NCBI RefSeq assembly: GCF_028890305.1 | Contig: NZ_JARBXM010000001.1 | Coordinates: 1,592,501 to 1,656,500, forward strand | Direction: 5' to 3' | Length of the DNA: 64,000 nt | From: Candidatus Methanosphaera massiliense | GTDB lineage: Archaea; Methanobacteriota; Methanobacteria; Methanobacteriales; Methanobacteriaceae | Shown here: positions 1-64,000 of the stretch, piece after piece | Layout of the letters: each line of letters starts with the position of its first letter | Position numbering within the stretch: position 1 is the first letter of the stretch | The notes under the pieces: model-generated | Database searches by the model: none | What the model was told of the DNA's origin: nothing | Seen by the model: the letters and a program-made list of their open reading frames with translations, nothing else | Program-made: the position numbers and the translations under genes

Positions 1-576
1 AGTTTCAATTAATATATCAATGTTAGCACCTTGTTGAGCTGATATAGGTATTATAGGTACTCCTTCAGCACATGTTCCTTTTACAAATTCTTTGATTTCA
101 TAGTAGTTTTCTATTGCCTTCTCTTTAGGTACAGTATCAATTTTATTCTGGACAACAATAACATTTTTAACACCAATTACATCTAAAGCCATTAAATGTT
201 CTTTAGTTTGTGGCTGTGGACAATGTTCATTAGCTCCTATTACAAGGATAGCTCCATCCATTATTGCTGCACCTGAAAGCATTGTTGCCATCAAAGTTTC
301 GTGTCCTGGTGAATCTACAAATGATACTTTTCTAAGTACCTCTGTTTTAGAACCGCAGTGTTCACAAGTTTCTTTTGTAGTGTAACATTGAGGTGCTTCA
401 CATTCAGTACATTTTCTGAATGTTATATCAGCATAACCTAACCTAATTGAAATACCTCTTTTTGCTTCTTCACTGTGTGTATCAGTCCATATTCCAGATA
501 AGGCCTTGGTTAATGTTGTTTTACCATGATCAACGTGACCTACTAATCCAATATTTATCTCGGATTGTACTTTCAT
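1..576 (-). CDS. eif2g: Translation initiation factor 2 subunit gamma (aIF2-gamma), N-terminal 192 codons, cut by window edge
   Basis: The gene runs off the left end; the visible part translates from an ATG at 576 preceded by the strong ribosome site GGAGGTG. The start reads [20 protein letters not shown], with the P-loop GHVDHGKT, then a zinc-knuckle-like set of cysteines (CTECEAPQC and CEHCG), the G3 motif DSPGHE and the G4 motif NKID. This is the translational GTPase that carries initiator Met-tRNA to the small subunit as the gamma part of aIF2. It is the last visible gene of a minus-strand translation cluster, 56 bases after rps6e. The C-terminal beta-barrel domains lie outside the window. 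Confidence 0.95.
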
Positions 577-632
577 AAGTTACACCTCCATAGTATAGAT
601 ATTCTATTAATTATGATTAATTAATAGTGTAC

Positions 633-1025
633 CTATTCTTCTTGTTCTTCTTCTGGTTCTGCAAAGATTTCAGTTAGTGTTTGTTCTCCTCTTTCTGAAA
701 CTTTAACATTGATTTGTGAGATATCATCAGCAATTGTGTTTCCACGTACTGTTTTTCTTCTTCTTAATCCTTTTACTTGTGGTTTAAATCCTGTTCCTTC
801 ACTTACAAGACTTTTGAATCTTCTGGTTCCATCTACATCTGCTTTCATTGGGAAACCGTTTTTGTCAGATCCACCAGTAATTCTTAATTTGTAACCTTTT
901 AATCCAAGAACTCCACCGTTGAATTCTTCTCCAATTTTAAGTCCGTTTACAACTTTTGCATCTTTATCATCTAACTCTAATTGGTAGGTTACATCTTCAT
1001 CTGATACTACTACTTTGTATACCAT
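633..1025 (-). CDS. rps6e: Ribosomal protein S6e
   Basis: A 130-residue protein matching archaeal S6e, which lacks the long C-terminal helix of eukaryotes. It has the family motifs ITGGSDKNGFPM and RRFKSLVSEG, then a basic RRRKTVRGN stretch, and ends in an acidic tail (EPEEEQEE). The ATG follows GGAGA. It is a structural protein of the 30S subunit. The order infB-rps6e-eif2g on one strand groups it with initiation factors. Confidence 0.96.
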   Translation of the reverse strand: MVYKVVVSDEDVTYQLELDDKDAKVVNGLKIGEEFNGGVLGLKGYKLRITGGSDKNGFPMKADVDGTRRFKSLVSEGTGFKPQVKGLRRRKTVRGNTIADDISQINVKVSERGEQTLTEIFAEPEEEQEE

Positions 1026-1106
1026 TCTATGTCTCCTTTTAATTTTTTATGTTTTAGTAAGTTTCTTTTCTAATAATATTTAAATCTACTGCGTCATCTT
1101 ATTGAT

Positions 1107-2951
1107 TTAGTAGAAATCTTCATACTCATCTTCATCTAAAGTGTCAAGTTCGCTCCAATCAGTTCTTATTATACCCCAGTTAGGGTCTTCAGTATTTTGT
1201 TTGATTTCCTTGAGCTCATCTAATGTAAGTATTTCGTCATCCAATAGTTTGTCTCCAAACTCATCTTCTAATGCAAATAGATTTCTTTCAGACATGTCCA
1301 CGTATAGTACATCGCCTTCTTCAAAGTCTTTTTCAAATACTGCACCACCTATTGCCATTGCAACTTGGGAACCTCTTGAAACTTTTTGAAGACTTTCTCC
1401 ATTGTCTTCCATACTTTCTACTACACCTACTTCATGACCTTTCTCATTAATGAGTGTTACTCCTCTTTCAATAATACCGGACATAACTTCTATTCCAGCT
1501 ATAGCAGGTTTACTATGTCTGAATACTAGTTTTGGTATTATTCTTATCTTGGATGGACGTACGATTTCGTTGAGTCTTTGTTTTTTCTGACGTTCTTTAG
1601 CCGTCTCTATCCAGTGCATGTAATCTTCTGTTAATTGATAAATTACACTGTCTCTGAATACTATAACTTCCTGATCATTATTCAATTCTTCCTCTGCTGA
1701 TGGTAGTATGTTAACATTAAATGCTATAACTACACCATACTTCTCATCTTCCTCAGCCATTATTGATGCATTAATTATATCCCTACGGGAAATGTCACCG
1801 ATTTCTGCTGATTTTATAGGTATGTCCTTTTGATCAAGAATATTAATGAGTGCTTCTAGAGAACCAAGTGTGTCTGCTTTTACTATTATACCAACATCAT
1901 TTGTTTGTATTCTTATATTATCTACTTCTGATAGTAATTCATCCTCAATACCTAATTTTTCATCATTAACTACTCTTAATGGTGAACCAGATACAACATC
2001 ATCTACATGCGGTGCAACCACTTTTACTCCAGCTGCCGCTACAATATGATCAGTGTCCTCAAATAAGGTTTTAGATTCTCTTATCTCTTCTAAAGGCTTA
2101 GGCTTTAGTAGTGACCTAATCTTTGTTGAGATTACTTTATTATCCTTTGTCAACATCATTATGTGGTCATTCTTATTAAGAACTCCATCATAAAGAATTG
2201 TATCTATGGTTAATCCTAATCCTTTCTCTTCCTTTACTTCTAATACTGTTCCAGAAGCAGGTGCTGTTTCCTCTATCTGTAGTTGTTCACTAAGGTATTG
2301 GTATGCTAATCCTATAAGCATAGTTAATAATTCAGATAATCCTTCACCAGTTACTGCACTAGTTGGAACTATTGTGATTTGACTAGCAAAATTATTCACT
2401 CTGTCAAAACGTTCTGATTCAAATCCTTCCTCATGTAGTATTCCTACTAATTCATAGATTTTCTGGTCTAATTCAAATGCTACTTTCTTATGTTGTTCTT
2501 TAATAACTTTACTAAAGGATGTTTTAGGTATAGAATTCCATCCTGGTATCCTATCTATTTTATTAGCAGCTACAACAAAAGGTGTTTTAGATGCCTTTAA
2601 AATATTTAAAGCTTCATATGTCTGAGGTTTAAAACCCTCTGTAACATCAACAATAAGTATAGCTAAATCAGCTAATGCTCCTCCACGTTTACGTAGTGTT
2701 GTAAAAGCTTCATGACCTGGTGTATCTACGAAAAATAAACCTGGTAATTCATTCTGAATATTCATTTTATCAAGATACTCACCACAAATTGATGAAATGA
2801 CATCCATTGGAATTTCAGTTGCACCTATATGCTGAGTAATACCACCCGCTTCCTTAAGTGCAATAGTACTACCTCTTATATTATCCAAAAGAGTAGTTTT
2901 TCCATGGTCTACATGACCTAAAACAGATACTATAGGTGATCTAGTTTTCAT
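1107..2951 (-). CDS. infB: Translation initiation factor aIF5B (IF-2 homologue)
   Basis: 614 residues, the short archaeal form lacking the eukaryotic N-terminal extension. The G domain is at the extreme N-terminus: [12 protein letters not shown], then [11 protein letters not shown] (switch I), DTPGHEAF (G3) and NKIDRIPGW (G4). Beta-barrel and C-terminal domains follow. The protein is a GTPase that promotes subunit joining and initiator tRNA positioning. No intein interrupts the P-loop region, a site where some archaeal homologues carry one. The ATG at 2951 follows GGGAGAT. It lies 81 bases upstream of rps6e and 377 bases after ndk, so it may have its own promoter. Confidence 0.96.
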
Positions 2952-3328
2952 TTCTTTATCTCCCTAAAAAACATATTACTTTACACCTTAAACTAGATTT
3001 AAGGCTTATTAACTAAATTATTTAACAGTAGGTTAAATAAGCATTTGTTCTATAATTTAATTAAGTGTTAATACTGACATCTGTTATAATCTATATGAAT
3101 GTCCCTGAAAAATGTTACTATCCCTTGTAGAACACACTTATTTTTCTATATTTTATGAATTATTGTCCTAATCAATAATGTGTATATATTTTTCTATTAT
3201 TTTTTTACGCGTAAATTAAAATAAATATTGTTTTGGGTTCTGAAGTATTGATTAATTCCAATGACTTCATAAATATATATCTACATTTTCAATAATAGCA
3301 AAAAAGAGCTAATGAAAGAAATAAATTC
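2952..3328. other. Intergenic region upstream of infB
   Basis: 377 bases without a supported gene, probably holding the infB promoter on the minus strand. The only structured element seen is a perfect 12-bp palindrome, TTTACGCGTAAA, at 3204-3215. No tRNA-like or other RNA gene is visible. Confidence 0.5.
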
Positions 3329-3942
<614 letters not shown>

Positions 3943-4011
3943 ATTTAAACTCCTATTAAATATATAAAAGAATATTCTTCACAATAAAAGTTAATCAAAA
4001 AACATCCATAC

Positions 4012-4218
4012 TTATGGAGTTCTGATTTCTTTAGCTTCTCTTATTGTATCTAGTAACATTAAAATGTCGCCTTCTTTGATAGCGCCCATTACGTTTCTAG
4101 TGAGTATTCTTCCTTTATCTCTTCCATCAAGTATTCTGCATTTTACTTGCATTACTTCTCCAGTCATTCCTGTTCTTTTTAAAACTTCGATAACTTCTGC
4201 TGGAGTTCCGTCTTCCAT
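4012..4218 (-). CDS. rps28e: Ribosomal protein S28e
   Basis: A 68-residue OB-fold protein with the family signature [20 protein letters not shown] and the invariant C-terminal tail ending REAKEIRTP. It is a small-subunit protein near the mRNA exit channel. It lies between rpl7ae and rpl24e on the same strand, the usual Methanobacteriales order. The ATG follows AAGGTGAT. Confidence 0.96.
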
Positions 4219-4442
4219 ATAATCACCTTATCAAATTTTGATTGGTTAAATAAAATATTATAATAGCGAAGTGTTTTAGAATAATTTAAAAAAATTTAAA
4301 GAAAGAAATATTCTGTTAAATTAATACCCATTTTGAATATTTAATTTATTATATGAATCTATCTTTATTGTAAAATTTTTAACACTAAAAGCATACTTCT
4401 AAATATAGATACTTTATTTTCCTAGTATAGGTCCAATCATGA

Positions 4443-4814
4443 TTAGTTTTTGAGTTCTGCAACTTTTTCGACTATTTCGTTTACGAGTTCTTGACCTTCA
4501 CCAGCATCGATTATACATGCAGATGCTGTACCTACGTTAAGTCCTGCAGCTTCTCCTAATTCTTCTTTGGTTGGAAGATATACGTAAGGAATTTCTTTTT
4601 CTTCTGCTAAAATAGGTAAGTGTGCAACAATTTCTGCTGGTTCAATATCTTCAGCAATAACTGCTAATGCAACATTGTTTCTTTCAATGTTTTTTGTTAC
4701 TTCGTTTGTTCCTTTTCCTATTTTACCGGTATCTCTTGCTATTTCTAAAGCTTCGTATACTTTATCAGCTATTTCTTTTGGTACTTCAAATTTTACATAT
4801 ACTGAATTTGCCAT
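4443..4814 (-). CDS. rpl7ae: Ribosomal protein L7Ae
   Basis: 123 residues of the L7Ae/L30e/Gadd45 family, with the kink-turn recognition segment [14 protein letters not shown] and the loop [17 protein letters not shown]. In archaea this protein serves in the ribosome, in C/D and H/ACA box RNPs and in RNase P by binding kink-turns. The ATG follows GGAGG. It is the promoter-proximal gene of the cluster. A small hairpin with flanking G-A pairs sits directly before its ribosome site (see 4834-4851). Confidence 0.96.
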
Positions 4815-5311
4815 TTAATTTCCTCCATTATCATCTGGTTTTTTAACCATCCATTCCAAGTAGGATAATCCAATTAACTTAATAGACTATGATTACTTGT
4901 TGTCTGATTAAATGACCTTAAAATATAATTTATATAATAAAATAATATTCTAATTTAAAACTCCTTAATGAGTGAGATACTCATTCGCTCACAGTTTTAA
5001 GTATGTTAAAAATTAGTTATTAATTACTATCTATTTAATATAATATATACTTTATGCTTATACCACATATTATAATCACAATTCTTATAATATATTATAT
5101 TATTATGTATCTTATTACATATAGAAATTACTCCTACATCCTAGCTCCATATAATAGAATACTTACCACAAGAGGAACTAAACACTATAATTAAAATCAA
5201 TAAGTGAAAAGATAGCCCCAGTATCTATGAAATATCTTATTAATATAATCAAACATATACTAAATTATTATTAAAATTTCTAGCAACAATAAGTTATAGG
5301 TGATATAATAC
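4815..5311. other. Divergent intergenic region between rpl7ae and ubiA
   Basis: About 500 bases with promoters for both directions. A TATA-like AT tract for rpl7ae lies near 4922-4940. An inverted repeat (TGAGTGAG with two wobbles, 4969-4991, framed by AAAACT/AGTTTT) lies upstream of that. The rest is AT-rich without a supported gene. Confidence 0.45.
4834..4851 (-). promoter_or_regulatory. Hairpin flanked by GA/GA in the rpl7ae leader
   Basis: Read on the minus strand, GA-TGGTT-AAAA-AACCA-GA lies about 20 bases upstream of the rpl7ae ATG and just before its GGAGG site. The stem is 5 bp with a 4-base loop, and the flanking GA on both sides could form tandem sheared G-A pairs. That part of the layout resembles an L7Ae target, but the second stem of a standard kink-turn is not convincing. 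Confidence 0.3.
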
Positions 5312-6133
5312 ATGAATCCCTATATTGAAATACTAAGACCTGGAAATGCAATGATGGCACTTATAGCAGTACTGCTCATGGCAATCATAGGTCATACATA
5401 CAACTGGGAAATCATACTTGGAGCTATAACAGTATTTATTGCAACTGGTTCCGGAAATACTATAAATGATTATTGTGATTATGAAATTGATAAAATAAAT
5501 AAACCATACAGACCAATACCATCAGGTAAAATAGAACTAAAAACCGCATTGTATTATAGTCTAATTCTATTTATAATAGCAATAATAATGGGATTTATTA
5601 TATCAATTGAAAACGGAGTAATGGTAATAATATGTACCATACTTATGATAGTATATGCATATGATTTTAAAAGAAGATGTCTTATAGGCAATATAACAGT
5701 ATCCTTACTTACTAGTCTAACCTTTGTATTCGGTGGATTAATAACAGGCGATGTTATAGTCAGTATGTTAATAGGATTATTTGCATTCCTAATGACATTA
5801 TCCAGAGAAATCATAAAGGATGCTGAAGATGTTGAGGGAGACCTCCGAGAACATGCACATACATTCCCCATAGTATATGGTAAAAGAAATGCAATAATAG
5901 TAGCTGTAATATTAAATATACTAACATGTCTACTTAGTCCAATACTATATATTCTAAACATATTCACAATATCCTATTTAGTAATAGTATTAATTGCTGA
6001 CATCATATTCATATATTCAGCAGTGCTAGCTCTGAAAGATCAATCAAAAGAAAAGTTACATAAAATTTCAACATACATGAAAATAGGAATGTTCATAGCA
6101 TTCATATCATTTGCAATTGGAAGTATAATATAA
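5312..6133 (+). CDS. UbiA-family prenyltransferase, probable digeranylgeranylglyceryl phosphate synthase
   Basis: 273 residues, strongly hydrophobic with about eight membrane segments. The first aspartate-rich site is NDYCDYEIDKINKPYRP and the second is REIIKDAEDVEGD, both standard for UbiA enzymes. In archaea this family adds the second geranylgeranyl chain to geranylgeranylglyceryl phosphate during ether-lipid synthesis, in the membrane. The start follows AGGTGAT. It lies 23 bases upstream of cdc6 and is likely co-transcribed with it. Other UbiA substrates cannot be excluded from sequence alone. Confidence 0.82.
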   Translation: MNPYIEILRPGNAMMALIAVLLMAIIGHTYNWEIILGAITVFIATGSGNTINDYCDYEIDKINKPYRPIPSGKIELKTALYYSLILFIIAIIMGFIISIENGVMVIICTILMIVYAYDFKRRCLIGNITVSLLTSLTFVFGGLITGDVIVSMLIGLFAFLMTLSREIIKDAEDVEGDLREHAHTFPIVYGKRNAIIVAVILNILTCLLSPILYILNIFTISYLVIVLIADIIFIYSAVLALKDQSKEKLHKISTYMKIGMFIAFISFAIGSII

Positions 6134-6156
6134 ATATAGTAGGAAGGCGAAAATAG

Positions 6157-7299
6157 ATGGATTTGAATGATATTTTACTTCATGATGAAACAATATTTCA
6201 AGATATAACTGTCTTTAACTCTGATTATTTACCTGAAAATTTCAAACTAAGACAGCCACAAATGGAAGAAATGGCATTATCATTAAGACCAGCATTACAG
6301 GGTGGAAAACCTATAAATAATATAATCCTAGGACCACCAGCAACAGGAAAAACAACAGCTATTAAGAAGTTATTTGAAATGGCAGAGTATGATTGTGGCG
6401 ATGATATAATCTGTGTATATGTTAATTGTCAACTTCACTCAACAAAATTCGATATATTTTCACAAATACATAAAAAAATACTTGGACATGCTCCACCAGA
6501 AACAGGAGTGCCCTTTGCACGTATATATAATAATATAATGAATGAGTTATATGATTCAAACAAGGCATTAATAGTTGCATTAGATGATATAAATTACCTG
6601 TTTCAGGGCAATGTCATAAGCAAGGTGTTCTATGATATACTAAGAGCACATGAATCATTTGAAGGAGTACGTACAGGTATATTTGCAGTTCTATCGGATG
6701 TTGACTTCAGATACGTCCTGGATAAAAATGTTGGATCAATATTCAATGCAAATGAGATAAACTTCAAGCCATACACATATGAGGAAACATATAAAATACT
6801 TGAAGAAAGAGCTAGAATAGGATTTTATCCAACAGTAATAAGTAAGGATTTAATAGAAAAAATAGCCATGTATACATATGAACGTGGTGATTTAAGATTA
6901 GGAATAGACTTACTACGTATAAGTGGAAATAATGCTGAAGTAAAAGCATCAAAAATCATAACAAATGAAGATGTTGAAAAGGCATTTAACTCTGCCAATA
7001 GTGTAAGTTTAAAATATGTATTAGATACATTATCTGAAAAGGAACAAGACCTATTAAGATTCATCACAAGAATCACAACCAAGAATATAACATCCGGTGA
7101 ACTATTCAAGGAATACAACCGGGAAAAGAAAATCAGTTATGCTACATATAATAGGTTAATCAATAAATTAGAATTTCTAAGATTAATTGACACAACTTAT
7201 ACTGGTGCCGGACAGAAGGGCAATTCACGTTATATTAACTTAAGATTTGATGGTAAAGAAATACGTGACAATTTACCTCGGAAAAATCCAAGAGTATAA
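6157..7299 (+). CDS. cdc6: Orc1/Cdc6 replication initiation protein
   Basis: 380 residues. The AAA+ domain carries Walker A GPPATGKTT near residue 60 and the Walker B LIVALDDINYL near residue 145, followed by sensor regions and an arginine-rich segment (YERGDLRLGIDLLR). The last 80 residues form the winged-helix DNA-binding domain. It binds origin repeats and helps load MCM. The ATG follows AGGAAGG. A degenerate ~22-bp array lies 600 bases downstream (7886-8015) and could be related to replication, though that is inference. Confidence 0.92.
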   Translation: MDLNDILLHDETIFQDITVFNSDYLPENFKLRQPQMEEMALSLRPALQGGKPINNIILGPPATGKTTAIKKLFEMAEYDCGDDIICVYVNCQLHSTKFDIFSQIHKKILGHAPPETGVPFARIYNNIMNELYDSNKALIVALDDINYLFQGNVISKVFYDILRAHESFEGVRTGIFAVLSDVDFRYVLDKNVGSIFNANEINFKPYTYEETYKILEERARIGFYPTVISKDLIEKIAMYTYERGDLRLGIDLLRISGNNAEVKASKIITNEDVEKAFNSANSVSLKYVLDTLSEKEQDLLRFITRITTKNITSGELFKEYNREKKISYATYNRLINKLEFLRLIDTTYTGAGQKGNSRYINLRFDGKEIRDNLPRKNPRV

Positions 7300-7403
7300 A
7301 CTATATTCTCTTAATATTTTTTAAAATAAGTAAGTTAATTACTAAGAAAAAGATTTTGAATTATCAGTATAAAAATAAAAAAATACTGAAATAGAAAAAA
7401 GAA

Positions 7404-7538
7404 TTATGATTGTTTATTGAATGTCATAGAATCTAATTTCTTATTTCCTGTTTTATAAAAAGTAACATTCATTACCTTCTTATTATTTTTAAGATTTTGT
7501 TCTATTTTGTATCTTGTAATTCTATCTGGGATTAACAT
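7404..7538 (-). CDS. Small basic protein of unknown function, 44 residues
   Basis: A short ORF reading MLIPDRITRYKIEQNLKNNK at its start and ending FNKQS. It is supported mainly by a good ribosome site, GAGGT, 7 bases before the ATG, and by its place directly downstream of another small minus-strand ORF (7591-7764). It is basic, with no cysteines and no membrane segment. No family is recognised. It could be a chance ORF, as there is no other evidence. Confidence 0.4.
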   Translation of the reverse strand: MLIPDRITRYKIEQNLKNNKKVMNVTFYKTGNKKLDSMTFNKQS

Positions 7539-7590
7539 TTTTCTAACCTCACTTTTTTTATAAATTTTTACGTATGATTATTTACTCGGA

Positions 7591-7764
7591 TTATATGTGA
7601 CCAGCGATTAATACTAATTTCATGGATACTAGGAATAATGTTGTTATTGCTATTAGTGTGAAAACAGATCTCATATCATATTCTGTTATATCAATGTCAT
7701 TATTGATTAAATCTCTTTTTGGTTCTAAAGTTTTAATTTTATTTTTTCTTATTGATTCAAACAT
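7591..7764 (-). CDS. Small single-pass membrane protein of unknown function, 57 residues
   Basis: Starts MFESIRKNKIKTLEPKRDL and has one C-terminal membrane segment (FTLIAITTLFLVSMKLVLIAGHI). The frame is also open from a GTG three codons upstream (7773), but AGGTG lies 6-7 bases before the ATG at 7764, so ATG is chosen. The basic N-terminus and C-terminal hydrophobic end suggest a tail-anchored topology. It sits 52 bases upstream of the 44-residue ORF on the same strand. No family is recognised. Confidence 0.5.
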   Translation of the reverse strand: MFESIRKNKIKTLEPKRDLINNDIDITEYDMRSVFTLIAITTLFLVSMKLVLIAGHI

Positions 7765-8267
7765 TTTTAACACCTATTTTTATTATTCCAAAAAACTTCT
7801 TAGATATGTTATTTGTACATATTCTATCAGTTTCTATTCTTTTTCTATCTATTTTTAGTAATATAAATGGTATCTAAGCGCGTATGATAAGTATTAAGGG
7901 GATTTGAGAAGTAATAAAAGGGGTGTTGATAAATAAAACGAGAGGCCATGAGAAGTAATAAGCAAGGGGTATTGATAAGTAATAGCAAGAGCACATGATA
8001 AGTAATAGGGGCTAATAAAAACTAAAAAAATTCATGATAACCCTAGAATAATTATTACATTTTTCATCAAAAATCTATGGGCCAGTGCAAAATAATAAGG
8101 AGAGGGTCATGATAACTAACACCTAAAAATCAAAAAAGCAGAAATTTTTCATAAAAAAATACAGGAGGAGGGCTTAGGATAACAAAAAAATAAATGATAA
8201 CTAAAAAAAAATTAATAAAAAAATAAAGATAATTTTACAAAAAAGAGTAAAATAAGATAACTGCTTA
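7765..8267. other. Long intergenic region holding the ~22-bp array
   Basis: 500 bases between the 3' end of the uvrA-like gene and the start of the small membrane ORF, both minus. Its centre is the repeat array; the part from 8040 to 8267 is A-rich with scattered GATAAC copies. No ORF with a ribosome site was found. Confidence 0.5.
7886..8015. repeat. Degenerate tandem array, consensus GATAAGTAATA plus G-rich end, ~22-bp period
   Basis: Units start at 7886, 7906, 7928, 7950, 7974 and 7997, giving spacings of 20, 22, 22, 24 and 23. Most read G-A-T/G-A-A-G-T-A-A-T-A then an A/C-rich spacer and AGGGG or GAGAGG. Weaker GATAAC copies continue at about 8036, 8111 and 8195. It is noncoding, between the uvrA-like gene and the small membrane ORF, and 590 bases beyond cdc6. 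Confidence 0.6.
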
Positions 8268-10766
8268 TTAAATATATTTTGCAGTTATACTTTCATTAAA
8301 ATCTTTTATTTGACTAGGAGTACCTTTAGCAACAATCCTACCACCATCAAGACCACCACCTGGTCCTAAATCTACAATATAATCAGCATTTCTAATTACA
8401 TCAAGGTCATGTTCTATCACAATTAACGTTGCACCATTATCTACTAATTGTCTAAAAACATCAAGTAAAACTTTAACATCTAATGGATGTAATCCTATTG
8501 TTGGTTCATCAAATACAAATAATGAATTTGATTGGCCATGCTTTAACTCACTAGCCAACTTTAATCTCTGTGCTTCACCACCTGATAATACAGGAGTCTG
8601 TTCACCTAAAGTAAGATAACCAAGACCCAAATCATGTAAAACTTCCAATTTATTATGTACAGATTTTATATCACTACATACATTTAATGCTTCATCAACA
8701 CTTAATTCCATTAAATCAGGTAATGTATATTTATGACCATTCTCTGATTGCCTGTATATTTCCCGTGCTTCATCAGAATATCTGGAACCTCCACAATCAG
8801 GACAGGTTATCTCAACATCTGGTAAAAATTGAACATCTAAAGTAATAGAACCTGTTCCATCACATGTAGAACATTTAAGTTTTCCAGTATTATAAGAAAA
8901 ATCACCAGACTTATATTTTCTTTCTTTAGCATCACTTGTCTTAGCAAACTCTTTACGTAACTTATCATGAATATTTGAATAAGTAGCAACAGTCGAACGA
9001 ACATTAATTCCAATAGGCGTAGAATCAATAAGTTTAACTTCACTAATACCATCAGCTTCTACTGATTTCACATGACTTGGCATTTTTTTATCATTAAGTA
9101 TTGCTTCTAACGCCGGTACTAAACTTTCTAAAACCAAAGTAGTTTTACCAGAACCTGATACACCTGTGACAACAGTCATTCTACCTTTTGGGAATGATAT
9201 ATCCAATGGTTTAACTGTGTGAATATTATCTGTTGACAAATTAATAGAACCTAACTTAAATATATCATTCTCTTTAATATCCATATCCTTTTCAATATGA
9301 GACTTACCTAGCAGATATTTTCCAATTCTAGAATTATCATTATTCACAATATCTTCAATTGTTCCTTCTGCAATAATATTTCCACCATTAGAACCACCTT
9401 CAGGTCCAAGCTCAACTATCCAATCTGATTCAGATAAAATATTAACATTATGATCAACAAGTATAACAGAATTACCATCATCAATTAAATCCTGCATCAC
9501 CTTTTTTACACCTTCAAGATTTGAAGGGTGAAGTCCTATAGATGGTTCATCTAGAATATAAAGAACACCTGTTGTCCTATTTCTAACTGCTCTTGCAAGT
9601 TGCATTCTTTGTCTTTCACCATTAGAAAGTGTTGAGGATGGTCTATCTAAACTAATATAATCTAATCCTAGAGAAAGTAATCGTAAAGACGTATCTGTAA
9701 ATGATTCACAGATTTGTTCACCCATCTTTTCCATTTCATCTGGAAGAGTACTAGGTATCCCTTTAACCCATTCAACTAATTTATTTAAAGGCATCTTACA
9801 AGCTTCTGAGAGACTCATTCCACATATTCTTGGAGCACATGCCTGGCTAGATAATCTGCTCCCCTTACAATCAGGACATGTATCTTGTTTTAAAAATTTC
9901 GCTACACGTTTCATTCCTTTTTCATTCTTAACCTTTGATAAAGCATTTTCTACTGTATAAATTGCATTATAATATGTGAAATCCATATCTCCTGATGTAC
10001 CACTTGTCTTATTTTGATATAACATGTGCTTCTTAACAGCAGGTCCATGAAAGACAATATCTTTTTCTTTATCTGTAAGATCTTTGAATGGAACATCTGT
10101 TCTAACACCCATTTCACGTGCAATATCCTTCATTAAAGACCACATTAATGTTTGCCATGGAGCAACTGCACCCTCATCAATAGTTAAGGATTCATCTGGT
10201 ACTAGTGTAGATTCATCAACGGTACGTACAGTACCCGTACCATTACATGTTTTACATGCCCCAGAACTATTAAATGATAAATCTTCTGCAGACGGAGCAA
10301 AAAAGTGTGCACCACATTCAGGACATATTAGTTCTTGTTCAGCTGCAACATTAAGTGATGGCTGTACATAATGACCATTAGGGCATCTGTGACTAGCTAA
10401 TCTTGAAAAAATTAATCTAAGTCCATTTAATAATTCTGTTCCAGTACCAAAAGTACTGCGTATATCAGGAACACCTGGACGTTGTTTTAGTGCTAGTGCT
10501 GCAGGAATATATAAAACATCATCTACATTAGCTCTAGTTGCCTGTGTCATACGACGTCTAGTATATGTTGATAATGATTCAAGATATCTTCTTGAACCCT
10601 CTGCATATAATATACCAAATGCAAGTGATGATTTACCTGAACCTGAAACACCAGCTATACCTACAATCCGATTAAGTGGAATGTTAACATCAATATTTTT
10701 TAAGTTATGAACCCTAGCATTTCTAACTTGAATATATCTAGGTATTTCATGTTTTTCTTCTGTCAT
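8268..10766 (-). CDS. UvrA-like tandem ABC ATPase (UvrA2 class)
   Basis: 832 residues from the preferred ATG at 10766, which has AGGAG 7 bases upstream; the frame is open for 11 more codons with no better site. It has two ABC modules, each with Walker A (GVSGSGKSS and GVSGSGKTT), a signature (LSNGERQR and LSGGEAQR) and a D-loop (LDEPSIGLHP and FDEPTIGLHP). Zinc-binding CxxC pairs are CKTCNGTG, CPDCKG, CSTCDGTG and CPDCGG. It is shorter than canonical UvrA (about 940), and the segment after the first Walker A looks too short for a full UvrB-binding domain. That fits UvrA2-type proteins linked to DNA damage or drug tolerance rather than classical excision. Confidence 0.85.
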   Translation of the reverse strand: MTEEKHEIPRYIQVRNARVHNLKNIDVNIPLNRIVGIAGVSGSGKSSLAFGILYAEGSRRYLESLSTYTRRRMTQATRANVDDVLYIPAALALKQRPGVPDIRSTFGTGTELLNGLRLIFSRLASHRCPNGHYVQPSLNVAAEQELICPECGAHFFAPSAEDLSFNSSGACKTCNGTGTVRTVDESTLVPDESLTIDEGAVAPWQTLMWSLMKDIAREMGVRTDVPFKDLTDKEKDIVFHGPAVKKHMLYQNKTSGTSGDMDFTYYNAIYTVENALSKVKNEKGMKRVAKFLKQDTCPDCKGSRLSSQACAPRICGMSLSEACKMPLNKLVEWVKGIPSTLPDEMEKMGEQICESFTDTSLRLLSLGLDYISLDRPSSTLSNGERQRMQLARAVRNRTTGVLYILDEPSIGLHPSNLEGVKKVMQDLIDDGNSVILVDHNVNILSESDWIVELGPEGGSNGGNIIAEGTIEDIVNNDNSRIGKYLLGKSHIEKDMDIKENDIFKLGSINLSTDNIHTVKPLDISFPKGRMTVVTGVSGSGKTTLVLESLVPALEAILNDKKMPSHVKSVEADGISEVKLIDSTPIGINVRSTVATYSNIHDKLRKEFAKTSDAKERKYKSGDFSYNTGKLKCSTCDGTGSITLDVQFLPDVEITCPDCGGSRYSDEAREIYRQSENGHKYTLPDLMELSVDEALNVCSDIKSVHNKLEVLHDLGLGYLTLGEQTPVLSGGEAQRLKLASELKHGQSNSLFVFDEPTIGLHPLDVKVLLDVFRQLVDNGATLIVIEHDLDVIRNADYIVDLGPGGGLDGGRIVAKGTPSQIKDFNESITAKYI

Positions 10767-10911
10767 TAACATACTCCTATTGCTTAATAAGTTATACAAG
10801 TTTAAATTAAAAGATGATTTTATATATCAAATTTTATTAAATTAAATAGTAGTATGTGATTAATGATATAATATATTATTTATATTGTTATCCACTGTTT
10901 CAGGGGATTAG

Positions 10912-11022
10912 ATGAATTTAGAAATAAAGATCTTGTCAATTATCTGTATAATTATGTGGGTTGTTTTAATCATCTTATATGATACTTATGGAAAGATGAT
11001 AAAAGAAAAAATATTAAAATAA
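10912..11022 (+). CDS. Small single-pass membrane protein, 36 residues
   Basis: Reads MNLEIKILSIICIIMWVVLI at the start and ends in KEKILK. AGGGGATTAG directly before the ATG is a credible ribosome site. One hydrophobic helix (about residues 7-23) is followed by a basic tail. It lies between the divergent uvrA-like gene and archease. No family is recognised; chance is possible, but a good ribosome site with a clean membrane segment argues for a real small protein. Confidence 0.4.
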   Translation: MNLEIKILSIICIIMWVVLIILYDTYGKMIKEKILK

Positions 11023-11077
11023 TAATCAATTAGTAATATGATGAATTATTTATTTTTAATATTCATAATATATTAAT

Positions 11078-11515
11078 ATGAAAAAAACAGATTTTGATTT
11101 TGAATACTTTGACACTACAGCAGATATTGGTATTGATATAAAAAGTGACAACATGACCCATGCATATATAAATGCAGGTTTAGCAACTCTTAATCTTATT
11201 ACAGATATTGATAAAATAAAACCAGTTACTATTAGAGATGTTGTTATAGAATCTGAGGATGAATATGGATTATTATATGATTGGGTTACAGAATTACTTA
11301 TTTTATTAGATAGTGAAAACTTCATTGCATCAGAATATAATATTAACATAGAACCTGCAGAACAGGGTTATATCTTAAAAGGCACAATTTCTGGTGACAT
11401 ATATAATACTAATAAATATAATTATAAAACAGAAGTTAAGGCTATAACATATCATAAAATGGAAATTATTCAAGAAAATGATTTATATCATGTTAGATTT
11501 ATTGTTGACTTATAA
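11078..11515 (+). CDS. Archease, RtcB activator
   Basis: 145 residues starting MKKTDFDFEYFDTTADIGID, with the archease features YFDTTADIGI, the conserved LLYDWVTELLILLD segment and the C-terminal acidic-ending strand VRFIVDL. Archease is a metal-binding cofactor that speeds guanylylation and turnover of the RNA ligase RtcB in tRNA splicing; rtcB lies at 16129 on the same strand. No ribosome site precedes the ATG and an AT-rich TATA-like stretch lies 20-35 bases upstream, so the mRNA may be leaderless. Confidence 0.88.
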   Translation: MKKTDFDFEYFDTTADIGIDIKSDNMTHAYINAGLATLNLITDIDKIKPVTIRDVVIESEDEYGLLYDWVTELLILLDSENFIASEYNINIEPAEQGYILKGTISGDIYNTNKYNYKTEVKAITYHKMEIIQENDLYHVRFIVDL

Positions 11516-11536
11516 AAAAAAATAGGTGAGAGATAC

Positions 11537-11953
11537 TTATTTTGATGCAAGTTCTCCCTGTTCTTGCATTTGGGATAATTCATCATAGAATTCATTCATT
11601 ACTCTCTGGAATTTTGATCCTTCTGATGCAGAAACCCAGTCATGTTTAAATCTTCTTTGATCTATACCCATTTCATCAAGGATAAATCTGACTAGATGTG
11701 CTCTTCTTCTCCATTTGTAGTTTCCTGCATCATAGTGACAATCTCCTAAGTGACATCCCCCTACAAATACTCCATCAGCTCCTTCGTGGAATGCTTTGAA
11801 TATCATCTCAGGATTTATTCTACCAGAACACATTACTCTAATTATTCTAATACTTGGTGGATATGCCATCCTACTTGTTCCTGCATTATCTGCTCCACCA
11901 TAACAACACCAATTACAACAAAAGCCTATAATTGTTAAATCTTCATCTGCCAT
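11537..11953 (-). CDS. mvhD: MvhD-like iron-sulfur protein (FlpD type)
   Basis: 138 residues of the MvhD/FlpD family. The N-terminus has the cysteine pattern [14 protein letters not shown], then VRVMCSGRI-like ([13 protein letters not shown]) and [13 protein letters not shown], the expected [2Fe-2S] ligands. MvhD passes electrons from hydrogenase or formate dehydrogenase modules to heterodisulfide reductase HdrA. Here it is 17 bases after the split fdhB-like gene and belongs to a formate-dehydrogenase-like (flp) cluster rather than next to mvhGA. The ATG follows GGGTG. The upstream insertion may be polar on it. Confidence 0.88.
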
Positions 11954-11970
11954 TTTAATACACCCAGAAT

Positions 11971-12332
11971 TTATTCTACTATTTCCTCTTTTTCTCCACT
12001 ATACATCATAGGTTTATCTTCAGTTACACCTGAGATATATCCTGTTTCTTCTCTATATTTTAATTGTACTTTTTGGAAGATTTTTGATAATGGTATTTCC
12101 ATTGGACATACATCTTCACATTGACCACAGTTTATACAGCTAAATGCCATGTGTCCCATTCTTATTGCATGTAGCATTAATGGGTCTGGTTCTGCAAATG
12201 GGTCTTCTTCATAGTATGGTTTTTCTAATGAACATACTTTACAATTACATACTGGGCATACATCTCTGCATCTGTAACATTTTAAGCATCTTGTGAATAT
12301 TTCTGACATTTCATCAGGATATTCGTTTATTA
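11971..12332 (-). pseudogene. fdhB/flpB-like gene, 3' fragment (4Fe-4S domain), separated by the IS element
   Basis: The fragment encodes the C-terminal ferredoxin-like domain of an FdhB-type protein: CLKCYRCRDVCPVCNCKVC and CINCGQCEDVCP. The first ATG in the frame (12309) has no ribosome site. Joining it to the 5' fragment across the IS, keeping one TA, gives the continuous reading KKQL-INEYPDEMSEIF and a 383-residue protein, the normal FdhB size. It is therefore the displaced 3' end of the gene, not an independent ferredoxin. Confidence 0.88.
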
Positions 12333-12360
12333 TAGTATTTTACCAAATGTTTATACCTAA
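12333..12360. repeat. IS630 terminal inverted repeat, transposase 3' side
   Basis: Begins TAGTATTTTACCAAATG. The transposase stop codon (12340-12342) lies inside it. Pairs with 13676-13703 with three mismatches. Confidence 0.9.
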
Positions 12361-13676
12361 ATATTCATTAACCCAATTTGTGTAAAATGATGTTAAATCA
12401 ACTATTTTATAGAATTCACGTTCAAATATTTCTATTAATTTGTTTAAATTTTCATACATTGATTTATATATTTTAGATTTAATTTTACGCCATACATCTT
12501 CAATTGGATTTAAATCAGGGCAATATGGTTTTAAAAAGATTAAATTTATGTTCAATATTTCACAGGCTTTTTCAACAATTTTAGCATGATGTATTCTTGC
12601 GTTATCTAAAATAATATTTATTCTTTTTTCTTTTGAGTTTATTTCCATTATTTTTGGATTTGATAGGTTATTCAGTAATCTTAATCTTTTTTCATACCCT
12701 ATTTTTCTTGAATTGTTGTTGTCTTCTTTCCTGCAAATCTTTTGAATTTTTTCTATGGAAATTTGTTTGGAATTGTCATTATATAGTTCATCATTGATTT
12801 TATTTATCAAATCCATTTCATTTAGTGATTTAGAGGATAGATATTTTTTTATTTTTTCATCAGATAAGTTTTCATTGTTTATTGCATCTTTGATTAATTG
12901 TTTACCTAATCTATTAGTCATGTTTTCAATACGGTAATGGCATAAGGTAATTACAAAGTGAAATGCATTGTTTTTTGTATTTACCTCCATATATGAGTTG
13001 CAATTGATTCCTTGAAATCCAGTTACATTTATTCCAAATTTTACTGGATGTTTTGTTTGTATATTTTTTTCTCCAGGAGCATATAATATTCTTGTAACAT
13101 TTGGAACATTTTGACAAGATGTTTCATCTAAAAAAGCAAAATATTCTGTTTGTATGTCTGTTGTCTTTAGTTTTTTTTAAGATCTTCTTCAGGATTCTTA
13201 GGACGTGTGTTGTATTTAATGAATGGTTTTCCATAGTTTAAATTTAATTTTTGTCTTGTAATAACCCATACTTGCTTCTCACTATATGTTATACCATATT
13301 TTTCTTTAATTAAGTTTCGTACATCTTTTAAATTATATTTCTCTTCATTTCCAGTTATGATTTCATTCAATTCTTTTAATTGTTGATCAGTTAAATATGA
13401 TTTTCTTCCACAATTGGAATAATTTGAAAATAAACCATCAACGCCATTTTCATTATATTGTTTGACCCAACGTTCGCCTGTTTTTCTTGAAATATTAATG
13501 TTTTTTGAGGCTTTAGCAATACTTTCACCATTTGCAACCATGTTAATTAACAAAAGACGCCTATAAACAGTGTAATATTCCTTGTACTCTTTCAGCATGT
13601 CTGAAATTTCTGAAAGTTCTAAATGTTTTTCAATTTTATTATTAAATTTTTCCATGAATATACATTTATAATCCAT
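12340..13676 (-). CDS. IS630-family transposase, two frames joined by a -1 frameshift
   Basis: The first frame (13676-13167, 169 residues) has the helix-turn-helix region (ANGESIAKASKNINISRKT and ERWVKQYNENGVDGL). It ends at TAA just after a run of eight A at about 13170-13177. Reading one base back there opens a second frame that continues without a stop to 12340. That frame holds the DDE domain: FLDETSCQN, ILDNARIHHAK and LKPYCPDLNPIEDVWRKIK. The joined product is about 445 residues. The A-run is a plausible programmed -1 slip site, known in other IS families, but a simple one-base deletion would look the same. Confidence 0.87.
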
Positions 13677-13703
13677 TAGGTATAAACTTTTAGTAAAAAA
13701 CTA
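13676..13703. repeat. IS630 terminal inverted repeat, transposase 5' side
   Basis: Read on the minus strand it begins TAGTTTTTTACTAAAAG. Its first three bases supply the TAG that truncates the fdhB-like gene, and the transposase ATG overlaps its inner end. Confidence 0.9.
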
Positions 13704-14495
13704 TAATTGTTTTTTCTGTGTTTTCTTAGCCATCTTTATCATGATGTTTTCTACTTTTTTCCTGATTTTTATTTGTTTTTCAGATGCTTCTTTGGCTTCT
13801 ATGTATCCATTGTCTATTGCATTCTGTATTAGTTGTTCTCCTTTTGGAGTGTTGATTTCTACAAAGGTGTATCCTTTACTGGATCCCCAGTTTCCACATG
13901 CTACATCCGCTTTTCGTGGTATTTTTAATTCACATCTTTGACAGTTTTCTCTTCGACCATAACCTTCATCTTCTAGGTCATCTATTTTCACTGATTTTTC
14001 TGTTCCGTCTGCTAATTCTACAATAAATTTTCCTTTATTTATCTCCTCGGATACTACTTCTTCAGGATTAATATCATAGAATAATTTAATCATTTTTTCA
14101 GCTACTATAGGTTGTACTGTTCCCCCACAGTTTAGTCCTATCATATATACATTATCTCTATTTATTCCACATCTTTTGATGATTTCATCTATAGCCATTG
14201 CATCACAGGGTTTTGTTGTTACTGCTATTTTTTCATCTTTAAGATGTCTTGCAATTATATCTGAAATCATAGTTGGAGCACAGTGAAGTGAACCTGCTGT
14301 TTCTATTAATTCATCAGCATCAGTTGTGAATGTTGGTATACCATCATATACATCTTTTTCTTTTTTTATGTTTAATACGCCTTCAACAGTATTTGATTCT
14401 AATAAGAATTTTAGAAGAGATGTTACTGCTCCACCATTTTCTGCTTTTTCTAATATTTCAGGATTTGTTGCTTTAACCTGTAAGTATTTCTCCAT
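13701..14495 (-). pseudogene. fdhB/flpB-like gene, 5' fragment (FrhB_FdhB domains), truncated by the IS element
   Basis: The fragment encodes the FrhB/FdhB catalytic part: ENGGAVTSLLKFLLE, SLHCAPTMI, AVTTKPCDAMAID, IGLNCGGTVQP, GRRENCQRCELKIPR, ACGNWGSSKGYTFV. FdhB-type subunits oxidise or reduce F420 through FAD and iron-sulfur centres. The product stops at a TAG formed by the first bases of the IS and lacks the C-terminal ferredoxin domain. ATG at 14495 is preferred over the GTG at 14504 because GGGTGG lies 5-6 bases before it. The gene starts a few bases after the FdhA/FwdB-like gene. The truncated protein may be made but would lack its electron outlet. Confidence 0.88.
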
Positions 14496-14509
14496 TTTTA
14501 CCACCCTTA

Positions 14510-15562
14510 TTATAATGCATTTTCTAGTTCATCAAATACCATTCGTATTGTTTTTAATTCATTTGTATCATCTTGAATAGTATCTATGAATTCCTGAGTT
14601 TTTCCTTCATTATTAGTAAAGGAACCTTCTTGTTCATACCATGCACGTACTGGTATATTAACATCTGAATCCTGGAATAATTTCTTTGTAGTATTAAATG
14701 AAATAATTTTTTTATCTGCACCTATTTCTTTATCTACATATTCTGCAGGATTTTCATCAACTAGTATTAGTATATCAGAATTATTACATTTCTCTACCAG
14801 ATCATGTATTGTAGAAGGCGTTGTTTTTTCTAATACTGAAAAACTATTAGGATGATTTAGTACAGGTAATATTTTTATATTATTTTCTTTTACAAAATCT
14901 ACTAGTTCCTGATATTGTTTGTTTGAACTAACCTTGTTAACAACTATTATTGTGTTGTCGGTTAAGTCCTGTGATTTCACAGTATCCATAACTTCTGAGA
15001 ATGCATCAAGATTGATAAATTCATCACTGTTGTATGCAGTTAAATTTTTATGGTTGTTAATATTAATTGTGTAACATCCATTCTCTTTTGCATGTATTAT
15101 TCTACGTGCTATTAATGGATTGTTACGATATATATCTCCTATTGTAATTATCTTGTCTGCTTTTTCTACTTCTTCATAGGATGCTAATATATCTGAATCT
15201 ATCTTTGAGAAGTTATATTCATAGGTTATCAGATTGTATTTTTGATTATTTGTGAAAGATATTATTTTATCTAAATCCTCATTATTTAATCTTCCTGAAC
15301 AAATCACTGTTATTCTACTCTTGTCTGCTGAGTTTAGTAAATCTGTCACCTTGTTTAATATTGTCTCATAATCCTCAGATAATTCTTCTTTGTTGTTTTT
15401 GAAGAGTTCTATTGTATCTGTACAGTTGTTACAATTTCTTCCTTCGTTTATTTCGTGATTTTTATAGGCGTTTATTCCTACTATTGTATCATTTTTACTT
15501 ATGATATTTAACCCACAGCCTACACTACATGTGGGACAAATTGTATGTTCAATTTTTAACAT
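14510..15562 (-). CDS. Short FdhA/FwdB-like molybdopterin-oxidoreductase-related protein (FlpC type)
   Basis: 350 residues. The N-terminus has a 4Fe-4S motif, CPTCSVGCG, with a CNNC pair near residues 43-46, as in FdhA and FwdB. The middle resembles the nucleotide-cofactor domain (ITVICSGRLNN, KIITIGDIYRNNPLIARR), and the end PVRAWYEQEGSFTNNEGKTQ is the usual FdhA/FwdB closing motif. FdhA is about 680 residues and FwdB about 430; here no catalytic Cys/Sec region was seen. It heads the cluster with the fdhB-like and mvhD-like genes, matching the formate-dehydrogenase-like (flp) arrangement of Methanothermobacter. The actual reaction is unknown. Confidence 0.75.
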   Translation of the reverse strand: MLKIEHTICPTCSVGCGLNIISKNDTIVGINAYKNHEINEGRNCNNCTDTIELFKNNKEELSEDYETILNKVTDLLNSADKSRITVICSGRLNNEDLDKIISFTNNQKYNLITYEYNFSKIDSDILASYEEVEKADKIITIGDIYRNNPLIARRIIHAKENGCYTININNHKNLTAYNSDEFINLDAFSEVMDTVKSQDLTDNTIIVVNKVSSNKQYQELVDFVKENNIKILPVLNHPNSFSVLEKTTPSTIHDLVEKCNNSDILILVDENPAEYVDKEIGADKKIISFNTTKKLFQDSDVNIPVRAWYEQEGSFTNNEGKTQEFIDTIQDDTNELKTIRMVFDELENAL

Positions 15563-16128
15563 ATTATTTCACCTTAAAAATATGTTATGATTTCATAATT
15601 CTAATGAATCAAATATTCTCAATATAAATGTTGTCCCTATTAATCATCACGAATTTTAAAGAACAAAGAAATTGTAATGATTAATAGTTATATATTTTGA
15701 TATATGATTTAAACTATATAAACTATTCCTTAGCCTATATACAAAAATTAGAACTGAAAAAGCGTTTTTAATTAAAACACGGAAAAATAGCCCATTCAAG
15801 AATTCAAAATTAAAAGATATAGACAATTTAACAATAAAACAAATTATTAACTAGAAAAAAATAAACAATTTTTATATAAATTATAAAAAAATAACAAATA
15901 TTCAAAATTAAAAATCTAAACAAAAAAATCAATACGATAACCAGATTATAAAAAAATAATAACTTTAGACAAATAAAACGAAAATCTAATAAAAAAATAA
16001 TAATAACAATGAAAATAAAAAACATTATATAAGAAAGATGAAACAAGAAACATAAAACAAATAAAATAATTTAACCATAATATAAGAAAAAACAATAACA
16101 ACTATAAAAAACAAAAAGAGTGAAAAAC
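15563..16128. other. Divergent A-rich intergenic region before rtcB
   Basis: About 560 bases with promoters for the flp-like cluster (minus) and rtcB (plus). The half next to rtcB is very A-rich with recurring A6-A7 runs. A 72-codon minus-strand ORF here is hydrophobic only because the DNA is poly-A on the plus strand. No RNA gene was seen. Confidence 0.45.
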
Positions 16129-17577
16129 ATGGTAGGAAAAGCCGATTTAGAAAAGATAAGAGACTGTGTATATGAAATACCTTCATCAGCTAGACATGAT
16201 ATGAGAGTTCCTGCAAGAATATATCTAGACGAGGACTCCATTAAAACAATAGAAGATGGAGCAATAGAACAAGTAGCAAACGTAGCATGTTTAGAAGGAA
16301 TTCAAAGACGATCCATAGGATTACCAGACATACATTTCGGATACGGATTCAGTATCGGAGGTGTAGCAGCATTTGCAGAGACAAATGGTGTAATAAGTCC
16401 AGGAGGAGTTGGGTTTGATATAAACTGTGGAGTAAGACTATTAAAAACAAATCTAACAAAAGAAGACATACAACCACACATGAAAGACCTTGTAAATGAA
16501 TTATTCAACAAAATACCATCAGGCCTTGGAAGTAATGGAATAAAACACTTAAAAGAATCAGAAATAGATGATGTTTTACAACTTGGGGCTAAATGGGCTA
16601 TTGAAAATGGTTATGGATGGGAAGAAGATTTAAAATTCCTGGAAGAAAATGGATGTATGAAAAATGCAGACCCTGAAAAAGTAAGTACTAAAGCAAAAAG
16701 AAGAGGAATTCCCCAATTAGGATCACTTGGTAGTGGAAATCACTTCTTAGAGATACAAACAATAGATGATATTTACGACGAAGAAACTGCAAAAGCATAC
16801 GGTGTAGAAAAAGACCAAGTAGTAGTACTAATACATACAGGTTCAAGAGGCTGTGGATACCAAATATGTGCAGATAATCTAAGAGATATGGATAAAACAG
16901 CAAAAAGATTAAAACTAAACTTACCAGATAGACAATTAGCATGCGCACCAATAGATTCAGATGAAGGACAAAATTATCTAAAAGCAATGGCAGCAGGAGC
17001 AAACTATGCATGGACAAACAGACAAATGATTCAACATTGGGTAAGAGAATCCTTTGAAAACGTATTTAAACAAGACGCAGAGTCCTTAGGCTTAAATGTA
17101 TTATATGACGTTGCACACAACATAATCAAAAAAGAAAAACACACAGTAGGAAAAATAAACAAGACAGTATATGTACATCGTAAGGGAGCAACTCGAGCAT
17201 TTGGACCTGGAAGAAAAGAAATACCAGAAGAATATAGAAGTGTAGGACAACCAGTACTCATACCTGGTACCATGGGAACATCATCATATCTATTAGCTGG
17301 AACAGAAACAGCAATGAAAGAAACATTTGGTTCAACAGCACATGGTGCAGGACGTGTATTAAGCAGGTCAGGAGCAAAACGTGAATTCAGTCCTGAAGAA
17401 ATATCCAAACAATTAGCTGACAAAGGAATCATACTTAAAGCAAACTCTCAACCAGTAATTGCAGAAGAAGCACCTGGAGCTTACAAAGATATTGATTCTG
17501 TTGTAAAAACTGCAGATAAAACAGGAATAAGTAAATTAGTTGCAAGAATGAAACCATTAGGTGTAATTAAGGGGTAA
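16129..17577 (+). CDS. rtcB: RNA ligase RtcB
   Basis: 482 residues from ATG at 16129; a GTG three codons earlier is also in frame but is itself part of the weak ribosome site GAGTG. Metal and guanylylation residues are present: [13 protein letters not shown] (catalytic Cys), [25 protein letters not shown] and the guanylylated histidine in [12 protein letters not shown]. RtcB joins 2',3'-cyclic phosphate and 5'-OH ends of tRNA halves using GTP. No intein interrupts it. Archease (11078) and the splicing endonuclease gene (34943) are in the same window. Confidence 0.96.
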
Positions 17578-17582
17578 TACTA

Positions 17583-18344
17583 ATGATAGGAATCATTGGT
17601 GGAACAGGAACAGGTTCATTACTTGAAACATATCCCATAACTAGAACAGAACTCCTAAAAACAAAATATGGTGATGCACCAACAATCAGCATACTTGAAA
17701 TAGATAATAAAGAAGTAGCTTATATTCCTCGTCATAGTGAGGGACATAGTGTACCACCACATAAGATAAATTACAGAGCAAATATTGAAGCATTGAATAT
17801 TATTGGAGTTAATCAGGTTTACGCTACAAACTCTGTCGGATCTCTTGACACCAACATCCAACCAGGTGACATATTAATTCCAGATAACTTCATAGACTTT
17901 ACACATAATCGTGCTTCAACATTCTTTGATGATAAGGTTGTACATATTGATTGTACTAATCCTTATTGTAAAGATTTGAGAAATATTCTAATTTATTCAG
18001 GGGATGTTCATCCATATGGTGTATATATTGCAACTGAAGGACCAAGATTTGAAACTGGGGCAGAGATTCAGTTTTATAAAATGATTGGTGGAAAAGTTGT
18101 TGGTATGACGGGAGTACCTGAAGTTGTTCTAGCAAAGGAAAAACAAATGTGTTATAGTAGTATTTGTGCTGTAACTAATTATGCTGCTTCCATTTCTCCT
18201 ACTAAGTTAACTATAACTGAAGTTGTTGATGCAATGAAAGCATGTGAGGAAAAATTAATTAATTTAATTACTAATTGTGTGAAGAACACAGATTCAAAAC
18301 GTGATTGTACTTGTCATCATATATTAGATGAAGCTGAAATATAA
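17583..18344 (+). CDS. Methylthioadenosine/methylthioinosine phosphorylase family protein
   Basis: 253 residues of the PNP/MTAP family: GIIGGTGTGSL (phosphate loop), PRHSEGHSVPPHKINYRANI, ATNSVGSL, TEGPRFET and MTGVPEVVLAKE. The base-recognition segment reads VTNYAAS; an Asn where adenine-specific enzymes have Asp favours a 6-oxopurine, so 5'-methylthioinosine phosphorylase activity is likely, as known for the Methanocaldococcus homologue. It recycles the by-product of SAM radical chemistry. AAGGGG lies in the rtcB tail 5 bases before that gene's stop, so it is co-translated with rtcB. Confidence 0.85.
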   Translation: MIGIIGGTGTGSLLETYPITRTELLKTKYGDAPTISILEIDNKEVAYIPRHSEGHSVPPHKINYRANIEALNIIGVNQVYATNSVGSLDTNIQPGDILIPDNFIDFTHNRASTFFDDKVVHIDCTNPYCKDLRNILIYSGDVHPYGVYIATEGPRFETGAEIQFYKMIGGKVVGMTGVPEVVLAKEKQMCYSSICAVTNYAASISPTKLTITEVVDAMKACEEKLINLITNCVKNTDSKRDCTCHHILDEAEI

Positions 18345-18405
18345 ATTTAATATATTGGTGATAACAAAGTTATATTAATAAGTGTTAAGATATAGGGGTT
18401 AAAGT

Positions 18406-19323
18406 ATGACTGATGAAATTATCAAAGAAATTGAAAAATTAAAAGAGGAGAAAAATGCTATTATATTAGCACACAATTATCAGCCAAAAGAAATACAGGA
18501 AATAGCTGATTTTGTAGGAGATTCACTAGAACTATGTATTAAGGCAAGTGATGTTGATGATTCTGACATGATAATATTTTGTGGTGTGAACTTCATGGCA
18601 GAAACAGCAGCTATTTTAAATCCAGATAAAAAAGTTTTATTACCTGATAATAGAGCAAATTGTCAGATGGCTGACATGATATCTTTAGATGAATTAATAC
18701 AGGCAAAAAAAGAACATCCTAATAGCGAAGTTGTATTATACGTAAATAGTAGAGCAGAAACAAAAAGTGAAGCAGATATAATTTGTACGTCTGCTAATGC
18801 AGGAAAAGTTGTTTCAAGTCTAGAATCTAATGACTTCATATTTGCTCCAGATCATAATTTAGGGATTTATGCTGGAAAACAGTCAGGAAAGAATCCTATA
18901 ATAGTTCCAGAGGATGGACATTGTTATGTACATACAATGTTTAAGCCAGAAGATATTGAAAATGCTAGAAAAGAATATCCTGACGCAAAGATTGTTGTTC
19001 ACCCAGAATGTAATGATGATGTAAGAGAATTAGCTGATTATGTTGAAAGTACTGGTGGAATGGTTAGATTAGCAAAAGACCCAAGTATTAAACAACTAGT
19101 AGTCGGAACAGAAATTGATCTTTGTACTAGATTAGCTAGAGAAAATCCTGGAAAGGAATTCATACCACTTAGACGTGATGCATTCTGTTTAACAATGAAG
19201 ATTATAACACTTGAAAAAGTACGCGATGCTCTTAAAGAAGAAAAGTATGAAGTTGTTGTTGACGATGACATTGCTGATAAGGCACGTGTAGGAATTCAGA
19301 AAATGTTAGATTTATCTAAATAA
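18406..19323 (+). CDS. nadA: Quinolinate synthase
   Basis: 305 residues, the usual NadA size. Motifs: ILAHNYQPKEIQEIADFVGDS, FCGVNFMAETAAILNP (first cluster Cys), VYVNSRAE-type (LYVNSRAETKSEAD), CTSANA, VHPECNDDV (second Cys) and AFCLTMKIITLEKV (third Cys). It condenses iminoaspartate and DHAP to quinolinate on a [4Fe-4S] cluster for NAD synthesis. The ATG follows AGGGGT. No nadB/aspDH or nadC is adjacent. Confidence 0.96.
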   Translation: MTDEIIKEIEKLKEEKNAIILAHNYQPKEIQEIADFVGDSLELCIKASDVDDSDMIIFCGVNFMAETAAILNPDKKVLLPDNRANCQMADMISLDELIQAKKEHPNSEVVLYVNSRAETKSEADIICTSANAGKVVSSLESNDFIFAPDHNLGIYAGKQSGKNPIIVPEDGHCYVHTMFKPEDIENARKEYPDAKIVVHPECNDDVRELADYVESTGGMVRLAKDPSIKQLVVGTEIDLCTRLARENPGKEFIPLRRDAFCLTMKIITLEKVRDALKEEKYEVVVDDDIADKARVGIQKMLDLSK

Positions 19324-19486
19324 GTTAAATCTATCATTACATCTTTTTTTATATATTTTAGTAACTATTTTTATTATTCATTTCTTATTTTTAATATTAT
19401 CTTTACCTGATTTTCCATTAACTAAATATTTTATAAAATTCATAATTAGAAGTAATAAAAAATTTATAGAGGGAGGTGTTGTAGTA

Positions 19487-20530
19487 TTGAATAAGAAAAA
19501 CTTATCATCAGTAAAGTTATATCTGTCATCTGGTGTTCTTTTTATATTATTAGGTGTTATTATATTATTTACTGATTATCTTGATAGTTTTGTTACTTCA
19601 TTACTATGGCCTATTCTTGAGGGTTCGTCTGAAGGAAAAACTGTACTATTTCTAGGATTAATAGGTAGTATACTTATATTTAGTGCTCTTATACAGTCTA
19701 GTCCAAAGCTAGAAGATAAGTTATATAAGGATAAGAATTATCATTTAAGATATCTTGCCATTGCTATTGTTATATTACTCTTTGCAGCATTTTTCGGATT
19801 GTTTATAGAGGCACTTATTAGAAATCGGTTCGGAGTATCTTTTTTCACAATTTTAACAGCAATGGATCCTAATACTAGTACTACTAGTCCTATACATTCA
19901 CATGCATATAAGTCAATTCTGGGTTACTTAGCATATAACTTTGTTCCAGCTCATGTTAATACTGCTTCATCAATTCTAAAGTACGTGTTACCTTATGCTT
20001 TAATCATTATTCCTATATGGATTAGTGCATATATTCTTGGTATTATTGGTTTAACTAGAATGCGTCCACTTCATAGAGTTGTTAGTATTTTTGGTTTAAG
20101 TATTGTGTTAATTGGTATTCTTGATGGTGGATTATTCTCTCAGCCATTTCTTATAGGTATTGCCATACTGCTTATAACATATTATTCCAATGATAGAATT
20201 AGTATTAAATATTTCATTAAGCCGGTAATTATTCTAGGATATATATTATTAATCGGTATAATAATAGAAGTTGGAGGCAGTGACATGTCAGATCATACTT
20301 TAACTGTGGTAAATCAGACAGAACCTGTTGATATGACACAATATAATGTTACTGATGTACAGGTTCATGGTGATCTTACAATTTATACATTAAACACTAC
20401 TACTCCAGATAAACAATTAATAAGGGATGTGTTCCAAACATTTGAGGGAAAAGCTGATGTAACATTTATGTCGTGGAATTTCTACACATACTTGGATAAT
20501 CCAACTATGGAAGCACGTCTGCACGCTTAA
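19487..20530 (+). CDS. Multi-pass membrane protein of unknown function, TTG start
   Basis: 347 residues. The TTG start is fixed by a perfect GGGAGGTG 8 bases upstream with no alternative ATG. Hydrophobic segments lie at about residues 13-30, 52-68, 90-110, 165-190, 198-230 and 244-262. A final soluble domain of about 80 residues contains several N-x-T sequons (NQT, NVT, NTT), suggesting it faces outside. No family was recognised. It stands alone, followed by a strong C-rich/T-run terminator. Confidence 0.75.
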   Translation: MNKKNLSSVKLYLSSGVLFILLGVIILFTDYLDSFVTSLLWPILEGSSEGKTVLFLGLIGSILIFSALIQSSPKLEDKLYKDKNYHLRYLAIAIVILLFAAFFGLFIEALIRNRFGVSFFTILTAMDPNTSTTSPIHSHAYKSILGYLAYNFVPAHVNTASSILKYVLPYALIIIPIWISAYILGIIGLTRMRPLHRVVSIFGLSIVLIGILDGGLFSQPFLIGIAILLITYYSNDRISIKYFIKPVIILGYILLIGIIIEVGGSDMSDHTLTVVNQTEPVDMTQYNVTDVQVHGDLTIYTLNTTTPDKQLIRDVFQTFEGKADVTFMSWNFYTYLDNPTMEARLHA

Positions 20531-20542
20531 CAACCCACTTAA

Positions 20543-20567
20543 CCCCCCCCTCCCCTCCCTTTTTTTA
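20543..20567 (+). terminator. C-rich tract then T-run, terminator; G-quadruplex-capable on the minus strand
   Basis: Directly after the membrane-protein gene the sequence is C8-T-C4-T-C3 followed by T7. T-runs after a C-rich stretch recur at other gene ends here. This is the most C-rich stretch noticed in the window. Confidence 0.65.
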
Positions 20568-20577
20568 TCACAACTTT

Positions 20578-20587
20578 TTTATATATA
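20578..20587 (+). promoter_or_regulatory. TATA box of the ogt gene
   Basis: TTTATATATA about 25 bases before the ATG at 20608 with no ribosome site between them. Transcription would start at or near the start codon, so a leaderless mRNA is likely. Confidence 0.5.
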
Positions 20588-20607
20588 ACAATAAATATCA
20601 TATAAGT

Positions 20608-21132
20608 ATGACAACTTACGTAACATACTATGATTCATGTGTTGGAAGATTAACTATTGCTAGTGACGGTGAAAACATAACAGGATTATGGATAGAAAAC
20701 CAGAAATACTATGGCTACAAACAATTAGATAATGCAGTTAGAGAAGATGGACTTAAGATTTTTAAAAAGACCAAAAACTGGTTAGATGCATATTTTAATA
20801 AAGAAAATCCTGATATAAGTAAATTATCACTTAAACCAGTAGGTACTCCTTTTAGACAAGAAGTTTGGAAAATAATAGAAACAATACCCTATGGTACAAC
20901 AACAACCTATGCTAATATAGCTAGTATTATAGCAGAACATAGAAATATAGATAAAATGAGCAGTCAAGCAGTAGGTGGAGCTGTCGGACATAATCCTATA
21001 TCTATAATTATTCCATGTCACCGTGTTGTTGGTAAAAATGGCAGTTTAACAGGATATGCTGGTGGAATCAATAATAAAATTAAATTATTAGAACTAGAAG
21101 GCGTTGATGTTTCCAAGTTTTCTTTACCATGA
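20608..21132 (+). CDS. ogt: Methylated-DNA-[protein]-cysteine S-methyltransferase
   Basis: 174 residues with the active-site motif IIPCHRVVGKNG and the helix-turn-helix/arginine-finger region AVGGAVGHNPI. The Cys in PCHR accepts the alkyl group from O6-methylguanine and the protein is used once. The N-terminal part is the small ribonuclease-H-like domain. The gene has a TATA box at leaderless spacing. It lies between a terminator and a convergent MFS gene, so it is a single-gene unit. Confidence 0.94.
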   Translation: MTTYVTYYDSCVGRLTIASDGENITGLWIENQKYYGYKQLDNAVREDGLKIFKKTKNWLDAYFNKENPDISKLSLKPVGTPFRQEVWKIIETIPYGTTTTYANIASIIAEHRNIDKMSSQAVGGAVGHNPISIIIPCHRVVGKNGSLTGYAGGINNKIKLLELEGVDVSKFSLP

Positions 21133-21189
21133 ACTATTTTCAAAAAAAAAGTATAGAATAGAATTAATTATTCTAGTATAACCTATTTT

Positions 21190-22572
21190 TTATCTATTTA
21201 ATACATCATCTGATTTTAATCCAATTAATGATAAGATCACTGCTAATACACATAGTATAGTTGATATAATCATAGTAATCTGACTACTTGTTACTAGTAA
21301 ATTATAATTTGATGGTTCAATAGGTACATTGCCCATAACTATAGCAAATACTAGTGTTAATAATCCCAGACTAAATGATTGTCCAATGGACCTTACCGTG
21401 GCAGTGGAAGCTGAGGCTGTTCCTATATCTTTTTTATCCACAGATCCCATTATTACATTATTATTAGGTGATGAGAATAATCCGAATCCTATTCCTTGAA
21501 GTATCATTGAAATAATAATTAGATACATCGGTGTATTTTCGTTTAGGAAACATAGACCAAATAATGCTACTGAGACTATTGCCATTCCTATTGCTGCTAG
21601 TATTTGTGGATCTATTTTATCAGATAATTTTCCTGAAAATGGTGAGAATATTGCCATTAGTAGTGGTGTGAATATTAATATTATTCCTGTTGTCTGTGCA
21701 TTTAATCCTTCCAGGTATTGGAAGTGATAATTTAAGATATAAGTAACTACAAATGTAGCAAAATAACTTATTAGTGATGCAATATTAGCTGATATGAATT
21801 TAGAATTCTTAAATAACTTAATATCATAAACAGGATTATTAATTCTTAACTCATATCTTGTAAATAGAACCAAGATAATTAATGCTGCTATAGTTATTAA
21901 GATTCCAGTTATATCATACAAGATTGTAAATCCATATAACAATAATATAATACCAAACATGTATAATGCTGACCCTTTAACATCCAATGATTTATCAGCG
22001 TCAATAAACCATTCCTTATCAATACGTAATAATAGATATAAAACAATCAGCATTAATGGTATTGTTATATAAAATATCCATCTCCATCCAATATTATGTG
22101 AAATAATACCACTAATTGTAGGAGCTAAGGTTAAACCTATATATACACCTGTAACATTAATTCCAATAGCCTGACCTCTTTTTTTAGGACTGACCTGTGC
22201 GGTTATTAATGCCATTACATTAACTGATAATATTGCTGTACCTATACCCTGTATGATTCTAGCAATAAATAGTATTGTCTCATTTGGTGATAAACCAGAC
22301 ATTAAAGCAGAGAATATATAAATAAATATTCCCCAGAGATACGTTCTTCTTAACCCATATTTACCGCAGATTTTACCAAAAGGTACAGATGCGGCTGCTA
22401 AAACTAATAAAAATATAGTTACAATCCAATTTTGCATTATATTACTCATATGGAATTCCAAAGCAATAGCTGGAAGAGCAATTGAAACTGCATTAGAAAT
22501 AAATGCAAATGAGAAAGAACTTATAAATGCAATAAGTATTACATACTTATCTAACTTACTATATTCACTCAT
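21190..22572 (-). CDS. MFS transporter, drug:H+ antiporter-2 type
   Basis: 460 residues and about 14 membrane segments. Motif A-like VPFGKICGKYGLRRTYL lies after segment 2, motif C-like GIGFGLFSSPNNNVIMG and ALPAIALEFHMS also match the DHA2/EmrB group. Likely exports small toxic compounds using the proton gradient. The ATG has no ribosome site; TTTATAAAG lies 23-31 bases upstream, consistent with a leaderless transcript. No regulator gene is adjacent. Substrate unknown. Confidence 0.85.
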   Translation of the reverse strand: MSEYSKLDKYVILIAFISSFSFAFISNAVSIALPAIALEFHMSNIMQNWIVTIFLLVLAAASVPFGKICGKYGLRRTYLWGIFIYIFSALMSGLSPNETILFIARIIQGIGTAILSVNVMALITAQVSPKKRGQAIGINVTGVYIGLTLAPTISGIISHNIGWRWIFYITIPLMLIVLYLLLRIDKEWFIDADKSLDVKGSALYMFGIILLLYGFTILYDITGILITIAALIILVLFTRYELRINNPVYDIKLFKNSKFISANIASLISYFATFVVTYILNYHFQYLEGLNAQTTGIILIFTPLLMAIFSPFSGKLSDKIDPQILAAIGMAIVSVALFGLCFLNENTPMYLIIISMILQGIGFGLFSSPNNNVIMGSVDKKDIGTASASTATVRSIGQSFSLGLLTLVFAIVMGNVPIEPSNYNLLVTSSQITMIISTILCVLAVILSLIGLKSDDVLNR

Positions 22573-22859
22573 ATAATAGTATATAAACTTATAACTTTAT
22601 AAATTTTCTTAAAAAGGATTTTTCATAATATAACACTAGAAAATAAGTGATTAAACTTAGTATATTCCTAAAAAAATGATATTAAACTATAATAAGGAAA
22701 ATATTCACTTTTAAATCAATATTATAATCCATAAATAATCATAACTATTACAAAAAATATATTAAAAAAACAAATTTAAATGATGAAAATATAATAATTA
22801 AATGGCTAAATGAAAATGATAAAAAAATAAATAAAAAAATTCAAGGGGTAAAAAAACAA
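22573..22859. other. Divergent intergenic region, MFS gene and nrdD
   Basis: 287 AT-rich bases with promoters in both directions. Only AAGGGGT before the nrdD ATG and the TATA-like tracts near the MFS start stand out. Confidence 0.4.
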
Positions 22860-24641
22860 ATGGAAATAAGTAATACTCAAATTACAGGACACATCTACGA
22901 AACCAATCGAGAAAATGCAAATCTCGTAAAAAACCCGGAAGAAGTCAGTTTTCACTTAGCTAATGATATACTAGAACAGTATGCATTAGAAATGCTACCT
23001 GAACATCTAAGAAGATTACATACAGACTGTAAAGTTCATTACCATGATTTAAACAGCCTACCTCATCGTAGTATAAACTGTATGCAACACGATGCTAGAT
23101 TTACCGCACAAATGGGTTTATCTCCAGCAGGATTAACAGGTAGAGGAGTATATGCAAAACCAGCAACAAGACTTCACAGCTTCATGCACCAATTAAGTGA
23201 AGCAATGCATGCAGGTCAAAGTAATTTAAGTGGAGGGCAAGGTATACCATCATTCAATACATTCTGTGCTCCATTTGCTGAAGGTTTATCATATCCAGAA
23301 ATAAAAAAAGCAGTGCAATCCTATATATACAATATGGGAGTATTATACTCCTCACGTGGAGGTCAAACAGTATTCTCATCAGTACAAATGGATATTGGAA
23401 TGCCTGAATTTCTACGTGATGAACCAGCATATGCTCAAGGTGGAAAAGTAGTAGGAACCTATGGAGACTACTACGATGAAAGCCGTCAAATATTAAAAGC
23501 TTTCACTGAAGAAATGTATAGAGGTGACGGTCATGGACATCCATTCCTATTCCCAAACACAATCTATACACTAACCGAGGAAAGTTTTAAACCAGAATTC
23601 TCAGAAGAAATGGAACTTGCACACAAAGTAAGTGCAAAACATGGAAATAATTATTTCTTAAATCTAACAGGAAAAACAAGTCCTGAATATATATCTGTAA
23701 TGGGATGCCGTACTAGTCTTCCAAGTAACTGGACAGGTGATCCGTTAACAGATTGTTTCCGTGCAGGAAACCTATCTTATGCAAGTATTAACTTACCACG
23801 TATAGGATTAGATTGTCAACAAAATGAAGATTTATTCTTTGAAATTCTTGGAGAAAGAATGGATTTAGTAAGAGAATACTTAGCATTCCGTAGAAATCAG
23901 GCAGAAAAATTATTCTCATTTAACATGTTCCCCTTCCTTAATCAATATGACCATGAAGGACGTCAATACTATGAAATTAACAATTCCACAGACAGTTTCG
24001 GAGTTGTTGGTATGGATGACCTTTGTCATAATATGTTAAACAAAGGAATAGAAACACCAGAGGGACAAAAATTCGCCACAAAAGTACTTGAATTTATGAA
24101 TAATCGTAAAGACGAGTATAGTGAGGAAGAAAACAATAAGATAAGATATAGTATTATTGGAAGTCCAGCAGAAAGTGCATGTGGACGATTTGCCCAGTAT
24201 GACCATAAATTATATGGAGATAAAGCATACAGTAATGGTGAAGAAGGTAACTACTACTATAGTAACAGTTGTCATTATCCTGTAAATACTAATCAAAGTC
24301 TTGTTGATAAAATTAAATGGGAATCAACTACTCATCCTTTAATGGCTGGTGGTGCTATACTTAACTGTTGGATTGGAGAAAGTTATACAGACTGGGATTC
24401 TTTAAGAAGCTTTACAGATAAAATCTGTAACACAGAAGCTCGCTATTACACTTATTCCTCCGCTCTCACTATATGTGATCGTTGTGGATTATCCATGAAA
24501 GGTATTCAAGATAAATGTGTAAGATGTGGTTGTACTGATGAACTCAGAACACTTGACAAAATTACAGGTTATTTACAGAATACTGCTGGATGGAATAACG
24601 CAAAACAAAAAGAATTTGTAGACAGAAGAAGAGTATGGTAA
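22860..24641 (+). CDS. nrdD: Anaerobic (class III) ribonucleoside-triphosphate reductase
   Basis: 593 residues. Recognised by MGCRTSLPSNW, GNLSYASINLPRIGL, the finger-loop region and the C-terminal zinc site CDRCG...CVRCGC. The glycyl-radical segment is DKITGYLQNTAGWN near the end, close to the usual RxxGY form. It reduces NTPs to dNTPs anaerobically and needs a radical-SAM activase (NrdG), not present nearby. The N-terminal ATP-cone of longer homologues is absent; the protein begins almost directly with the catalytic barrel. The ATG follows AAGGGGT. Confidence 0.92.
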   Translation: MEISNTQITGHIYETNRENANLVKNPEEVSFHLANDILEQYALEMLPEHLRRLHTDCKVHYHDLNSLPHRSINCMQHDARFTAQMGLSPAGLTGRGVYAKPATRLHSFMHQLSEAMHAGQSNLSGGQGIPSFNTFCAPFAEGLSYPEIKKAVQSYIYNMGVLYSSRGGQTVFSSVQMDIGMPEFLRDEPAYAQGGKVVGTYGDYYDESRQILKAFTEEMYRGDGHGHPFLFPNTIYTLTEESFKPEFSEEMELAHKVSAKHGNNYFLNLTGKTSPEYISVMGCRTSLPSNWTGDPLTDCFRAGNLSYASINLPRIGLDCQQNEDLFFEILGERMDLVREYLAFRRNQAEKLFSFNMFPFLNQYDHEGRQYYEINNSTDSFGVVGMDDLCHNMLNKGIETPEGQKFATKVLEFMNNRKDEYSEEENNKIRYSIIGSPAESACGRFAQYDHKLYGDKAYSNGEEGNYYYSNSCHYPVNTNQSLVDKIKWESTTHPLMAGGAILNCWIGESYTDWDSLRSFTDKICNTEARYYTYSSALTICDRCGLSMKGIQDKCVRCGCTDELRTLDKITGYLQNTAGWNNAKQKEFVDRRRVW

Positions 24642-24655
24642 ATGTGTTCGTATAA

Positions 24656-24669
24656 CCCTTCTTTTTTTT
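24656..24669 (+). terminator. C-rich/T-run terminator of nrdD
   Basis: CCCTTC followed by T8, 15 bases after the nrdD stop, with more T-runs to 24680. Confidence 0.55.
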
Positions 24670-24856
24670 ATTTATTTTTTTTAACTTTAAACTACAATTT
24701 ACTTGAAAAAGAGTAATGATTAAATATGCTATTTTTATTAGAGTTTTTATGCTAATTTTATTATAAAAAAAAGTATTTGATTAATTATGGTGATGATTTT
24801 ATTTTTTGAAAAAAGAACAGGTTGAGGGCTATATTTTTTTTATATTCATCTTTTAT

Positions 24857-25456
24857 TCAAAGGTCTTGTTCTTTATTCTTTTGCTTTCCGATTTCTGTTG
24901 CTTCTTTTACTTCTACTAATTTTCCTGTTTCTACTTCATAAATATATCCATGTATTGGTATATTTGCTGGTACTAGTGGATGGTTTCTGACTGTTCTTAC
25001 ATCGTCAACTACACTTTTTGCTAAATCGTTTATTGGTAAGAAGTTTATATATTGTCCTGCTTCTGATCCTCCTTCTTTTACTGGATTGTACCATCCATCT
25101 TCTCCAATTGCTGCGGATTCTAAACTTTCAGATAGTAAATCATATATTTCATCGTTAGTAAATGTTAACATTCCACAGTCTGTGTGGTGTATTATAAACC
25201 ATTCCTGGGTTCCTAGAAGTTTGTGTGATATTATTAATGATCTGATTATGTCTTCTGTTACTCTTCCTCCTGCATTTCTTATTACGTGTGCATCTCCTTC
25301 TTCTAGTCCTGCAAATTTTGCTGGGTCTAATCTTGCATCCATGCAGGTTACTATTGAAAATTTTCTTCCTGGTGGTATTGGTAGTTTGCTTTTTTCTCCA
25401 AATTCTGCTGCATATTTTTTATTTGCTTCTAATACTTCTTGTAATACTTTTGTCAT
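24857..25456 (-). CDS. cab: Beta-class carbonic anhydrase (Cab type)
   Basis: 199 residues. Zinc ligands are Cys38 in CMDARLDP and His91/Cys94 in HHTDCGML, with the Asp40-Arg42 dyad. Length and motifs match the small Methanothermobacter Cab. It interconverts CO2 and bicarbonate, feeding carboxylation steps. The ATG has a GGAAG-type ribosome site. A TATA box and a palindrome at the expected transcription start lie upstream (25490-25553). Confidence 0.93.
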
Positions 25457-25489
25457 GTTTTCACTTCCTTTTTGTTTTTATTCCATTTT

Positions 25490-25521
25490 AGTGAAATAAA
25501 TTAACACTGTTAATTTTCACT
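25490..25521. promoter_or_regulatory. Imperfect palindrome at the cab transcription start
   Basis: AGTGAAATAAATTAACA, one C, then TGTTAATTTTCACT; the arms match except for three extra bases in one. It lies about 35 bases before the cab ATG and directly downstream of the TATA box, where a repressor would block initiation. Confidence 0.5.
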
Positions 25522-25544
25522 ATTATTAATTTAATTAACCATGT

Positions 25545-25553
25545 TATATAAAC
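25545..25553 (-). promoter_or_regulatory. TATA box of cab
   Basis: TTTATATAA on the minus strand; 25 bases further downstream is about 25522, at the edge of the palindrome. Confidence 0.5.
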
Positions 25554-25687
25554 TTTGTTAAATTCCTGAGAAAAAATAATGGAAATAAAACAAGAATATT
25601 TATTTTAAACTTAAAAAACAAATAAATAATTATAATTATGATTTAACAAATCATGAATACGGACAGTTAAATAGTGATTGTGATTCG

Positions 25688-27472
25688 ATGAAACTCAGCA
25701 TAATAATACCAACATACAACGAAGAAGAATACCTTCCAAACCTATTAGAAAGTATAAAACGACAAAACTTTAAAGAAGACTTTGAAGTAATAATAGCTGA
25801 TGCAAATTCAACAGATAAAACAAAAGAAATAGCAGAATCATACAACTGTAAAATAGTACCTGGTGGATTACCTGGAATAGGAAGAAACAATGGTGCAAAA
25901 GTAGCAAAAGGAGAATTACTATTATTTTTAGATTCAGACTCAGTATTAACAAATGACTACTTAAACCTAGCGATAAAAGAATTTGAAGAACGCAACCTAG
26001 GAATAGCAATAACACAGATAGTACCATTAGAAAAAGGATTTATAAATGAGATAACACATGAAATAGCAAACTATATGACAAAACAAATATCCCACATAAA
26101 ACCACATGGAGCAGGATGCTATGGTATATTAACATACAAATCACTACACGAAAAAGTAAACGGATTTGATGAAACTCTTGACTTTGGAGAAGACACAGAC
26201 TACATAGAAAGAATAGGAAAAATTAGTAGATTCAAAGTATTAGACAAGCCAAAATTACTTATCTCCACAAGAAGACTTGAAGAAGAAGGACTAAAAAATA
26301 TTACAATAAAATATGCAAAAAGTACGGCGAAACAAATGGTAGGAAAAAAAGTAACACTAGACGAGTTAGATTATAGTTTTGAACACTCAAAATCCCAGAA
26401 GAAAAAAAGGATATTTTACTCATTGTGTGGAGAAGGACTAGGTCATGCAATACGCAGCGGAGTAGTAATAAAATATCTCATAGACCAGGGATATGATTTA
26501 ATAGTATTTGCAAGTGACAGAGCATATCAATATCTAAACTCAAAATTTGACAACATATATGAAATAACAGGATTTAACACAGTATACGAGAATAATAGTG
26601 TACGTAATAAGAAAACATTTGTCTACAATATGAAGGATGTTCCAAGTGATCTTAAAAATAACATGAATAAAATGTATAAATTAGCAAAGAAATTTAAACC
26701 TGATTTAATAATATCTGACTTTGAATTCTATGCGAACCTCTTATCACATATAATTCATGTCCCATTAATAAGTATAGACAATATGCACGTACTAACAGAA
26801 GCAGAATATGATTCACCAAGAAAATATAGTAAAGACAGATTATTTTCTGAAGCTGTAGTGCATGCATTCATTCAGGGAGCTGATAAAACATTAATCTATT
26901 CATACTTCTTCCCGCCACTAAAAGATGAGGAAAATACTAGATATGTTGACCCTATAATAAGAGATGAAATCTATAAATTAAAACCAAGAAATGGAGACCA
27001 TATTCTAGTATATCAGACAAGTGACTCTAACAAGAAGTTAATAAGGCTACTAAAAAATAATCCTGAAAAACAATTTATAGTGTATGGATTCCATAAGGAT
27101 GAACGTGACAATAACATATTGTATAGAGCATTTAATGAAGAACAATTATATAATGACTTTAAAGATGCACATTGTGTAATAACTAATGGAGGATTCTCCT
27201 TTATAACAGAAGCATTACAACTAGGAAAGCCTATACTTAGTATACCTGTAAAAAAACAATTTGAACAAATACTCAATGCAATATACATCCAAAAACTAGG
27301 ATATGGAGAACACCATGATACCATTAATCAAAGGATTTTAGATAACTTTCTAGATAATGTACCAGAATATAAGAAAAATATCAGGGAAAACTATAGAAGA
27401 CATATTGATAACTCTGAAACATTAAATGTACTTAAAGAAACAATCGAAGAAGTATTAAATAAATCAGAATAG
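25688..27472 (+). CDS. Fused glycosyltransferase: family 2 domain plus MurG/GT28-like domain
   Basis: 594 residues. Residues 1 to about 220 are a GT2 domain: IIIPTYNEEEYLPNLL, ADANSTDKTKEIA, LLFLDSDS (DxD) and GFDETLDFGEDTDYIERI. Residues about 240-594 are a GT-B domain of the UDP-sugar type: CGEGLGHAIRSG at its start and ITNGGFSFITEALQLGKPIL near its end. There is no clear membrane segment. The two halves could act in sequence on one cell-wall or lipid-linked glycan. The gene is monocistronic, convergent with the TatD-like gene. Acceptor and donor are unknown. Confidence 0.82.
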   Translation: MKLSIIIPTYNEEEYLPNLLESIKRQNFKEDFEVIIADANSTDKTKEIAESYNCKIVPGGLPGIGRNNGAKVAKGELLLFLDSDSVLTNDYLNLAIKEFEERNLGIAITQIVPLEKGFINEITHEIANYMTKQISHIKPHGAGCYGILTYKSLHEKVNGFDETLDFGEDTDYIERIGKISRFKVLDKPKLLISTRRLEEEGLKNITIKYAKSTAKQMVGKKVTLDELDYSFEHSKSQKKKRIFYSLCGEGLGHAIRSGVVIKYLIDQGYDLIVFASDRAYQYLNSKFDNIYEITGFNTVYENNSVRNKKTFVYNMKDVPSDLKNNMNKMYKLAKKFKPDLIISDFEFYANLLSHIIHVPLISIDNMHVLTEAEYDSPRKYSKDRLFSEAVVHAFIQGADKTLIYSYFFPPLKDEENTRYVDPIIRDEIYKLKPRNGDHILVYQTSDSNKKLIRLLKNNPEKQFIVYGFHKDERDNNILYRAFNEEQLYNDFKDAHCVITNGGFSFITEALQLGKPILSIPVKKQFEQILNAIYIQKLGYGEHHDTINQRILDNFLDNVPEYKKNIRENYRRHIDNSETLNVLKETIEEVLNKSE

Positions 27473-27497
27473 TCTTATTCTTCAACCACTTCTTTTT

Positions 27498-28364
27498 TTA
27501 TTCCAGGCTTATTGAATAAATCTTCTCAATATTATCTTTATGAATAATATATGCATCTTCCTCTGTCATTATCCCCTTGGATATATAACTATTAGTTCTT
27601 CTAGGAACTGTTCTCGGACCTAATACTCTTCCAGGATATAATGGGTTATCCATGTAATCTGTTTCCATGAGAAATTTAGGTTTAATATTATGTTCATGTG
27701 TTTTAGACAATGCTTCTTTTATTAAGATTTTACTAGAATTTACTGATGATGTTATTCCATAGGTTTCCTGGGGTAATACTTCACTACCTGCATAATGCTT
27801 AATTAACTTGTATTCTTTTAAATTAGTATCTTTTAAGAGATTATGTAATTCATGATAAGTATTATTATCTGCTTCTTCCATGTGTAATTGTACAGGACAA
27901 TCAATATCACTAGCTAAATCTATTGCATACTTCATTATCTGAGTATGTACCTGCCAAATATTATCATCTACATTATAATGTGGACGTCCTACTTCTCCTA
28001 TTGCTACAGCTTTACCTTCCAAGACAAGATTCTGTGCTAATTCCAAATTTTTATACATTACTTCTCTAGCTTTATCTATGGACATTCCCTGTTCAATCAT
28101 CTTATCAAAGGCTATTGGATGAATTCCTAGTACTGCATATGCCTTAACTGGCGTTTCATCATTTATATGTTTTACTGCATCTATTGTTATTTGCATTGCT
28201 TTTTCATGATTCATAGGGTCATTTGGTAATAGATTCCATGCAGGCAGATTTGGTATAATCATTGTTGTTCCACCAGATCTGTAGAAAGTATTTGCAGTCT
28301 TTATAGGTCCTAGTTCTCCTACTGGATTTACATGTATATGATTATCTGTTACTGGTATTTTCAT
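27498..28364 (-). CDS. TatD-like metal-dependent hydrolase
   Basis: 288 residues of the amidohydrolase/TatD superfamily. Metal ligands fit TDNHIHVNP near the N-terminus, AIGEVGRPH (Glu), QLHMEEADN (His), KHYAG (His) and METDYMDN (Asp). The family includes 3'-5' exonucleases and other hydrolases; this archaeal branch is not characterised to my knowledge. It is monocistronic and divergent from the SPL-like radical SAM gene with about 70 bases between them. Confidence 0.8.
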   Translation of the reverse strand: MKIPVTDNHIHVNPVGELGPIKTANTFYRSGGTTMIIPNLPAWNLLPNDPMNHEKAMQITIDAVKHINDETPVKAYAVLGIHPIAFDKMIEQGMSIDKAREVMYKNLELAQNLVLEGKAVAIGEVGRPHYNVDDNIWQVHTQIMKYAIDLASDIDCPVQLHMEEADNNTYHELHNLLKDTNLKEYKLIKHYAGSEVLPQETYGITSSVNSSKILIKEALSKTHEHNIKPKFLMETDYMDNPLYPGRVLGPRTVPRRTNSYISKGIMTEEDAYIIHKDNIEKIYSISLE

Positions 28365-28433
28365 AATAAAAATTTTATGATTCAGATAATATAATATTAT
28401 TAGAATCTAACAAAGTAAGGGATTTGTTTATTC

Positions 28434-29321
28434 ATGGAATTTTTAGATGCTAAAACTATTTTATCAAGAAATCAGAATCCTGACGGATGGTATGGTGCTG
28501 ATTATAATATGAACCTGTATCGTGGATGTCCTCATGGATGTATTTACTGTGATAGTAGATATGATGTATATCATGTGAATAACTTTGATGTGGTTAAGTC
28601 TAAGAAAAATGTTTTAGAACTACTAAGAAAGGAATTAAAAAGTAAAAGAAGTAGGGGTGTTGTTGGTATTGGTGCTATGAGTGATACCTATAATCCCATG
28701 GAGAAGAAGTACCTGATTACAAGAGGAGCTTTAAAGTTATTATTAAGGTATGGTTATGGTGTTTCTATTGATACAAAAAGTAATCTTATTCTCCGTGATA
28801 TTGACTTGTTAGAGAAAATTAATGAAATAAATGATGTTATTATAAAAATATCTATTACTACACCATATGATAATCTTTCTAAAATTATTGAACCGAATGT
28901 TTGTTCTCCAAGCAGCAGATTTAATGTTGTTCATAAATTAAGTGATGTTGGTATTTTTGCAGGTGTTATGATGTTACCAGTTTTACCTTTTATTACTGAT
29001 AGTGTTAGTAGCATACGTGACATGGTGAAATTATCTTATGAAAATGGTGCAAGATTTATCTATACTATGATGGCCGTATCACTTAGAAGTAATCAGAAGA
29101 AATACTATTATGAGAAGTTAGATGAATCATTTCCTGGTCTAAGAAGTAAGTATGAACAATTAGATAATTATAATTATAGATATGCTAGTTCTAATGAGAG
29201 AGAATTATGGTCTGTATTTAAGGAAGAATGTGATAAGTATGGATTATTATATGATATGGATGATATTATAAAAGCTTATAAAAAAGAGAATAGAAAGGAT
29301 GTTCAGACAACCCTTTTTTAA
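28434..29321 (+). CDS. Radical SAM protein, spore-photoproduct-lyase-like (COG1533)
   Basis: 295 residues. The cluster motif is YRGCPHGCIYCDSRYDV (CxxxCxxC), placed about 35 residues in, followed by GIGAMSDTYNPMEKKY, which is typical of this family. The family is often annotated as DNA repair photolyase, but the function of most members is unproven. Its stop is 2 bases from the convergent aroE stop. Confidence 0.85.
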   Translation: MEFLDAKTILSRNQNPDGWYGADYNMNLYRGCPHGCIYCDSRYDVYHVNNFDVVKSKKNVLELLRKELKSKRSRGVVGIGAMSDTYNPMEKKYLITRGALKLLLRYGYGVSIDTKSNLILRDIDLLEKINEINDVIIKISITTPYDNLSKIIEPNVCSPSSRFNVVHKLSDVGIFAGVMMLPVLPFITDSVSSIRDMVKLSYENGARFIYTMMAVSLRSNQKKYYYEKLDESFPGLRSKYEQLDNYNYRYASSNERELWSVFKEECDKYGLLYDMDDIIKAYKKENRKDVQTTLF

Positions 29322-29323
29322 GA

Positions 29324-30181
29324 TTATTGTTGTTTTTTAAGACTGGCTAGTAATGGTTCTTCGAATGATTCATATGATGGTGTTTTGCCAGTGAATATTT
29401 CAAATGCTGTTATACCTTGATTTATCAGCATTTTTGTTCCTGGTATTGTTTGTGCTCCGCGTAATTTTGCCTGTTTTAATAATTCTGTTTCTAGTGGATT
29501 GTATATTATGTCCATTACTGTTTGTTCTGCAACTATGTTATTTACTTCTATAGGTGGTTCTACGTTATGATTTGGATACATTCCTATTGGTGTAGTGTTG
29601 ATTATTATATCCATTTCTGAAATTATTTCATTTGTATCTTTAATATCCTGGTATGATATGTTCATGAAGTTAGTCTGATTTCTGAGATTTGATATTAATT
29701 TACTAGCATTATCTTTACTTCTGTTTGCAATTGTAAGTGTGTTTATATCCTCATTAATAAGTGTGAATGTTATTGCTTTAGATGCTCCACCAGCACCTAT
29801 TACTAGTACATTTTTATCTTTTAGGGATGTGTATTCTTTTATTGATTTTACAGCACCCATTCCGTCAGTATTATATCCTTTTGCTATGCCGTCTTTAAAG
29901 CTTATAGTATTTACAGCATTGATTTTTCGTGCGGTTTCATCTATTTGGTCAAGATAGGGTATTATTTCTGTTTTATACGGTATTGTTACATTCAGTCCTT
30001 GTATGTTCAATGTTTTAGCAGCTATTATCACATGTTCTATATTTTCTGGTTGAACATGGAATGGTACGTATTTATAATCCATATTCATTAATTTATATGC
30101 ATTATTATGCATTGGCGGTGAAAAACTATGTTCTATAGGATGGCCTATTACTCCAGTTATCAGAGTTTTTCCAGTTATCAT
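29324..30181 (-). CDS. aroE: Shikimate dehydrogenase
   Basis: 285 residues, normal for AroE. The substrate site HSFSPPMHNNAY and the catalytic NVTIPYKTEI (Lys) are intact, followed by the NADP loop VIGAGGASKAITF and ANRSKDNA, and the end loop PGTKMLINQGITAFEIFTG. It reduces 3-dehydroshikimate in the aromatic amino acid pathway. AGGAG is present 4-5 bases before the ATG. No other aro gene is adjacent. Confidence 0.96.
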   Translation of the reverse strand: MITGKTLITGVIGHPIEHSFSPPMHNNAYKLMNMDYKYVPFHVQPENIEHVIIAAKTLNIQGLNVTIPYKTEIIPYLDQIDETARKINAVNTISFKDGIAKGYNTDGMGAVKSIKEYTSLKDKNVLVIGAGGASKAITFTLINEDINTLTIANRSKDNASKLISNLRNQTNFMNISYQDIKDTNEIISEMDIIINTTPIGMYPNHNVEPPIEVNNIVAEQTVMDIIYNPLETELLKQAKLRGAQTIPGTKMLINQGITAFEIFTGKTPSYESFEEPLLASLKKQQ

Positions 30182-30589
30182 GATTAATCTCCTAAATCTA
30201 TAATCTATTGTTAAAATTCTTATAGTATAAAATTTATATCTATATATTAAATTATAGAATAATTTAATCTCTGTTTAAATAATCATATAATCTACTATTT
30301 AATGTTATGGTTATATAAGTGGATGTTCTGTTATTCTGGATTGTTTTGTAATAATATAGTTTCAAAGGGATTAATCACTGGTAATATTACTATCATTTTA
30401 TCTAATGGTTAATACTTGAAAGGATAATATTGCAACACTAATTATATTAGTTTATTTATCCATGCAAAAAGAATAAAAGATAGTAAAATAATTTTTTCAT
30501 GTGTAAGTATTCTAGTGTAGATAAACATGTAATAATAATTTTTATGGGAAATAATAGCAATTGTTATTATTGATTTGGAGTAATAAAGT
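30182..30589. other. Divergent intergenic region, aroE and hisS
   Basis: About 400 AT-rich bases with promoters for both genes. The structured element is an almost perfect 22-bp palindrome at 30550-30571, just before the hisS ribosome site. Confidence 0.45.
30550..30571 (+). promoter_or_regulatory. 22-bp imperfect palindrome in the hisS leader
   Basis: AATAATA-G-CAATTG-T-TATTATT, one mismatched pair. It ends about 5 bases before GGAG, so it could be an operator or a leader hairpin that masks the ribosome site. Confidence 0.35.
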
Positions 30590-31870
30590 ATGGATTTTAA
30601 AAAACCAAGAGGAACACGAGACTTCTTATTCGATGAAATGGAAGAACGTAAATATGTTGAAAATACTATACGTAGTGTAGTTGAAAGTTATGGATTCAAA
30701 GAAATAAAAACACCAATATTTGAGGATTTAGAATTATTCACAACAAGATCTGGTGAAGGGATAAAAGATGAGCTTTACCACTTCCAAGATAAGGGTGGAA
30801 GAGATTTAGCATTAAGACCAGAAATAACTGCAAGTGTAGCTAGATTATATAATAATAACCTCCAAAGAGAAGCAAAACCACTTAAAATGTACTATTTTGG
30901 TAGTTGCTTTAGATATGAACGACCACAAGCTGGAAGATACAGACAATTCTGGCAGTTTGGTATAGAAGTAATTGGTGGAACTCCAATATACAATGAGGCA
31001 GAAATCATAGCAATGGCAAATGATGCATTAAGTAAAATAAATATACAAAACTATGAAATAGCAATAGGACATTTAGGCATTATAAAAGGAGTTTTATCAA
31101 AAATAAACATACCATCAGAGATACAGACACAGATAATTGCAAGTATTGATAAGCAAGACTATGAATTACTGGACAAACTATTAACAGACAATAATGTAAC
31201 TGAGGAATATAAAACAATAATCAATGACTTAATTAATGTTAAAGGCAGTCGTGAAGATTTAGAAGCATTTAAATCAACACTAAAAAATATACCTGAAAGT
31301 TATGAGGCTGCAGAGGAACTTAATAATATACTTGAAACATTAGAAGTATTTGGATTTAATGATTATACTGTTAATTTATCTATTGCAAGAGGTCTTGACT
31401 ATTATACAGGATTAGTATTTGAAATTTATGTACCTGATCTTGGAGCAGAAAAACAGATAACCGGTGGAGGAACATACAACCTAATGGGATTGTTTGATGC
31501 TGAGGAAGTTGAATCTACTGGTTTTGCATTTGGATTTGACAGGATTATGGAAGCATACAAGAGACAGAATATTCAACTGCCTGAAAATGATTCACCAAGA
31601 GTACTTGTTATACCTGTGAAAAAAGAGTTTAAAAACGAGGCTATATTAATTGCACAGCAGCTTAGAAGAGAAAATATTATAGCTGATATAGATCTTAAAG
31701 GTAAAAAACTTAAAAAGAATCTGTCCTATGCAAACACTCATAAATTCAACAAAGTAATCATGATTGGACAAAAAGAAGTTGAAGATAATGCAGTGACACT
31801 CAAAGATATGGCTAGTGGAGATCAAGTAACAATACCACAAGATGAATTAATCACAAAAATACAGGAATAA
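30590..31870 (+). CDS. hisS: Histidyl-tRNA synthetase
   Basis: 426 residues, class II. Motif 1 region PRGTRDFLFDEM, motif 2 FRYERPQAGRYRQFWQFG, the histidine loops LDYYTGLVFEIY and GGGTYNLMGLF, and motif 3 GFAFGFDRIMEA. A C-terminal anticodon-binding domain follows (VLVIPV...). The ATG follows GGAG. It heads a plus-strand run hisS-hisI-PIN/KH ATPase-TIM barrel-endA-trpS with gaps of 12-57 bases. Confidence 0.97.
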   Translation: MDFKKPRGTRDFLFDEMEERKYVENTIRSVVESYGFKEIKTPIFEDLELFTTRSGEGIKDELYHFQDKGGRDLALRPEITASVARLYNNNLQREAKPLKMYYFGSCFRYERPQAGRYRQFWQFGIEVIGGTPIYNEAEIIAMANDALSKINIQNYEIAIGHLGIIKGVLSKINIPSEIQTQIIASIDKQDYELLDKLLTDNNVTEEYKTIINDLINVKGSREDLEAFKSTLKNIPESYEAAEELNNILETLEVFGFNDYTVNLSIARGLDYYTGLVFEIYVPDLGAEKQITGGGTYNLMGLFDAEEVESTGFAFGFDRIMEAYKRQNIQLPENDSPRVLVIPVKKEFKNEAILIAQQLRRENIIADIDLKGKKLKKNLSYANTHKFNKVIMIGQKEVEDNAVTLKDMASGDQVTIPQDELITKIQE

Positions 31871-31882
31871 GGAGTAACACCA

Positions 31883-32272
31883 ATGATAAAACCTAACTTT
31901 AGGCATACAATCAATGGAAAAAAGCTGGCAATAGGAATAGCACAGGACTATAAAACTGGAGAAATACTAATGGCAGCATATATGGATGAAGAAGCTTATA
32001 ATAAAACCGTGCAAACAAAAAAAGCACATTATTATAGTACAAGTAGAAACAAAATCTGGTTTAAAGGGGAAGAATCAGGACACATACAACAAGTAAAAGA
32101 GATATACCTTGATTGTGACAAAGATGCTATTCTTCTAAAAGTAGAACAAATTGGTGGAGCTTGTCATACAGGACACTACTCCTGCTTTTACAATAAATTA
32201 TCAGATGATGGCGAAACTATAACCGAAAAAGAGGACAAAGTATTCGACCCAGACAATGTATACAACCACTAG
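31883..32272 (+). CDS. hisI: Phosphoribosyl-AMP cyclohydrolase
   Basis: 129 residues, the stand-alone HisI form without the HisE domain. Zinc and catalytic motifs are [28 protein letters not shown] and the N-terminal [11 protein letters not shown] with [19 protein letters not shown]. It opens the purine ring in step 3 of histidine synthesis. AAGGAG before the ATG lies at the end of hisS, and the next gene's ribosome site overlaps its stop. Confidence 0.96.
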
Positions 32273-32286
32273 GAGGATGAGTATTC

Positions 32287-34146
32287 TTGACAAAATTAGT
32301 ACCAGATACTAGTATAGTAATAGACCAACAAGTAAGTAGAATAGTACAGGAAGAATACGAAGGTGCAGAAGTACTTATACCCGAGGCTGTACCATCAGAA
32401 ATAGAAAATCATGCAAATAAAGGAAAAGAAATAGGATATCAAGGTTTAGATGAACTAAAAAAGTTAAGACAGCTCAGCGAAGAGGGAATAATAACACTAA
32501 GCTATGTTGGAAGAAGACCAAAACTAGATGAGATATCAATTGCTAGTGGTGGAGAAATCGATGCAATGATAAGAGATATTGCAAGAAAGTATCATGCAAT
32601 ACTACTAACAAGTGATAAACTACAAAAAGAAGTAGCAGAAGCACAGGGTGTTGAAACATACTTCTATAAAAAAGAGCCAGAACATGTCCCAACAAAAATA
32701 ACAGAACTAGAAAAATATTTCTCTGATGATATATCCTCAGTTCATCTAAAGGAAAATACCACACCAATAGCAAAGAAAGGTACACCTGGACATGTGGAAT
32801 TAGTTGAACTAGACTATGTTCCCCTAAGATACCGTGACATGAATAGAATATCTAAAGAAATCATAGAACAATCAAAGATTAGACATGATAGTTTTATTGA
32901 AATAGATAAGAAAGGAGCAACAGTAGTACAATTTGGTGATTTAAGAATAACAATAGCTAGACCACCATTCTCTGATGGACTAGAAATAACTGCAATCAAA
33001 CCAGTGAATCAATTAGACCTTGAGGATTACAACATCACAGATAAATTACTAGAAAGATTATCTAATGATGCAAAGGGAATACTAGTAGCAGGTTCACCTG
33101 GAGCTGGTAAATCTACATTTGCACAGGCATTAGCAGAGTACTACTACTATGACATGGAACAGATAGTTAAAACCATGGAATCACCAAGAGACATGAATCT
33201 TGACGATAACATAACCCAGTATGCACCACTAGAAGGTGATATGGAAAATACTGCAGACATCCTATTACTTGTCAGACCTGACTTCACAATATTTGATGAA
33301 GTACGTAAAACAAGAGACTTTGAAATATACTCTGATATGAGATTAGCTGGAGTGGGAATGATAGGAGTAGTTCATGCTACAAGAGCAATAGATGCTGTGC
33401 AAAGATTTATAGGACGACTTGAACTTGGAGTAATACCTTCAGTTATAGATACAGTAGTATACATTGAAGACGGACAGGTAGAAACAGTATACTCCATAGA
33501 ACTAACAGTCAAAGTACCAACTGGTATGATAGAAGCTGATCTTTCAAGGCCGGTAATTGAAATCAAAGACTTTGAAACTGAGGAGTTATTCTATGAAATC
33601 TACACATATGGTGAACAGACCATTGTAATGGATATTAACAAGGCTTATAATGATAAAGATGTAGAGGAAGAAGAAAAAAGTCCTGTTAGTAAAATTGTTG
33701 AAAGAGCTATTAGAAAAGAAGTTAACAGAGTATCACCTAATGCTATTATGGAAGTATCACTTATATCTGATAAACGTGCATTACTAGAAGTTGACCCAGA
33801 TCATACTGGTGCAGTAATTGGTAAAAATGGTAGAACAATTGCTCAAATAGAAGAGCGTGCCGGTATTAGTATTGATGTTGAAGAATTAGAGTTAAAAGAT
33901 ATTGATAGTAAAATACCAATTAATGTTAATGTGTCTGGTAATTATTTATCTCTCAACTTTAAAAAAGAGGATATTGGAGATAGCTTCGATATAATTGTTG
34001 AAGATGAGTATCTGTTCACAGCTACTGTTGGTAAAAAGGCAAATATTCGTCTTAAAAAGGATATTGAAATGGCTGAAATTATTATTAATGCTATGAAGAA
34101 AGATGAACCAATATATGCTAGACTACGTAATGAGGATTTATACTAA
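32287..34146 (+). CDS. PIN domain - PilT-like ATPase - KH domain protein, TTG start
   Basis: 619 residues of a widely conserved archaeal family. Residues 1-130 are a PIN nuclease-like domain (LVPDTSIVIDQQ, GGEIDAMIRDIA, AILLTSDKLQ). About 260-400 is a secretion-ATPase-like domain with Walker A GSPGAGKSTFAQ and IFDEVRKTRDFEIYSDMR. About 500-560 is a KH domain with GAVIGKNGRTIAQIEERAG. The TTG at 32287 is supported by AGGAGG; an ATG just upstream is out of frame. RNA processing or degradation is inferred from the domains; the function is not established. Confidence 0.9.
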   Translation: MTKLVPDTSIVIDQQVSRIVQEEYEGAEVLIPEAVPSEIENHANKGKEIGYQGLDELKKLRQLSEEGIITLSYVGRRPKLDEISIASGGEIDAMIRDIARKYHAILLTSDKLQKEVAEAQGVETYFYKKEPEHVPTKITELEKYFSDDISSVHLKENTTPIAKKGTPGHVELVELDYVPLRYRDMNRISKEIIEQSKIRHDSFIEIDKKGATVVQFGDLRITIARPPFSDGLEITAIKPVNQLDLEDYNITDKLLERLSNDAKGILVAGSPGAGKSTFAQALAEYYYYDMEQIVKTMESPRDMNLDDNITQYAPLEGDMENTADILLLVRPDFTIFDEVRKTRDFEIYSDMRLAGVGMIGVVHATRAIDAVQRFIGRLELGVIPSVIDTVVYIEDGQVETVYSIELTVKVPTGMIEADLSRPVIEIKDFETEELFYEIYTYGEQTIVMDINKAYNDKDVEEEEKSPVSKIVERAIRKEVNRVSPNAIMEVSLISDKRALLEVDPDHTGAVIGKNGRTIAQIEERAGISIDVEELELKDIDSKIPINVNVSGNYLSLNFKKEDIGDSFDIIVEDEYLFTATVGKKANIRLKKDIEMAEIIINAMKKDEPIYARLRNEDLY

Positions 34147-34160
34147 TAGGAGAGTTAAAT

Positions 34161-34919
34161 ATGAAAATAAGTGTATCTACTTTAGGATTATATCCTGCTA
34201 AGATTGAAAATGTATTAAATTTTGTTACTGAGCAGAAATTAGATTATCTTGAAATTATAAATGAATATCCTTATAACTCTGTTACTAGTGATGATTTAAA
34301 TTCATATGATATTGGATTAAGTATTCATGCTCCCATGTCTGATGTTAATATATCATCTCATATATATAAGATTAGAAATATTTCCGTTGAACTAATGATT
34401 GACTCATTTAAAACAGCAAATAAGTGGGGGGCAGATAGAGTTGTAGTACATCCAGGTTCCATTCCCGTGATGGCTCTAAAATATCCTGAGAAGATATTAA
34501 AATATAATATAGAATCATTAATCAAATGTCAAAAAGCAGCAGAGGATTATGGTGTAATGATGTGTGTTGAAAACATGCCTCTTATTGAAAGAGCATTATA
34601 CACTAATATTGAAGCATTATTTGATGATGTTGATAGTAAGCTACATTCCGGTATAACAATGGATGTCGGTCATGGACATAACAATGGATTTACAGAGGAG
34701 GAAATGCTTCAATCAGATAATATTCACCATATACATCTAAGTGATAATGATGGATCATATGATATGCATGACGCACTGGGAAGTCATGATATTGATTTTC
34801 CCAAAATATTTGATATTCTCAAAAACAAGAAATATGATGACATATGCGTTATCGAAGTAAATACACTACACGATGTCTATAAAAGTATAGATTATCTTAA
34901 AAAAATCAATGTATTATAA
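34161..34919 (+). CDS. Sugar phosphate isomerase/epimerase-like TIM-barrel protein
   Basis: 252 residues of the xylose isomerase/AP-endonuclease-2 fold. Metal-binding motifs fit VVVHPGSIP, VMMCVENMPL (Glu), GITMDVGHGHN (Asp, His), IHHIHLSDNDG and ICVIEVN (Glu). Such proteins isomerise sugars or, as endonuclease IV, cut abasic DNA; this one resembles the isomerase-like branch common next to archaeal RNA-processing genes. AGGAG precedes the ATG. It lies between the PIN/KH gene and endA. Confidence 0.8.
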   Translation: MKISVSTLGLYPAKIENVLNFVTEQKLDYLEIINEYPYNSVTSDDLNSYDIGLSIHAPMSDVNISSHIYKIRNISVELMIDSFKTANKWGADRVVVHPGSIPVMALKYPEKILKYNIESLIKCQKAAEDYGVMMCVENMPLIERALYTNIEALFDDVDSKLHSGITMDVGHGHNNGFTEEEMLQSDNIHHIHLSDNDGSYDMHDALGSHDIDFPKIFDILKNKKYDDICVIEVNTLHDVYKSIDYLKKINVL

Positions 34920-34942
34920 TAAAAACAGGATGTGAAAATTAA

Positions 34943-35449
34943 ATGTACTCATTACTAACAACAGATAAAGTAATCGTTAAAGATGAAAATGCTCATAATC
35001 TATATAACAAACGATTTTATGGTAATCTAACTGAATCAGGACTTGAATTATCATATATTGAAGCATTATTCTTATTAAATAAAGGAAAAATTGAAATATA
35101 TGACTCTGATGAGAACCCTGTAACAAGGGAAAAACTTACAGATATTATACGAAAACAGAATGATTATCCACATTATCTTGTATACAAAGATCTTCGTATA
35201 CGTGGATATATTATCAGAACAGGCTTTAAATATGGAAGTGACTTCAGAATATATGAAAGAGGTCATTCACCAGGTGACGGTCACTCAGCTGCCCTAGTAA
35301 AAATATTATCAGAGGTAGAATCAATCAGGGTAAGAGATTTCTCAAGTTATGTTCGTGTAACTCATGGTGTACGTAAACAATTACTACTTGCTGTTGTTGA
35401 TAGTGATTATGATATTACATACTATAATGTATCATGGACTAGACCATAA
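34943..35449 (+). CDS. endA: tRNA-splicing endonuclease
   Basis: 168 residues, the homotetrameric archaeal form. Catalytic residues appear as RGYIIRTGFKYGSDFRIYERG (Tyr), GDGHSAALV (His) and VRVTHGVRKQLLLAVV (Lys near the end). It cuts bulge-helix-bulge motifs, producing the ends joined by RtcB, whose gene is at 16129. Ribosome site AGGATGTGA. It lies 20 bases before trpS. Confidence 0.95.
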   Translation: MYSLLTTDKVIVKDENAHNLYNKRFYGNLTESGLELSYIEALFLLNKGKIEIYDSDENPVTREKLTDIIRKQNDYPHYLVYKDLRIRGYIIRTGFKYGSDFRIYERGHSPGDGHSAALVKILSEVESIRVRDFSSYVRVTHGVRKQLLLAVVDSDYDITYYNVSWTRP

Positions 35450-35505
35450 AAAAATAAAGTTTTAATTAAATGAATAAAAATATGAAAAAAAGGAGTGTGT
35501 TAAAA

Positions 35506-36603
35506 GTGAATATGATAGACCCATGGGGTTCCTCAATTATTGATTATGAAAAGTTAACTGAACAATTTGGTATAAGACCATTCTCAGAAGTTGTGGATGA
35601 TATAGATAATCCTAGTAAACTAATGACTAGAGGTATTATTTTTGGACAGCGTGATTATAAACAAATAACTAATGCCTTAAAAAATAATAAAGAATTTGCA
35701 ACTATGACTGGTATGATGCCTAGTGGACGTATGCATATAGGACATAAAATGGTTGTAGACCAACTAAAATGGTACCAAGAACAAGGCTCAGATATTTATG
35801 TTTCCATTGCAGATATGGAGGCATATGCTGCCAGAGGTATTAATAAAGAAAAAGCAAGAGATTTAGCATTAAATGAATACATTGTAAACTATATTGCATT
35901 AGGTCTTGATGTTACAAGAGATAATTTTCATCTATACTTACAATCAGAAAATGATGATGTTAAAAACCTTGCATATATATTAGGAAAAAAGGTTACATTC
36001 AGTCAAATGCGTAGTATTTATGGATTTGATAACAGTGCTAATGTAGCACATATTTACACGCCATTACTACAAGTTGCAGATATATTACATCCACAATTAG
36101 AAAAATATGGTGGACCAAAACCAGTTATTGTACCTGTAGGACCAGATCAGGATCCTCATATTCGATTAACAAGAGATTTAGCATCAAAATTTAATGAGGA
36201 ATATGGATTTATTGAACCATCAGCAACATTCCATCGTTTTATGACTGGATTAACTGGTGAAAAGATGAGTAGTAGTAAACCTAAAAGTGCTATTTACTTA
36301 ACAGATACTATTAAAGATGCTACTAAGAAGGTTAAAAGTGCAAAGACTGGTGGACGAGAAAGTCTAAAAGAACAGAAAGAACTTGGTGGACATCCTGACC
36401 AGTGTTCAATCTATGAATTACTTGTATATCATCTTATTGATGATGACAAAAAACTAGAAGAAATAAGAAACAAATGTTTATCTGGAGAAATTGTCTGCGG
36501 TAACTGTAAACAATGTGCTAGTGAATTATTAACCGATATGTTTGAAGATATAAATTCTAAACGTGAAGAAGCACAGAAAATTGCACAAACACTACTCAAA
36601 TAG
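35506..36603 (+). CDS. trpS: Tryptophanyl-tRNA synthetase
   Basis: 365 residues from the preferred GTG at 35506 (reading VNMIDPWGSS), which has AGGAG 10 bases upstream; the frame is open from an ATG at 35470 (377 residues), but that ATG has no ribosome site. The HIGH motif is PSGRMHIGH and the KMSKS motif is GEKMSSSKPKSA, with DPHIRLTRD between. The C-terminus has a CxxCKQC cluster (GEIVCGNCKQCA) as in some archaeal TrpS. The enzyme is class I and archaeal/eukaryal in type. Confidence 0.95.
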   Translation: MNMIDPWGSSIIDYEKLTEQFGIRPFSEVVDDIDNPSKLMTRGIIFGQRDYKQITNALKNNKEFATMTGMMPSGRMHIGHKMVVDQLKWYQEQGSDIYVSIADMEAYAARGINKEKARDLALNEYIVNYIALGLDVTRDNFHLYLQSENDDVKNLAYILGKKVTFSQMRSIYGFDNSANVAHIYTPLLQVADILHPQLEKYGGPKPVIVPVGPDQDPHIRLTRDLASKFNEEYGFIEPSATFHRFMTGLTGEKMSSSKPKSAIYLTDTIKDATKKVKSAKTGGRESLKEQKELGGHPDQCSIYELLVYHLIDDDKKLEEIRNKCLSGEIVCGNCKQCASELLTDMFEDINSKREEAQKIAQTLLK

Positions 36604-36941
36604 AAAAATATAATCTGAATAAATCTATCATATTCAATAACATCACTAACCCCCAAATCTTTTTTTACAATACTACAACAAAAACTGGAGTCTACTTTTA
36701 ATTAATCCATTAATAAATAGTGAATATACTATTTTAACTTAATATCCTTAATAATTATAAATATTAATTTTAATATAAATATTAGATATATTTATACAGA
36801 ATTTCTATGAATTACAGAAAATAACTAGTAATTAACGATATAATAAATCTATAGATAAAATAAATAATAAGCAGGATAATTAATAATAAGTGTATTTATA
36901 GAAATTAGATAAATAATTAAAAATTTATGGAATGAAAACAA
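36604..36941. other. Intergenic region after trpS
   Basis: 338 AT-rich bases. It contains the trpS terminator (C5 at 36650-36654 then T7 at 36660-36666) and presumably the promoter of the next gene. Nothing else was recognised. Confidence 0.45.
36650..36666 (+). terminator. C-rich/T-run terminator of trpS
   Basis: CCCCC, a short A/T spacer, then T7, 47 bases after the stop. Confidence 0.5.
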
Positions 36942-38531
36942 ATGGCTGAAGAATTAGAAGAAATCTGGACTAATTATGATAGACAAACCGTGTTCAATTA
37001 CGTGGAAACTAGATTACACCATTACCTATTTACAAAAATATTCAAAGATGAAGCAGAAATAATGAGTAAAATCATTGAAATTTCTGAAAGAGAATTAACA
37101 GGATTTAAAGTAAATTACTACCTTAACATACCTGAAACACGTGATTTAATACAAAACTTTTCCAAACTAGAAAAAGAATTAGAAGGAAAAGATGTAACAC
37201 AAGAACCATACTCTGAAATTCTTAGTGTAATTAAATACATGTTTGAACATGTGAAAAATAATGATGTTAATAAAATCAGTAATAAAAACTTTGATGAAGA
37301 CAAACTTAACATTATCAATGATAACCTTTTAAAAAACAAAAAAGAAATGTCAAAAATACTTAAAAAAGATTTATTTAAAGATATTGAAACTCCTGATATT
37401 ATTGACATTAACTTATTAGAAGATGCATGTAAAAATACTGATAAAATATACAATTTAGCAAGAGTTTATGAAGTATATGATGAATTATTTGTATTCCCAA
37501 GTAAAATGGAATTATATAATACTATTACTAATGAGATTCTTGTAGCAATGAGTAATGATAAATTATTCGAATTATATGTATTACTTAACACCTTAGAAGT
37601 TCTTGAAACAACAAAAGGTACTATTACCTTCCAAAAAGCTGGTGTTCGTGAATTAACTGAGTACTACTACCAAGTAGAAGAAAATAATATGGAACACACA
37701 ACAGTAATGCAAATATTCTTCCACGATTTACCAGAAGAATTAGATGCAAAATTCAAACCAATCCTAAAATATCCATACATTTGTCTACGTATGAAGAACT
37801 CTGTTAAAGCACGTAACCTCACACGTACAAGTTACTTACTACTAGAAATTGAAAGAATTACTGATAATCAGATAAAATACAAATGTAAAGCAACAGAAGA
37901 TATACGTAACATCCTCGTGGTATGGGACCATAGGTTATTCAATGATGAAAAATCACACATTAAGGTATTAGACTATAAAACATTACAAATGGGATTAAAT
38001 AAATCATTTGGTAACATATTCAAATTCCCTAATATTGAAAATGTTGATGCTATTCTTGAATACTTACCATACTTTGAAGATACTAGTAATGAATTTGTAA
38101 AAGTTGAAAATGGTCAGAGATATTACGATGATGAAGCTGACTTCTTTAAAGATGATTTATATCAAGAAAATATTTACAAAACTTTTGATAATCTTAAAGA
38201 TTGGGAAGAAAAAGGATGGAAGTACATTAATAATCATGAATTAATTAAAAGAGTTGATCTTTTAACAATTATGAAAATTGTATATCTTATCATGCAAAAA
38301 GAGAATACTAGACCAGGATTCCTTGGTAAACTTATGGAAGATGGTACTGTTCTTACAATTCTCAGGAGACTTAAAGAGATTAGGGATGTTAATGAAAGTG
38401 AGATTACTGAATTATACTCACCATATAAAAAACTTAAATGTTGTCCTATTCATGACCCTGATTTCTATGCTGAGAAAGAAAAAGAAATGGATGATCTTTT
38501 ATCTAGAAAAGCAGATGATGTTGAAGAATAA
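36942..38531 (+). CDS. Large soluble protein of unknown function (possibly DUF530)
   Basis: 529 residues, charged and helical, with no membrane segment or signal peptide. It starts MAEELEEIWTNYDRQTVFNY and has no nucleotide-binding motif that I can see. Near the C-terminus KKLKCCPIHDPDFYAEKEKEMD holds two adjacent cysteines and a histidine that could bind metal. Size and style recall the methanogen-specific DUF530 family, but I am not certain. Codon use resembles the housekeeping genes, and it ends at a clear terminator, so it is expressed alone. Function unknown. Confidence 0.7.
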   Translation: MAEELEEIWTNYDRQTVFNYVETRLHHYLFTKIFKDEAEIMSKIIEISERELTGFKVNYYLNIPETRDLIQNFSKLEKELEGKDVTQEPYSEILSVIKYMFEHVKNNDVNKISNKNFDEDKLNIINDNLLKNKKEMSKILKKDLFKDIETPDIIDINLLEDACKNTDKIYNLARVYEVYDELFVFPSKMELYNTITNEILVAMSNDKLFELYVLLNTLEVLETTKGTITFQKAGVRELTEYYYQVEENNMEHTTVMQIFFHDLPEELDAKFKPILKYPYICLRMKNSVKARNLTRTSYLLLEIERITDNQIKYKCKATEDIRNILVVWDHRLFNDEKSHIKVLDYKTLQMGLNKSFGNIFKFPNIENVDAILEYLPYFEDTSNEFVKVENGQRYYDDEADFFKDDLYQENIYKTFDNLKDWEEKGWKYINNHELIKRVDLLTIMKIVYLIMQKENTRPGFLGKLMEDGTVLTILRRLKEIRDVNESEITELYSPYKKLKCCPIHDPDFYAEKEKEMDDLLSRKADDVEE

Positions 38532-38532
38532 T

Positions 38533-38550
38533 CTCCTCCCTCTCTTTTTT
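38533..38550 (+). terminator. C/T-rich terminator
   Basis: CTCCTCCCTCTC followed by T6, starting two bases after the stop of the preceding gene. Confidence 0.55.
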
Positions 38551-38618
38551 ATTATTCGTTAGTATAATTAAAGTATTATTAATCTATTATAAAGCTATTT
38601 TTAATAACTATTTGATAA

Positions 38619-38859
38619 AAAGTATTACTTATTTAATTTAACATATAAATAGCAGTATTACAAAAACACGATTTATACTAGCCTAAACTCAATGATAATA
38701 AGAATAAATGATTATTAATAATATTAAACAACTGTAATAACGATATAAAGAAAGATAAGGTCAAATAAGTATTATTAATCAAAACGTTTATATAGAACAA
38801 AATATAAAATTTTTAGTATAAAATTAATAATAACAATTTTATATAAAGTATTACTTATT
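38619..38859. repeat. Exact 15-bp direct repeat AAAGTATTACTTATT, two copies
   Basis: Copies at 38619-38633 and 38845-38859; each contains the odd palindrome AAGTA-T-TACTT. A partial copy (AAGTATTATTAATC) is near 38769. Confidence 0.45.
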
Positions 38860-38919
38860 GGTATTTTTAATATAAAATAGTAATAATTTATTTATCATCA
38901 TAAAAGATTAAAAAAAATA

Positions 38920-38961
38920 TTTTTTAATCGTGATTAAATCGGTCATTACACGATTAAAAAA
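38920..38961. promoter_or_regulatory. 13-bp inverted repeat with 16-bp spacer upstream of cbiM, operator candidate
   Basis: TTTTTTAATCGTG (38920-38932) and its exact complement CACGATTAAAAAA (38949-38961). A third half-site, GATTAAAAAA at 38906-38915, pairs with the first arm. The spacing resembles NikR operators (half-sites 16 bp apart in E. coli), which suits a nickel/cobalt transporter, but the half-site sequence is not the E. coli one. Confidence 0.5.
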
Positions 38962-39137
38962 TAAGGTGTGAACAAAAAAATATTATCAGTATAAATTATC
39001 TAAAAAATAAGTTATACTAATGTAATTTATTTTTTTCAACTATTAAAAAATTTTCTAAATTTTTTTATTTTTTCTTTTTTTTCACACTATTAATCTTTTT
39101 TTATTTTAGAATAAAAACATGAAAAGGAGATTTAAAA

Positions 39138-39773
39138 TTGCATATACCAGATGGTTTTATCTCAATTCCACTTTGTATTGTTTTATATGTAATAGCAATA
39201 ATTTTCATATATCTTTCAGCAAAATGGAGTAGAGAACATTTAGACGAAAAATATATACCATTACTCGCAGTATTAGCTGCAGGAATATTTGCAATAATGT
39301 CATTTAACTTACCAGTACCTTTCGGTTCTAGTGGACACTTATTAGGAGCAGCATTAGTAGCAATCATATTCTGTAGTCCATACGCAGCAATATTAGTATT
39401 AACAGTAGTATTAATAATTCAAGCATTATTCTTCGGAGACGGAGGAATCACAGCATTAGGAGCAAACATCATAAACATGGGAGTTGTTGGTGGATTTGTA
39501 GGTTATTACGGATTCAAATACCTCAAAGATATAATTGGAAAATATCAAAGTATATTTGTATCTTCATGGGCAGCATGTTTCATAGCAGCATTAATAGCAG
39601 CTGTTGAAATGTCAATAAGTGGAACATTCCCGTTAGAATTAGGATTATTCTACATGGGTGGATACCATGCAATGATTGGTATTATTGAAGCAGTGATTAC
39701 TGTAATCATTATTAAAGGTATCGAATCCTCCAGACCTGATTTATTAGCTTGGAATCGGAAAGAAGGTGAATAA
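39138..39773 (+). CDS. cbiM: Energy-coupling factor transporter substrate subunit CbiM/NikM, TTG start
   Basis: 211 residues with about seven membrane segments. It begins MHIPDGFIS, the metal-binding N-terminus characteristic of CbiM/NikM, where Met1 and His2 bind the ion. The TTG codon is certain: AAAGGAG lies upstream and the MHIPDGF motif must be at the very N-terminus. Further motifs are [15 protein letters not shown] and [18 protein letters not shown]. It captures Ni2+ or Co2+ for import, needed for F430, hydrogenases and corrinoids. Followed by cbiN/nikN after 2 bases. Confidence 0.93.
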
Positions 39774-39775
39774 AG

Positions 39776-40069
39776 ATGGAAACTAAACAAGTTTACATAG
39801 CAATATTTGCAGTAGCATTAATCATATGTATCTTATCACCATTTTTAGCTTCAAGTGCTCCTGATGGTTTAGAAGCTTCTGCTTATCATATTAACCCGGC
39901 ATTAAATGATGCTGCTCAAGTAATTAGTCCTATCATGCCAGATTATACTCTTGAAGGTATGGAAGATAATCCTTTAGTGGGTGTAGGATGTTTAATAGTA
40001 GGAGCTCTTATTTCTGTAGGTTTAGCATACGGAGTATTTTATCTAGTTTCAAATAAAAATGGAAATTAA
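39776..40069 (+). CDS. cbiN: ECF transporter accessory subunit CbiN/NikN, PDGLE type
   Basis: 97 residues with an N-terminal and a C-terminal membrane segment and an external loop. SSAPDGLEASAY is the PDGLE motif, more typical of NikN than of classical CbiN, followed by ISPIMPDYTLEGMEDNP. It is required with the M subunit for metal uptake. This motif favours nickel over cobalt, though specificity cannot be settled by sequence. Ribosome site AGGTGA overlaps the end of cbiM. Confidence 0.85.
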   Translation: METKQVYIAIFAVALIICILSPFLASSAPDGLEASAYHINPALNDAAQVISPIMPDYTLEGMEDNPLVGVGCLIVGALISVGLAYGVFYLVSNKNGN

Positions 40070-40077
40070 ATAAAATT

Positions 40078-40095
40078 CCCCTCCAATTTTTTTTT
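40078..40095 (+). terminator. C-rich/T-run, possible terminator after cbiN
   Basis: CCCCTCC, AA, T9 shortly after the cbiN stop. As cbiQ follows 130 bases later, this may reduce read-through into cbiQ. Confidence 0.45.
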
Positions 40096-40198
40096 AAGAA
40101 ATCATATATACTAATAAATTTTTGGAATAATCGATTTCTAGAAGATTATATTATCTATTATTAACAAATATACATATTATTAAATTGAGGAACATACT

Positions 40199-40993
40199 AT
40201 GGTTGGTGTTGAAGAACTAAAAAAACAGGATTATCTTTCTAATCAAGATAGCATACTACACAATATTGATGGTAGAATAAAACTTATTACTCTAGTACTA
40301 ATCATTGTATATGCTGTATCTTCACAAAATAACTGGGTATTTTTAACTTTAGAAGTTTATTTATTATTATTGGTTATTATTTCAGGTATTCCTCTAAAAG
40401 ATGCTATTATCAGAGTTCTTTTAATATTACCTTTCGGATTTTTCATTGCGATTTTTCAACCGTTTATACATCCAGGTCAAATATTATATACATTACCTTT
40501 AGGAATTCATGTAACATTAGAGGGTCTTCAATTTGCTGAATTATTAATGTATAGATTAACTATAAGTATAACAGCAATAGTATTATTCTCATACATCACG
40601 CCAATGAATGATATAGCAACTGCATTTAGGAGATTACATTTTCCAAGTGAATTTGCAATGATTTTTTCATTATTTGTCAGATTCATATTCCTATTTTACG
40701 ATGAACTCTCCAGTATTAGACAAGCACAGGCAAGTCGTTGTTTTGATATAAGTGGCAATACACCATATAAATGGAGAATCAAACAAGTTGGAAATCTTTT
40801 CCTTATGATGTTTTTAAAAGCATATGAACGTGGAGAAACAGTTTTTAACACTATGGCAAGCAGAGGATATAACTCTGAAAGTACCCTTTATACATCAAAT
40901 GATAAAATTTCCACAAATAGTATATTGTACATATCAATACCCATCATTATTATGATTATATTATCCGTTTTACAGTATATTTCAATAATATAA
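40199..40993 (+). CDS. cbiQ: ECF transporter transmembrane subunit CbiQ/NikQ
   Basis: 264 residues with about six membrane segments. The cytoplasmic coupling motifs are SIRQAQASRC (ARQ/ARG-like) and KAYERGETVFNTMASRGYN. This is the T-component that links the M subunit to an ATPase. GAGG precedes the ATG. The expected CbiO/NikO ATPase gene does not follow: the next ORF is an unrelated Ig-like protein, so the ATPase must be encoded elsewhere or shared. Confidence 0.9.
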   Translation: MVGVEELKKQDYLSNQDSILHNIDGRIKLITLVLIIVYAVSSQNNWVFLTLEVYLLLLVIISGIPLKDAIIRVLLILPFGFFIAIFQPFIHPGQILYTLPLGIHVTLEGLQFAELLMYRLTISITAIVLFSYITPMNDIATAFRRLHFPSEFAMIFSLFVRFIFLFYDELSSIRQAQASRCFDISGNTPYKWRIKQVGNLFLMMFLKAYERGETVFNTMASRGYNSESTLYTSNDKISTNSILYISIPIIIMIILSVLQYISII

Positions 40994-41123
40994 TACTTCT
41001 TTTCTATTTTTTTAATATTTATTCAATATTTAGACCATACTCTTATTAAAATAAAAATACATATAGTATAAATATAGATTACTTTAATTAATTTATTGAC
41101 TTCTAATAATAAAGAGGGATAAA

Positions 41124-42488
41124 ATGAAATCAATAATAAATCTAGAGGATATGACTGTAAAACAAGGCAGAACTGGAACAATCCACTTTACAGTTACAGA
41201 CGAAAACAATAATAACATAAATGGAAAAACAGTGATAAAATTTAATCAAAAAACATTTCTAACTGGAAAAGTTGTTGATGGTCTGTTTTCAAAGGAATGT
41301 GACTTTTCTGATTTTGGAAATGATTCATATGAAATGACTGTTATATTTGCTGGAAATGATACGTGTAATGCATCTAAAGCTGATGCAATATTATATATTG
41401 ATAAAAGTACTTCCAGATATGGAGACAATGGTAAATTAAACTCTAAGATTATTATCAATGATCTTAATGTTAGACCTGATCGACTTGAAAATATGGCATT
41501 CAAAGTAAAAGATATGGATAATAATCCCGTATCAGGTAAAGTAACAGTTAAACTAAATGATAAGACATTTATCATGGGACATGTTGTTAATGGTCTGTTT
41601 TCAGAAAAAATTGATTTCTCAAATTTACGAAATAAGGCATATAATATGACTGTATTATTTGCTGGTAATAAAAAATGTAATCCCTCAAGTACAAGTGTAA
41701 AATTATTTGTTAAACAAGATAAAAAATTTTTAAGGGCTAATAAAATGGATTCTAAAATTGATTTAAAAGATTTTACTGTAAAAAAAGGTGCAAAGAAGAG
41801 AGTTGAATTTACGGTAACCGATGAAAATGGTGAACCTGTTAGTGGTAAAGTTGTAATGAAAATAAATAAGAAAACTTTCCTACGTGGAAAAGCTGTTGAT
41901 GGTGTATTTTCAGAGGAAGCTGATTTTTCTAATTTAAATAATGATTCATACGACGTGACTGTTTTATTTGGTGGAAATATGGATTGTGATCCTGCTTCTG
42001 TTGATGTTAAGTTATACATTGATAAAACTAAGGATATTGAATTAAGTATCCAGGATATTCAAAATGCTAGTTACAGATTATGCAAATGGATTGAAATCAA
42101 TAAAAGATTACCTGGTAAAATAGCTATCAACAAGGAAAAAATTACTATTGGTAGTTTATTAAGTGTTTTAACTAATACTATTAAAAATATTGGTGATAAC
42201 AATACAGGCATAGTTGTATCTGGAAGAGCTAAAACTCCTAAGGTTTCAAGTGAGAGTATTACGGAAGTAGAACTTATTCCATTTGATGATTATATGGATA
42301 TTGTTGAAAAAGTTAGTAGTTATATTGCAGAAAATAGAGAAGCTCCTTCAACTATTGAGAGTAGTTATGGTAATATCGGCTTTATGAATTTAGTCTATAC
42401 TTCTGCTAAGATAGTTGCTAATAGTTCTTCTACTGGACTTTTATCTTCTGTATATGTAAGACCTTGGAAGAAAATCATAGCTAAATAA
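41124..42488 (+). CDS. Three Ig-like repeats plus pseudomurein-binding-repeat-like region, no signal peptide
   Basis: 454 residues. Three repeats of about 100 residues (roughly 1-100, 110-205, 215-305) each have a VTDENG-like turn, a KTF(L/I)xGxVV(D/N)GxFSE strand pair, a DFSxxxNxxYxMTVxFAGNxxC stretch and an ending strand; they look like bacterial/archaeal Ig-like adhesion domains. Residues about 310-454 resemble pseudomurein-binding repeats (ASYRLCKWIEINKRLPGKI, VSSYIAENREAPSTI and RPWKKIIAK). Adhesin-like proteins of gut Methanobacteriales are normally exported, but this one starts MKSIINLEDMTV directly at a good ribosome site (GAGGG) and has no signal or anchor. How it is exported, if it is, is unclear. 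Confidence 0.78.
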   Translation: MKSIINLEDMTVKQGRTGTIHFTVTDENNNNINGKTVIKFNQKTFLTGKVVDGLFSKECDFSDFGNDSYEMTVIFAGNDTCNASKADAILYIDKSTSRYGDNGKLNSKIIINDLNVRPDRLENMAFKVKDMDNNPVSGKVTVKLNDKTFIMGHVVNGLFSEKIDFSNLRNKAYNMTVLFAGNKKCNPSSTSVKLFVKQDKKFLRANKMDSKIDLKDFTVKKGAKKRVEFTVTDENGEPVSGKVVMKINKKTFLRGKAVDGVFSEEADFSNLNNDSYDVTVLFGGNMDCDPASVDVKLYIDKTKDIELSIQDIQNASYRLCKWIEINKRLPGKIAINKEKITIGSLLSVLTNTIKNIGDNNTGIVVSGRAKTPKVSSESITEVELIPFDDYMDIVEKVSSYIAENREAPSTIESSYGNIGFMNLVYTSAKIVANSSSTGLLSSVYVRPWKKIIAK

Positions 42489-42831
42489 TCCTTTTCTCTT
42501 TTTTTTTAATTGTATTTGATTAGTATCCTTATTTTAGAGAATATAATCTTAAAACACGATAAAAATAGTCTTTTTTTGAATAATAATTTTATAAATAGTT
42601 TACATGAAAAGTAGTGCATTTAATAAAAATAATATGTTATAAAAAAAAATCAAATGTGACTATATAATTTTATTATATAGAAATTATATGTTCACAATTT
42701 AAAATATATTGTTTTGTGGGTACAATTAAATATTTAGTCTTTCTAGGATATAAATAATTTTACTAATATGGTAAATTTTACATTAAAAACATTAAAATTA
42801 ATTTAAAACATGCTTCCACACAGTAATATTA
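42489..42831. other. Convergent intergenic region
   Basis: 343 AT-rich bases between converging genes. It has a terminator (CTCTT then T9, ending 42507), an inverted repeat CTATATAAT-TTT-ATTATATAG near 42659-42679, and one copy of GTTTTGTGGGTACAATTA (about 42711-42728) that recurs inverted near 44748. Confidence 0.45.
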
Positions 42832-43926
42832 CTATTTTTTGATAATTATTCTTACTATATCATGATCCATTAACTCATGGTCAAGTCCGACTTTTTGTCC
42901 AGGGAACTTTACAGAATCTCCCCATACCTTAGCATATTTAAAGTTCTTTACAAAATCCCTATGTAATTTTCTTGCAACATCTTCTACTGTTGAACCTCTA
43001 CGGATAATTAATGGTTCTTCCATATCAGCCTTTTTTCCCTGAGGTTTAAGATATAAACGAATTAAATCTAAGTCCACAAATATTCTTTCCTTTAATTCTT
43101 CCATCTTTATACCATCATCTGCTGATACAAACAATGCATTTGGTAATTTTTTTCTTAATTGTGCTAATTGTTCATCAGTAGCTAAATCTATTTTGTTAAC
43201 CACAATTGTCATTGGAATGTATGCTCTGTTTGGTTCTAATGCATCGATGAATCTGTCAATTGTTACATCCTCTCTTAGTACAACATCTGCACTATGTATT
43301 CCGTATTCACTTAGTATGGAATGTATTGTTTTTTCATCAATATGTGTTTGTTCCACTGTGGATATTATGTTTAATCCACCTCTTTTCTTAGGAGATACCT
43401 TTACATTTGGTTTTTTCTCGTTCGGTCTTACACCAATATTTCTAACTTCTTCAAGTATTACATCCATGTGTTCTGGCTGAAATACATCTAAAACCATGAT
43501 TATTAAATCTGCATTACGTGTAGCAGATAGAATTTCTCTACCTTTTCCTTTACCTTTAGATGCTCCTTTAATGATTCCTGGTATATCTAATATTTGTATT
43601 TTAGCATCTTCATACCTCATTATTCCCGGAACTATATCCAGTGTTGTGAATTCATATGCTCCTACTTTAGAGTTTGCATTTGTTAAGTAGTTTAATATGG
43701 TTGATTTTCCAACTGATGGAAATCCAAGTAATACTGCTGTTGAATCTCCACTTTTTCTAACAAGGAATCCTTCACCTTTAGTACTTGAACTGTTACGTTT
43801 TTCTATTTTCTCTTTTAATTGTGCTATTTGAGCTTTTAATTTACCTATATGGTGTGATGTTGCCTTGTTTTTCTGAGTATGTTTTATTTCTTCCTCTATC
43901 TCTTTTATTCTATCCTCTGCTGACAT
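42832..43926 (-). CDS. DRG-type Obg-like GTPase with C-terminal TGS domain
   Basis: 364 residues, archaeal DRG/Rbg family. After an N-terminal coiled region it has the G1 [13 protein letters not shown]2 [12 protein letters not shown]3 [10 protein letters not shown] with the glycine-rich [10 protein letters not shown]4 NKID, and a TGS domain at about 290-364 ([15 protein letters not shown]-like, VARKLHRDF). These GTPases associate with ribosomes or tRNA. It is a monocistronic minus-strand gene. Confidence 0.92.
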
Positions 43927-44342
43927 ATTCTCACACTATAAGTTTTTTCTTATTCATAGTTTTATTTTCTATGAATTTTTTTTTTGAATTAATCTTTTAT
44001 CAATGCTCATCTAAGATGTATAGTATCTTATCTTAGTGATTATTGTCTTAATAAGTATTTTATTAATTTAAGATAAAAATTAGTATTCATAAAATTAATA
44101 TATATTTATATTTGTTTTTATTCTTTATTAATTATTTTATTAACTTCACAAAATATTTATACTTCAATTAATAGACAATTGTATAGGATAAAGAATTTTT
44201 TTTGAATTAAATTTCAATAAATATTTTAAAATATTATAATATTTATAATATTTATATATTTTAGTTAAATTTTTTTAATTTATGAGAAATATAACTGTAT
44301 TTTTTAAACAATATATATTATCATGATAAAGGGGAGAATCAT
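43927..44342. other. Divergent intergenic region
   Basis: About 415 AT-rich bases between the DRG gene and the RelE-like gene. No clear motif beyond GGGGAG before the RelE-like ATG. Confidence 0.4.
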
Positions 44343-44627
44343 ATGGTATATACTATTACAATGGAAAAGGAATTAGAGGAACAATTAGAGGATTTAAAAA
44401 AATCTAATTTAAAAGAATATACTATTTTAATTAGAAAAATAGATGAAATGAAAAATTACGCTGATGTATTACAGAATCATAGACGAATATTTAATACATT
44501 TAGTAAACCATTACAGAATTATAAATGGATAGATATTAATGATAAAATATTAATATTCACTACTGATATTGAAAATAAGGAATTACACTTATGTGAATAT
44601 ATTCCACGTGAAGAAGTGTTTCAATAA
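44343..44627 (+). CDS. RelE/ParE-like small protein, orphan
   Basis: 94 residues: two N-terminal helices (EKELEEQLEDLKKSN, YTILIRKIDEMK), then the strand-rich part FSKPLQNYKWIDINDKILIF, TDIENKELHLCEYIPREEVF. The layout follows RelE-type mRNA interferases (kk-helices, KPLxxY, strand, IF, final acidic-plus-F/Y end). No antitoxin-like gene is adjacent on either side. It has GGGGAG before the ATG. Identification is by pattern only; it could be an unrelated small protein. Confidence 0.5.
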   Translation: MVYTITMEKELEEQLEDLKKSNLKEYTILIRKIDEMKNYADVLQNHRRIFNTFSKPLQNYKWIDINDKILIFTTDIENKELHLCEYIPREEVFQ

Positions 44628-45076
44628 ATAACTGTGGAAATATTAATTCTAATTACATTAATACATTTCAAACAATTTTTGTAATAATAAAGAAAATTTA
44701 AGTAAAAATAGGGTAATTATATAAAAGAGTCTTTTTACATATATATAATTGTACCCACAGAACATATAATTAAAACTTGTGATTTCTTATAACAAGCATT
44801 TCACTTATTATAACCTTTCACAGTTTTGTTTTCTTTTTATTTGATTTACTTTATAAATATACTTTTTTTCATAGATAATTACGCGAAGAATATGAGAAAT
44901 TATAAATCTTTTTAATAAATTTAAAGTAATAATTAATAAAAATAGCGTATATTTTAATAAGTAGTTTTAAAAAACTATTACTATATTATAATTAACAATA
45001 TTATTTATAATAGAAAAAATTCATATCTCAGAAAAGTAATATCTAAAAAACATTTCTAATTAAAGTGTAAAGGACC
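44628..45076. other. Convergent intergenic region
   Basis: 449 AT-rich bases. The inverted copy of the GTnTGTGGGTACAATTA element is near 44744-44762. No ORF with a ribosome site was seen. Confidence 0.4.
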
Positions 45077-45802
45077 TCACTTATAATTTAATATATTAAT
45101 TATTATAAGTTGAGGATTATTTTTTTTTAAATTTTCAATTAATTTTTCAGCATATGCTAACTTTTTTTTCTTAATATCATCAGCATGAACTAGCATATTA
45201 TTTATTTCAGGTCTTGAATATTTTGTTATAATTTCACCAAAATCCATTCCTGCAAGAATTATTTTATTCATATTAAGACCATATGTTGCTATATGTACTG
45301 CCCTATCACCATCAGTAAAACCACCATAATTTTCAAGTAAATCATGTGCCTCTGACTGTGATGTAGGAATTATATTTTTTAGCAGTGGTACATATTGGTT
45401 TATTTTCTCAATATTATCACCATGCGCATGCACATATAATATTGATCCCTTTTGGTTTGCTTCTACTATACTATCAATACTTCCATCAAGATCTGTTACA
45501 ATTATTGTTGGAATAATATCTTCCTCAAGGAGTGCAGTAGTTGCACCATCAGCAGCAATTAAACAATAGTCTTTGATATTAACCTTATTTTTAATAAGAG
45601 CTATATGTTTTTTTATTGAAGGTCCTGCTCCAAAAACAATACATTGATTAGGTAGATGTAGATTACCTATATTAAATTTACCTTTTTTTCTAATTTTATC
45701 ATTAAGTAGTCCAGCTGATTTCTCATCTGAAGATTTATCAAAACCAAAATCATCACAAATAATAGGATACCATTCATCCCAATCATTATATACTCTTGTC
45801 AT
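45077..45802 (-). CDS. mptE: 6-hydroxymethylpterin diphosphokinase, MptE type
   Basis: 241 residues with the DUF115-like features: CIVFGAGPSIKKH (nucleotide/phosphate loop), LIAADGATTALLEEDIIPTIIVTDLDG and YVHAHGDN, then TDGDRAVHIATYGLN and LAGMDFGE. MptE pyrophosphorylates 6-hydroxymethyl-7,8-dihydropterin in tetrahydromethanopterin synthesis, replacing bacterial FolK. It is a single gene with no clear ribosome site. Confidence 0.87.
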   Translation of the reverse strand: MTRVYNDWDEWYPIICDDFGFDKSSDEKSAGLLNDKIRKKGKFNIGNLHLPNQCIVFGAGPSIKKHIALIKNKVNIKDYCLIAADGATTALLEEDIIPTIIVTDLDGSIDSIVEANQKGSILYVHAHGDNIEKINQYVPLLKNIIPTSQSEAHDLLENYGGFTDGDRAVHIATYGLNMNKIILAGMDFGEIITKYSRPEINNMLVHADDIKKKKLAYAEKLIENLKKNNPQLIIINILNYK

Positions 45803-46057
45803 AAAATCACAACAAATAAATTAGTTATACTTATAATTTTTATAAAAAGTAATTAATTAAGTTTATAACTACTAAATTCTCCTATACTACATATTAAAAA
45901 GAATGACGTACATAAATATAAATATAATAAGGTTAGATAATTTTCAAGAATTTTATAAATACTATTTTATTATATATTCAAGACGACTTTTTAGACAATC
46001 TTATTATAAATTAAATAAACGTTTATTAAAAAATAATTTTTTGGAGGAATATTCCCA

Positions 46058-47206
46058 ATGGATGATACTTTATTAATGATTCCAGGACCAACAACTGTTC
46101 CTAAAAGAGTACTAGAAGCAATGTCAAGGCCAATAGTAAACCACAGAGGACCAGTTTATGGAGAAATTTTAGAAGAAACAACAGCAATGATGTCTGAAGT
46201 ATTCAAAACAGATAACGAATCCTATTTAATCACAGGATCCGGAACTTCAGCAATGGAAGCTTCTATCGCTAACATCATAGAAAAAGGCGATAAAGTAATA
46301 AATGTTGTTAGTGGTAAATTCGGTGAAAGATTACAACAACTCACAGAGGTATTCGGTGGAGAATCAATACCTATAGAGGTACCTTGGGGTCAAGCAGTAG
46401 ATCCAGCAGAGATAAAAAGAGTAATGGAAGAAAATGATGATGCAAAAGCATTAACCTTAATACACAATGAAAGTTCAACTGCTGTAGTAAATCCTATTAA
46501 AGAAGTAGGAAAAATAATGAAAGATTATGACACATTATTTGTAGTTGATACAGTATCTTCATTAGGTGGAGATTATGTAGATGTAGATAAATATGGATTA
46601 GATATTTGTCTTACTGGTGCACAAAAATGTATAGCAGCACCACCAGGCATGGCAGCAATAACATTAAATGATGATGCATGGAAAGTAATTGATAGTGTAG
46701 ATTCAAGTACATATTACTTAGATTTAAAAGCTATGAGAAAAAGCGGAAATAAATCTCCTGCACAAACACCATACACACCTAGTGTATCATTAACATATGC
46801 TATGCGTGAAGCATTAACAATGGTTCTTGAAGAAGGATTAGAAAACCGTATACAACGTCATCATACTGGTGCAATAGCTGTTCGTTCAGCAGCAGAAGCA
46901 TTAGGTTTAAAATTATTTGCACGTGAAGGCGACCGTTCTAACACTTTAACTGCTATGTACTTACCTGAAGGAGTAACTGATGACCAACTTCGTGGAACTA
47001 TGAGAAACAAATATAACATAGAGTTAGCTGGTGGACAAGATCACTTAAAAGGTAAAATTTTCAGAATAGGTAACATGGGTATTACTGGTTTACCAGAAAT
47101 TGCAGCAACCATTACTTGTCTAGAAATGACCTTGAAAGAATTAGGAATCGAGTTTGAAAGCGGAGCTGGAGTAGCAGCTGTAGAAGATGCTTTCCTTAAA
47201 AACTAA
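46058..47206 (+). CDS. Class V aminotransferase (alanine-glyoxylate/aspartate aminotransferase-like)
   Basis: 382 residues. It begins with LMIPGPTTVPKRVLEAM; PLP-binding lysine in CLTGAQKCIAAPPGMA, aspartate in VVDTVSSLGGDYVDV, and GSGTSAMEASIANI. Such enzymes use alanine, serine or aspartate as amino donor; the archaeal homologues were linked to aspartate or broad specificity. GGAGG precedes the ATG. It precedes amt-glnK by 400 bases, so a nitrogen role is plausible but not shown. Confidence 0.88.
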   Translation: MDDTLLMIPGPTTVPKRVLEAMSRPIVNHRGPVYGEILEETTAMMSEVFKTDNESYLITGSGTSAMEASIANIIEKGDKVINVVSGKFGERLQQLTEVFGGESIPIEVPWGQAVDPAEIKRVMEENDDAKALTLIHNESSTAVVNPIKEVGKIMKDYDTLFVVDTVSSLGGDYVDVDKYGLDICLTGAQKCIAAPPGMAAITLNDDAWKVIDSVDSSTYYLDLKAMRKSGNKSPAQTPYTPSVSLTYAMREALTMVLEEGLENRIQRHHTGAIAVRSAAEALGLKLFAREGDRSNTLTAMYLPEGVTDDQLRGTMRNKYNIELAGGQDHLKGKIFRIGNMGITGLPEIAATITCLEMTLKELGIEFESGAGVAAVEDAFLKN

Positions 47207-47219
47207 TATTTTTTTCTTC

Positions 47220-47246
47220 GAGAGTTTTTATTTCTCTCAACTTTTT
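47220..47246 (+). terminator. Short hairpin then T8, terminator
   Basis: GAGAG and CTCTC (5-bp stem) after the aminotransferase stop, followed by AAC and T8. Confidence 0.5.
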
Positions 47247-47435
47247 TTTGTTAAATTATAATTAATAATTATTTAATTTTACTTTGATAAACTTCATTAA
47301 TTTTCTGGTTATTAGAAAATTTATATTATATCTTATTATTATTTTAAAAGTTACAATTATTTCTGATTTTTTTTAGTATTGTTCATATTTTTTATTGTAT
47401 TTTTATCGATTTTTGTTAGTGGGAAAAACATAACC

Positions 47436-47444
47436 TTTATATAC
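47436..47444 (+). promoter_or_regulatory. TATA box of amt-glnK
   Basis: TTTATATAC, about 25 bases before the expected start of transcription near 47466. Confidence 0.55.
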
Positions 47445-47468
47445 TATGTAAGTTAAACTATTAGTAAC

Positions 47469-47482
47469 GGAAATGTATTTCC
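47469..47482. promoter_or_regulatory. NrpR-type operator GGAA-N6-TTCC at the amt promoter
   Basis: GGAA-ATGTAT-TTCC, the nitrogen-repressor operator form known from Methanococcus maripaludis. It is immediately downstream of the predicted transcription start, where bound NrpR blocks expression until 2-oxoglutarate rises under nitrogen limitation. Confidence 0.72.
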
Positions 47483-47615
47483 TACTTCCGATTGAATTAA
47501 AAAAAATGAAATCACTATATGAAAAAACAATTAAGAAGAAATATAGAAACGAAATAGAAAGCATGACCGTATATTATTAAATTAAATAAATTTACATTAA
47601 ATGGAGGATTTTACA

Positions 47616-48839
47616 GTGGTAGCAGAATCGTTACTAAATACAGGTGACACTGCCTGGATTCTAATGTCAACGGCATTAGTTATGATTATGACCTTACCGG
47701 GTCTAGCACTATTTTATGGAGGTATGAGCAAAAAGAAAAATGTTCTTAACACAATGTTCTTATCTCTAGTAGGATATGCAGTTGCATGTCTAATCTGGGT
47801 AATATATGGTTATCAATTTACATTTGGAGCAACAATTGGTGGATTCATAGGAGCACCAACGAACTTTTTCCTATCTGGAATCTCATTAGAAATGATTCAT
47901 CCAGATTCAACAATACCTGAATTATTATATGTTGTATTCCAAGCAACATTCGCAGCAATTACAGTTGCATTAATTTCAGGTGCAGTAGTAGGTAGAATGA
48001 AAGCAAAAGCATGGATTGTTTTTGTAGCATTATGGGTAACACTAGTATACGTCCCAATTGCCCACTGGGTATGGGGTGGAGGTTGGTTATACCAACTAGG
48101 AGCTTTAGACTTCGCAGGAGGTGCAGTAGTACACCTTAACTCAGGTATATCAGCACTCGCATTAATATTAGTACTTGGACCAAGAAAAGACAGACGTCTA
48201 TTACCTCACCATCTCGGTTATTCCGTAATAGGTGCAGCACTATTATGGTTTGGATGGTTTGGATTCAACGCTGGATCAGCTCTCGGAGCAAACGGATTAG
48301 CAGCAAACGCATTCATTACAACAAACACTGCAACAGCTACAGCAATGATTGTATGGATCCTAGTAGATATCTGGAAAACTGGAAAACCAACAATACTCGG
48401 TGCAATAACTGGTGCAGTAGCAGGATTAGTAGCAATCACACCTGCAGCAGGTTTCGTAGATGTACCAGCTTCAATCGTAATAGGAGCTACAACAGTATTT
48501 GTATCATACTTCGCAATATCATACTTAAAACCAAAACTCGGTTACGACGATGCATTAGACGCATTCGGTGTACACGGTATGTCCGGTACATGGGGAGCAA
48601 TCTTAACTGGTGTATTCGCAGCACCAGCTATTAACGGAGCAACAGGATTATTATACGGTAACCCTAGTCAATTAGGTATACAAATAATAAGTATTGTTGC
48701 AGTAGCAGTATATGCATTTATAGTAACATACATAATTGCTCAAGTACTCGATAAAACCATGGGTATAAGAGTAGATGAACAAACTGAAATCGAAGGTTTA
48801 GATGCAAACGAACACGAAGAATTAGGTTACAGAATATAA
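47616..48839 (+). CDS. amt: Ammonium transporter Amt
   Basis: 407 residues, about 11 membrane segments. The GTG at 47616 ([11 protein letters not shown]) is preferred because GGAGG (47603-47607) is 8 bases upstream; the upstream ATG at 47601 is itself part of that site. Twin pore histidines lie in GAVVHLNSG and [11 protein letters not shown]. It conducts ammonium into the cell. glnK follows 13 bases after and its product blocks the pore when nitrogen is plentiful. Confidence 0.96.
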
Positions 48840-48852
48840 GGATTGTGATAGA

Positions 48853-49191
48853 ATGAAAGAAATTACCGCAATTATTAGAAGTGAACGATTAGATGCAGTA
48901 AAAACTGCATTAGAAAAAGTAGGTTGTAAAGGTATCACAATCACAGAAGTAAAAGGTAGAGGTGAACAACTAGGTATTGAAGAAAATTACAGAGGTACCA
49001 GTTACAGAATAGATCTCTTACCTAAAGTAAAAGTCACATCAGTCGTATCTGATGATGCAGTAGAAACAGTAGCAAATGCAATCACCGAAGCAGCTAGAAC
49101 AGGAAACATCGGTGATGGTAAAATATTTGTTAAAAACGTGGAAAATGTAATCAGAATAAGAACTGGAGAAAGGGGGGACGATGCAGTGTAA
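48853..49191 (+). CDS. glnK: P-II nitrogen regulator GlnK, linked to amt
   Basis: 112 residues. P-II family marks: KEITAIIRSERLDAVKTALE, GITITEVKGRGEQLG, the T-loop NYRGTSYRIDLLPKVK and GDGKIFVKNVENVIRIRTGE. It binds ATP/ADP and 2-oxoglutarate and controls Amt by plugging it. The amt-glnK pair under an NrpR-type operator is the standard nitrogen-scarcity unit. Its last codons form part of the terminator hairpin. Confidence 0.95.
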   Translation: MKEITAIIRSERLDAVKTALEKVGCKGITITEVKGRGEQLGIEENYRGTSYRIDLLPKVKVTSVVSDDAVETVANAITEAARTGNIGDGKIFVKNVENVIRIRTGERGDDAV

Positions 49192-49205
49192 GCCCCCTTT
49201 CTTTA
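49168..49205 (+). terminator. Strong hairpin overlapping the glnK 3' end, terminator
   Basis: GAAAGGGGG (49168-49176) and CCCCCTTTC (49193-49201), 9 bp with a 16-base loop that includes the stop codon, followed by a TTTA stretch. Confidence 0.65.
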
Positions 49206-49714
49206 TTCCATCATACATAAAAGTATAATGAGAATTAATAATTTATTTAACTAATAGGAAAATCCTCGTGGAAGAGTTTTTAAACTCTTCCTCTCCTTTA
49301 TCCAATATAAGAATTAATATAAATAAAAGAAGGAATCTCCTCATAATCCTTTTTTTTAAACCAATATAAATCCCAATTTTTTCCTAATAGATGAATAATA
49401 TCTCAATAAAGAAATTATCCCCCCGTTTTTATCTTATTCTTTTTTATTTTTTATGATATAGACTATTCAATTCATTAATTAGAACAATAGCAATACTATG
49501 TTTATTTTAACAGTATGTCTAATAATTCTTAAAGTTAATTAGTGTACAATTATTTTAATTAACGATTATTTAAAAATTAGTATAATTAAATTATAAGTTA
49601 ATCTAGGATTTTTAAAGAAATTAGTATAATTAGTACCAGAAAATTAGTTTATCAAATAAATAGAAAATACTAATAAAAAAAAGAAAAAATAAATTTAATG
49701 AAAGTTATATCAAC
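49192..49714. other. Intergenic region, amt-glnK and npdG ends
   Basis: 523 bases between converging genes. Two hairpins (49168-49205 and 49270-49291) are at the left; from 49300 on it is AT-rich with no other signal. Confidence 0.45.
49270..49291. terminator. Second perfect hairpin after amt-glnK
   Basis: GGAAGAGTTT-TT-AAACTCTTCC, a perfect 10-bp inverted repeat 80 bases after glnK. It may protect the 3' end or act as a second terminator for either strand. Confidence 0.45.
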
Positions 49715-50395
49715 TTATTTTTTAGGAATACCTGTTATTCTTATTCCACCAAATTGTGATTTATATTTTATGTTTAAACCTATTAATAATGGTGTGATCT
49801 TCTCAATCATTCTAGCTTTTTCTAGTTTACCACAATCTATACAGTCGATTCCAGGTATTTTTTCAATTATTTCTTTTACAACTTGTTTAGCTTCATTATC
49901 ATTACCAGCTAATAGACAATCACAGTCAATTGGTTCTGGTATATTAGCTAATAAGGAATTACTTACATTGTTAAATGCAGCTACAACTTTAACATCTGTC
50001 TTTTTAAGTATTTTAGCTGTTCTTTCTGCAGCTGATCCTTCCATTAAATCTATAAATCTTGCTGGTGATCCACCAATAGCTGTTTCTAATGGTACTGTTG
50101 CATCTACTAATATTTTATCTCCAACATAATCTTTTATTGATTGTAAGGTTGGTTTTTGTGCTGCCAATGGTACTGTTAATATTAGTAAATCTCCAGCTTG
50201 TGCGGCATCTTCATTAGACATTCCTTCCATTTTAATGTCATCATAATCTTTTAATAATTCTAGAGATTCTTCTACTTTAGTAAGAGCTTTTTCTTCTTTT
50301 CTTGATCCTATAATTATATCTTCACCAGCAATTGCAAGTCTTTTTCCAATATTTAATCCTTGTGAACCGGTTCCACCAATTATTGCTATTCTCAT
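49715..50395 (-). CDS. npdG: F420H2:NADP oxidoreductase
   Basis: 226 residues. The NADP loop is IAIIGGTGSQGLNIGKRL with the 2'-phosphate site GSRKEEKA, and F420 contact regions lie in LTVPLAAQKPTL and VVAAFNNVSNSLLANI. It moves hydride between F420H2 and NADP, providing NADPH for synthesis. GAGGT precedes the ATG. It lies beside, but 200 bases apart from, the glutamate synthase operon and is transcribed in the same direction. Confidence 0.94.
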   Translation of the reverse strand: MRIAIIGGTGSQGLNIGKRLAIAGEDIIIGSRKEEKALTKVEESLELLKDYDDIKMEGMSNEDAAQAGDLLILTVPLAAQKPTLQSIKDYVGDKILVDATVPLETAIGGSPARFIDLMEGSAAERTAKILKKTDVKVVAAFNNVSNSLLANIPEPIDCDCLLAGNDNEAKQVVKEIIEKIPGIDCIDCGKLEKARMIEKITPLLIGLNIKYKSQFGGIRITGIPKK

Positions 50396-50594
50396 ATTAA
50401 AAACCTCTTGGTATTTTTACTTGAATAATTTTCATATTACGTTTTTTTTTCTTTGGAAGTGAGACTAATTACAATCATAATTTATAATGATTAATAATTA
50501 CTATTAATTCTATGTATAATAATATATAAAATTATGTAAAATAAATAATAAAAAAAACTAGAAAAATAACTAAAAATAAAAAAAAGAAAAGGAA

Positions 50595-50936
50595 TTAAAT
50601 TGCATCAATACCTTTTTCACCAGTACGAATACGAATAACTTCCTCTACATTAGAAATAAAGATTTTACCATCACCCATTTTACCAGTGAAAGCACTATTC
50701 CTTATTGTTTCAGCAATGTTATCTACTTCATCATCAGTTGTTACTATTTCTAATTTAATTTTTGGAATTAAATCAACTTTGTATTCAGTACCCCTATATT
50801 TCTCAATTATACCTAATTGTTCTCCTCTACCTTTAACCTCTGAAACTGTTAAACCATTACATCCAATTTTTTCAAGATTATCTTTAACAACTTCTAATTT
50901 TTCCTGTCTAATAATTGCTTCTATTTTTTTAACCAT
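50595..50936 (-). CDS. glnK: P-II nitrogen regulator, second copy, at the end of the glutamate synthase operon
   Basis: 113 residues from ATG at 50936, which has GAGGTG 6 bases upstream; a GTG at 50945 is in frame but lies within that site. T-loop KYRGTEYKVDLIPKIK, GDGKIFISNVEEVIRIRTGE. It is 11 bases after the glutamate synthase gene and shares about two thirds of its residues with the amt-linked P-II. Its place suggests a role in sensing or controlling the synthase, not Amt. Interesting because most P-II genes pair with amt. Confidence 0.92.
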   Translation of the reverse strand: MVKKIEAIIRQEKLEVVKDNLEKIGCNGLTVSEVKGRGEQLGIIEKYRGTEYKVDLIPKIKLEIVTTDDEVDNIAETIRNSAFTGKMGDGKIFISNVEEVIRIRTGEKGIDAI

Positions 50937-50947
50937 ACTACTCACCT

Positions 50948-52426
50948 CTATCTAACTAATGGTACATCTGTTATTTCGGAAGCTTCCATTGTTAATGCTA
51001 TTAAATCAGCAAATTCTAATTTTTGTAGATCGGTGTGACCAGCTTGTTGTGCTAACATTTCAGCTTCTTTAGTCATAGCATTAATGTAATTAGCAACAGC
51101 ATTTCCTCCACGTACAGGATCTAATCTTCTTCTTAATACCCTATCCTGTGTAGCTATTCCTTTAGGACATTTACCTAGACTACATCCACGACATACTTTA
51201 CATCCTATTGCTACTAAAGCTGCAGTACCTATATATGTAGCATCTGCACCTAATGCTATAGCTTTAGCTACATCTGCACCTGATCTTATACCACCTGCTG
51301 CAACAAGACTTACTTCAGATCTTAAATTAATATCTTTAAGAGCAATGTCTGCTTTTCTAATTGCTTCTATTGTAGGTATTCCTGCATGTTCTGTAATGAT
51401 TTCTGGTGCTGCACCTGTTCCACCTTGCATACCATCGATTACTATAATATCTGCTCCTGCTTTTGCAGCAATTTTAACATCTTGTTCTACTCTACCAGAA
51501 GTAAATTTAACTATGATAGGTATTTTCCAGTCAGTAATTTCACGTAATTGATCAATTTTCATTCCTAAATCTTCTGGTCCTACAATATCCATGTGTCTAG
51601 CTGGACTTAATGCGTCAGAACCTTCTGGAATATTTCTGATTTTAGCTACTTCAGCTGTTACTTTTTTACCTAGTAAGTGTCCTCCCATACCAGCTTTTGC
51701 ACCTTGACCAATTTTTATTTCTACTGCTTCAGCATTGTTAAGGTAGTTTGCAGATACTCCAAATCTACCAGATGCATATTGTGCTATTAATTTATCAGCA
51801 AAATGACGTTCTTCTGGTAACATTCCACCTTCACCTGTATTGGTGATTGTACCTACAATACTTGAACCTCTAGCTATTGCAATTTTTGCTTCTTTACTAA
51901 TTGCTCCAAATGACATAGCACCAATCATTATAGGAGTGTTTATTTTTATAGGATTTTCTGCAAAACGATCTCCTAATACTACTTCTGTTTTACATGGTTC
52001 CCTGTATGAATCTATTGGTGGTCTTGAAACCTGTGCTGGTAATATACTTAAATCATCAAATGATGGTAATTTACGTGTTGCTCCACATCCCCTGATTTTA
52101 TCTTTACCAGTTTGTGTTTTACGTTTTATTTCTAACATTGTCTGACTTGACCATATTCCCCTACCTTCATCAGGAAGTGGAGTTACATATATAGCTTGAG
52201 TTGGACACATTTCTTCACATATTTTACATCCAACACAGTTTTCCTGATGAACTGGTTGAGGTTCATCATTAATTACCTCATATACACCATGAGGACAATT
52301 AGAATAACAACTATAACAATTTTTACATAATGATTTTTTAGGATTGTCACATAAATACCAACAACAACCCGGCCTATCATTATTTTGTTTACAAATCTCA
52401 GATCTTCTATTTACATTAAAAGACAT
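50948..52426 (-). CDS. gltB: Glutamate synthase FMN/iron-sulfur subunit (archaeal type)
   Basis: 492 residues. The N-terminus (1-95) is cysteine-rich with a bacterial-type ferredoxin domain: CCWYLC, CKNCYSCYSNCPHGVYEV and CVGCKICEEMCPTQAIYV. The remainder is the FMN domain: IMIGAMSFGAISKEAK, GTITNTGEGGMLPEE, IGQGAKAGMGGHLLG, DGMQGGTGAAPEI and the 3Fe-4S set CKVCRGCSLGKCPKGIATQ. It forms glutamate from 2-oxoglutarate and ammonia delivered by the amidotransferase. The start overlaps the stop of the permuted FrhB-like gene. Confidence 0.94.
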   Translation of the reverse strand: MSFNVNRRSEICKQNNDRPGCCWYLCDNPKKSLCKNCYSCYSNCPHGVYEVINDEPQPVHQENCVGCKICEEMCPTQAIYVTPLPDEGRGIWSSQTMLEIKRKTQTGKDKIRGCGATRKLPSFDDLSILPAQVSRPPIDSYREPCKTEVVLGDRFAENPIKINTPIMIGAMSFGAISKEAKIAIARGSSIVGTITNTGEGGMLPEERHFADKLIAQYASGRFGVSANYLNNAEAVEIKIGQGAKAGMGGHLLGKKVTAEVAKIRNIPEGSDALSPARHMDIVGPEDLGMKIDQLREITDWKIPIIVKFTSGRVEQDVKIAAKAGADIIVIDGMQGGTGAAPEIITEHAGIPTIEAIRKADIALKDINLRSEVSLVAAGGIRSGADVAKAIALGADATYIGTAALVAIGCKVCRGCSLGKCPKGIATQDRVLRRRLDPVRGGNAVANYINAMTKEAEMLAQQAGHTDLQKLEFADLIALTMEASEITDVPLVR

Positions 52427-53499
52427 TATATCACATCCTCAGTATAATCTTTTAATGGTTTAAACACAGGACAAACAGCATATTTTGTTCCTGATGCTTT
52501 TAAAATTTCATCTATATCATCAGTTATTTTAGCTACTGGTTTCCATGGTGAATCCTCTTTTGTATCAACTACAAGTGCTCCAGTAACTATTTGATATGTT
52601 ATAAGGTAGTCTAGTATTGAAGTTACTACTCCACCATCCTGACCATGATAATTCTTTGCTGATCTTACTGTTACTATTTTCTGGTAGTCACCAAGATTAT
52701 TAGAATTATCATTTCTTAAATTTGTTGGAATGAATGTTCTTGGACATACAGCAAAACATGCATGACAATCTTCTGGACATTTTCCTCTTTTTCTTGGTTT
52801 TGAATCAGCTATTGTGATTATGTTTTCTGGACAAATGTATTCACATGCACCACATAATACACATGCCCCAACATCAATTACATTACCTTTTAGGTCAGCA
52901 AAGTTAGCTGATGATATTTCTCTAAATATTGTTTTATCAGATATTTCTCTCTGATATAATACTGGTCTTGCTTTGAATTCTCTGGTATCTATATTTTCAA
53001 AGTTTCTTTTTATTTTATTTCCAGCAATTTTATTTAATAGATTTAATTGTGTTGATGTTAGATCTTTTGCTTCAATATATCCGTGTTCTATTGCATCATT
53101 TATTACTTTTAGTCCTGCATCTGTTCTAATAATAACAGTTGACCATCCTTTATCAGAACCTATTGATCCTACAGAGATATCTGATGTTTCAGATGTTAAT
53201 TCTACACAAATATTACAATTTTTTCTTACAACCTTCTTTGCTACAGATAAAGGAATTTTCATTTTTTGTCCATTTTTTAGGAACATGAATGCGTATCCTT
53301 TTTCTATTCTGAATTTCTCAATTTCTTCCATTGTTAAATCATATTCTAATAATAATGCTTGGAAATATGAGTAGGAAAAGTTTTCCATACAAAATAGTCC
53401 TATTTTAAATTCTATTGGAGATTCTGTGAAATGTTGGATTTTAGATGCTGCCATTATTTCACATGGTGTTCCTACTAATGCTACTGTTTTATTTACCAT
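52426..53499 (-). CDS. Circularly permuted FrhB/FdhB-like F420-type iron-sulfur protein
   Basis: 357 residues. Residues 1-166 match the C-terminal part of FrhB (KTVALVGTPCEIMAASK, KIGLFCMEN, KNCNIC, ISVGSIGSDKGWSTVIIRTD). Residues 205-256 are a two-cluster ferredoxin region (C213, C216, C219, C223; C241, C245, C248, C252). Residues 272-357 match the N-terminal part of FrhB (YQKIVTVRS, GQDGGVVTSILDYL, SPWKPVAKI, KASGTKYAVCPVFKPLKD). Normal FrhB has these in the opposite order. It lies 2 bases from the GXGXG subunit and overlaps gltB, so it is most likely the electron-input subunit, perhaps using F420H2. Confidence 0.9.
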   Translation of the reverse strand: MVNKTVALVGTPCEIMAASKIQHFTESPIEFKIGLFCMENFSYSYFQALLLEYDLTMEEIEKFRIEKGYAFMFLKNGQKMKIPLSVAKKVVRKNCNICVELTSETSDISVGSIGSDKGWSTVIIRTDAGLKVINDAIEHGYIEAKDLTSTQLNLLNKIAGNKIKRNFENIDTREFKARPVLYQREISDKTIFREISSANFADLKGNVIDVGACVLCGACEYICPENIITIADSKPRKRGKCPEDCHACFAVCPRTFIPTNLRNDNSNNLGDYQKIVTVRSAKNYHGQDGGVVTSILDYLITYQIVTGALVVDTKEDSPWKPVAKITDDIDEILKASGTKYAVCPVFKPLKDYTEDVI

Positions 53500-53501
53500 G
53501 T

Positions 53502-54164
53502 TTATTTACCTCCGTTAGATTTAGTTATTTTTTTGAAGTTTGTATAATCAATATCTGTTAATTCAAATCCATATTTGGTTAGTATTTGTTTTAAGTCTTT
53601 TTGATCATCTAATGTTGTTTTTTCCATTACTGCATCTTTTCCTAGACTTTTTACATTACCTAATACGTAGATGGTTCCTCTCATTATAGATTCACCAGCG
53701 TCATCTGTTACATCCCCTAGAACAATGAGTTTTCCACCCATCATTAATAATCCAGTCATGTAACCACTGTTACCTCCTATGATAACAGTTCCACCTTTCA
53801 TGATTTCACCGGTTCTTGAACCTGTGTCACCTCTTACTACAACGGTTCCACCATAGATTCCCTGACCTGCACCATCACCAGATCCACCTTCAATGATTAT
53901 TTCACCAGTAGTCATGTTATCTCCGGCAAACCATCCAGCATTTTTAGTTATGTGGATTTTTGCTCCATCAACCATTGTTCCTACAAAGTATCCTACGGAT
54001 CCATTTATTTCGATTTCAACATCCTCCATAAGACCTGCAGCTATGTTATGTTTGGACTGTGGGTTGTTTATGATTATTTTATCATAATCTGCTGCATGTT
54101 CTTTTATGGATCTGTTTAATTCTTTTTCATCCATATCTTTAGCTTCAATAACATATTCAGTCAT
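53502..54164 (-). CDS. Glutamate synthase GXGXG (beta-helix) subunit
   Basis: 220 residues with the repeated turn pattern of the GltB C-terminal beta-helix: NGSVGYFVGTMVDGAKI, NAGWFAGDNMTTGEIIIEG, GSGDGAGQGIYGGTVVVRG, GGTVIIGGNSGYMTGLLMMGG and GDVTDDAGESIMRGTIYVLG. In bacteria this domain is fused into GltB; here, as in other archaea, it is a separate protein. It is structural and links amidotransferase and FMN parts. Confidence 0.92.
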   Translation of the reverse strand: MTEYVIEAKDMDEKELNRSIKEHAADYDKIIINNPQSKHNIAAGLMEDVEIEINGSVGYFVGTMVDGAKIHITKNAGWFAGDNMTTGEIIIEGGSGDGAGQGIYGGTVVVRGDTGSRTGEIMKGGTVIIGGNSGYMTGLLMMGGKLIVLGDVTDDAGESIMRGTIYVLGNVKSLGKDAVMEKTTLDDQKDLKQILTKYGFELTDIDYTNFKKITKSNGGK

Positions 54165-54180
54165 AAATATTACTCCTTTT

Positions 54181-55098
54181 TTATATTGTGTATGATCTTG
54201 TTTCTCCAGGAGCTATTTGTTCTACATGATCTGTTTCAAGTACATCCTGTAATGCCATTTCCTCTGATGCTATTGCAAATACATCATCATTTTCTGCCAT
54301 TACACCTGGTCTTAATCCTAATTTATCTTTTGCTATTCCTATACCATTTGGAGTTCCTACTAGTAAAGAGAATGGTCCGTCTAAATCTTCTACTGCATTT
54401 TCTAATGCTTCTTCTAGTTTGTATCCTTCAGATAATTTATCAGCCATGTAGTGTACTACACACTCTGTATCATTATCTGTTTCGAAATGATGTCCTTTTC
54501 TTTCTAGTACATCTCTTATCTTCCAATAGTTAGTAATTTGTCCATTATGTACTACTGTTATATCTGGTATAATATAACTTTGATATGGGTGTGCATGATA
54601 TCTGTCTACACCACTTTCTGTTGCAAATCTGGTATGTCCTATACCATGTGTTCCTTTTCTTGATGGTAAATCAAATCTTTTAGATATATCTTCTACTAAT
54701 CCCACATCTTTTATCATTTCAAATGAATGTGCACCATTTATTACTTGAACATCTTCAAATTTATCTAAATTACTGATTAATGGTTTTAACATATTGTAGT
54801 TATCAAGTTCTATTTCGCATCTGTAAATATTATAATCATCTACAGAGTGAAATAGTTCTTCACTTATTATTGGACTTGACTGAGTTAAATATGTCTTTAG
54901 ATTTTCAAGCACTTTTGAATTATCCTTAACTTCTATATTTAATTGATAATGATTTTCGGGGAGATTTAATCCTCCGTAAATTGCGAAGCCTGCAGAATCA
55001 GGACCTCTGTGTTGTAGGGAATTTAACATCGCTGCTAGTGATTCTCCAACGTTATGGGTTTTTTTATCTTTATAAATTACACCTGCTATTCCACACAT
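54181..55098 (-). CDS. Class II glutamine amidotransferase subunit of glutamate synthase
   Basis: 305 residues. It begins MCGIAGVIYKDKKTH with the nucleophile Cys2, then HRGPDSAGFAIYGG, GIGHTRFATES, TVVHNGQITNYW and ETDNDTECVVHYM. It releases ammonia from glutamine. Size and motifs fit the split archaeal GltB amidotransferase. Its start overlaps the pdxT stop by 13 bases, so the operon is tightly coupled. Confidence 0.93.
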   Translation of the reverse strand: MCGIAGVIYKDKKTHNVGESLAAMLNSLQHRGPDSAGFAIYGGLNLPENHYQLNIEVKDNSKVLENLKTYLTQSSPIISEELFHSVDDYNIYRCEIELDNYNMLKPLISNLDKFEDVQVINGAHSFEMIKDVGLVEDISKRFDLPSRKGTHGIGHTRFATESGVDRYHAHPYQSYIIPDITVVHNGQITNYWKIRDVLERKGHHFETDNDTECVVHYMADKLSEGYKLEEALENAVEDLDGPFSLLVGTPNGIGIAKDKLGLRPGVMAENDDVFAIASEEMALQDVLETDHVEQIAPGETRSYTI

Positions 55099-55664
55099 CT
55101 CAGCACCTCCTCTATAAATAACCTGTGAACTAATGTATCTTCTGTTAGTTCAGGGTGGAAAGCTATTCCAATATATTGATTTTGTTTAACTGCAATAATT
55201 TTATCATCATATTTACTTAATACTTCTACATCATCGCCAATATTATTCACATATGGTGCTCTGATAAATATGCCATGATATTTTTTGTCAGTAAATTCGA
55301 TTTCAGTTTCAAATGATAATCTTTGTCTTCCAAAACCATTTCTTTCTACAGTTGCATCTATTAAATGAAGTAGTGGCTGTTCTTTATCTGTTTTATCACA
55401 CAGTAATACTAATCCTGCACATGTTCCTAGTATTGGTATTCCTGAAGTTTGAAGATATTTCATTAATCCCGTTTTCTCTAAGTGTAAACCAATAGTTGAA
55501 CTTTCACCACCAGAGATTATTAGACCATCACAATCCTGAATATCTTCTAATACATTTACTAGTTTTATTGAGCCATCAATCCCCATTTCTTTCAATGCTT
55601 TTTCTGTTATTATTTGATGTTCTTCAACGTCACCTTGTAAATCTAGAATTCCTATTTTTATCAT
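55086..55664 (-). CDS. pdxT: Pyridoxal 5'-phosphate synthase glutaminase subunit PdxT
   Basis: 192 residues of the class I glutaminase family. Motifs: IGILDLQGDVEEH, GLIISGGESSTIG, PILGTCAGLVLL (Cys nucleophile), GFGRQRLSFETEI and IAFHPELTEDTLVHRLF (His, Glu). It feeds ammonia to PdxS for PLP synthesis; pdxS is not in the window. It heads the glutamate synthase operon, linking two glutamine-using systems. The ATG has a GGTGAT-type site. Confidence 0.95.
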   Translation of the reverse strand: MIKIGILDLQGDVEEHQIITEKALKEMGIDGSIKLVNVLEDIQDCDGLIISGGESSTIGLHLEKTGLMKYLQTSGIPILGTCAGLVLLCDKTDKEQPLLHLIDATVERNGFGRQRLSFETEIEFTDKKYHGIFIRAPYVNNIGDDVEVLSKYDDKIIAVKQNQYIGIAFHPELTEDTLVHRLFIEEVLRCVE

Positions 55665-56166
55665 GTCATCACCTAATTAATAATGAATTTCTAATAAAAA
55701 AATAAAGTATTGCATATAATTAATCATTATAATTGTATTTTTTCATCATATTAATCAAACATGAATATATAATAAGAATCATATTTATTGATGAAATGAT
55801 TTAAAAAACCAACTAAATCCGTAAAAAAACATGTTTTATTCATTCTTTTTAAACATGTTAACTATCATTAGTTTTATATTAAATCAATGTATTATTTTAA
55901 TGAAATAATGATTATTACACTTAATATTATATTGGTTTTTAATATATATAAATATATTGAAAATTGTTTAAGTTTATATTTAAATGACGTAAAGAACATA
56001 TAGAAACTATTACAATAAATTTAATAAAAAAAATAAATTTTACAAAAAAATAGAAAAAAAATGAACAACATAAAAAAATATGGCTTAAAAAATAATAATG
56101 TACAATATATAAAAGTACCTCTTAAAAAACCAGAAAATAAATAAGAAAAAAGAATAACTAAATAGA
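55665..56166. other. Intergenic region upstream of pdxT and after mdh
   Basis: About 500 bases: the promoter of the pdxT-glt operon (minus) with paired AACATGTT palindromes, and A-rich sequence after mdh. No GGAA-N6-TTCC site was found. Confidence 0.45.
55827..55860. repeat. Paired AAACATGTT palindromes upstream of the pdxT-glt operon
   Basis: AAACATGTTT at 55827-55836 and AAACATGTTA at 55851-55860, centres 24 bp apart, about 165-195 bases upstream of pdxT. Each core AACATGTT is palindromic. Confidence 0.4.
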
Positions 56167-57120
56167 TTATTCCTCCAACTCTTTTTTAACTTTATAAGTA
56201 ACCTTCTTAACCGTACGAGCAGCATCAAAAAATTCAGTACGCTCATCATCATTCATTTTTAAAGGAACAATCGCTTGAATACCATTTCTACAAAGAATAA
56301 CAGGTACACCTAAAGAAACATCATAAACTCCTTCAACTTCACCCTCAAGATAAGTACTAACAGTTAAAATCTTACGACTATCATTAACAATAGTTGAAAT
56401 TAAATTAGCTATAGCGTGAGCAGGTCCATATTCAGTAGCACCTTTTTTACTAATAATAGTACTTCCTGCTGATTTTAATCTAGTAACCAAGCCAGGAACA
56501 TCTAAATCACTACTCTCTACAAAATATTTTAATAAAATACCACCAATAGTAGTAGAACTTAATAAAGGAACCATATGATCTCCATGTTCACCAATAACTC
56601 TTGTATGTATTTCACCACTATTAATATTGAAATGTTTTGAAAGAATAGTCTTTAATCTTAAAGAATCTAAGTGGTTACCTAAACCTATCACACGACTTTT
56701 ATCAAATCCAGAAGCTTCTAAAGCAACAGTAGTCATGACATCAACAGGGTTAGTAACTATTAAAATTATTGAATCTGGAGCATATTTAGCAATCTGCTCA
56801 GCATAATCTTTCACAATCTTAGCATTAGGAACTGCTAAATCAAGCCGAGACATACCTTCTTTTCTATGTATACCTGACGTTATTAATACAATAGCTGAAT
56901 CTTTTAAATCTTCATAATTTGTTGATGGTGTTAATACTGAATCAATATCCTCTACAGCTAATGCATCATAAATATCAAGAATTTCTCCTTTAACATTTTC
57001 GATACTTGATGGCCTAGAGAACATCACTATTTCATCAATACTATCTTCCTCAGCTAATGTAAAAGCAACATTTTTACCTATTGTTCCTGATGCTCCCATA
57101 ATACTAACTTTTACCATCAT
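56167..57120 (-). CDS. mdh: Malate dehydrogenase (LDH/MDH family)
   Basis: 317 residues from ATG at 57120, which has AGGAT upstream (a TTG at 57126 is also in frame). NAD loop VSIMGASGTIGKNVA, substrate loop ITSGIHRKEGMSRLDL, IVTNPVDVMT, GLGNHLDSLRLK and the catalytic GEHGDHMVPL. The RKEGMSR loop and an arginine-rich pocket point to malate, not lactate. It interconverts oxaloacetate and malate, probably in the incomplete reductive TCA branch of methanogens. Confidence 0.92.
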   Translation of the reverse strand: MMVKVSIMGASGTIGKNVAFTLAEEDSIDEIVMFSRPSSIENVKGEILDIYDALAVEDIDSVLTPSTNYEDLKDSAIVLITSGIHRKEGMSRLDLAVPNAKIVKDYAEQIAKYAPDSIILIVTNPVDVMTTVALEASGFDKSRVIGLGNHLDSLRLKTILSKHFNINSGEIHTRVIGEHGDHMVPLLSSTTIGGILLKYFVESSDLDVPGLVTRLKSAGSTIISKKGATEYGPAHAIANLISTIVNDSRKILTVSTYLEGEVEGVYDVSLGVPVILCRNGIQAIVPLKMNDDERTEFFDAARTVKKVTYKVKKELEE

Positions 57121-57318
57121 TATCAAATCCTAATCATAATTATTTTAATTAAATTTTATTATTATATTTGTATTTTCTATTAATAAAAGCTTACTAAGAA
57201 AAATTGTAAATAACAAGTTACCCTTAAAAAACAGTTAACAATGTTTAATAAATTAGTAAAAAAACAAGAAAAAAGACAGATAATAAAATAAAAAAATATA
57301 TAAAAAGAAAAGGTTAAA

Positions 57319-57888
57319 CTAATTTTCTAATTTATCAATGAAAGTTAAAGCATTAGCTCTTACATAACCACTTTCATCATTCTCAGATAATTCTTTAAGA
57401 ATGTCAAGTGCTTCATCTCCACCAATATTACCTAGGCCAAATACAGCACCTGAACGAACAAAACTTCTTTCATCCTTAGAAGCTTTGATGAAGACATCAA
57501 GAGTATCTTTATTAGCAATTTTAGCTAAAGCCCATACAGCTCCACCGCGAGCTCTCCAATTTTCATCATCCACTAATTTAAGTAAAGTATCTACCGCATC
57601 ATCTCCATACTCAGAGAGTGCTGAGCTTGACTGTCTTCTAACCCATTTATTTTGGTCATGTAATAATTCACCAAAAACATCAATAGAACTAGGGTCTTTA
57701 ACACTTTTAATAATATCGATAAGACTTAACTTAATAGACTTAGGATAATATGGTTTAACAACTTCTTCATGTAAAATATCCAATTCATCAGGCATATTGG
57801 TTGAAATTGTACTTTCAGCTTCTAATTTTACAAAATCATCTAAATCATTAAGATCTTTTATTGCATTTCTTACATCTTCTGCACTCAT
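57319..57888 (-). CDS. HEAT-repeat protein (PBS-lyase type)
   Basis: 189 residues made of about five helical repeats (DPSSIDVFGELLHDQNKWVR, AVDTLLKLVDDENWRARGGA, TLDVFIKASKDERSFVRSGA, ALDILKELSENDESGYVRAN). Each carries the VR/AR turn typical of PBS-lyase HEAT repeats. There is no catalytic domain. Such proteins are scaffolds; no partner is suggested by the neighbours. Confidence 0.82.
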   Translation of the reverse strand: MSAEDVRNAIKDLNDLDDFVKLEAESTISTNMPDELDILHEEVVKPYYPKSIKLSLIDIIKSVKDPSSIDVFGELLHDQNKWVRRQSSSALSEYGDDAVDTLLKLVDDENWRARGGAVWALAKIANKDTLDVFIKASKDERSFVRSGAVFGLGNIGGDEALDILKELSENDESGYVRANALTFIDKLEN

Positions 57889-58037
57889 TGTTACTCCTCA
57901 TTAAATTTAATTCTAGTATTTTATTTATGTTTTAACTTTTTCCTTATAGATATATTAGTTTAATAAATATAAGTAACTATACTTAATAAGAACCTATATA
58001 ATTATACTATAAAAGAAAAATAAAGGAGTAAAAAATA

Positions 58038-59009
58038 TTGTACAAAATAACAGTAATACCTGGTGATGGTATTGGACAAGAAGTAATGAAACCTACTATA
58101 GACATACTAGAAACATTAAATACGAAATTCGAATTTATCGAAAAAGAAGCTGGAAAAGAATGTTATAAAAAACACGGTACCAATCTACCTGAGGACACAA
58201 TACAACAATGTAAAGAAAGTGATAGTGTACTCTTTGGGGCAGTAACTTCAATTCCTGAACAAAAAAGTGCAATAGTAACCTTACGAAAAAAACTGGATTT
58301 ATATGTTAATCAAAGACCAATACACTCCTATACTAATCAAGACATAAACTTCACAATAATAAGAGAAAATTCAGAAGGATTATACTCACACCTAGAAGAA
58401 CAGAAGGGTGATGAAGTAATAGCTCTCAGAAAAATAACAAACAAGGGTTCAGAAAGAATTATTAAATACGCATTCAACTACGCACAAAAAACAGGACAAA
58501 AAAGAGTAACAGCAGCTCACAAAGCAAATGTATTACCATTAACTGATGGAATATTCAAAAACACATTCTATAAAATAAGTGAAGAATATCCTAATATAGA
58601 TAGTAATGATTACTATATCGATGCAACTGCTATGTATTTAATAACAGATCCTGCTAGATTTGATGTTATAGTTACAACAAATTTATTTGGAGACATACTC
58701 TCTGATGAAGGAGGAGGTTTACTAGGTAGCTTAGGATTAATACCATCAGCAAATATTGGAGATAATAATGGATTATTTGAGCCTGTGCATGGTTCAGCTC
58801 CAGACATAGCAGGACAACACAAAGCAAATCCTACAGCAATGATATTATCTAGTTGTTTAATGCTTGAATTCTTAGGAAAACAAGAAGAAGCAGATTTATT
58901 ACATAAAGCTGTAGACGATGTAATACTAGAAAATAAAATAAAAACTCCTGACATGAATGGAACTAATACAACTCAAGAAGTAGCTGATGCTATTCTACAT
59001 AAGATGTAA
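58038..59009 (+). CDS. aksF: Homoisocitrate/isopropylmalate dehydrogenase family, likely AksF, TTG start
   Basis: 323 residues. The TTG at 58038 follows AAGGAGT with no alternative. Motifs: VIPGDGIGQEVM, LFGAVTSIPEQKSAIVTLRK, IIRENSEGLY, HKANVLPLTDG, NLFGDILSDEGGG and EPVHGSAPDIAG. The TSIPxxKSAIxTLRK loop resembles AksF (homoisocitrate dehydrogenase of coenzyme B side-chain synthesis) more than LeuB, but substrate cannot be fixed by eye. It is a single gene. Confidence 0.8.
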   Translation: MYKITVIPGDGIGQEVMKPTIDILETLNTKFEFIEKEAGKECYKKHGTNLPEDTIQQCKESDSVLFGAVTSIPEQKSAIVTLRKKLDLYVNQRPIHSYTNQDINFTIIRENSEGLYSHLEEQKGDEVIALRKITNKGSERIIKYAFNYAQKTGQKRVTAAHKANVLPLTDGIFKNTFYKISEEYPNIDSNDYYIDATAMYLITDPARFDVIVTTNLFGDILSDEGGGLLGSLGLIPSANIGDNNGLFEPVHGSAPDIAGQHKANPTAMILSSCLMLEFLGKQEEADLLHKAVDDVILENKIKTPDMNGTNTTQEVADAILHKM

Positions 59010-59215
59010 TTGTTGAAATTCAAATTATAATAAAAAATAATATAAATAAATTTATAAACATTAAATAAAAGAATATTATATAATATTAAAAATTTTGTTT
59101 ATTCATCATTTTATTAATAATAGGAAAATAATAGACGAGAAATTAACTCATCTACTAATAATTTTGATAAAATGCTAATATCAATAAAGTTTTACCCTAG
59201 GAGGTATAATACAAC

Positions 59216-60310
59216 ATGAAAACAACTGTAAGTATAATTAAAGCAGATATTGGTAGTGTTGGTGGACACGCAGTAACACACCAAAAACTAATGGATACAT
59301 GTAATGCACATTTATCTAAAGCAAAAGAAGAAGGACTATTAACCGACTTTTATATAACCCATTGTGGTGACGACATAGATATGATTATGACCCACACAAA
59401 TGGTCCAGACAATGAAGAAGTACATAAACTAGCATTTGATACATTCATGGATGGAGCAGAAGTTGCAAAAGGTCTTAAATTATACGGTGCAGGTCAAGAT
59501 TTATTAAGTGACACTTTTAGTGGAAACATAAAAGGTATGGGACCAGGAAGTGCAGAAATAGAATTTGAAGAAAGAGGAGCAGACCCTGTATTCACATATT
59601 GTTGTGATAAAACAGAACCAGGAGCATTTAACTTACCTCTATTTAGAATGTTTGCAGACCCATTTAATACAGCAGGATTAGTAATCGACCCTAAATTACA
59701 CGGTGGATTTGACTTTGAAGTATACGATGTTATAGAAAACAGGAAAGTAACAATGTCATGCCCAAGTGAAATGTATGATTTACTAGCATTAATCGGTTCA
59801 ACTGGAAGATACGTAATAAAAAGAATCTTCAGACACTCCGATGGTGAAATAGCTGCAGCAGTAAGTACTGACAGATTAAACTTAATGGCAGGAAAATACA
59901 TAGGTAAAGATGACCCAGTAGCAATAGTAAGATCTCAATCCGGATTCCCAGCAGCTGGAGAAACAACTGAACCATTTGCATTCCCACACTTAGTAAGTGG
60001 ATGGATGAGAGGATCACACAACGGACCTTTAATGCCTGTAGGACAAGCAGACGCAAGACCTGTAAGATTCGATGGACCTCCACGAGTAATCGGTCTTGGT
60101 TTCCAAGTATCAAACGCTAAATTAGTTGGTCCTGTAGACATGTTTGCAGATCCAGCATTTGATGAAGCAAGAACAACTGCTACTAAAGTAGCAAACTACA
60201 TGAGAAGACATGGTCCATTTGAACCTCACAGATTACCTGCAGATGAAATGGAATACACAAGTCTTCCAGGTGTACTTGAAAAACTAGAAGGCAGATTCGA
60301 AGATATGTAA
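59216..60310 (+). CDS. fbp: Bifunctional fructose-1,6-bisphosphate aldolase/phosphatase
   Basis: 364 residues. Motifs are KADIGSVGGHAVTH, CGDDIDMIMTH, YGAGQDLLSD, GMGPGSAEIEFEERGADP and FGDGAR-region metal ligands, with SQSGFPAAGETTEPFAFPHL and PVGQADARPVRFDGPPR near the end. It makes fructose 6-phosphate directly from triose phosphates in archaeal gluconeogenesis. The ATG follows AGGAGG. C-rich/T-run terminator after it. Confidence 0.95.
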   Translation: MKTTVSIIKADIGSVGGHAVTHQKLMDTCNAHLSKAKEEGLLTDFYITHCGDDIDMIMTHTNGPDNEEVHKLAFDTFMDGAEVAKGLKLYGAGQDLLSDTFSGNIKGMGPGSAEIEFEERGADPVFTYCCDKTEPGAFNLPLFRMFADPFNTAGLVIDPKLHGGFDFEVYDVIENRKVTMSCPSEMYDLLALIGSTGRYVIKRIFRHSDGEIAAAVSTDRLNLMAGKYIGKDDPVAIVRSQSGFPAAGETTEPFAFPHLVSGWMRGSHNGPLMPVGQADARPVRFDGPPRVIGLGFQVSNAKLVGPVDMFADPAFDEARTTATKVANYMRRHGPFEPHRLPADEMEYTSLPGVLEKLEGRFEDM

Positions 60311-60327
60311 GTACATATCCAATATAA

Positions 60328-60339
60328 CCTCCTTTTTTT
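60328..60339 (+). terminator. CCTCC then T7, terminator of fbp
   Basis: Starts 17 bases after the fbp stop. Confidence 0.55.
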
Positions 60340-60479
60340 AGTAATAACTATTTTCAAATAAAATTTTCCTAATTTTTAAAATACAACATTTTTATCAGAG
60401 CCATTATAACTAATTTTACATGATAAGAAAGAATTTACAAGATTATTTTACATCTATAAAAAAGTTGATGAAAATAAAA

Positions 60480-60658
60480 ATACAACAATTAAGTTATAAA
60501 ATTACATCATTTTTGTTTACAATACAACATTTTTCAAGAAAATGAAACATTATAAAAAAGAGTAATGAAACATTTCAACTGTAAATACAACATATTAAAA
60601 AAAGAATACAACAATGAATATATAAAAATCTAACATTCCAAATATAATACAACATTCC
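60480..60658 (+). repeat. Degenerate tandem array, consensus ATACAACATT, ~21-bp period
   Basis: Units start at about 60480, 60501, 60522, 60542, 60565, 60585, 60606, 60628 and 60647: spacings 21, 21, 20, 23, 20, 21, 22, 19. Forms include ATACAACATT, ATGAAACATT and ATTACATCATT. Possible outlying copies are at 60381 and 60436. It is noncoding. Confidence 0.6.
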
Positions 60659-60729
60659 AACAAATGTTCTATAAAAAAAGATAATTGTTTCATTTAAAAA
60701 AAAAATAATAAAAAAAAAGGAAATAGAGT

Positions 60730-62202
60730 CTATTTATCTAATAAATTAGATATATGAGCAGTAGTAATACTACCAATAACTTTATCCTCTTCATCAATAA
60801 CTGGTAAACCAGATATATTATGTTCCTTCATTTTAGTAGTAATATCAAAAATTGAATCATTTTCATGACAAGTATATACATTTCTAGTCATGATATCCTC
60901 AATATTTTCTGCATTAGTAGCTATTGCCTTGGATAAATCCCATGCTGTAACAAGTCCTACAATTTTCTCATTAGTATCTACAATAGGAATATGTGTTTTA
61001 TTACAAGTCATCATTAATTCGGCAGCTTCTTTAATATCAGCACCATCAGTTAATGTTATAACCTTATGAGACATTACATCTTTTACCCTTGCTTTTGATA
61101 AGAAATTACTGATTATGTAATTCATTTGTCCATTTTCAATTAGAAAAGCATCATGTCCATATTCAGAATTTAATCTAGAATAACTAACATCTACATTATT
61201 TGATCTGAGTGCCATTACTATATCTTCCATGTGTTCATGTGTATATAGCCAATCTGAAGTTATTGACATTATAAGCATTCTTGCTGTTATTGGTTTTAAT
61301 GCTTCTTCTAATGAATTATTGTTTCTTATATCAAAATAATCTAATGCTTTTGTAAGATATAAATAACTATTTGCATCAAATCTTTGCGTGAATGTAACTC
61401 CTTGATGTTCAAGATAACTTTCTACCTGAAATTCATTACTAAAATCATAACTAAATGTATTTTTGTCCTGTAGCCTACGACCAAATTTTTCATACATTGA
61501 TTCATTACTTAGATAAGTTATATGAGCCATCATACGTGCAACAGATAATCCTTGTTCTGGTCTTTTATCAGTATGATAATAATCACCATTATTCCAGTTT
61601 ACATCTTCTATGATAGAACGTCTTTCAACAGCATTGAATGCAATTTGTTGTGGTGTTGAATATGCACCTGATGCTATCATTATTGCATTACGTACTATGT
61701 CTGGATAAGATATTGTCCATTGTAGTACTTGCATTCCACCCATAGATCCACCTACTACACAATATAAGTAAGGTATTTCAAGATGATCAATTAGTTTTTT
61801 CTGTGCATGTACCATGTCTGTTATTGTAACTATAGGAAAATCAAGACCATAATAATCACCAGTGTCAGGATTTATATCAGAAGGCCCTGTTGTTCCTTTA
61901 CAACTACCTATAACATTAGAGCATATTATGAAATATCTATTAGTATCTAAGGGTTTTCCCGGACCTATTATTATATTCCACCAACCAGGTTTTTTATCAC
62001 CATTATGCCATCCGGCAGCATGTGCATCACCTGTTAAAGCATGACATACTAGTATTACATTGCTTTTTTCATTATTTAAAACACCGTATGTTTCATAGGC
62101 TATTGTTGGCTTTTTTAAAATATCTCCAGTTTCTAATTTTAAATCCTCATCCATATGAAAGTAATGTGTATCTACAGTTCCTAAAGATTTCTCATATGAC
62201 AT
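60730..62202 (-). CDS. metX: Homoserine O-acetyltransferase with C-terminal CBS pair
   Basis: 490 residues. The first 370 are an alpha/beta-hydrolase Met[41 protein letters not shown] (nucleophile Ser) and [12 protein letters not shown] (His). The rest are two CBS domains ([37 protein letters not shown]). Acetylates homoserine for methionine synthesis with the neighbour metY; the CBS pair may sense adenosyl ligands such as SAM. The start has a GGGAG site. Confidence 0.92.
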
Positions 62203-62431
62203 TGATTTTCTCCCTTAACAATTGTAATTAAAAATATATTTATTTTTTTATACATTTAATTATTATTATGTTTCTTAGTCCAAATTTAATTATTTTTTAA
62301 AAAATTAATAATTAATTTAATTAGAATTTAAAAACAGGCTTTAATTTAATAAATAATGTAGTATTGTGAGGGTCAAAATATAATATAAATGAGAAATGAT
62401 TCATTCATATCTTTTTTTCTTAAATATAAAT

Positions 62432-62455
62432 TTAGAAGAGAAATGATTCTTCTAA
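62432..62455. terminator. Perfect 8-bp hairpin after metY
   Basis: TTAGAAGA, loop GAAATGAT, TCTTCTAA, 20 bases beyond the metY stop on the minus strand; no clear T-run follows on that strand, so it may be a 3'-end stabiliser. Confidence 0.4.
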
Positions 62456-62473
62456 TAATAATATTCATTGTAT

Positions 62474-63763
62474 TTAATTAACTTTTTCTAATGCTTGATC
62501 AATATCAGCAATAATATCTTCGATATCTTCAATACCTACAGCAAATCTGATAAGATCTGGTGTTACACCAGTAGCTCTTTGTTGTTCTTCAGTTAACTGT
62601 GAGTGTGTTGTTGATGCTGGGTGAATTATTAATGATTTAGCATCTCCAATATTTGCTAATAAGGATAATAATTCTACATTGTTAATAAAGTCAATTGCAC
62701 CTTGATATCCTGCTTTTAATCCAAAGGAAACTATTCCACCATAACCTTTTTCAACATATTTTGATGCTATTTCGTGGTTTGGACTACTTTCTAATCCAGA
62801 GTAAGTTACCCATGCTACTTTTGGATGTTGTTCTAAGTGTTTTGCTACTGCTAATGCATTTTCACCATGTTTTCTAATTCTTAAATCTAATGTTTCTAGT
62901 CCTTGTAGTAATAAGAATGATCCAAATGGGCTTGGTATTGCACCTGTATCTCTTCCAAGTACTGCTCTTATTCTTGTGGTGAATGCTGCAGGTCCTACAT
63001 CTTTGTAAAATGATAATCCATTATAGGTTTCATCTGGTTCAACTAGTGCTGGGAATTTTCCATTGTCCCATGGGAAGTCACCTTTTTCTATGATGATTCC
63101 GCCCATTGTTGTTCCATGTCCTCCAATATATTTTGTAGCGGAACTGGCAATTATATCTGCTCCATGATCAAATGGTCTTATTGTTCCAACACCTACTGTG
63201 TTATCTACTACAAGTGGTATTCCATGGCTGTGTGCTATTTCTGATAATACGTCAAAGTCAGGTACATCTAATTTAGGGTTTCCTATAGATTCTACATATA
63301 TTCCTCTTGTTTTTTCATCTATTGCTTTTTCAAATTCATCTGGTGATTGAGAATCTACGAATTTAACTGATCTTCCTAAATCTTTTAATGTATTTTCAAA
63401 TAATTCAAAGGTTCCGCCATATAAGTTATCTCCTGATACAATATTATCTCCTACTTTTGTTAAGTTGATAATAGTGTAAAAGATTGCAGCTAATCCTGCT
63501 GATGTTGCATATGCTGCACTTCCACCTTCAATTGCAGCCATTCTTTTTTCGAATGCTTCAGTTGTTGGGTTTGTTAATCTACTGTATATGTTTCCTGGTT
63601 CTTGTAATGCGAATCTTTTTGCAGCTTGTTCTGTATCTTTAAATACATAAGATGTTGTCTGATATATAGGTACTGCTCTAGAACCTGTTTCATCAGTATC
63701 TTCTTGTCCTGCGTGTAATCCGATTGTTGCTATATTTTTCTTATTCTTAATTTGGTATGACAA
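62474..63763 (-). CDS. metY: O-acetylhomoserine sulfhydrylase (MetY)
   Basis: 429 residues of the Cys/Met metabolism PLP family. It begins with the GLHAGQEDTDETGSRAVPIYQTTSYVF segment and has YSRLTNPTTEAFEKRMA, DNTVGVGTIRPFDHGADIIA, SATKYIGGHGTTMGG (PLP lysine) and HPASTTHSQLTEEQ. It makes homocysteine from O-acetylhomoserine and sulfide, next to metX. The ATG has a GGAAG-type site. Intergenic promoter DNA beyond 63763 runs to the window end. Confidence 0.96.
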   Translation of the reverse strand: MSYQIKNKKNIATIGLHAGQEDTDETGSRAVPIYQTTSYVFKDTEQAAKRFALQEPGNIYSRLTNPTTEAFEKRMAAIEGGSAAYATSAGLAAIFYTIINLTKVGDNIVSGDNLYGGTFELFENTLKDLGRSVKFVDSQSPDEFEKAIDEKTRGIYVESIGNPKLDVPDFDVLSEIAHSHGIPLVVDNTVGVGTIRPFDHGADIIASSATKYIGGHGTTMGGIIIEKGDFPWDNGKFPALVEPDETYNGLSFYKDVGPAAFTTRIRAVLGRDTGAIPSPFGSFLLLQGLETLDLRIRKHGENALAVAKHLEQHPKVAWVTYSGLESSPNHEIASKYVEKGYGGIVSFGLKAGYQGAIDFINNVELLSLLANIGDAKSLIIHPASTTHSQLTEEQQRATGVTPDLIRFAVGIEDIEDIIADIDQALEKVN

Positions 63764-64000
63764 TTTAACACTTCCTTATAATTAATTTTGATTTATTCGT
63801 ACTGATTATATGTTTATTTTTCTTTTAATTTAAGATTTTAATGCAATAATTAGATTCGCATTATTTCATGATTGTTATCTATATTTATATATTTGTATTT
63901 GAAAATAATCACTTTCTTATTATTTGTTTAATATTATAATTTTAAATTCATATTGCTATATTGTTAATAGGAAATAAATTATATTCATGTTTTGATTGTT
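63764..64000. other. Upstream region of metY to window end
   Basis: 237 AT-rich bases, presumably the metY promoter. No gene or clear motif was recognised. Confidence 0.4.

Follow-up and report, generated by a model that had tools for sequence, protein, structure and literature searches.

Our analysis of a 64,000-nucleotide stretch of the genome of Candidatus Methanosphaera massiliense (the window) revealed an FrhB/FdhB-family protein whose domain order, FrhB C-part, two-cluster ferredoxin, FrhB N-part (C-Fd-N), is a circular permutation of the usual Fd-N-C arrangement, and whose gene lies within a run of glutamate synthase genes (Table 1). Across 151 related genomes, the permuted gene tracks a high-scoring glutamate synthase, even when it lies outside the operon. 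Taking this together with the conservation of the cluster cysteines and of most FAD/F420-site residues, we propose that the gene product is probably the subunit through which electrons enter a glutamate synthase of four parts that depends on F420H2.

Table 1. Features of the glutamate synthase run and of the permuted protein, in window coordinates.
Feature	Position	Strand	Evidence
PdxT glutaminase (vitamin B6), upstream end of run	55086..55664	-	Pfam; 13-base overlap with amidotransferase gene
Class II glutamine amidotransferase subunit, 305 aa, starts MCGIAG	54181..55098	-	PF13537, PF13522
GXGXG beta-helix subunit of glutamate synthase, 220 aa	53502..54164	-	PF01493, E 3.2e-28
Permuted FrhB/FdhB-family protein, 357 aa, proposed F420H2-oxidising glutamate synthase subunit	52426..53499	-	Pfam, PDB-sequence matches, residue map
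FrhB_FdhB_C domain, residues 4-148	53056..53490	-	Pfam, residue map
Two-cluster ferredoxin region, residues 207-256; C213, 216, 219, 223, 241, 245, 248, 252	52732..52881	-	Pfam, alignment
FrhB_FdhB_N domain, residues 277-350; QDGG 287-290 and K339-Y340 of FAD site	52450..52671	-	Pfam, residue map
Glutamate synthase FMN-domain subunit, N-terminal two-cluster ferredoxin, 492 aa	50948..52426	-	PF01645, E 5.7e-129
GlnK/P-II regulator, 2 bases after synthase gene	50595..50945	-	Profile match
npdG, NADPH-dependent F420 reductase	49715..50395	-	TIGR01915, 246.4 bits vs cut-off 149.8

The preliminary description of this DNA, made from the sequence alone, had claimed the same order, with boundaries at residues 1-166, 205-256 and 272-357; the order is borne out by Pfam and by phmmer against PDB sequences, and the boundaries agree with Pfam to about 18 residues. 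PF04432 (FrhB_FdhB_C) matches residues 4-148 (E 2.4e-44, profile 2-148 of 150, 151.3 bits against a cut-off of 23.3), Fer4 models match residues 207-256, and the C-terminal part, described beforehand as the FrhB N-terminal domain, is indeed PF04422 (FrhB_FdhB_N) at residues 277-350 (E 6.7e-19, profile 3-78 of 78, 68.2 bits against a cut-off of 22). The N-before-C order of the FrhB family is thus not found in this ORF, which begins with ATG. The PDB sequence matches are F420-handling subunits; in the best of them, chain 8riu_B, ORF residues 199-346 align to 8-164 and residues 4-170 to 176-346, so that by sequence alignment both FrhB halves are present and swapped relative to this chain. Against the frhB equivalog model TIGR03289 the ORF scores 193.8 bits, far below the cut-off of 331.5, and its closest named record, identical at 100% over the protein, is from the uncultured Methanobacteriaceae archaeon RUG12825. 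The cut lies between the helix that follows the GTKY motif and the strand bearing GTPC. These motifs are 24-27 residues apart in normal-order proteins (39 of 51 rows, those in which both were found), and the permuted ORF has 17 residues after Tyr340 and 12 before Cys13, 29 together.

The swapped halves retain the cluster cysteines of FrhB and most residues of its FAD/F420 site. In a map against a Methanothermobacter-type FrhB (L245, with cysteines at 104, 134, 148, 192 and 195), the four [4Fe4S] ligands C104, 134, 192 and 195, as given in the available text of PMC3591093, correspond to C13, 37, 95 and 98 of the permuted ORF and are all kept. QDGG 24-27 falls on 287-290, K75-Y76 on K339-Y340, S209 on S112, and the first lysine of IGKGK, K165, on K67. 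Among residues of the FAD/F420 site, K167, the second lysine of that motif, is replaced by Y69, G164 by E66 and V210 by I113, the others being kept. None of the 12 cluster-binding cysteines (three clusters) varies across 41 aligned rows, window included, hand-picked from 80 named loci (one genome per species), and in two alignments the K-Y of the FAD loop, the QDG that begins the QDGG helix and the four FrhB cluster cysteines are likewise invariant.

Could the layout be an artefact? The window genome holds three FrhB_N and three FrhB_C matches at E <= 0.001, each pair within one open frame, and no stray N or C half was found in it at that threshold. A colinear, full or near-full-length permuted match occurs in 43 of 60 genomes, the window's own included, and one such match in 123 of 151 genomes. 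Because the layout is conserved over these genomes and its 12 cluster cysteines are invariant, we reject assembly error and chance. The same data bear on the possibility that the ORF represents out-of-phase halves of two tandem normal FrhB genes. In the phylum of G057, nine look-alikes among the matches listed cover both halves only by reading through 1-4 stop codons; of five look-alike loci examined, four contain a pair of adjacent genes of normal order, and the fifth, which lies at a contig start, contains one. The window's ORF is single and stop-free, its genome has no stray halves, and the layout is kept in 123 of 151 genomes; for the window genome we therefore reject this reading and give it next to no credence, in agreement with the initial claim that no out-of-phase tandem duplicate is involved, the N and C halves being paired in single frames genome-wide. 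At six loci of the G057 phylum (L190, L191, L193, L194, L209 and L210), the adjoining halves of neighbouring normal FrhBs mimic the permuted protein across stops, and among the matches listed for the 227 genomes of that phylum (best 8 candidates per genome) no stop-free full-length match was present. Such neighbouring normal-order genes are a possible architectural precursor.

On the minus strand, the run reads pdxT, amidotransferase, GXGXG, permuted FrhB, synthase and glnK, with gaps of -13, 16, 2, -1 and 2 bases, and Pfam places the amidotransferase, GXGXG and FMN synthase parts all beside the F420-type subunit. The synthase subunit has a C-x5-C-x4-C motif at residues 409-420, which we take to be its 3Fe-4S site. 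The npdG gene follows 199 bases downstream of the run, on the same strand. An ammonium transporter gene and a second glnK lie at 47601-49191 on the plus strand, opposite to the run. Elsewhere in the window, the region 13701-15562 (minus strand) encodes a normal-order FrhB-like protein of 267 aa without ferredoxin, which has a very long tree branch, next to a short formate-dehydrogenase/NuoG-like ORF of 350 aa; beside the FrhB-like gene, two adjoining ORFs at 12340-13676 (minus strand) resemble, by eye, an IS630-type transposase in two pieces.

Is the subunit tied to the synthase beyond this one operon? We read the presence of the permuted FrhB and of Glu_synthase (a match below 1e-120) by hand in the 151 related genomes. 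The permuted gene is full or near-full-length in 123, fragmented in three (at the ends of contigs or across more than one contig), and absent among the matches listed in 25, an absence that is not firm because only the best 13 first-look candidates per genome were scored. Both genes are present in 122 genomes and neither in 21, with four permuted-only and four synthase-only genomes (Fisher p 5e-18, kinship among the genomes ignored); the 1e-120 threshold identifies the partner only roughly, other Glu_synthase paralogues, some of them equally strong, being present in several genomes. The window genome itself has one more strong Glu_synthase match, in a 415-residue frame, and two weak ones. Among the 25 genomes that lack the permuted gene, eight reach a completeness of at least 90%. 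Seven of these eight, from four genera, lack both genes (G004; G482, G490; G500, G505, G561; G026), though each still has a Glu_synthase paralogue that scores more weakly, with a best E between 1e-93 and 1e-101 and a frame 465-486 residues long.

Half of the eight mismatches can be put down to contig ends. In G533 a contig end carries the tail of a permuted gene, and in G544 one carries the first 73 synthase residues; the synthase begins 17 bases from a contig start in G495, and in G485 the permuted gene reaches a contig end. The remaining permuted-only genomes are G530 and G572 (80% and 63% complete), and the remaining synthase-only genomes G022 (99% complete, 300 contigs), which keeps the operon without the permuted FrhB, and G534 (87% complete); these last two may mean that the subunit can be dispensed with or that parts of the assemblies are missing. 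Relocation and decay are seen as well. The pdxT-amidotransferase-GXGXG-synthase run is intact in G478 and G501 without the permuted gene, which stands alone elsewhere, and in G479 both genes are broken, the permuted gene lying in pieces (L254, G479:C59) and the synthase containing stops (G479:C1:17913-19381). Around the 80 named loci, same-strand partners within 4.5 kb comprise GXGXG at 53, synthase at 53 and amidotransferase at 52. All three are missing nearby from 26 of the 80, seven of which are flanked by 4.5 kb or more on either side (L104, L109, L114, L117, L118, L121 and L123), the rest having shorter flanks.

How would electrons reach the synthase? In the proposed path, F420H2 would deliver a hydride to FAD in the permuted FrhB, from which electrons would pass through the FrhB [4Fe4S] cluster to the two-cluster ferredoxin, and on to the synthase subunit, through whose ferredoxin domain and 3Fe-4S cluster they would reach its FMN. 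There, 2-oxoglutarate and the ammonia released by the amidotransferase subunit would yield glutamate. The permutation would keep the FrhB fold, the chain being opened in the loop ahead of the GTPC strand and the ferredoxin placed between the original C- and N-termini. Our literature search found no assay, cofactor measurement or structure of the permuted protein. The preliminary description had suggested either an F420H2-driven synthase or a distinct electron entry. The former stands as the best reading of the residue set, the operon and the co-occurrence over 151 genomes, with F420H2 as the predicted donor; the latter gains nothing from the permutation alone, because FrhBs permuted at nearly the same loop adjoin quite different enzymes.

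It is conceivable that the synthase is driven by ferredoxin and that the permuted protein acts mainly as an iron-sulfur adaptor or docking subunit, the cellular donor being something other than F420H2. The synthase subunit has a two-cluster ferredoxin domain of its own, which could accept electrons from free ferredoxin, the operon is kept in G022 without the permuted gene, and FrhB K167 is not retained; an adaptor would, however, not need the invariant K-Y of the FAD loop, the QDG or the four FrhB cluster cysteines, and we consider this arrangement unlikely. Alternatively, NADPH may be the real donor, with NpdG reducing F420 and F420H2 feeding the permuted subunit, such that F420 would act as a local shuttle. 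The position of npdG just downstream of the run would suit such a shuttle, as would a similar ORF, recognised by eye, a few kilobases from the synthase operon in G478 (L248), but npdG lies outside the tight run, and the window genome encodes, in addition, an FrhB of normal order that lacks ferredoxin (L041), with F420 perhaps reducible with H2. We regard NADPH as the true source as quite improbable; this scheme is compatible with an F420H2-dependent synthase rather than exclusive of it.

Permuted FrhBs are not confined to glutamate synthase operons. A model of permuted proteins (A2), which includes rows from G049 and G054 that match by construction, gave full-length matches in 19 of the 23 genomes of the G049 phylum, which we would guess to be Hydrothermarchaeota, with two or three matches in eight of the 19. 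In the phylum of G054, only G054 itself, of 392 genomes (best 5 candidates per genome), has a full-length match; in the others the best E is 2.1e-58 or weaker, and the matches listed are half-length, as are all A2 matches in the five genomes of the G056 phylum. In the G049 phylum and G054, permuted FrhBs (L031-L033, L195-L214) are found directly upstream of a 2-oxoacid oxidoreductase gamma or Mtd gene, or downstream of a Nap-like molybdoenzyme. A survey of neighbours at 42 loci covered 40 with a permuted gene, repeats included: 11 adjoin POR/KOR gamma, 12 Mtd and three lie downstream of a Nap-like molybdoenzyme, with none of these at 14. Counting each gene once leaves 27 (seven POR/KOR gamma, nine Mtd, three Nap-like and eight with none, some contigs being cut short), and two of the last eight (L204 and L205) have an overlapping gamma gene in another comparison. 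In the examples run against Pfam, the neighbours were confirmed as POR, Mtd and molybdoenzyme. The G054 copy lies within a POR operon and groups inside the G049-phylum rows in the second of the two trees described below, which suggests that it was acquired by transfer.

Do these proteins share one origin? From 226 ORFs that carry the two domains together (175 permuted, 51 normal), 75 were hand-picked with near copies left out, and two further near copies were dropped, giving a first tree of 73 rows. It requires four changes of order, and the permuted proteins form one clade in 0 of 200 bootstrap trees. For a second tree, seven normal rows and one permuted row (L199) were removed, six of the eight having been flagged as long in the first, and the ferredoxin part was added; here 44 permuted and 21 normal rows are split on one branch (87/83, unstarred, 84% of bootstrap trees). 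Because the two trees disagree and the removal of rows favoured one origin, a single origin is allowed by the trees rather than demonstrated; the cut region shared across permuted FrhBs favours it. In most permuted chains the two ends together amount to about a single junction, and we reject the idea of a relic of duplication; some chains start or end longer, notably the Mtd-linked proteins of about 487 residues, in which short similar end stretches seen by eye are too weak to use. We put at roughly even chances the view that permuted FrhBs constitute one family of single origin, a portable F420-to-iron-sulfur adaptor cut at one loop, which occurs across Methanobacteriota, in another archaeal phylum and, probably through transfer, in a single genome of yet another, its partners being glutamate synthase, 2-oxoacid oxidoreductase, Mtd and a Nap-like molybdoenzyme.

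What is new relative to earlier work? For the Methanothermobacter protein, the matter is largely known, an F420-dependent synthase having been proposed by 2011-2012 and a swapped alignment printed in 2013. In its available text, PMC3087415 includes for Methanothermobacter an F420-dependent glutamate synthase (MTBMA_c06440/MTH193) whose proof by purification was still to come, and it refers to a paper of 1991 on how Methanosarcina barkeri assimilates ammonia. PMC3448663 names FGltS(I) and FGltS(II), the F420 subunit of the latter being an FdhB homologue, with no mention of permutation in the portion available, and the legend to Fig. 9 of PMC3591093 (eLife 2013) states the swapped alignment for the Methanothermobacter 'GS' ADL58239. 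The available part of PMC9012536 describes ANME FrhB paralogues clustered with pyruvate ferredoxin oxidoreductase and with glutamate synthase, permutation going unmentioned there; the text of PMC8498797 contains neither glutamate synthase, permutation nor FrhB. Our search of the literature, which was partial and covered few subscription journals, found nothing to the point that names the permutation beyond the eLife legend, and no description of permuted FrhBs in other operons. Added here are the co-occurrence, including relocation and joint loss or decay, and the wider set of permuted FrhBs.

The electron supply to methanogen glutamate synthase is apparently still unproven, and the co-occurrence, together with subunits that are relocated yet retained, turns the old proposal into one that can be tested directly. 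Should the wider permuted family prove real, direct electron exchange may take place in archaea between F420 and 2-oxoacid oxidoreductases, as well as other enzymes, and the family would provide a natural example of a permuted redox protein; if it is a single family, several enzymes thought to use ferredoxin would be F420-linked.

The putative synthase of Methanothermobacter, as seen at L246 (presumably M. thermautotrophicus delta H), has the same pdxT-GATase-GXGXG-permuted FrhB-synthase order as the window, and its permuted protein is a 47%-identical orthologue with no important difference from ours. The swapped alignment agrees with that of the eLife legend, and this synthase (presumably the MTBMA_c06440/MTH193 of PMC3087415 and the ADL58239 of PMC3591093) is probably the FGltS(II) of PMC3448663. 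FGltS(I) was likewise proposed to be F420-dependent, but its F420 subunit, as described in the available part of PMC3448663, is a homologue of the N-terminal half of Fsr, an FrhB with two N-terminal clusters, i.e., of normal order. FpoF/FqoF and the N-terminal half of Fsr share the two-cluster ferredoxin and the FrhB core with the window's protein, in the order Fd-N-C rather than C-Fd-N. FrhB itself shares both Pfam domains, the cluster cysteines and most FAD/F420-site residues, whereas the window's protein is permuted, with an inserted ferredoxin. The window's synthase domain matches the bacterial NADPH- and ferredoxin-dependent glutamate synthases (PDB 2vdc, 7mfm and 1llw). Unlike those enzymes, whose matched single chains are 1472-1520 residues long, the window's is split into separate genes and accompanied by an F420-type input subunit.
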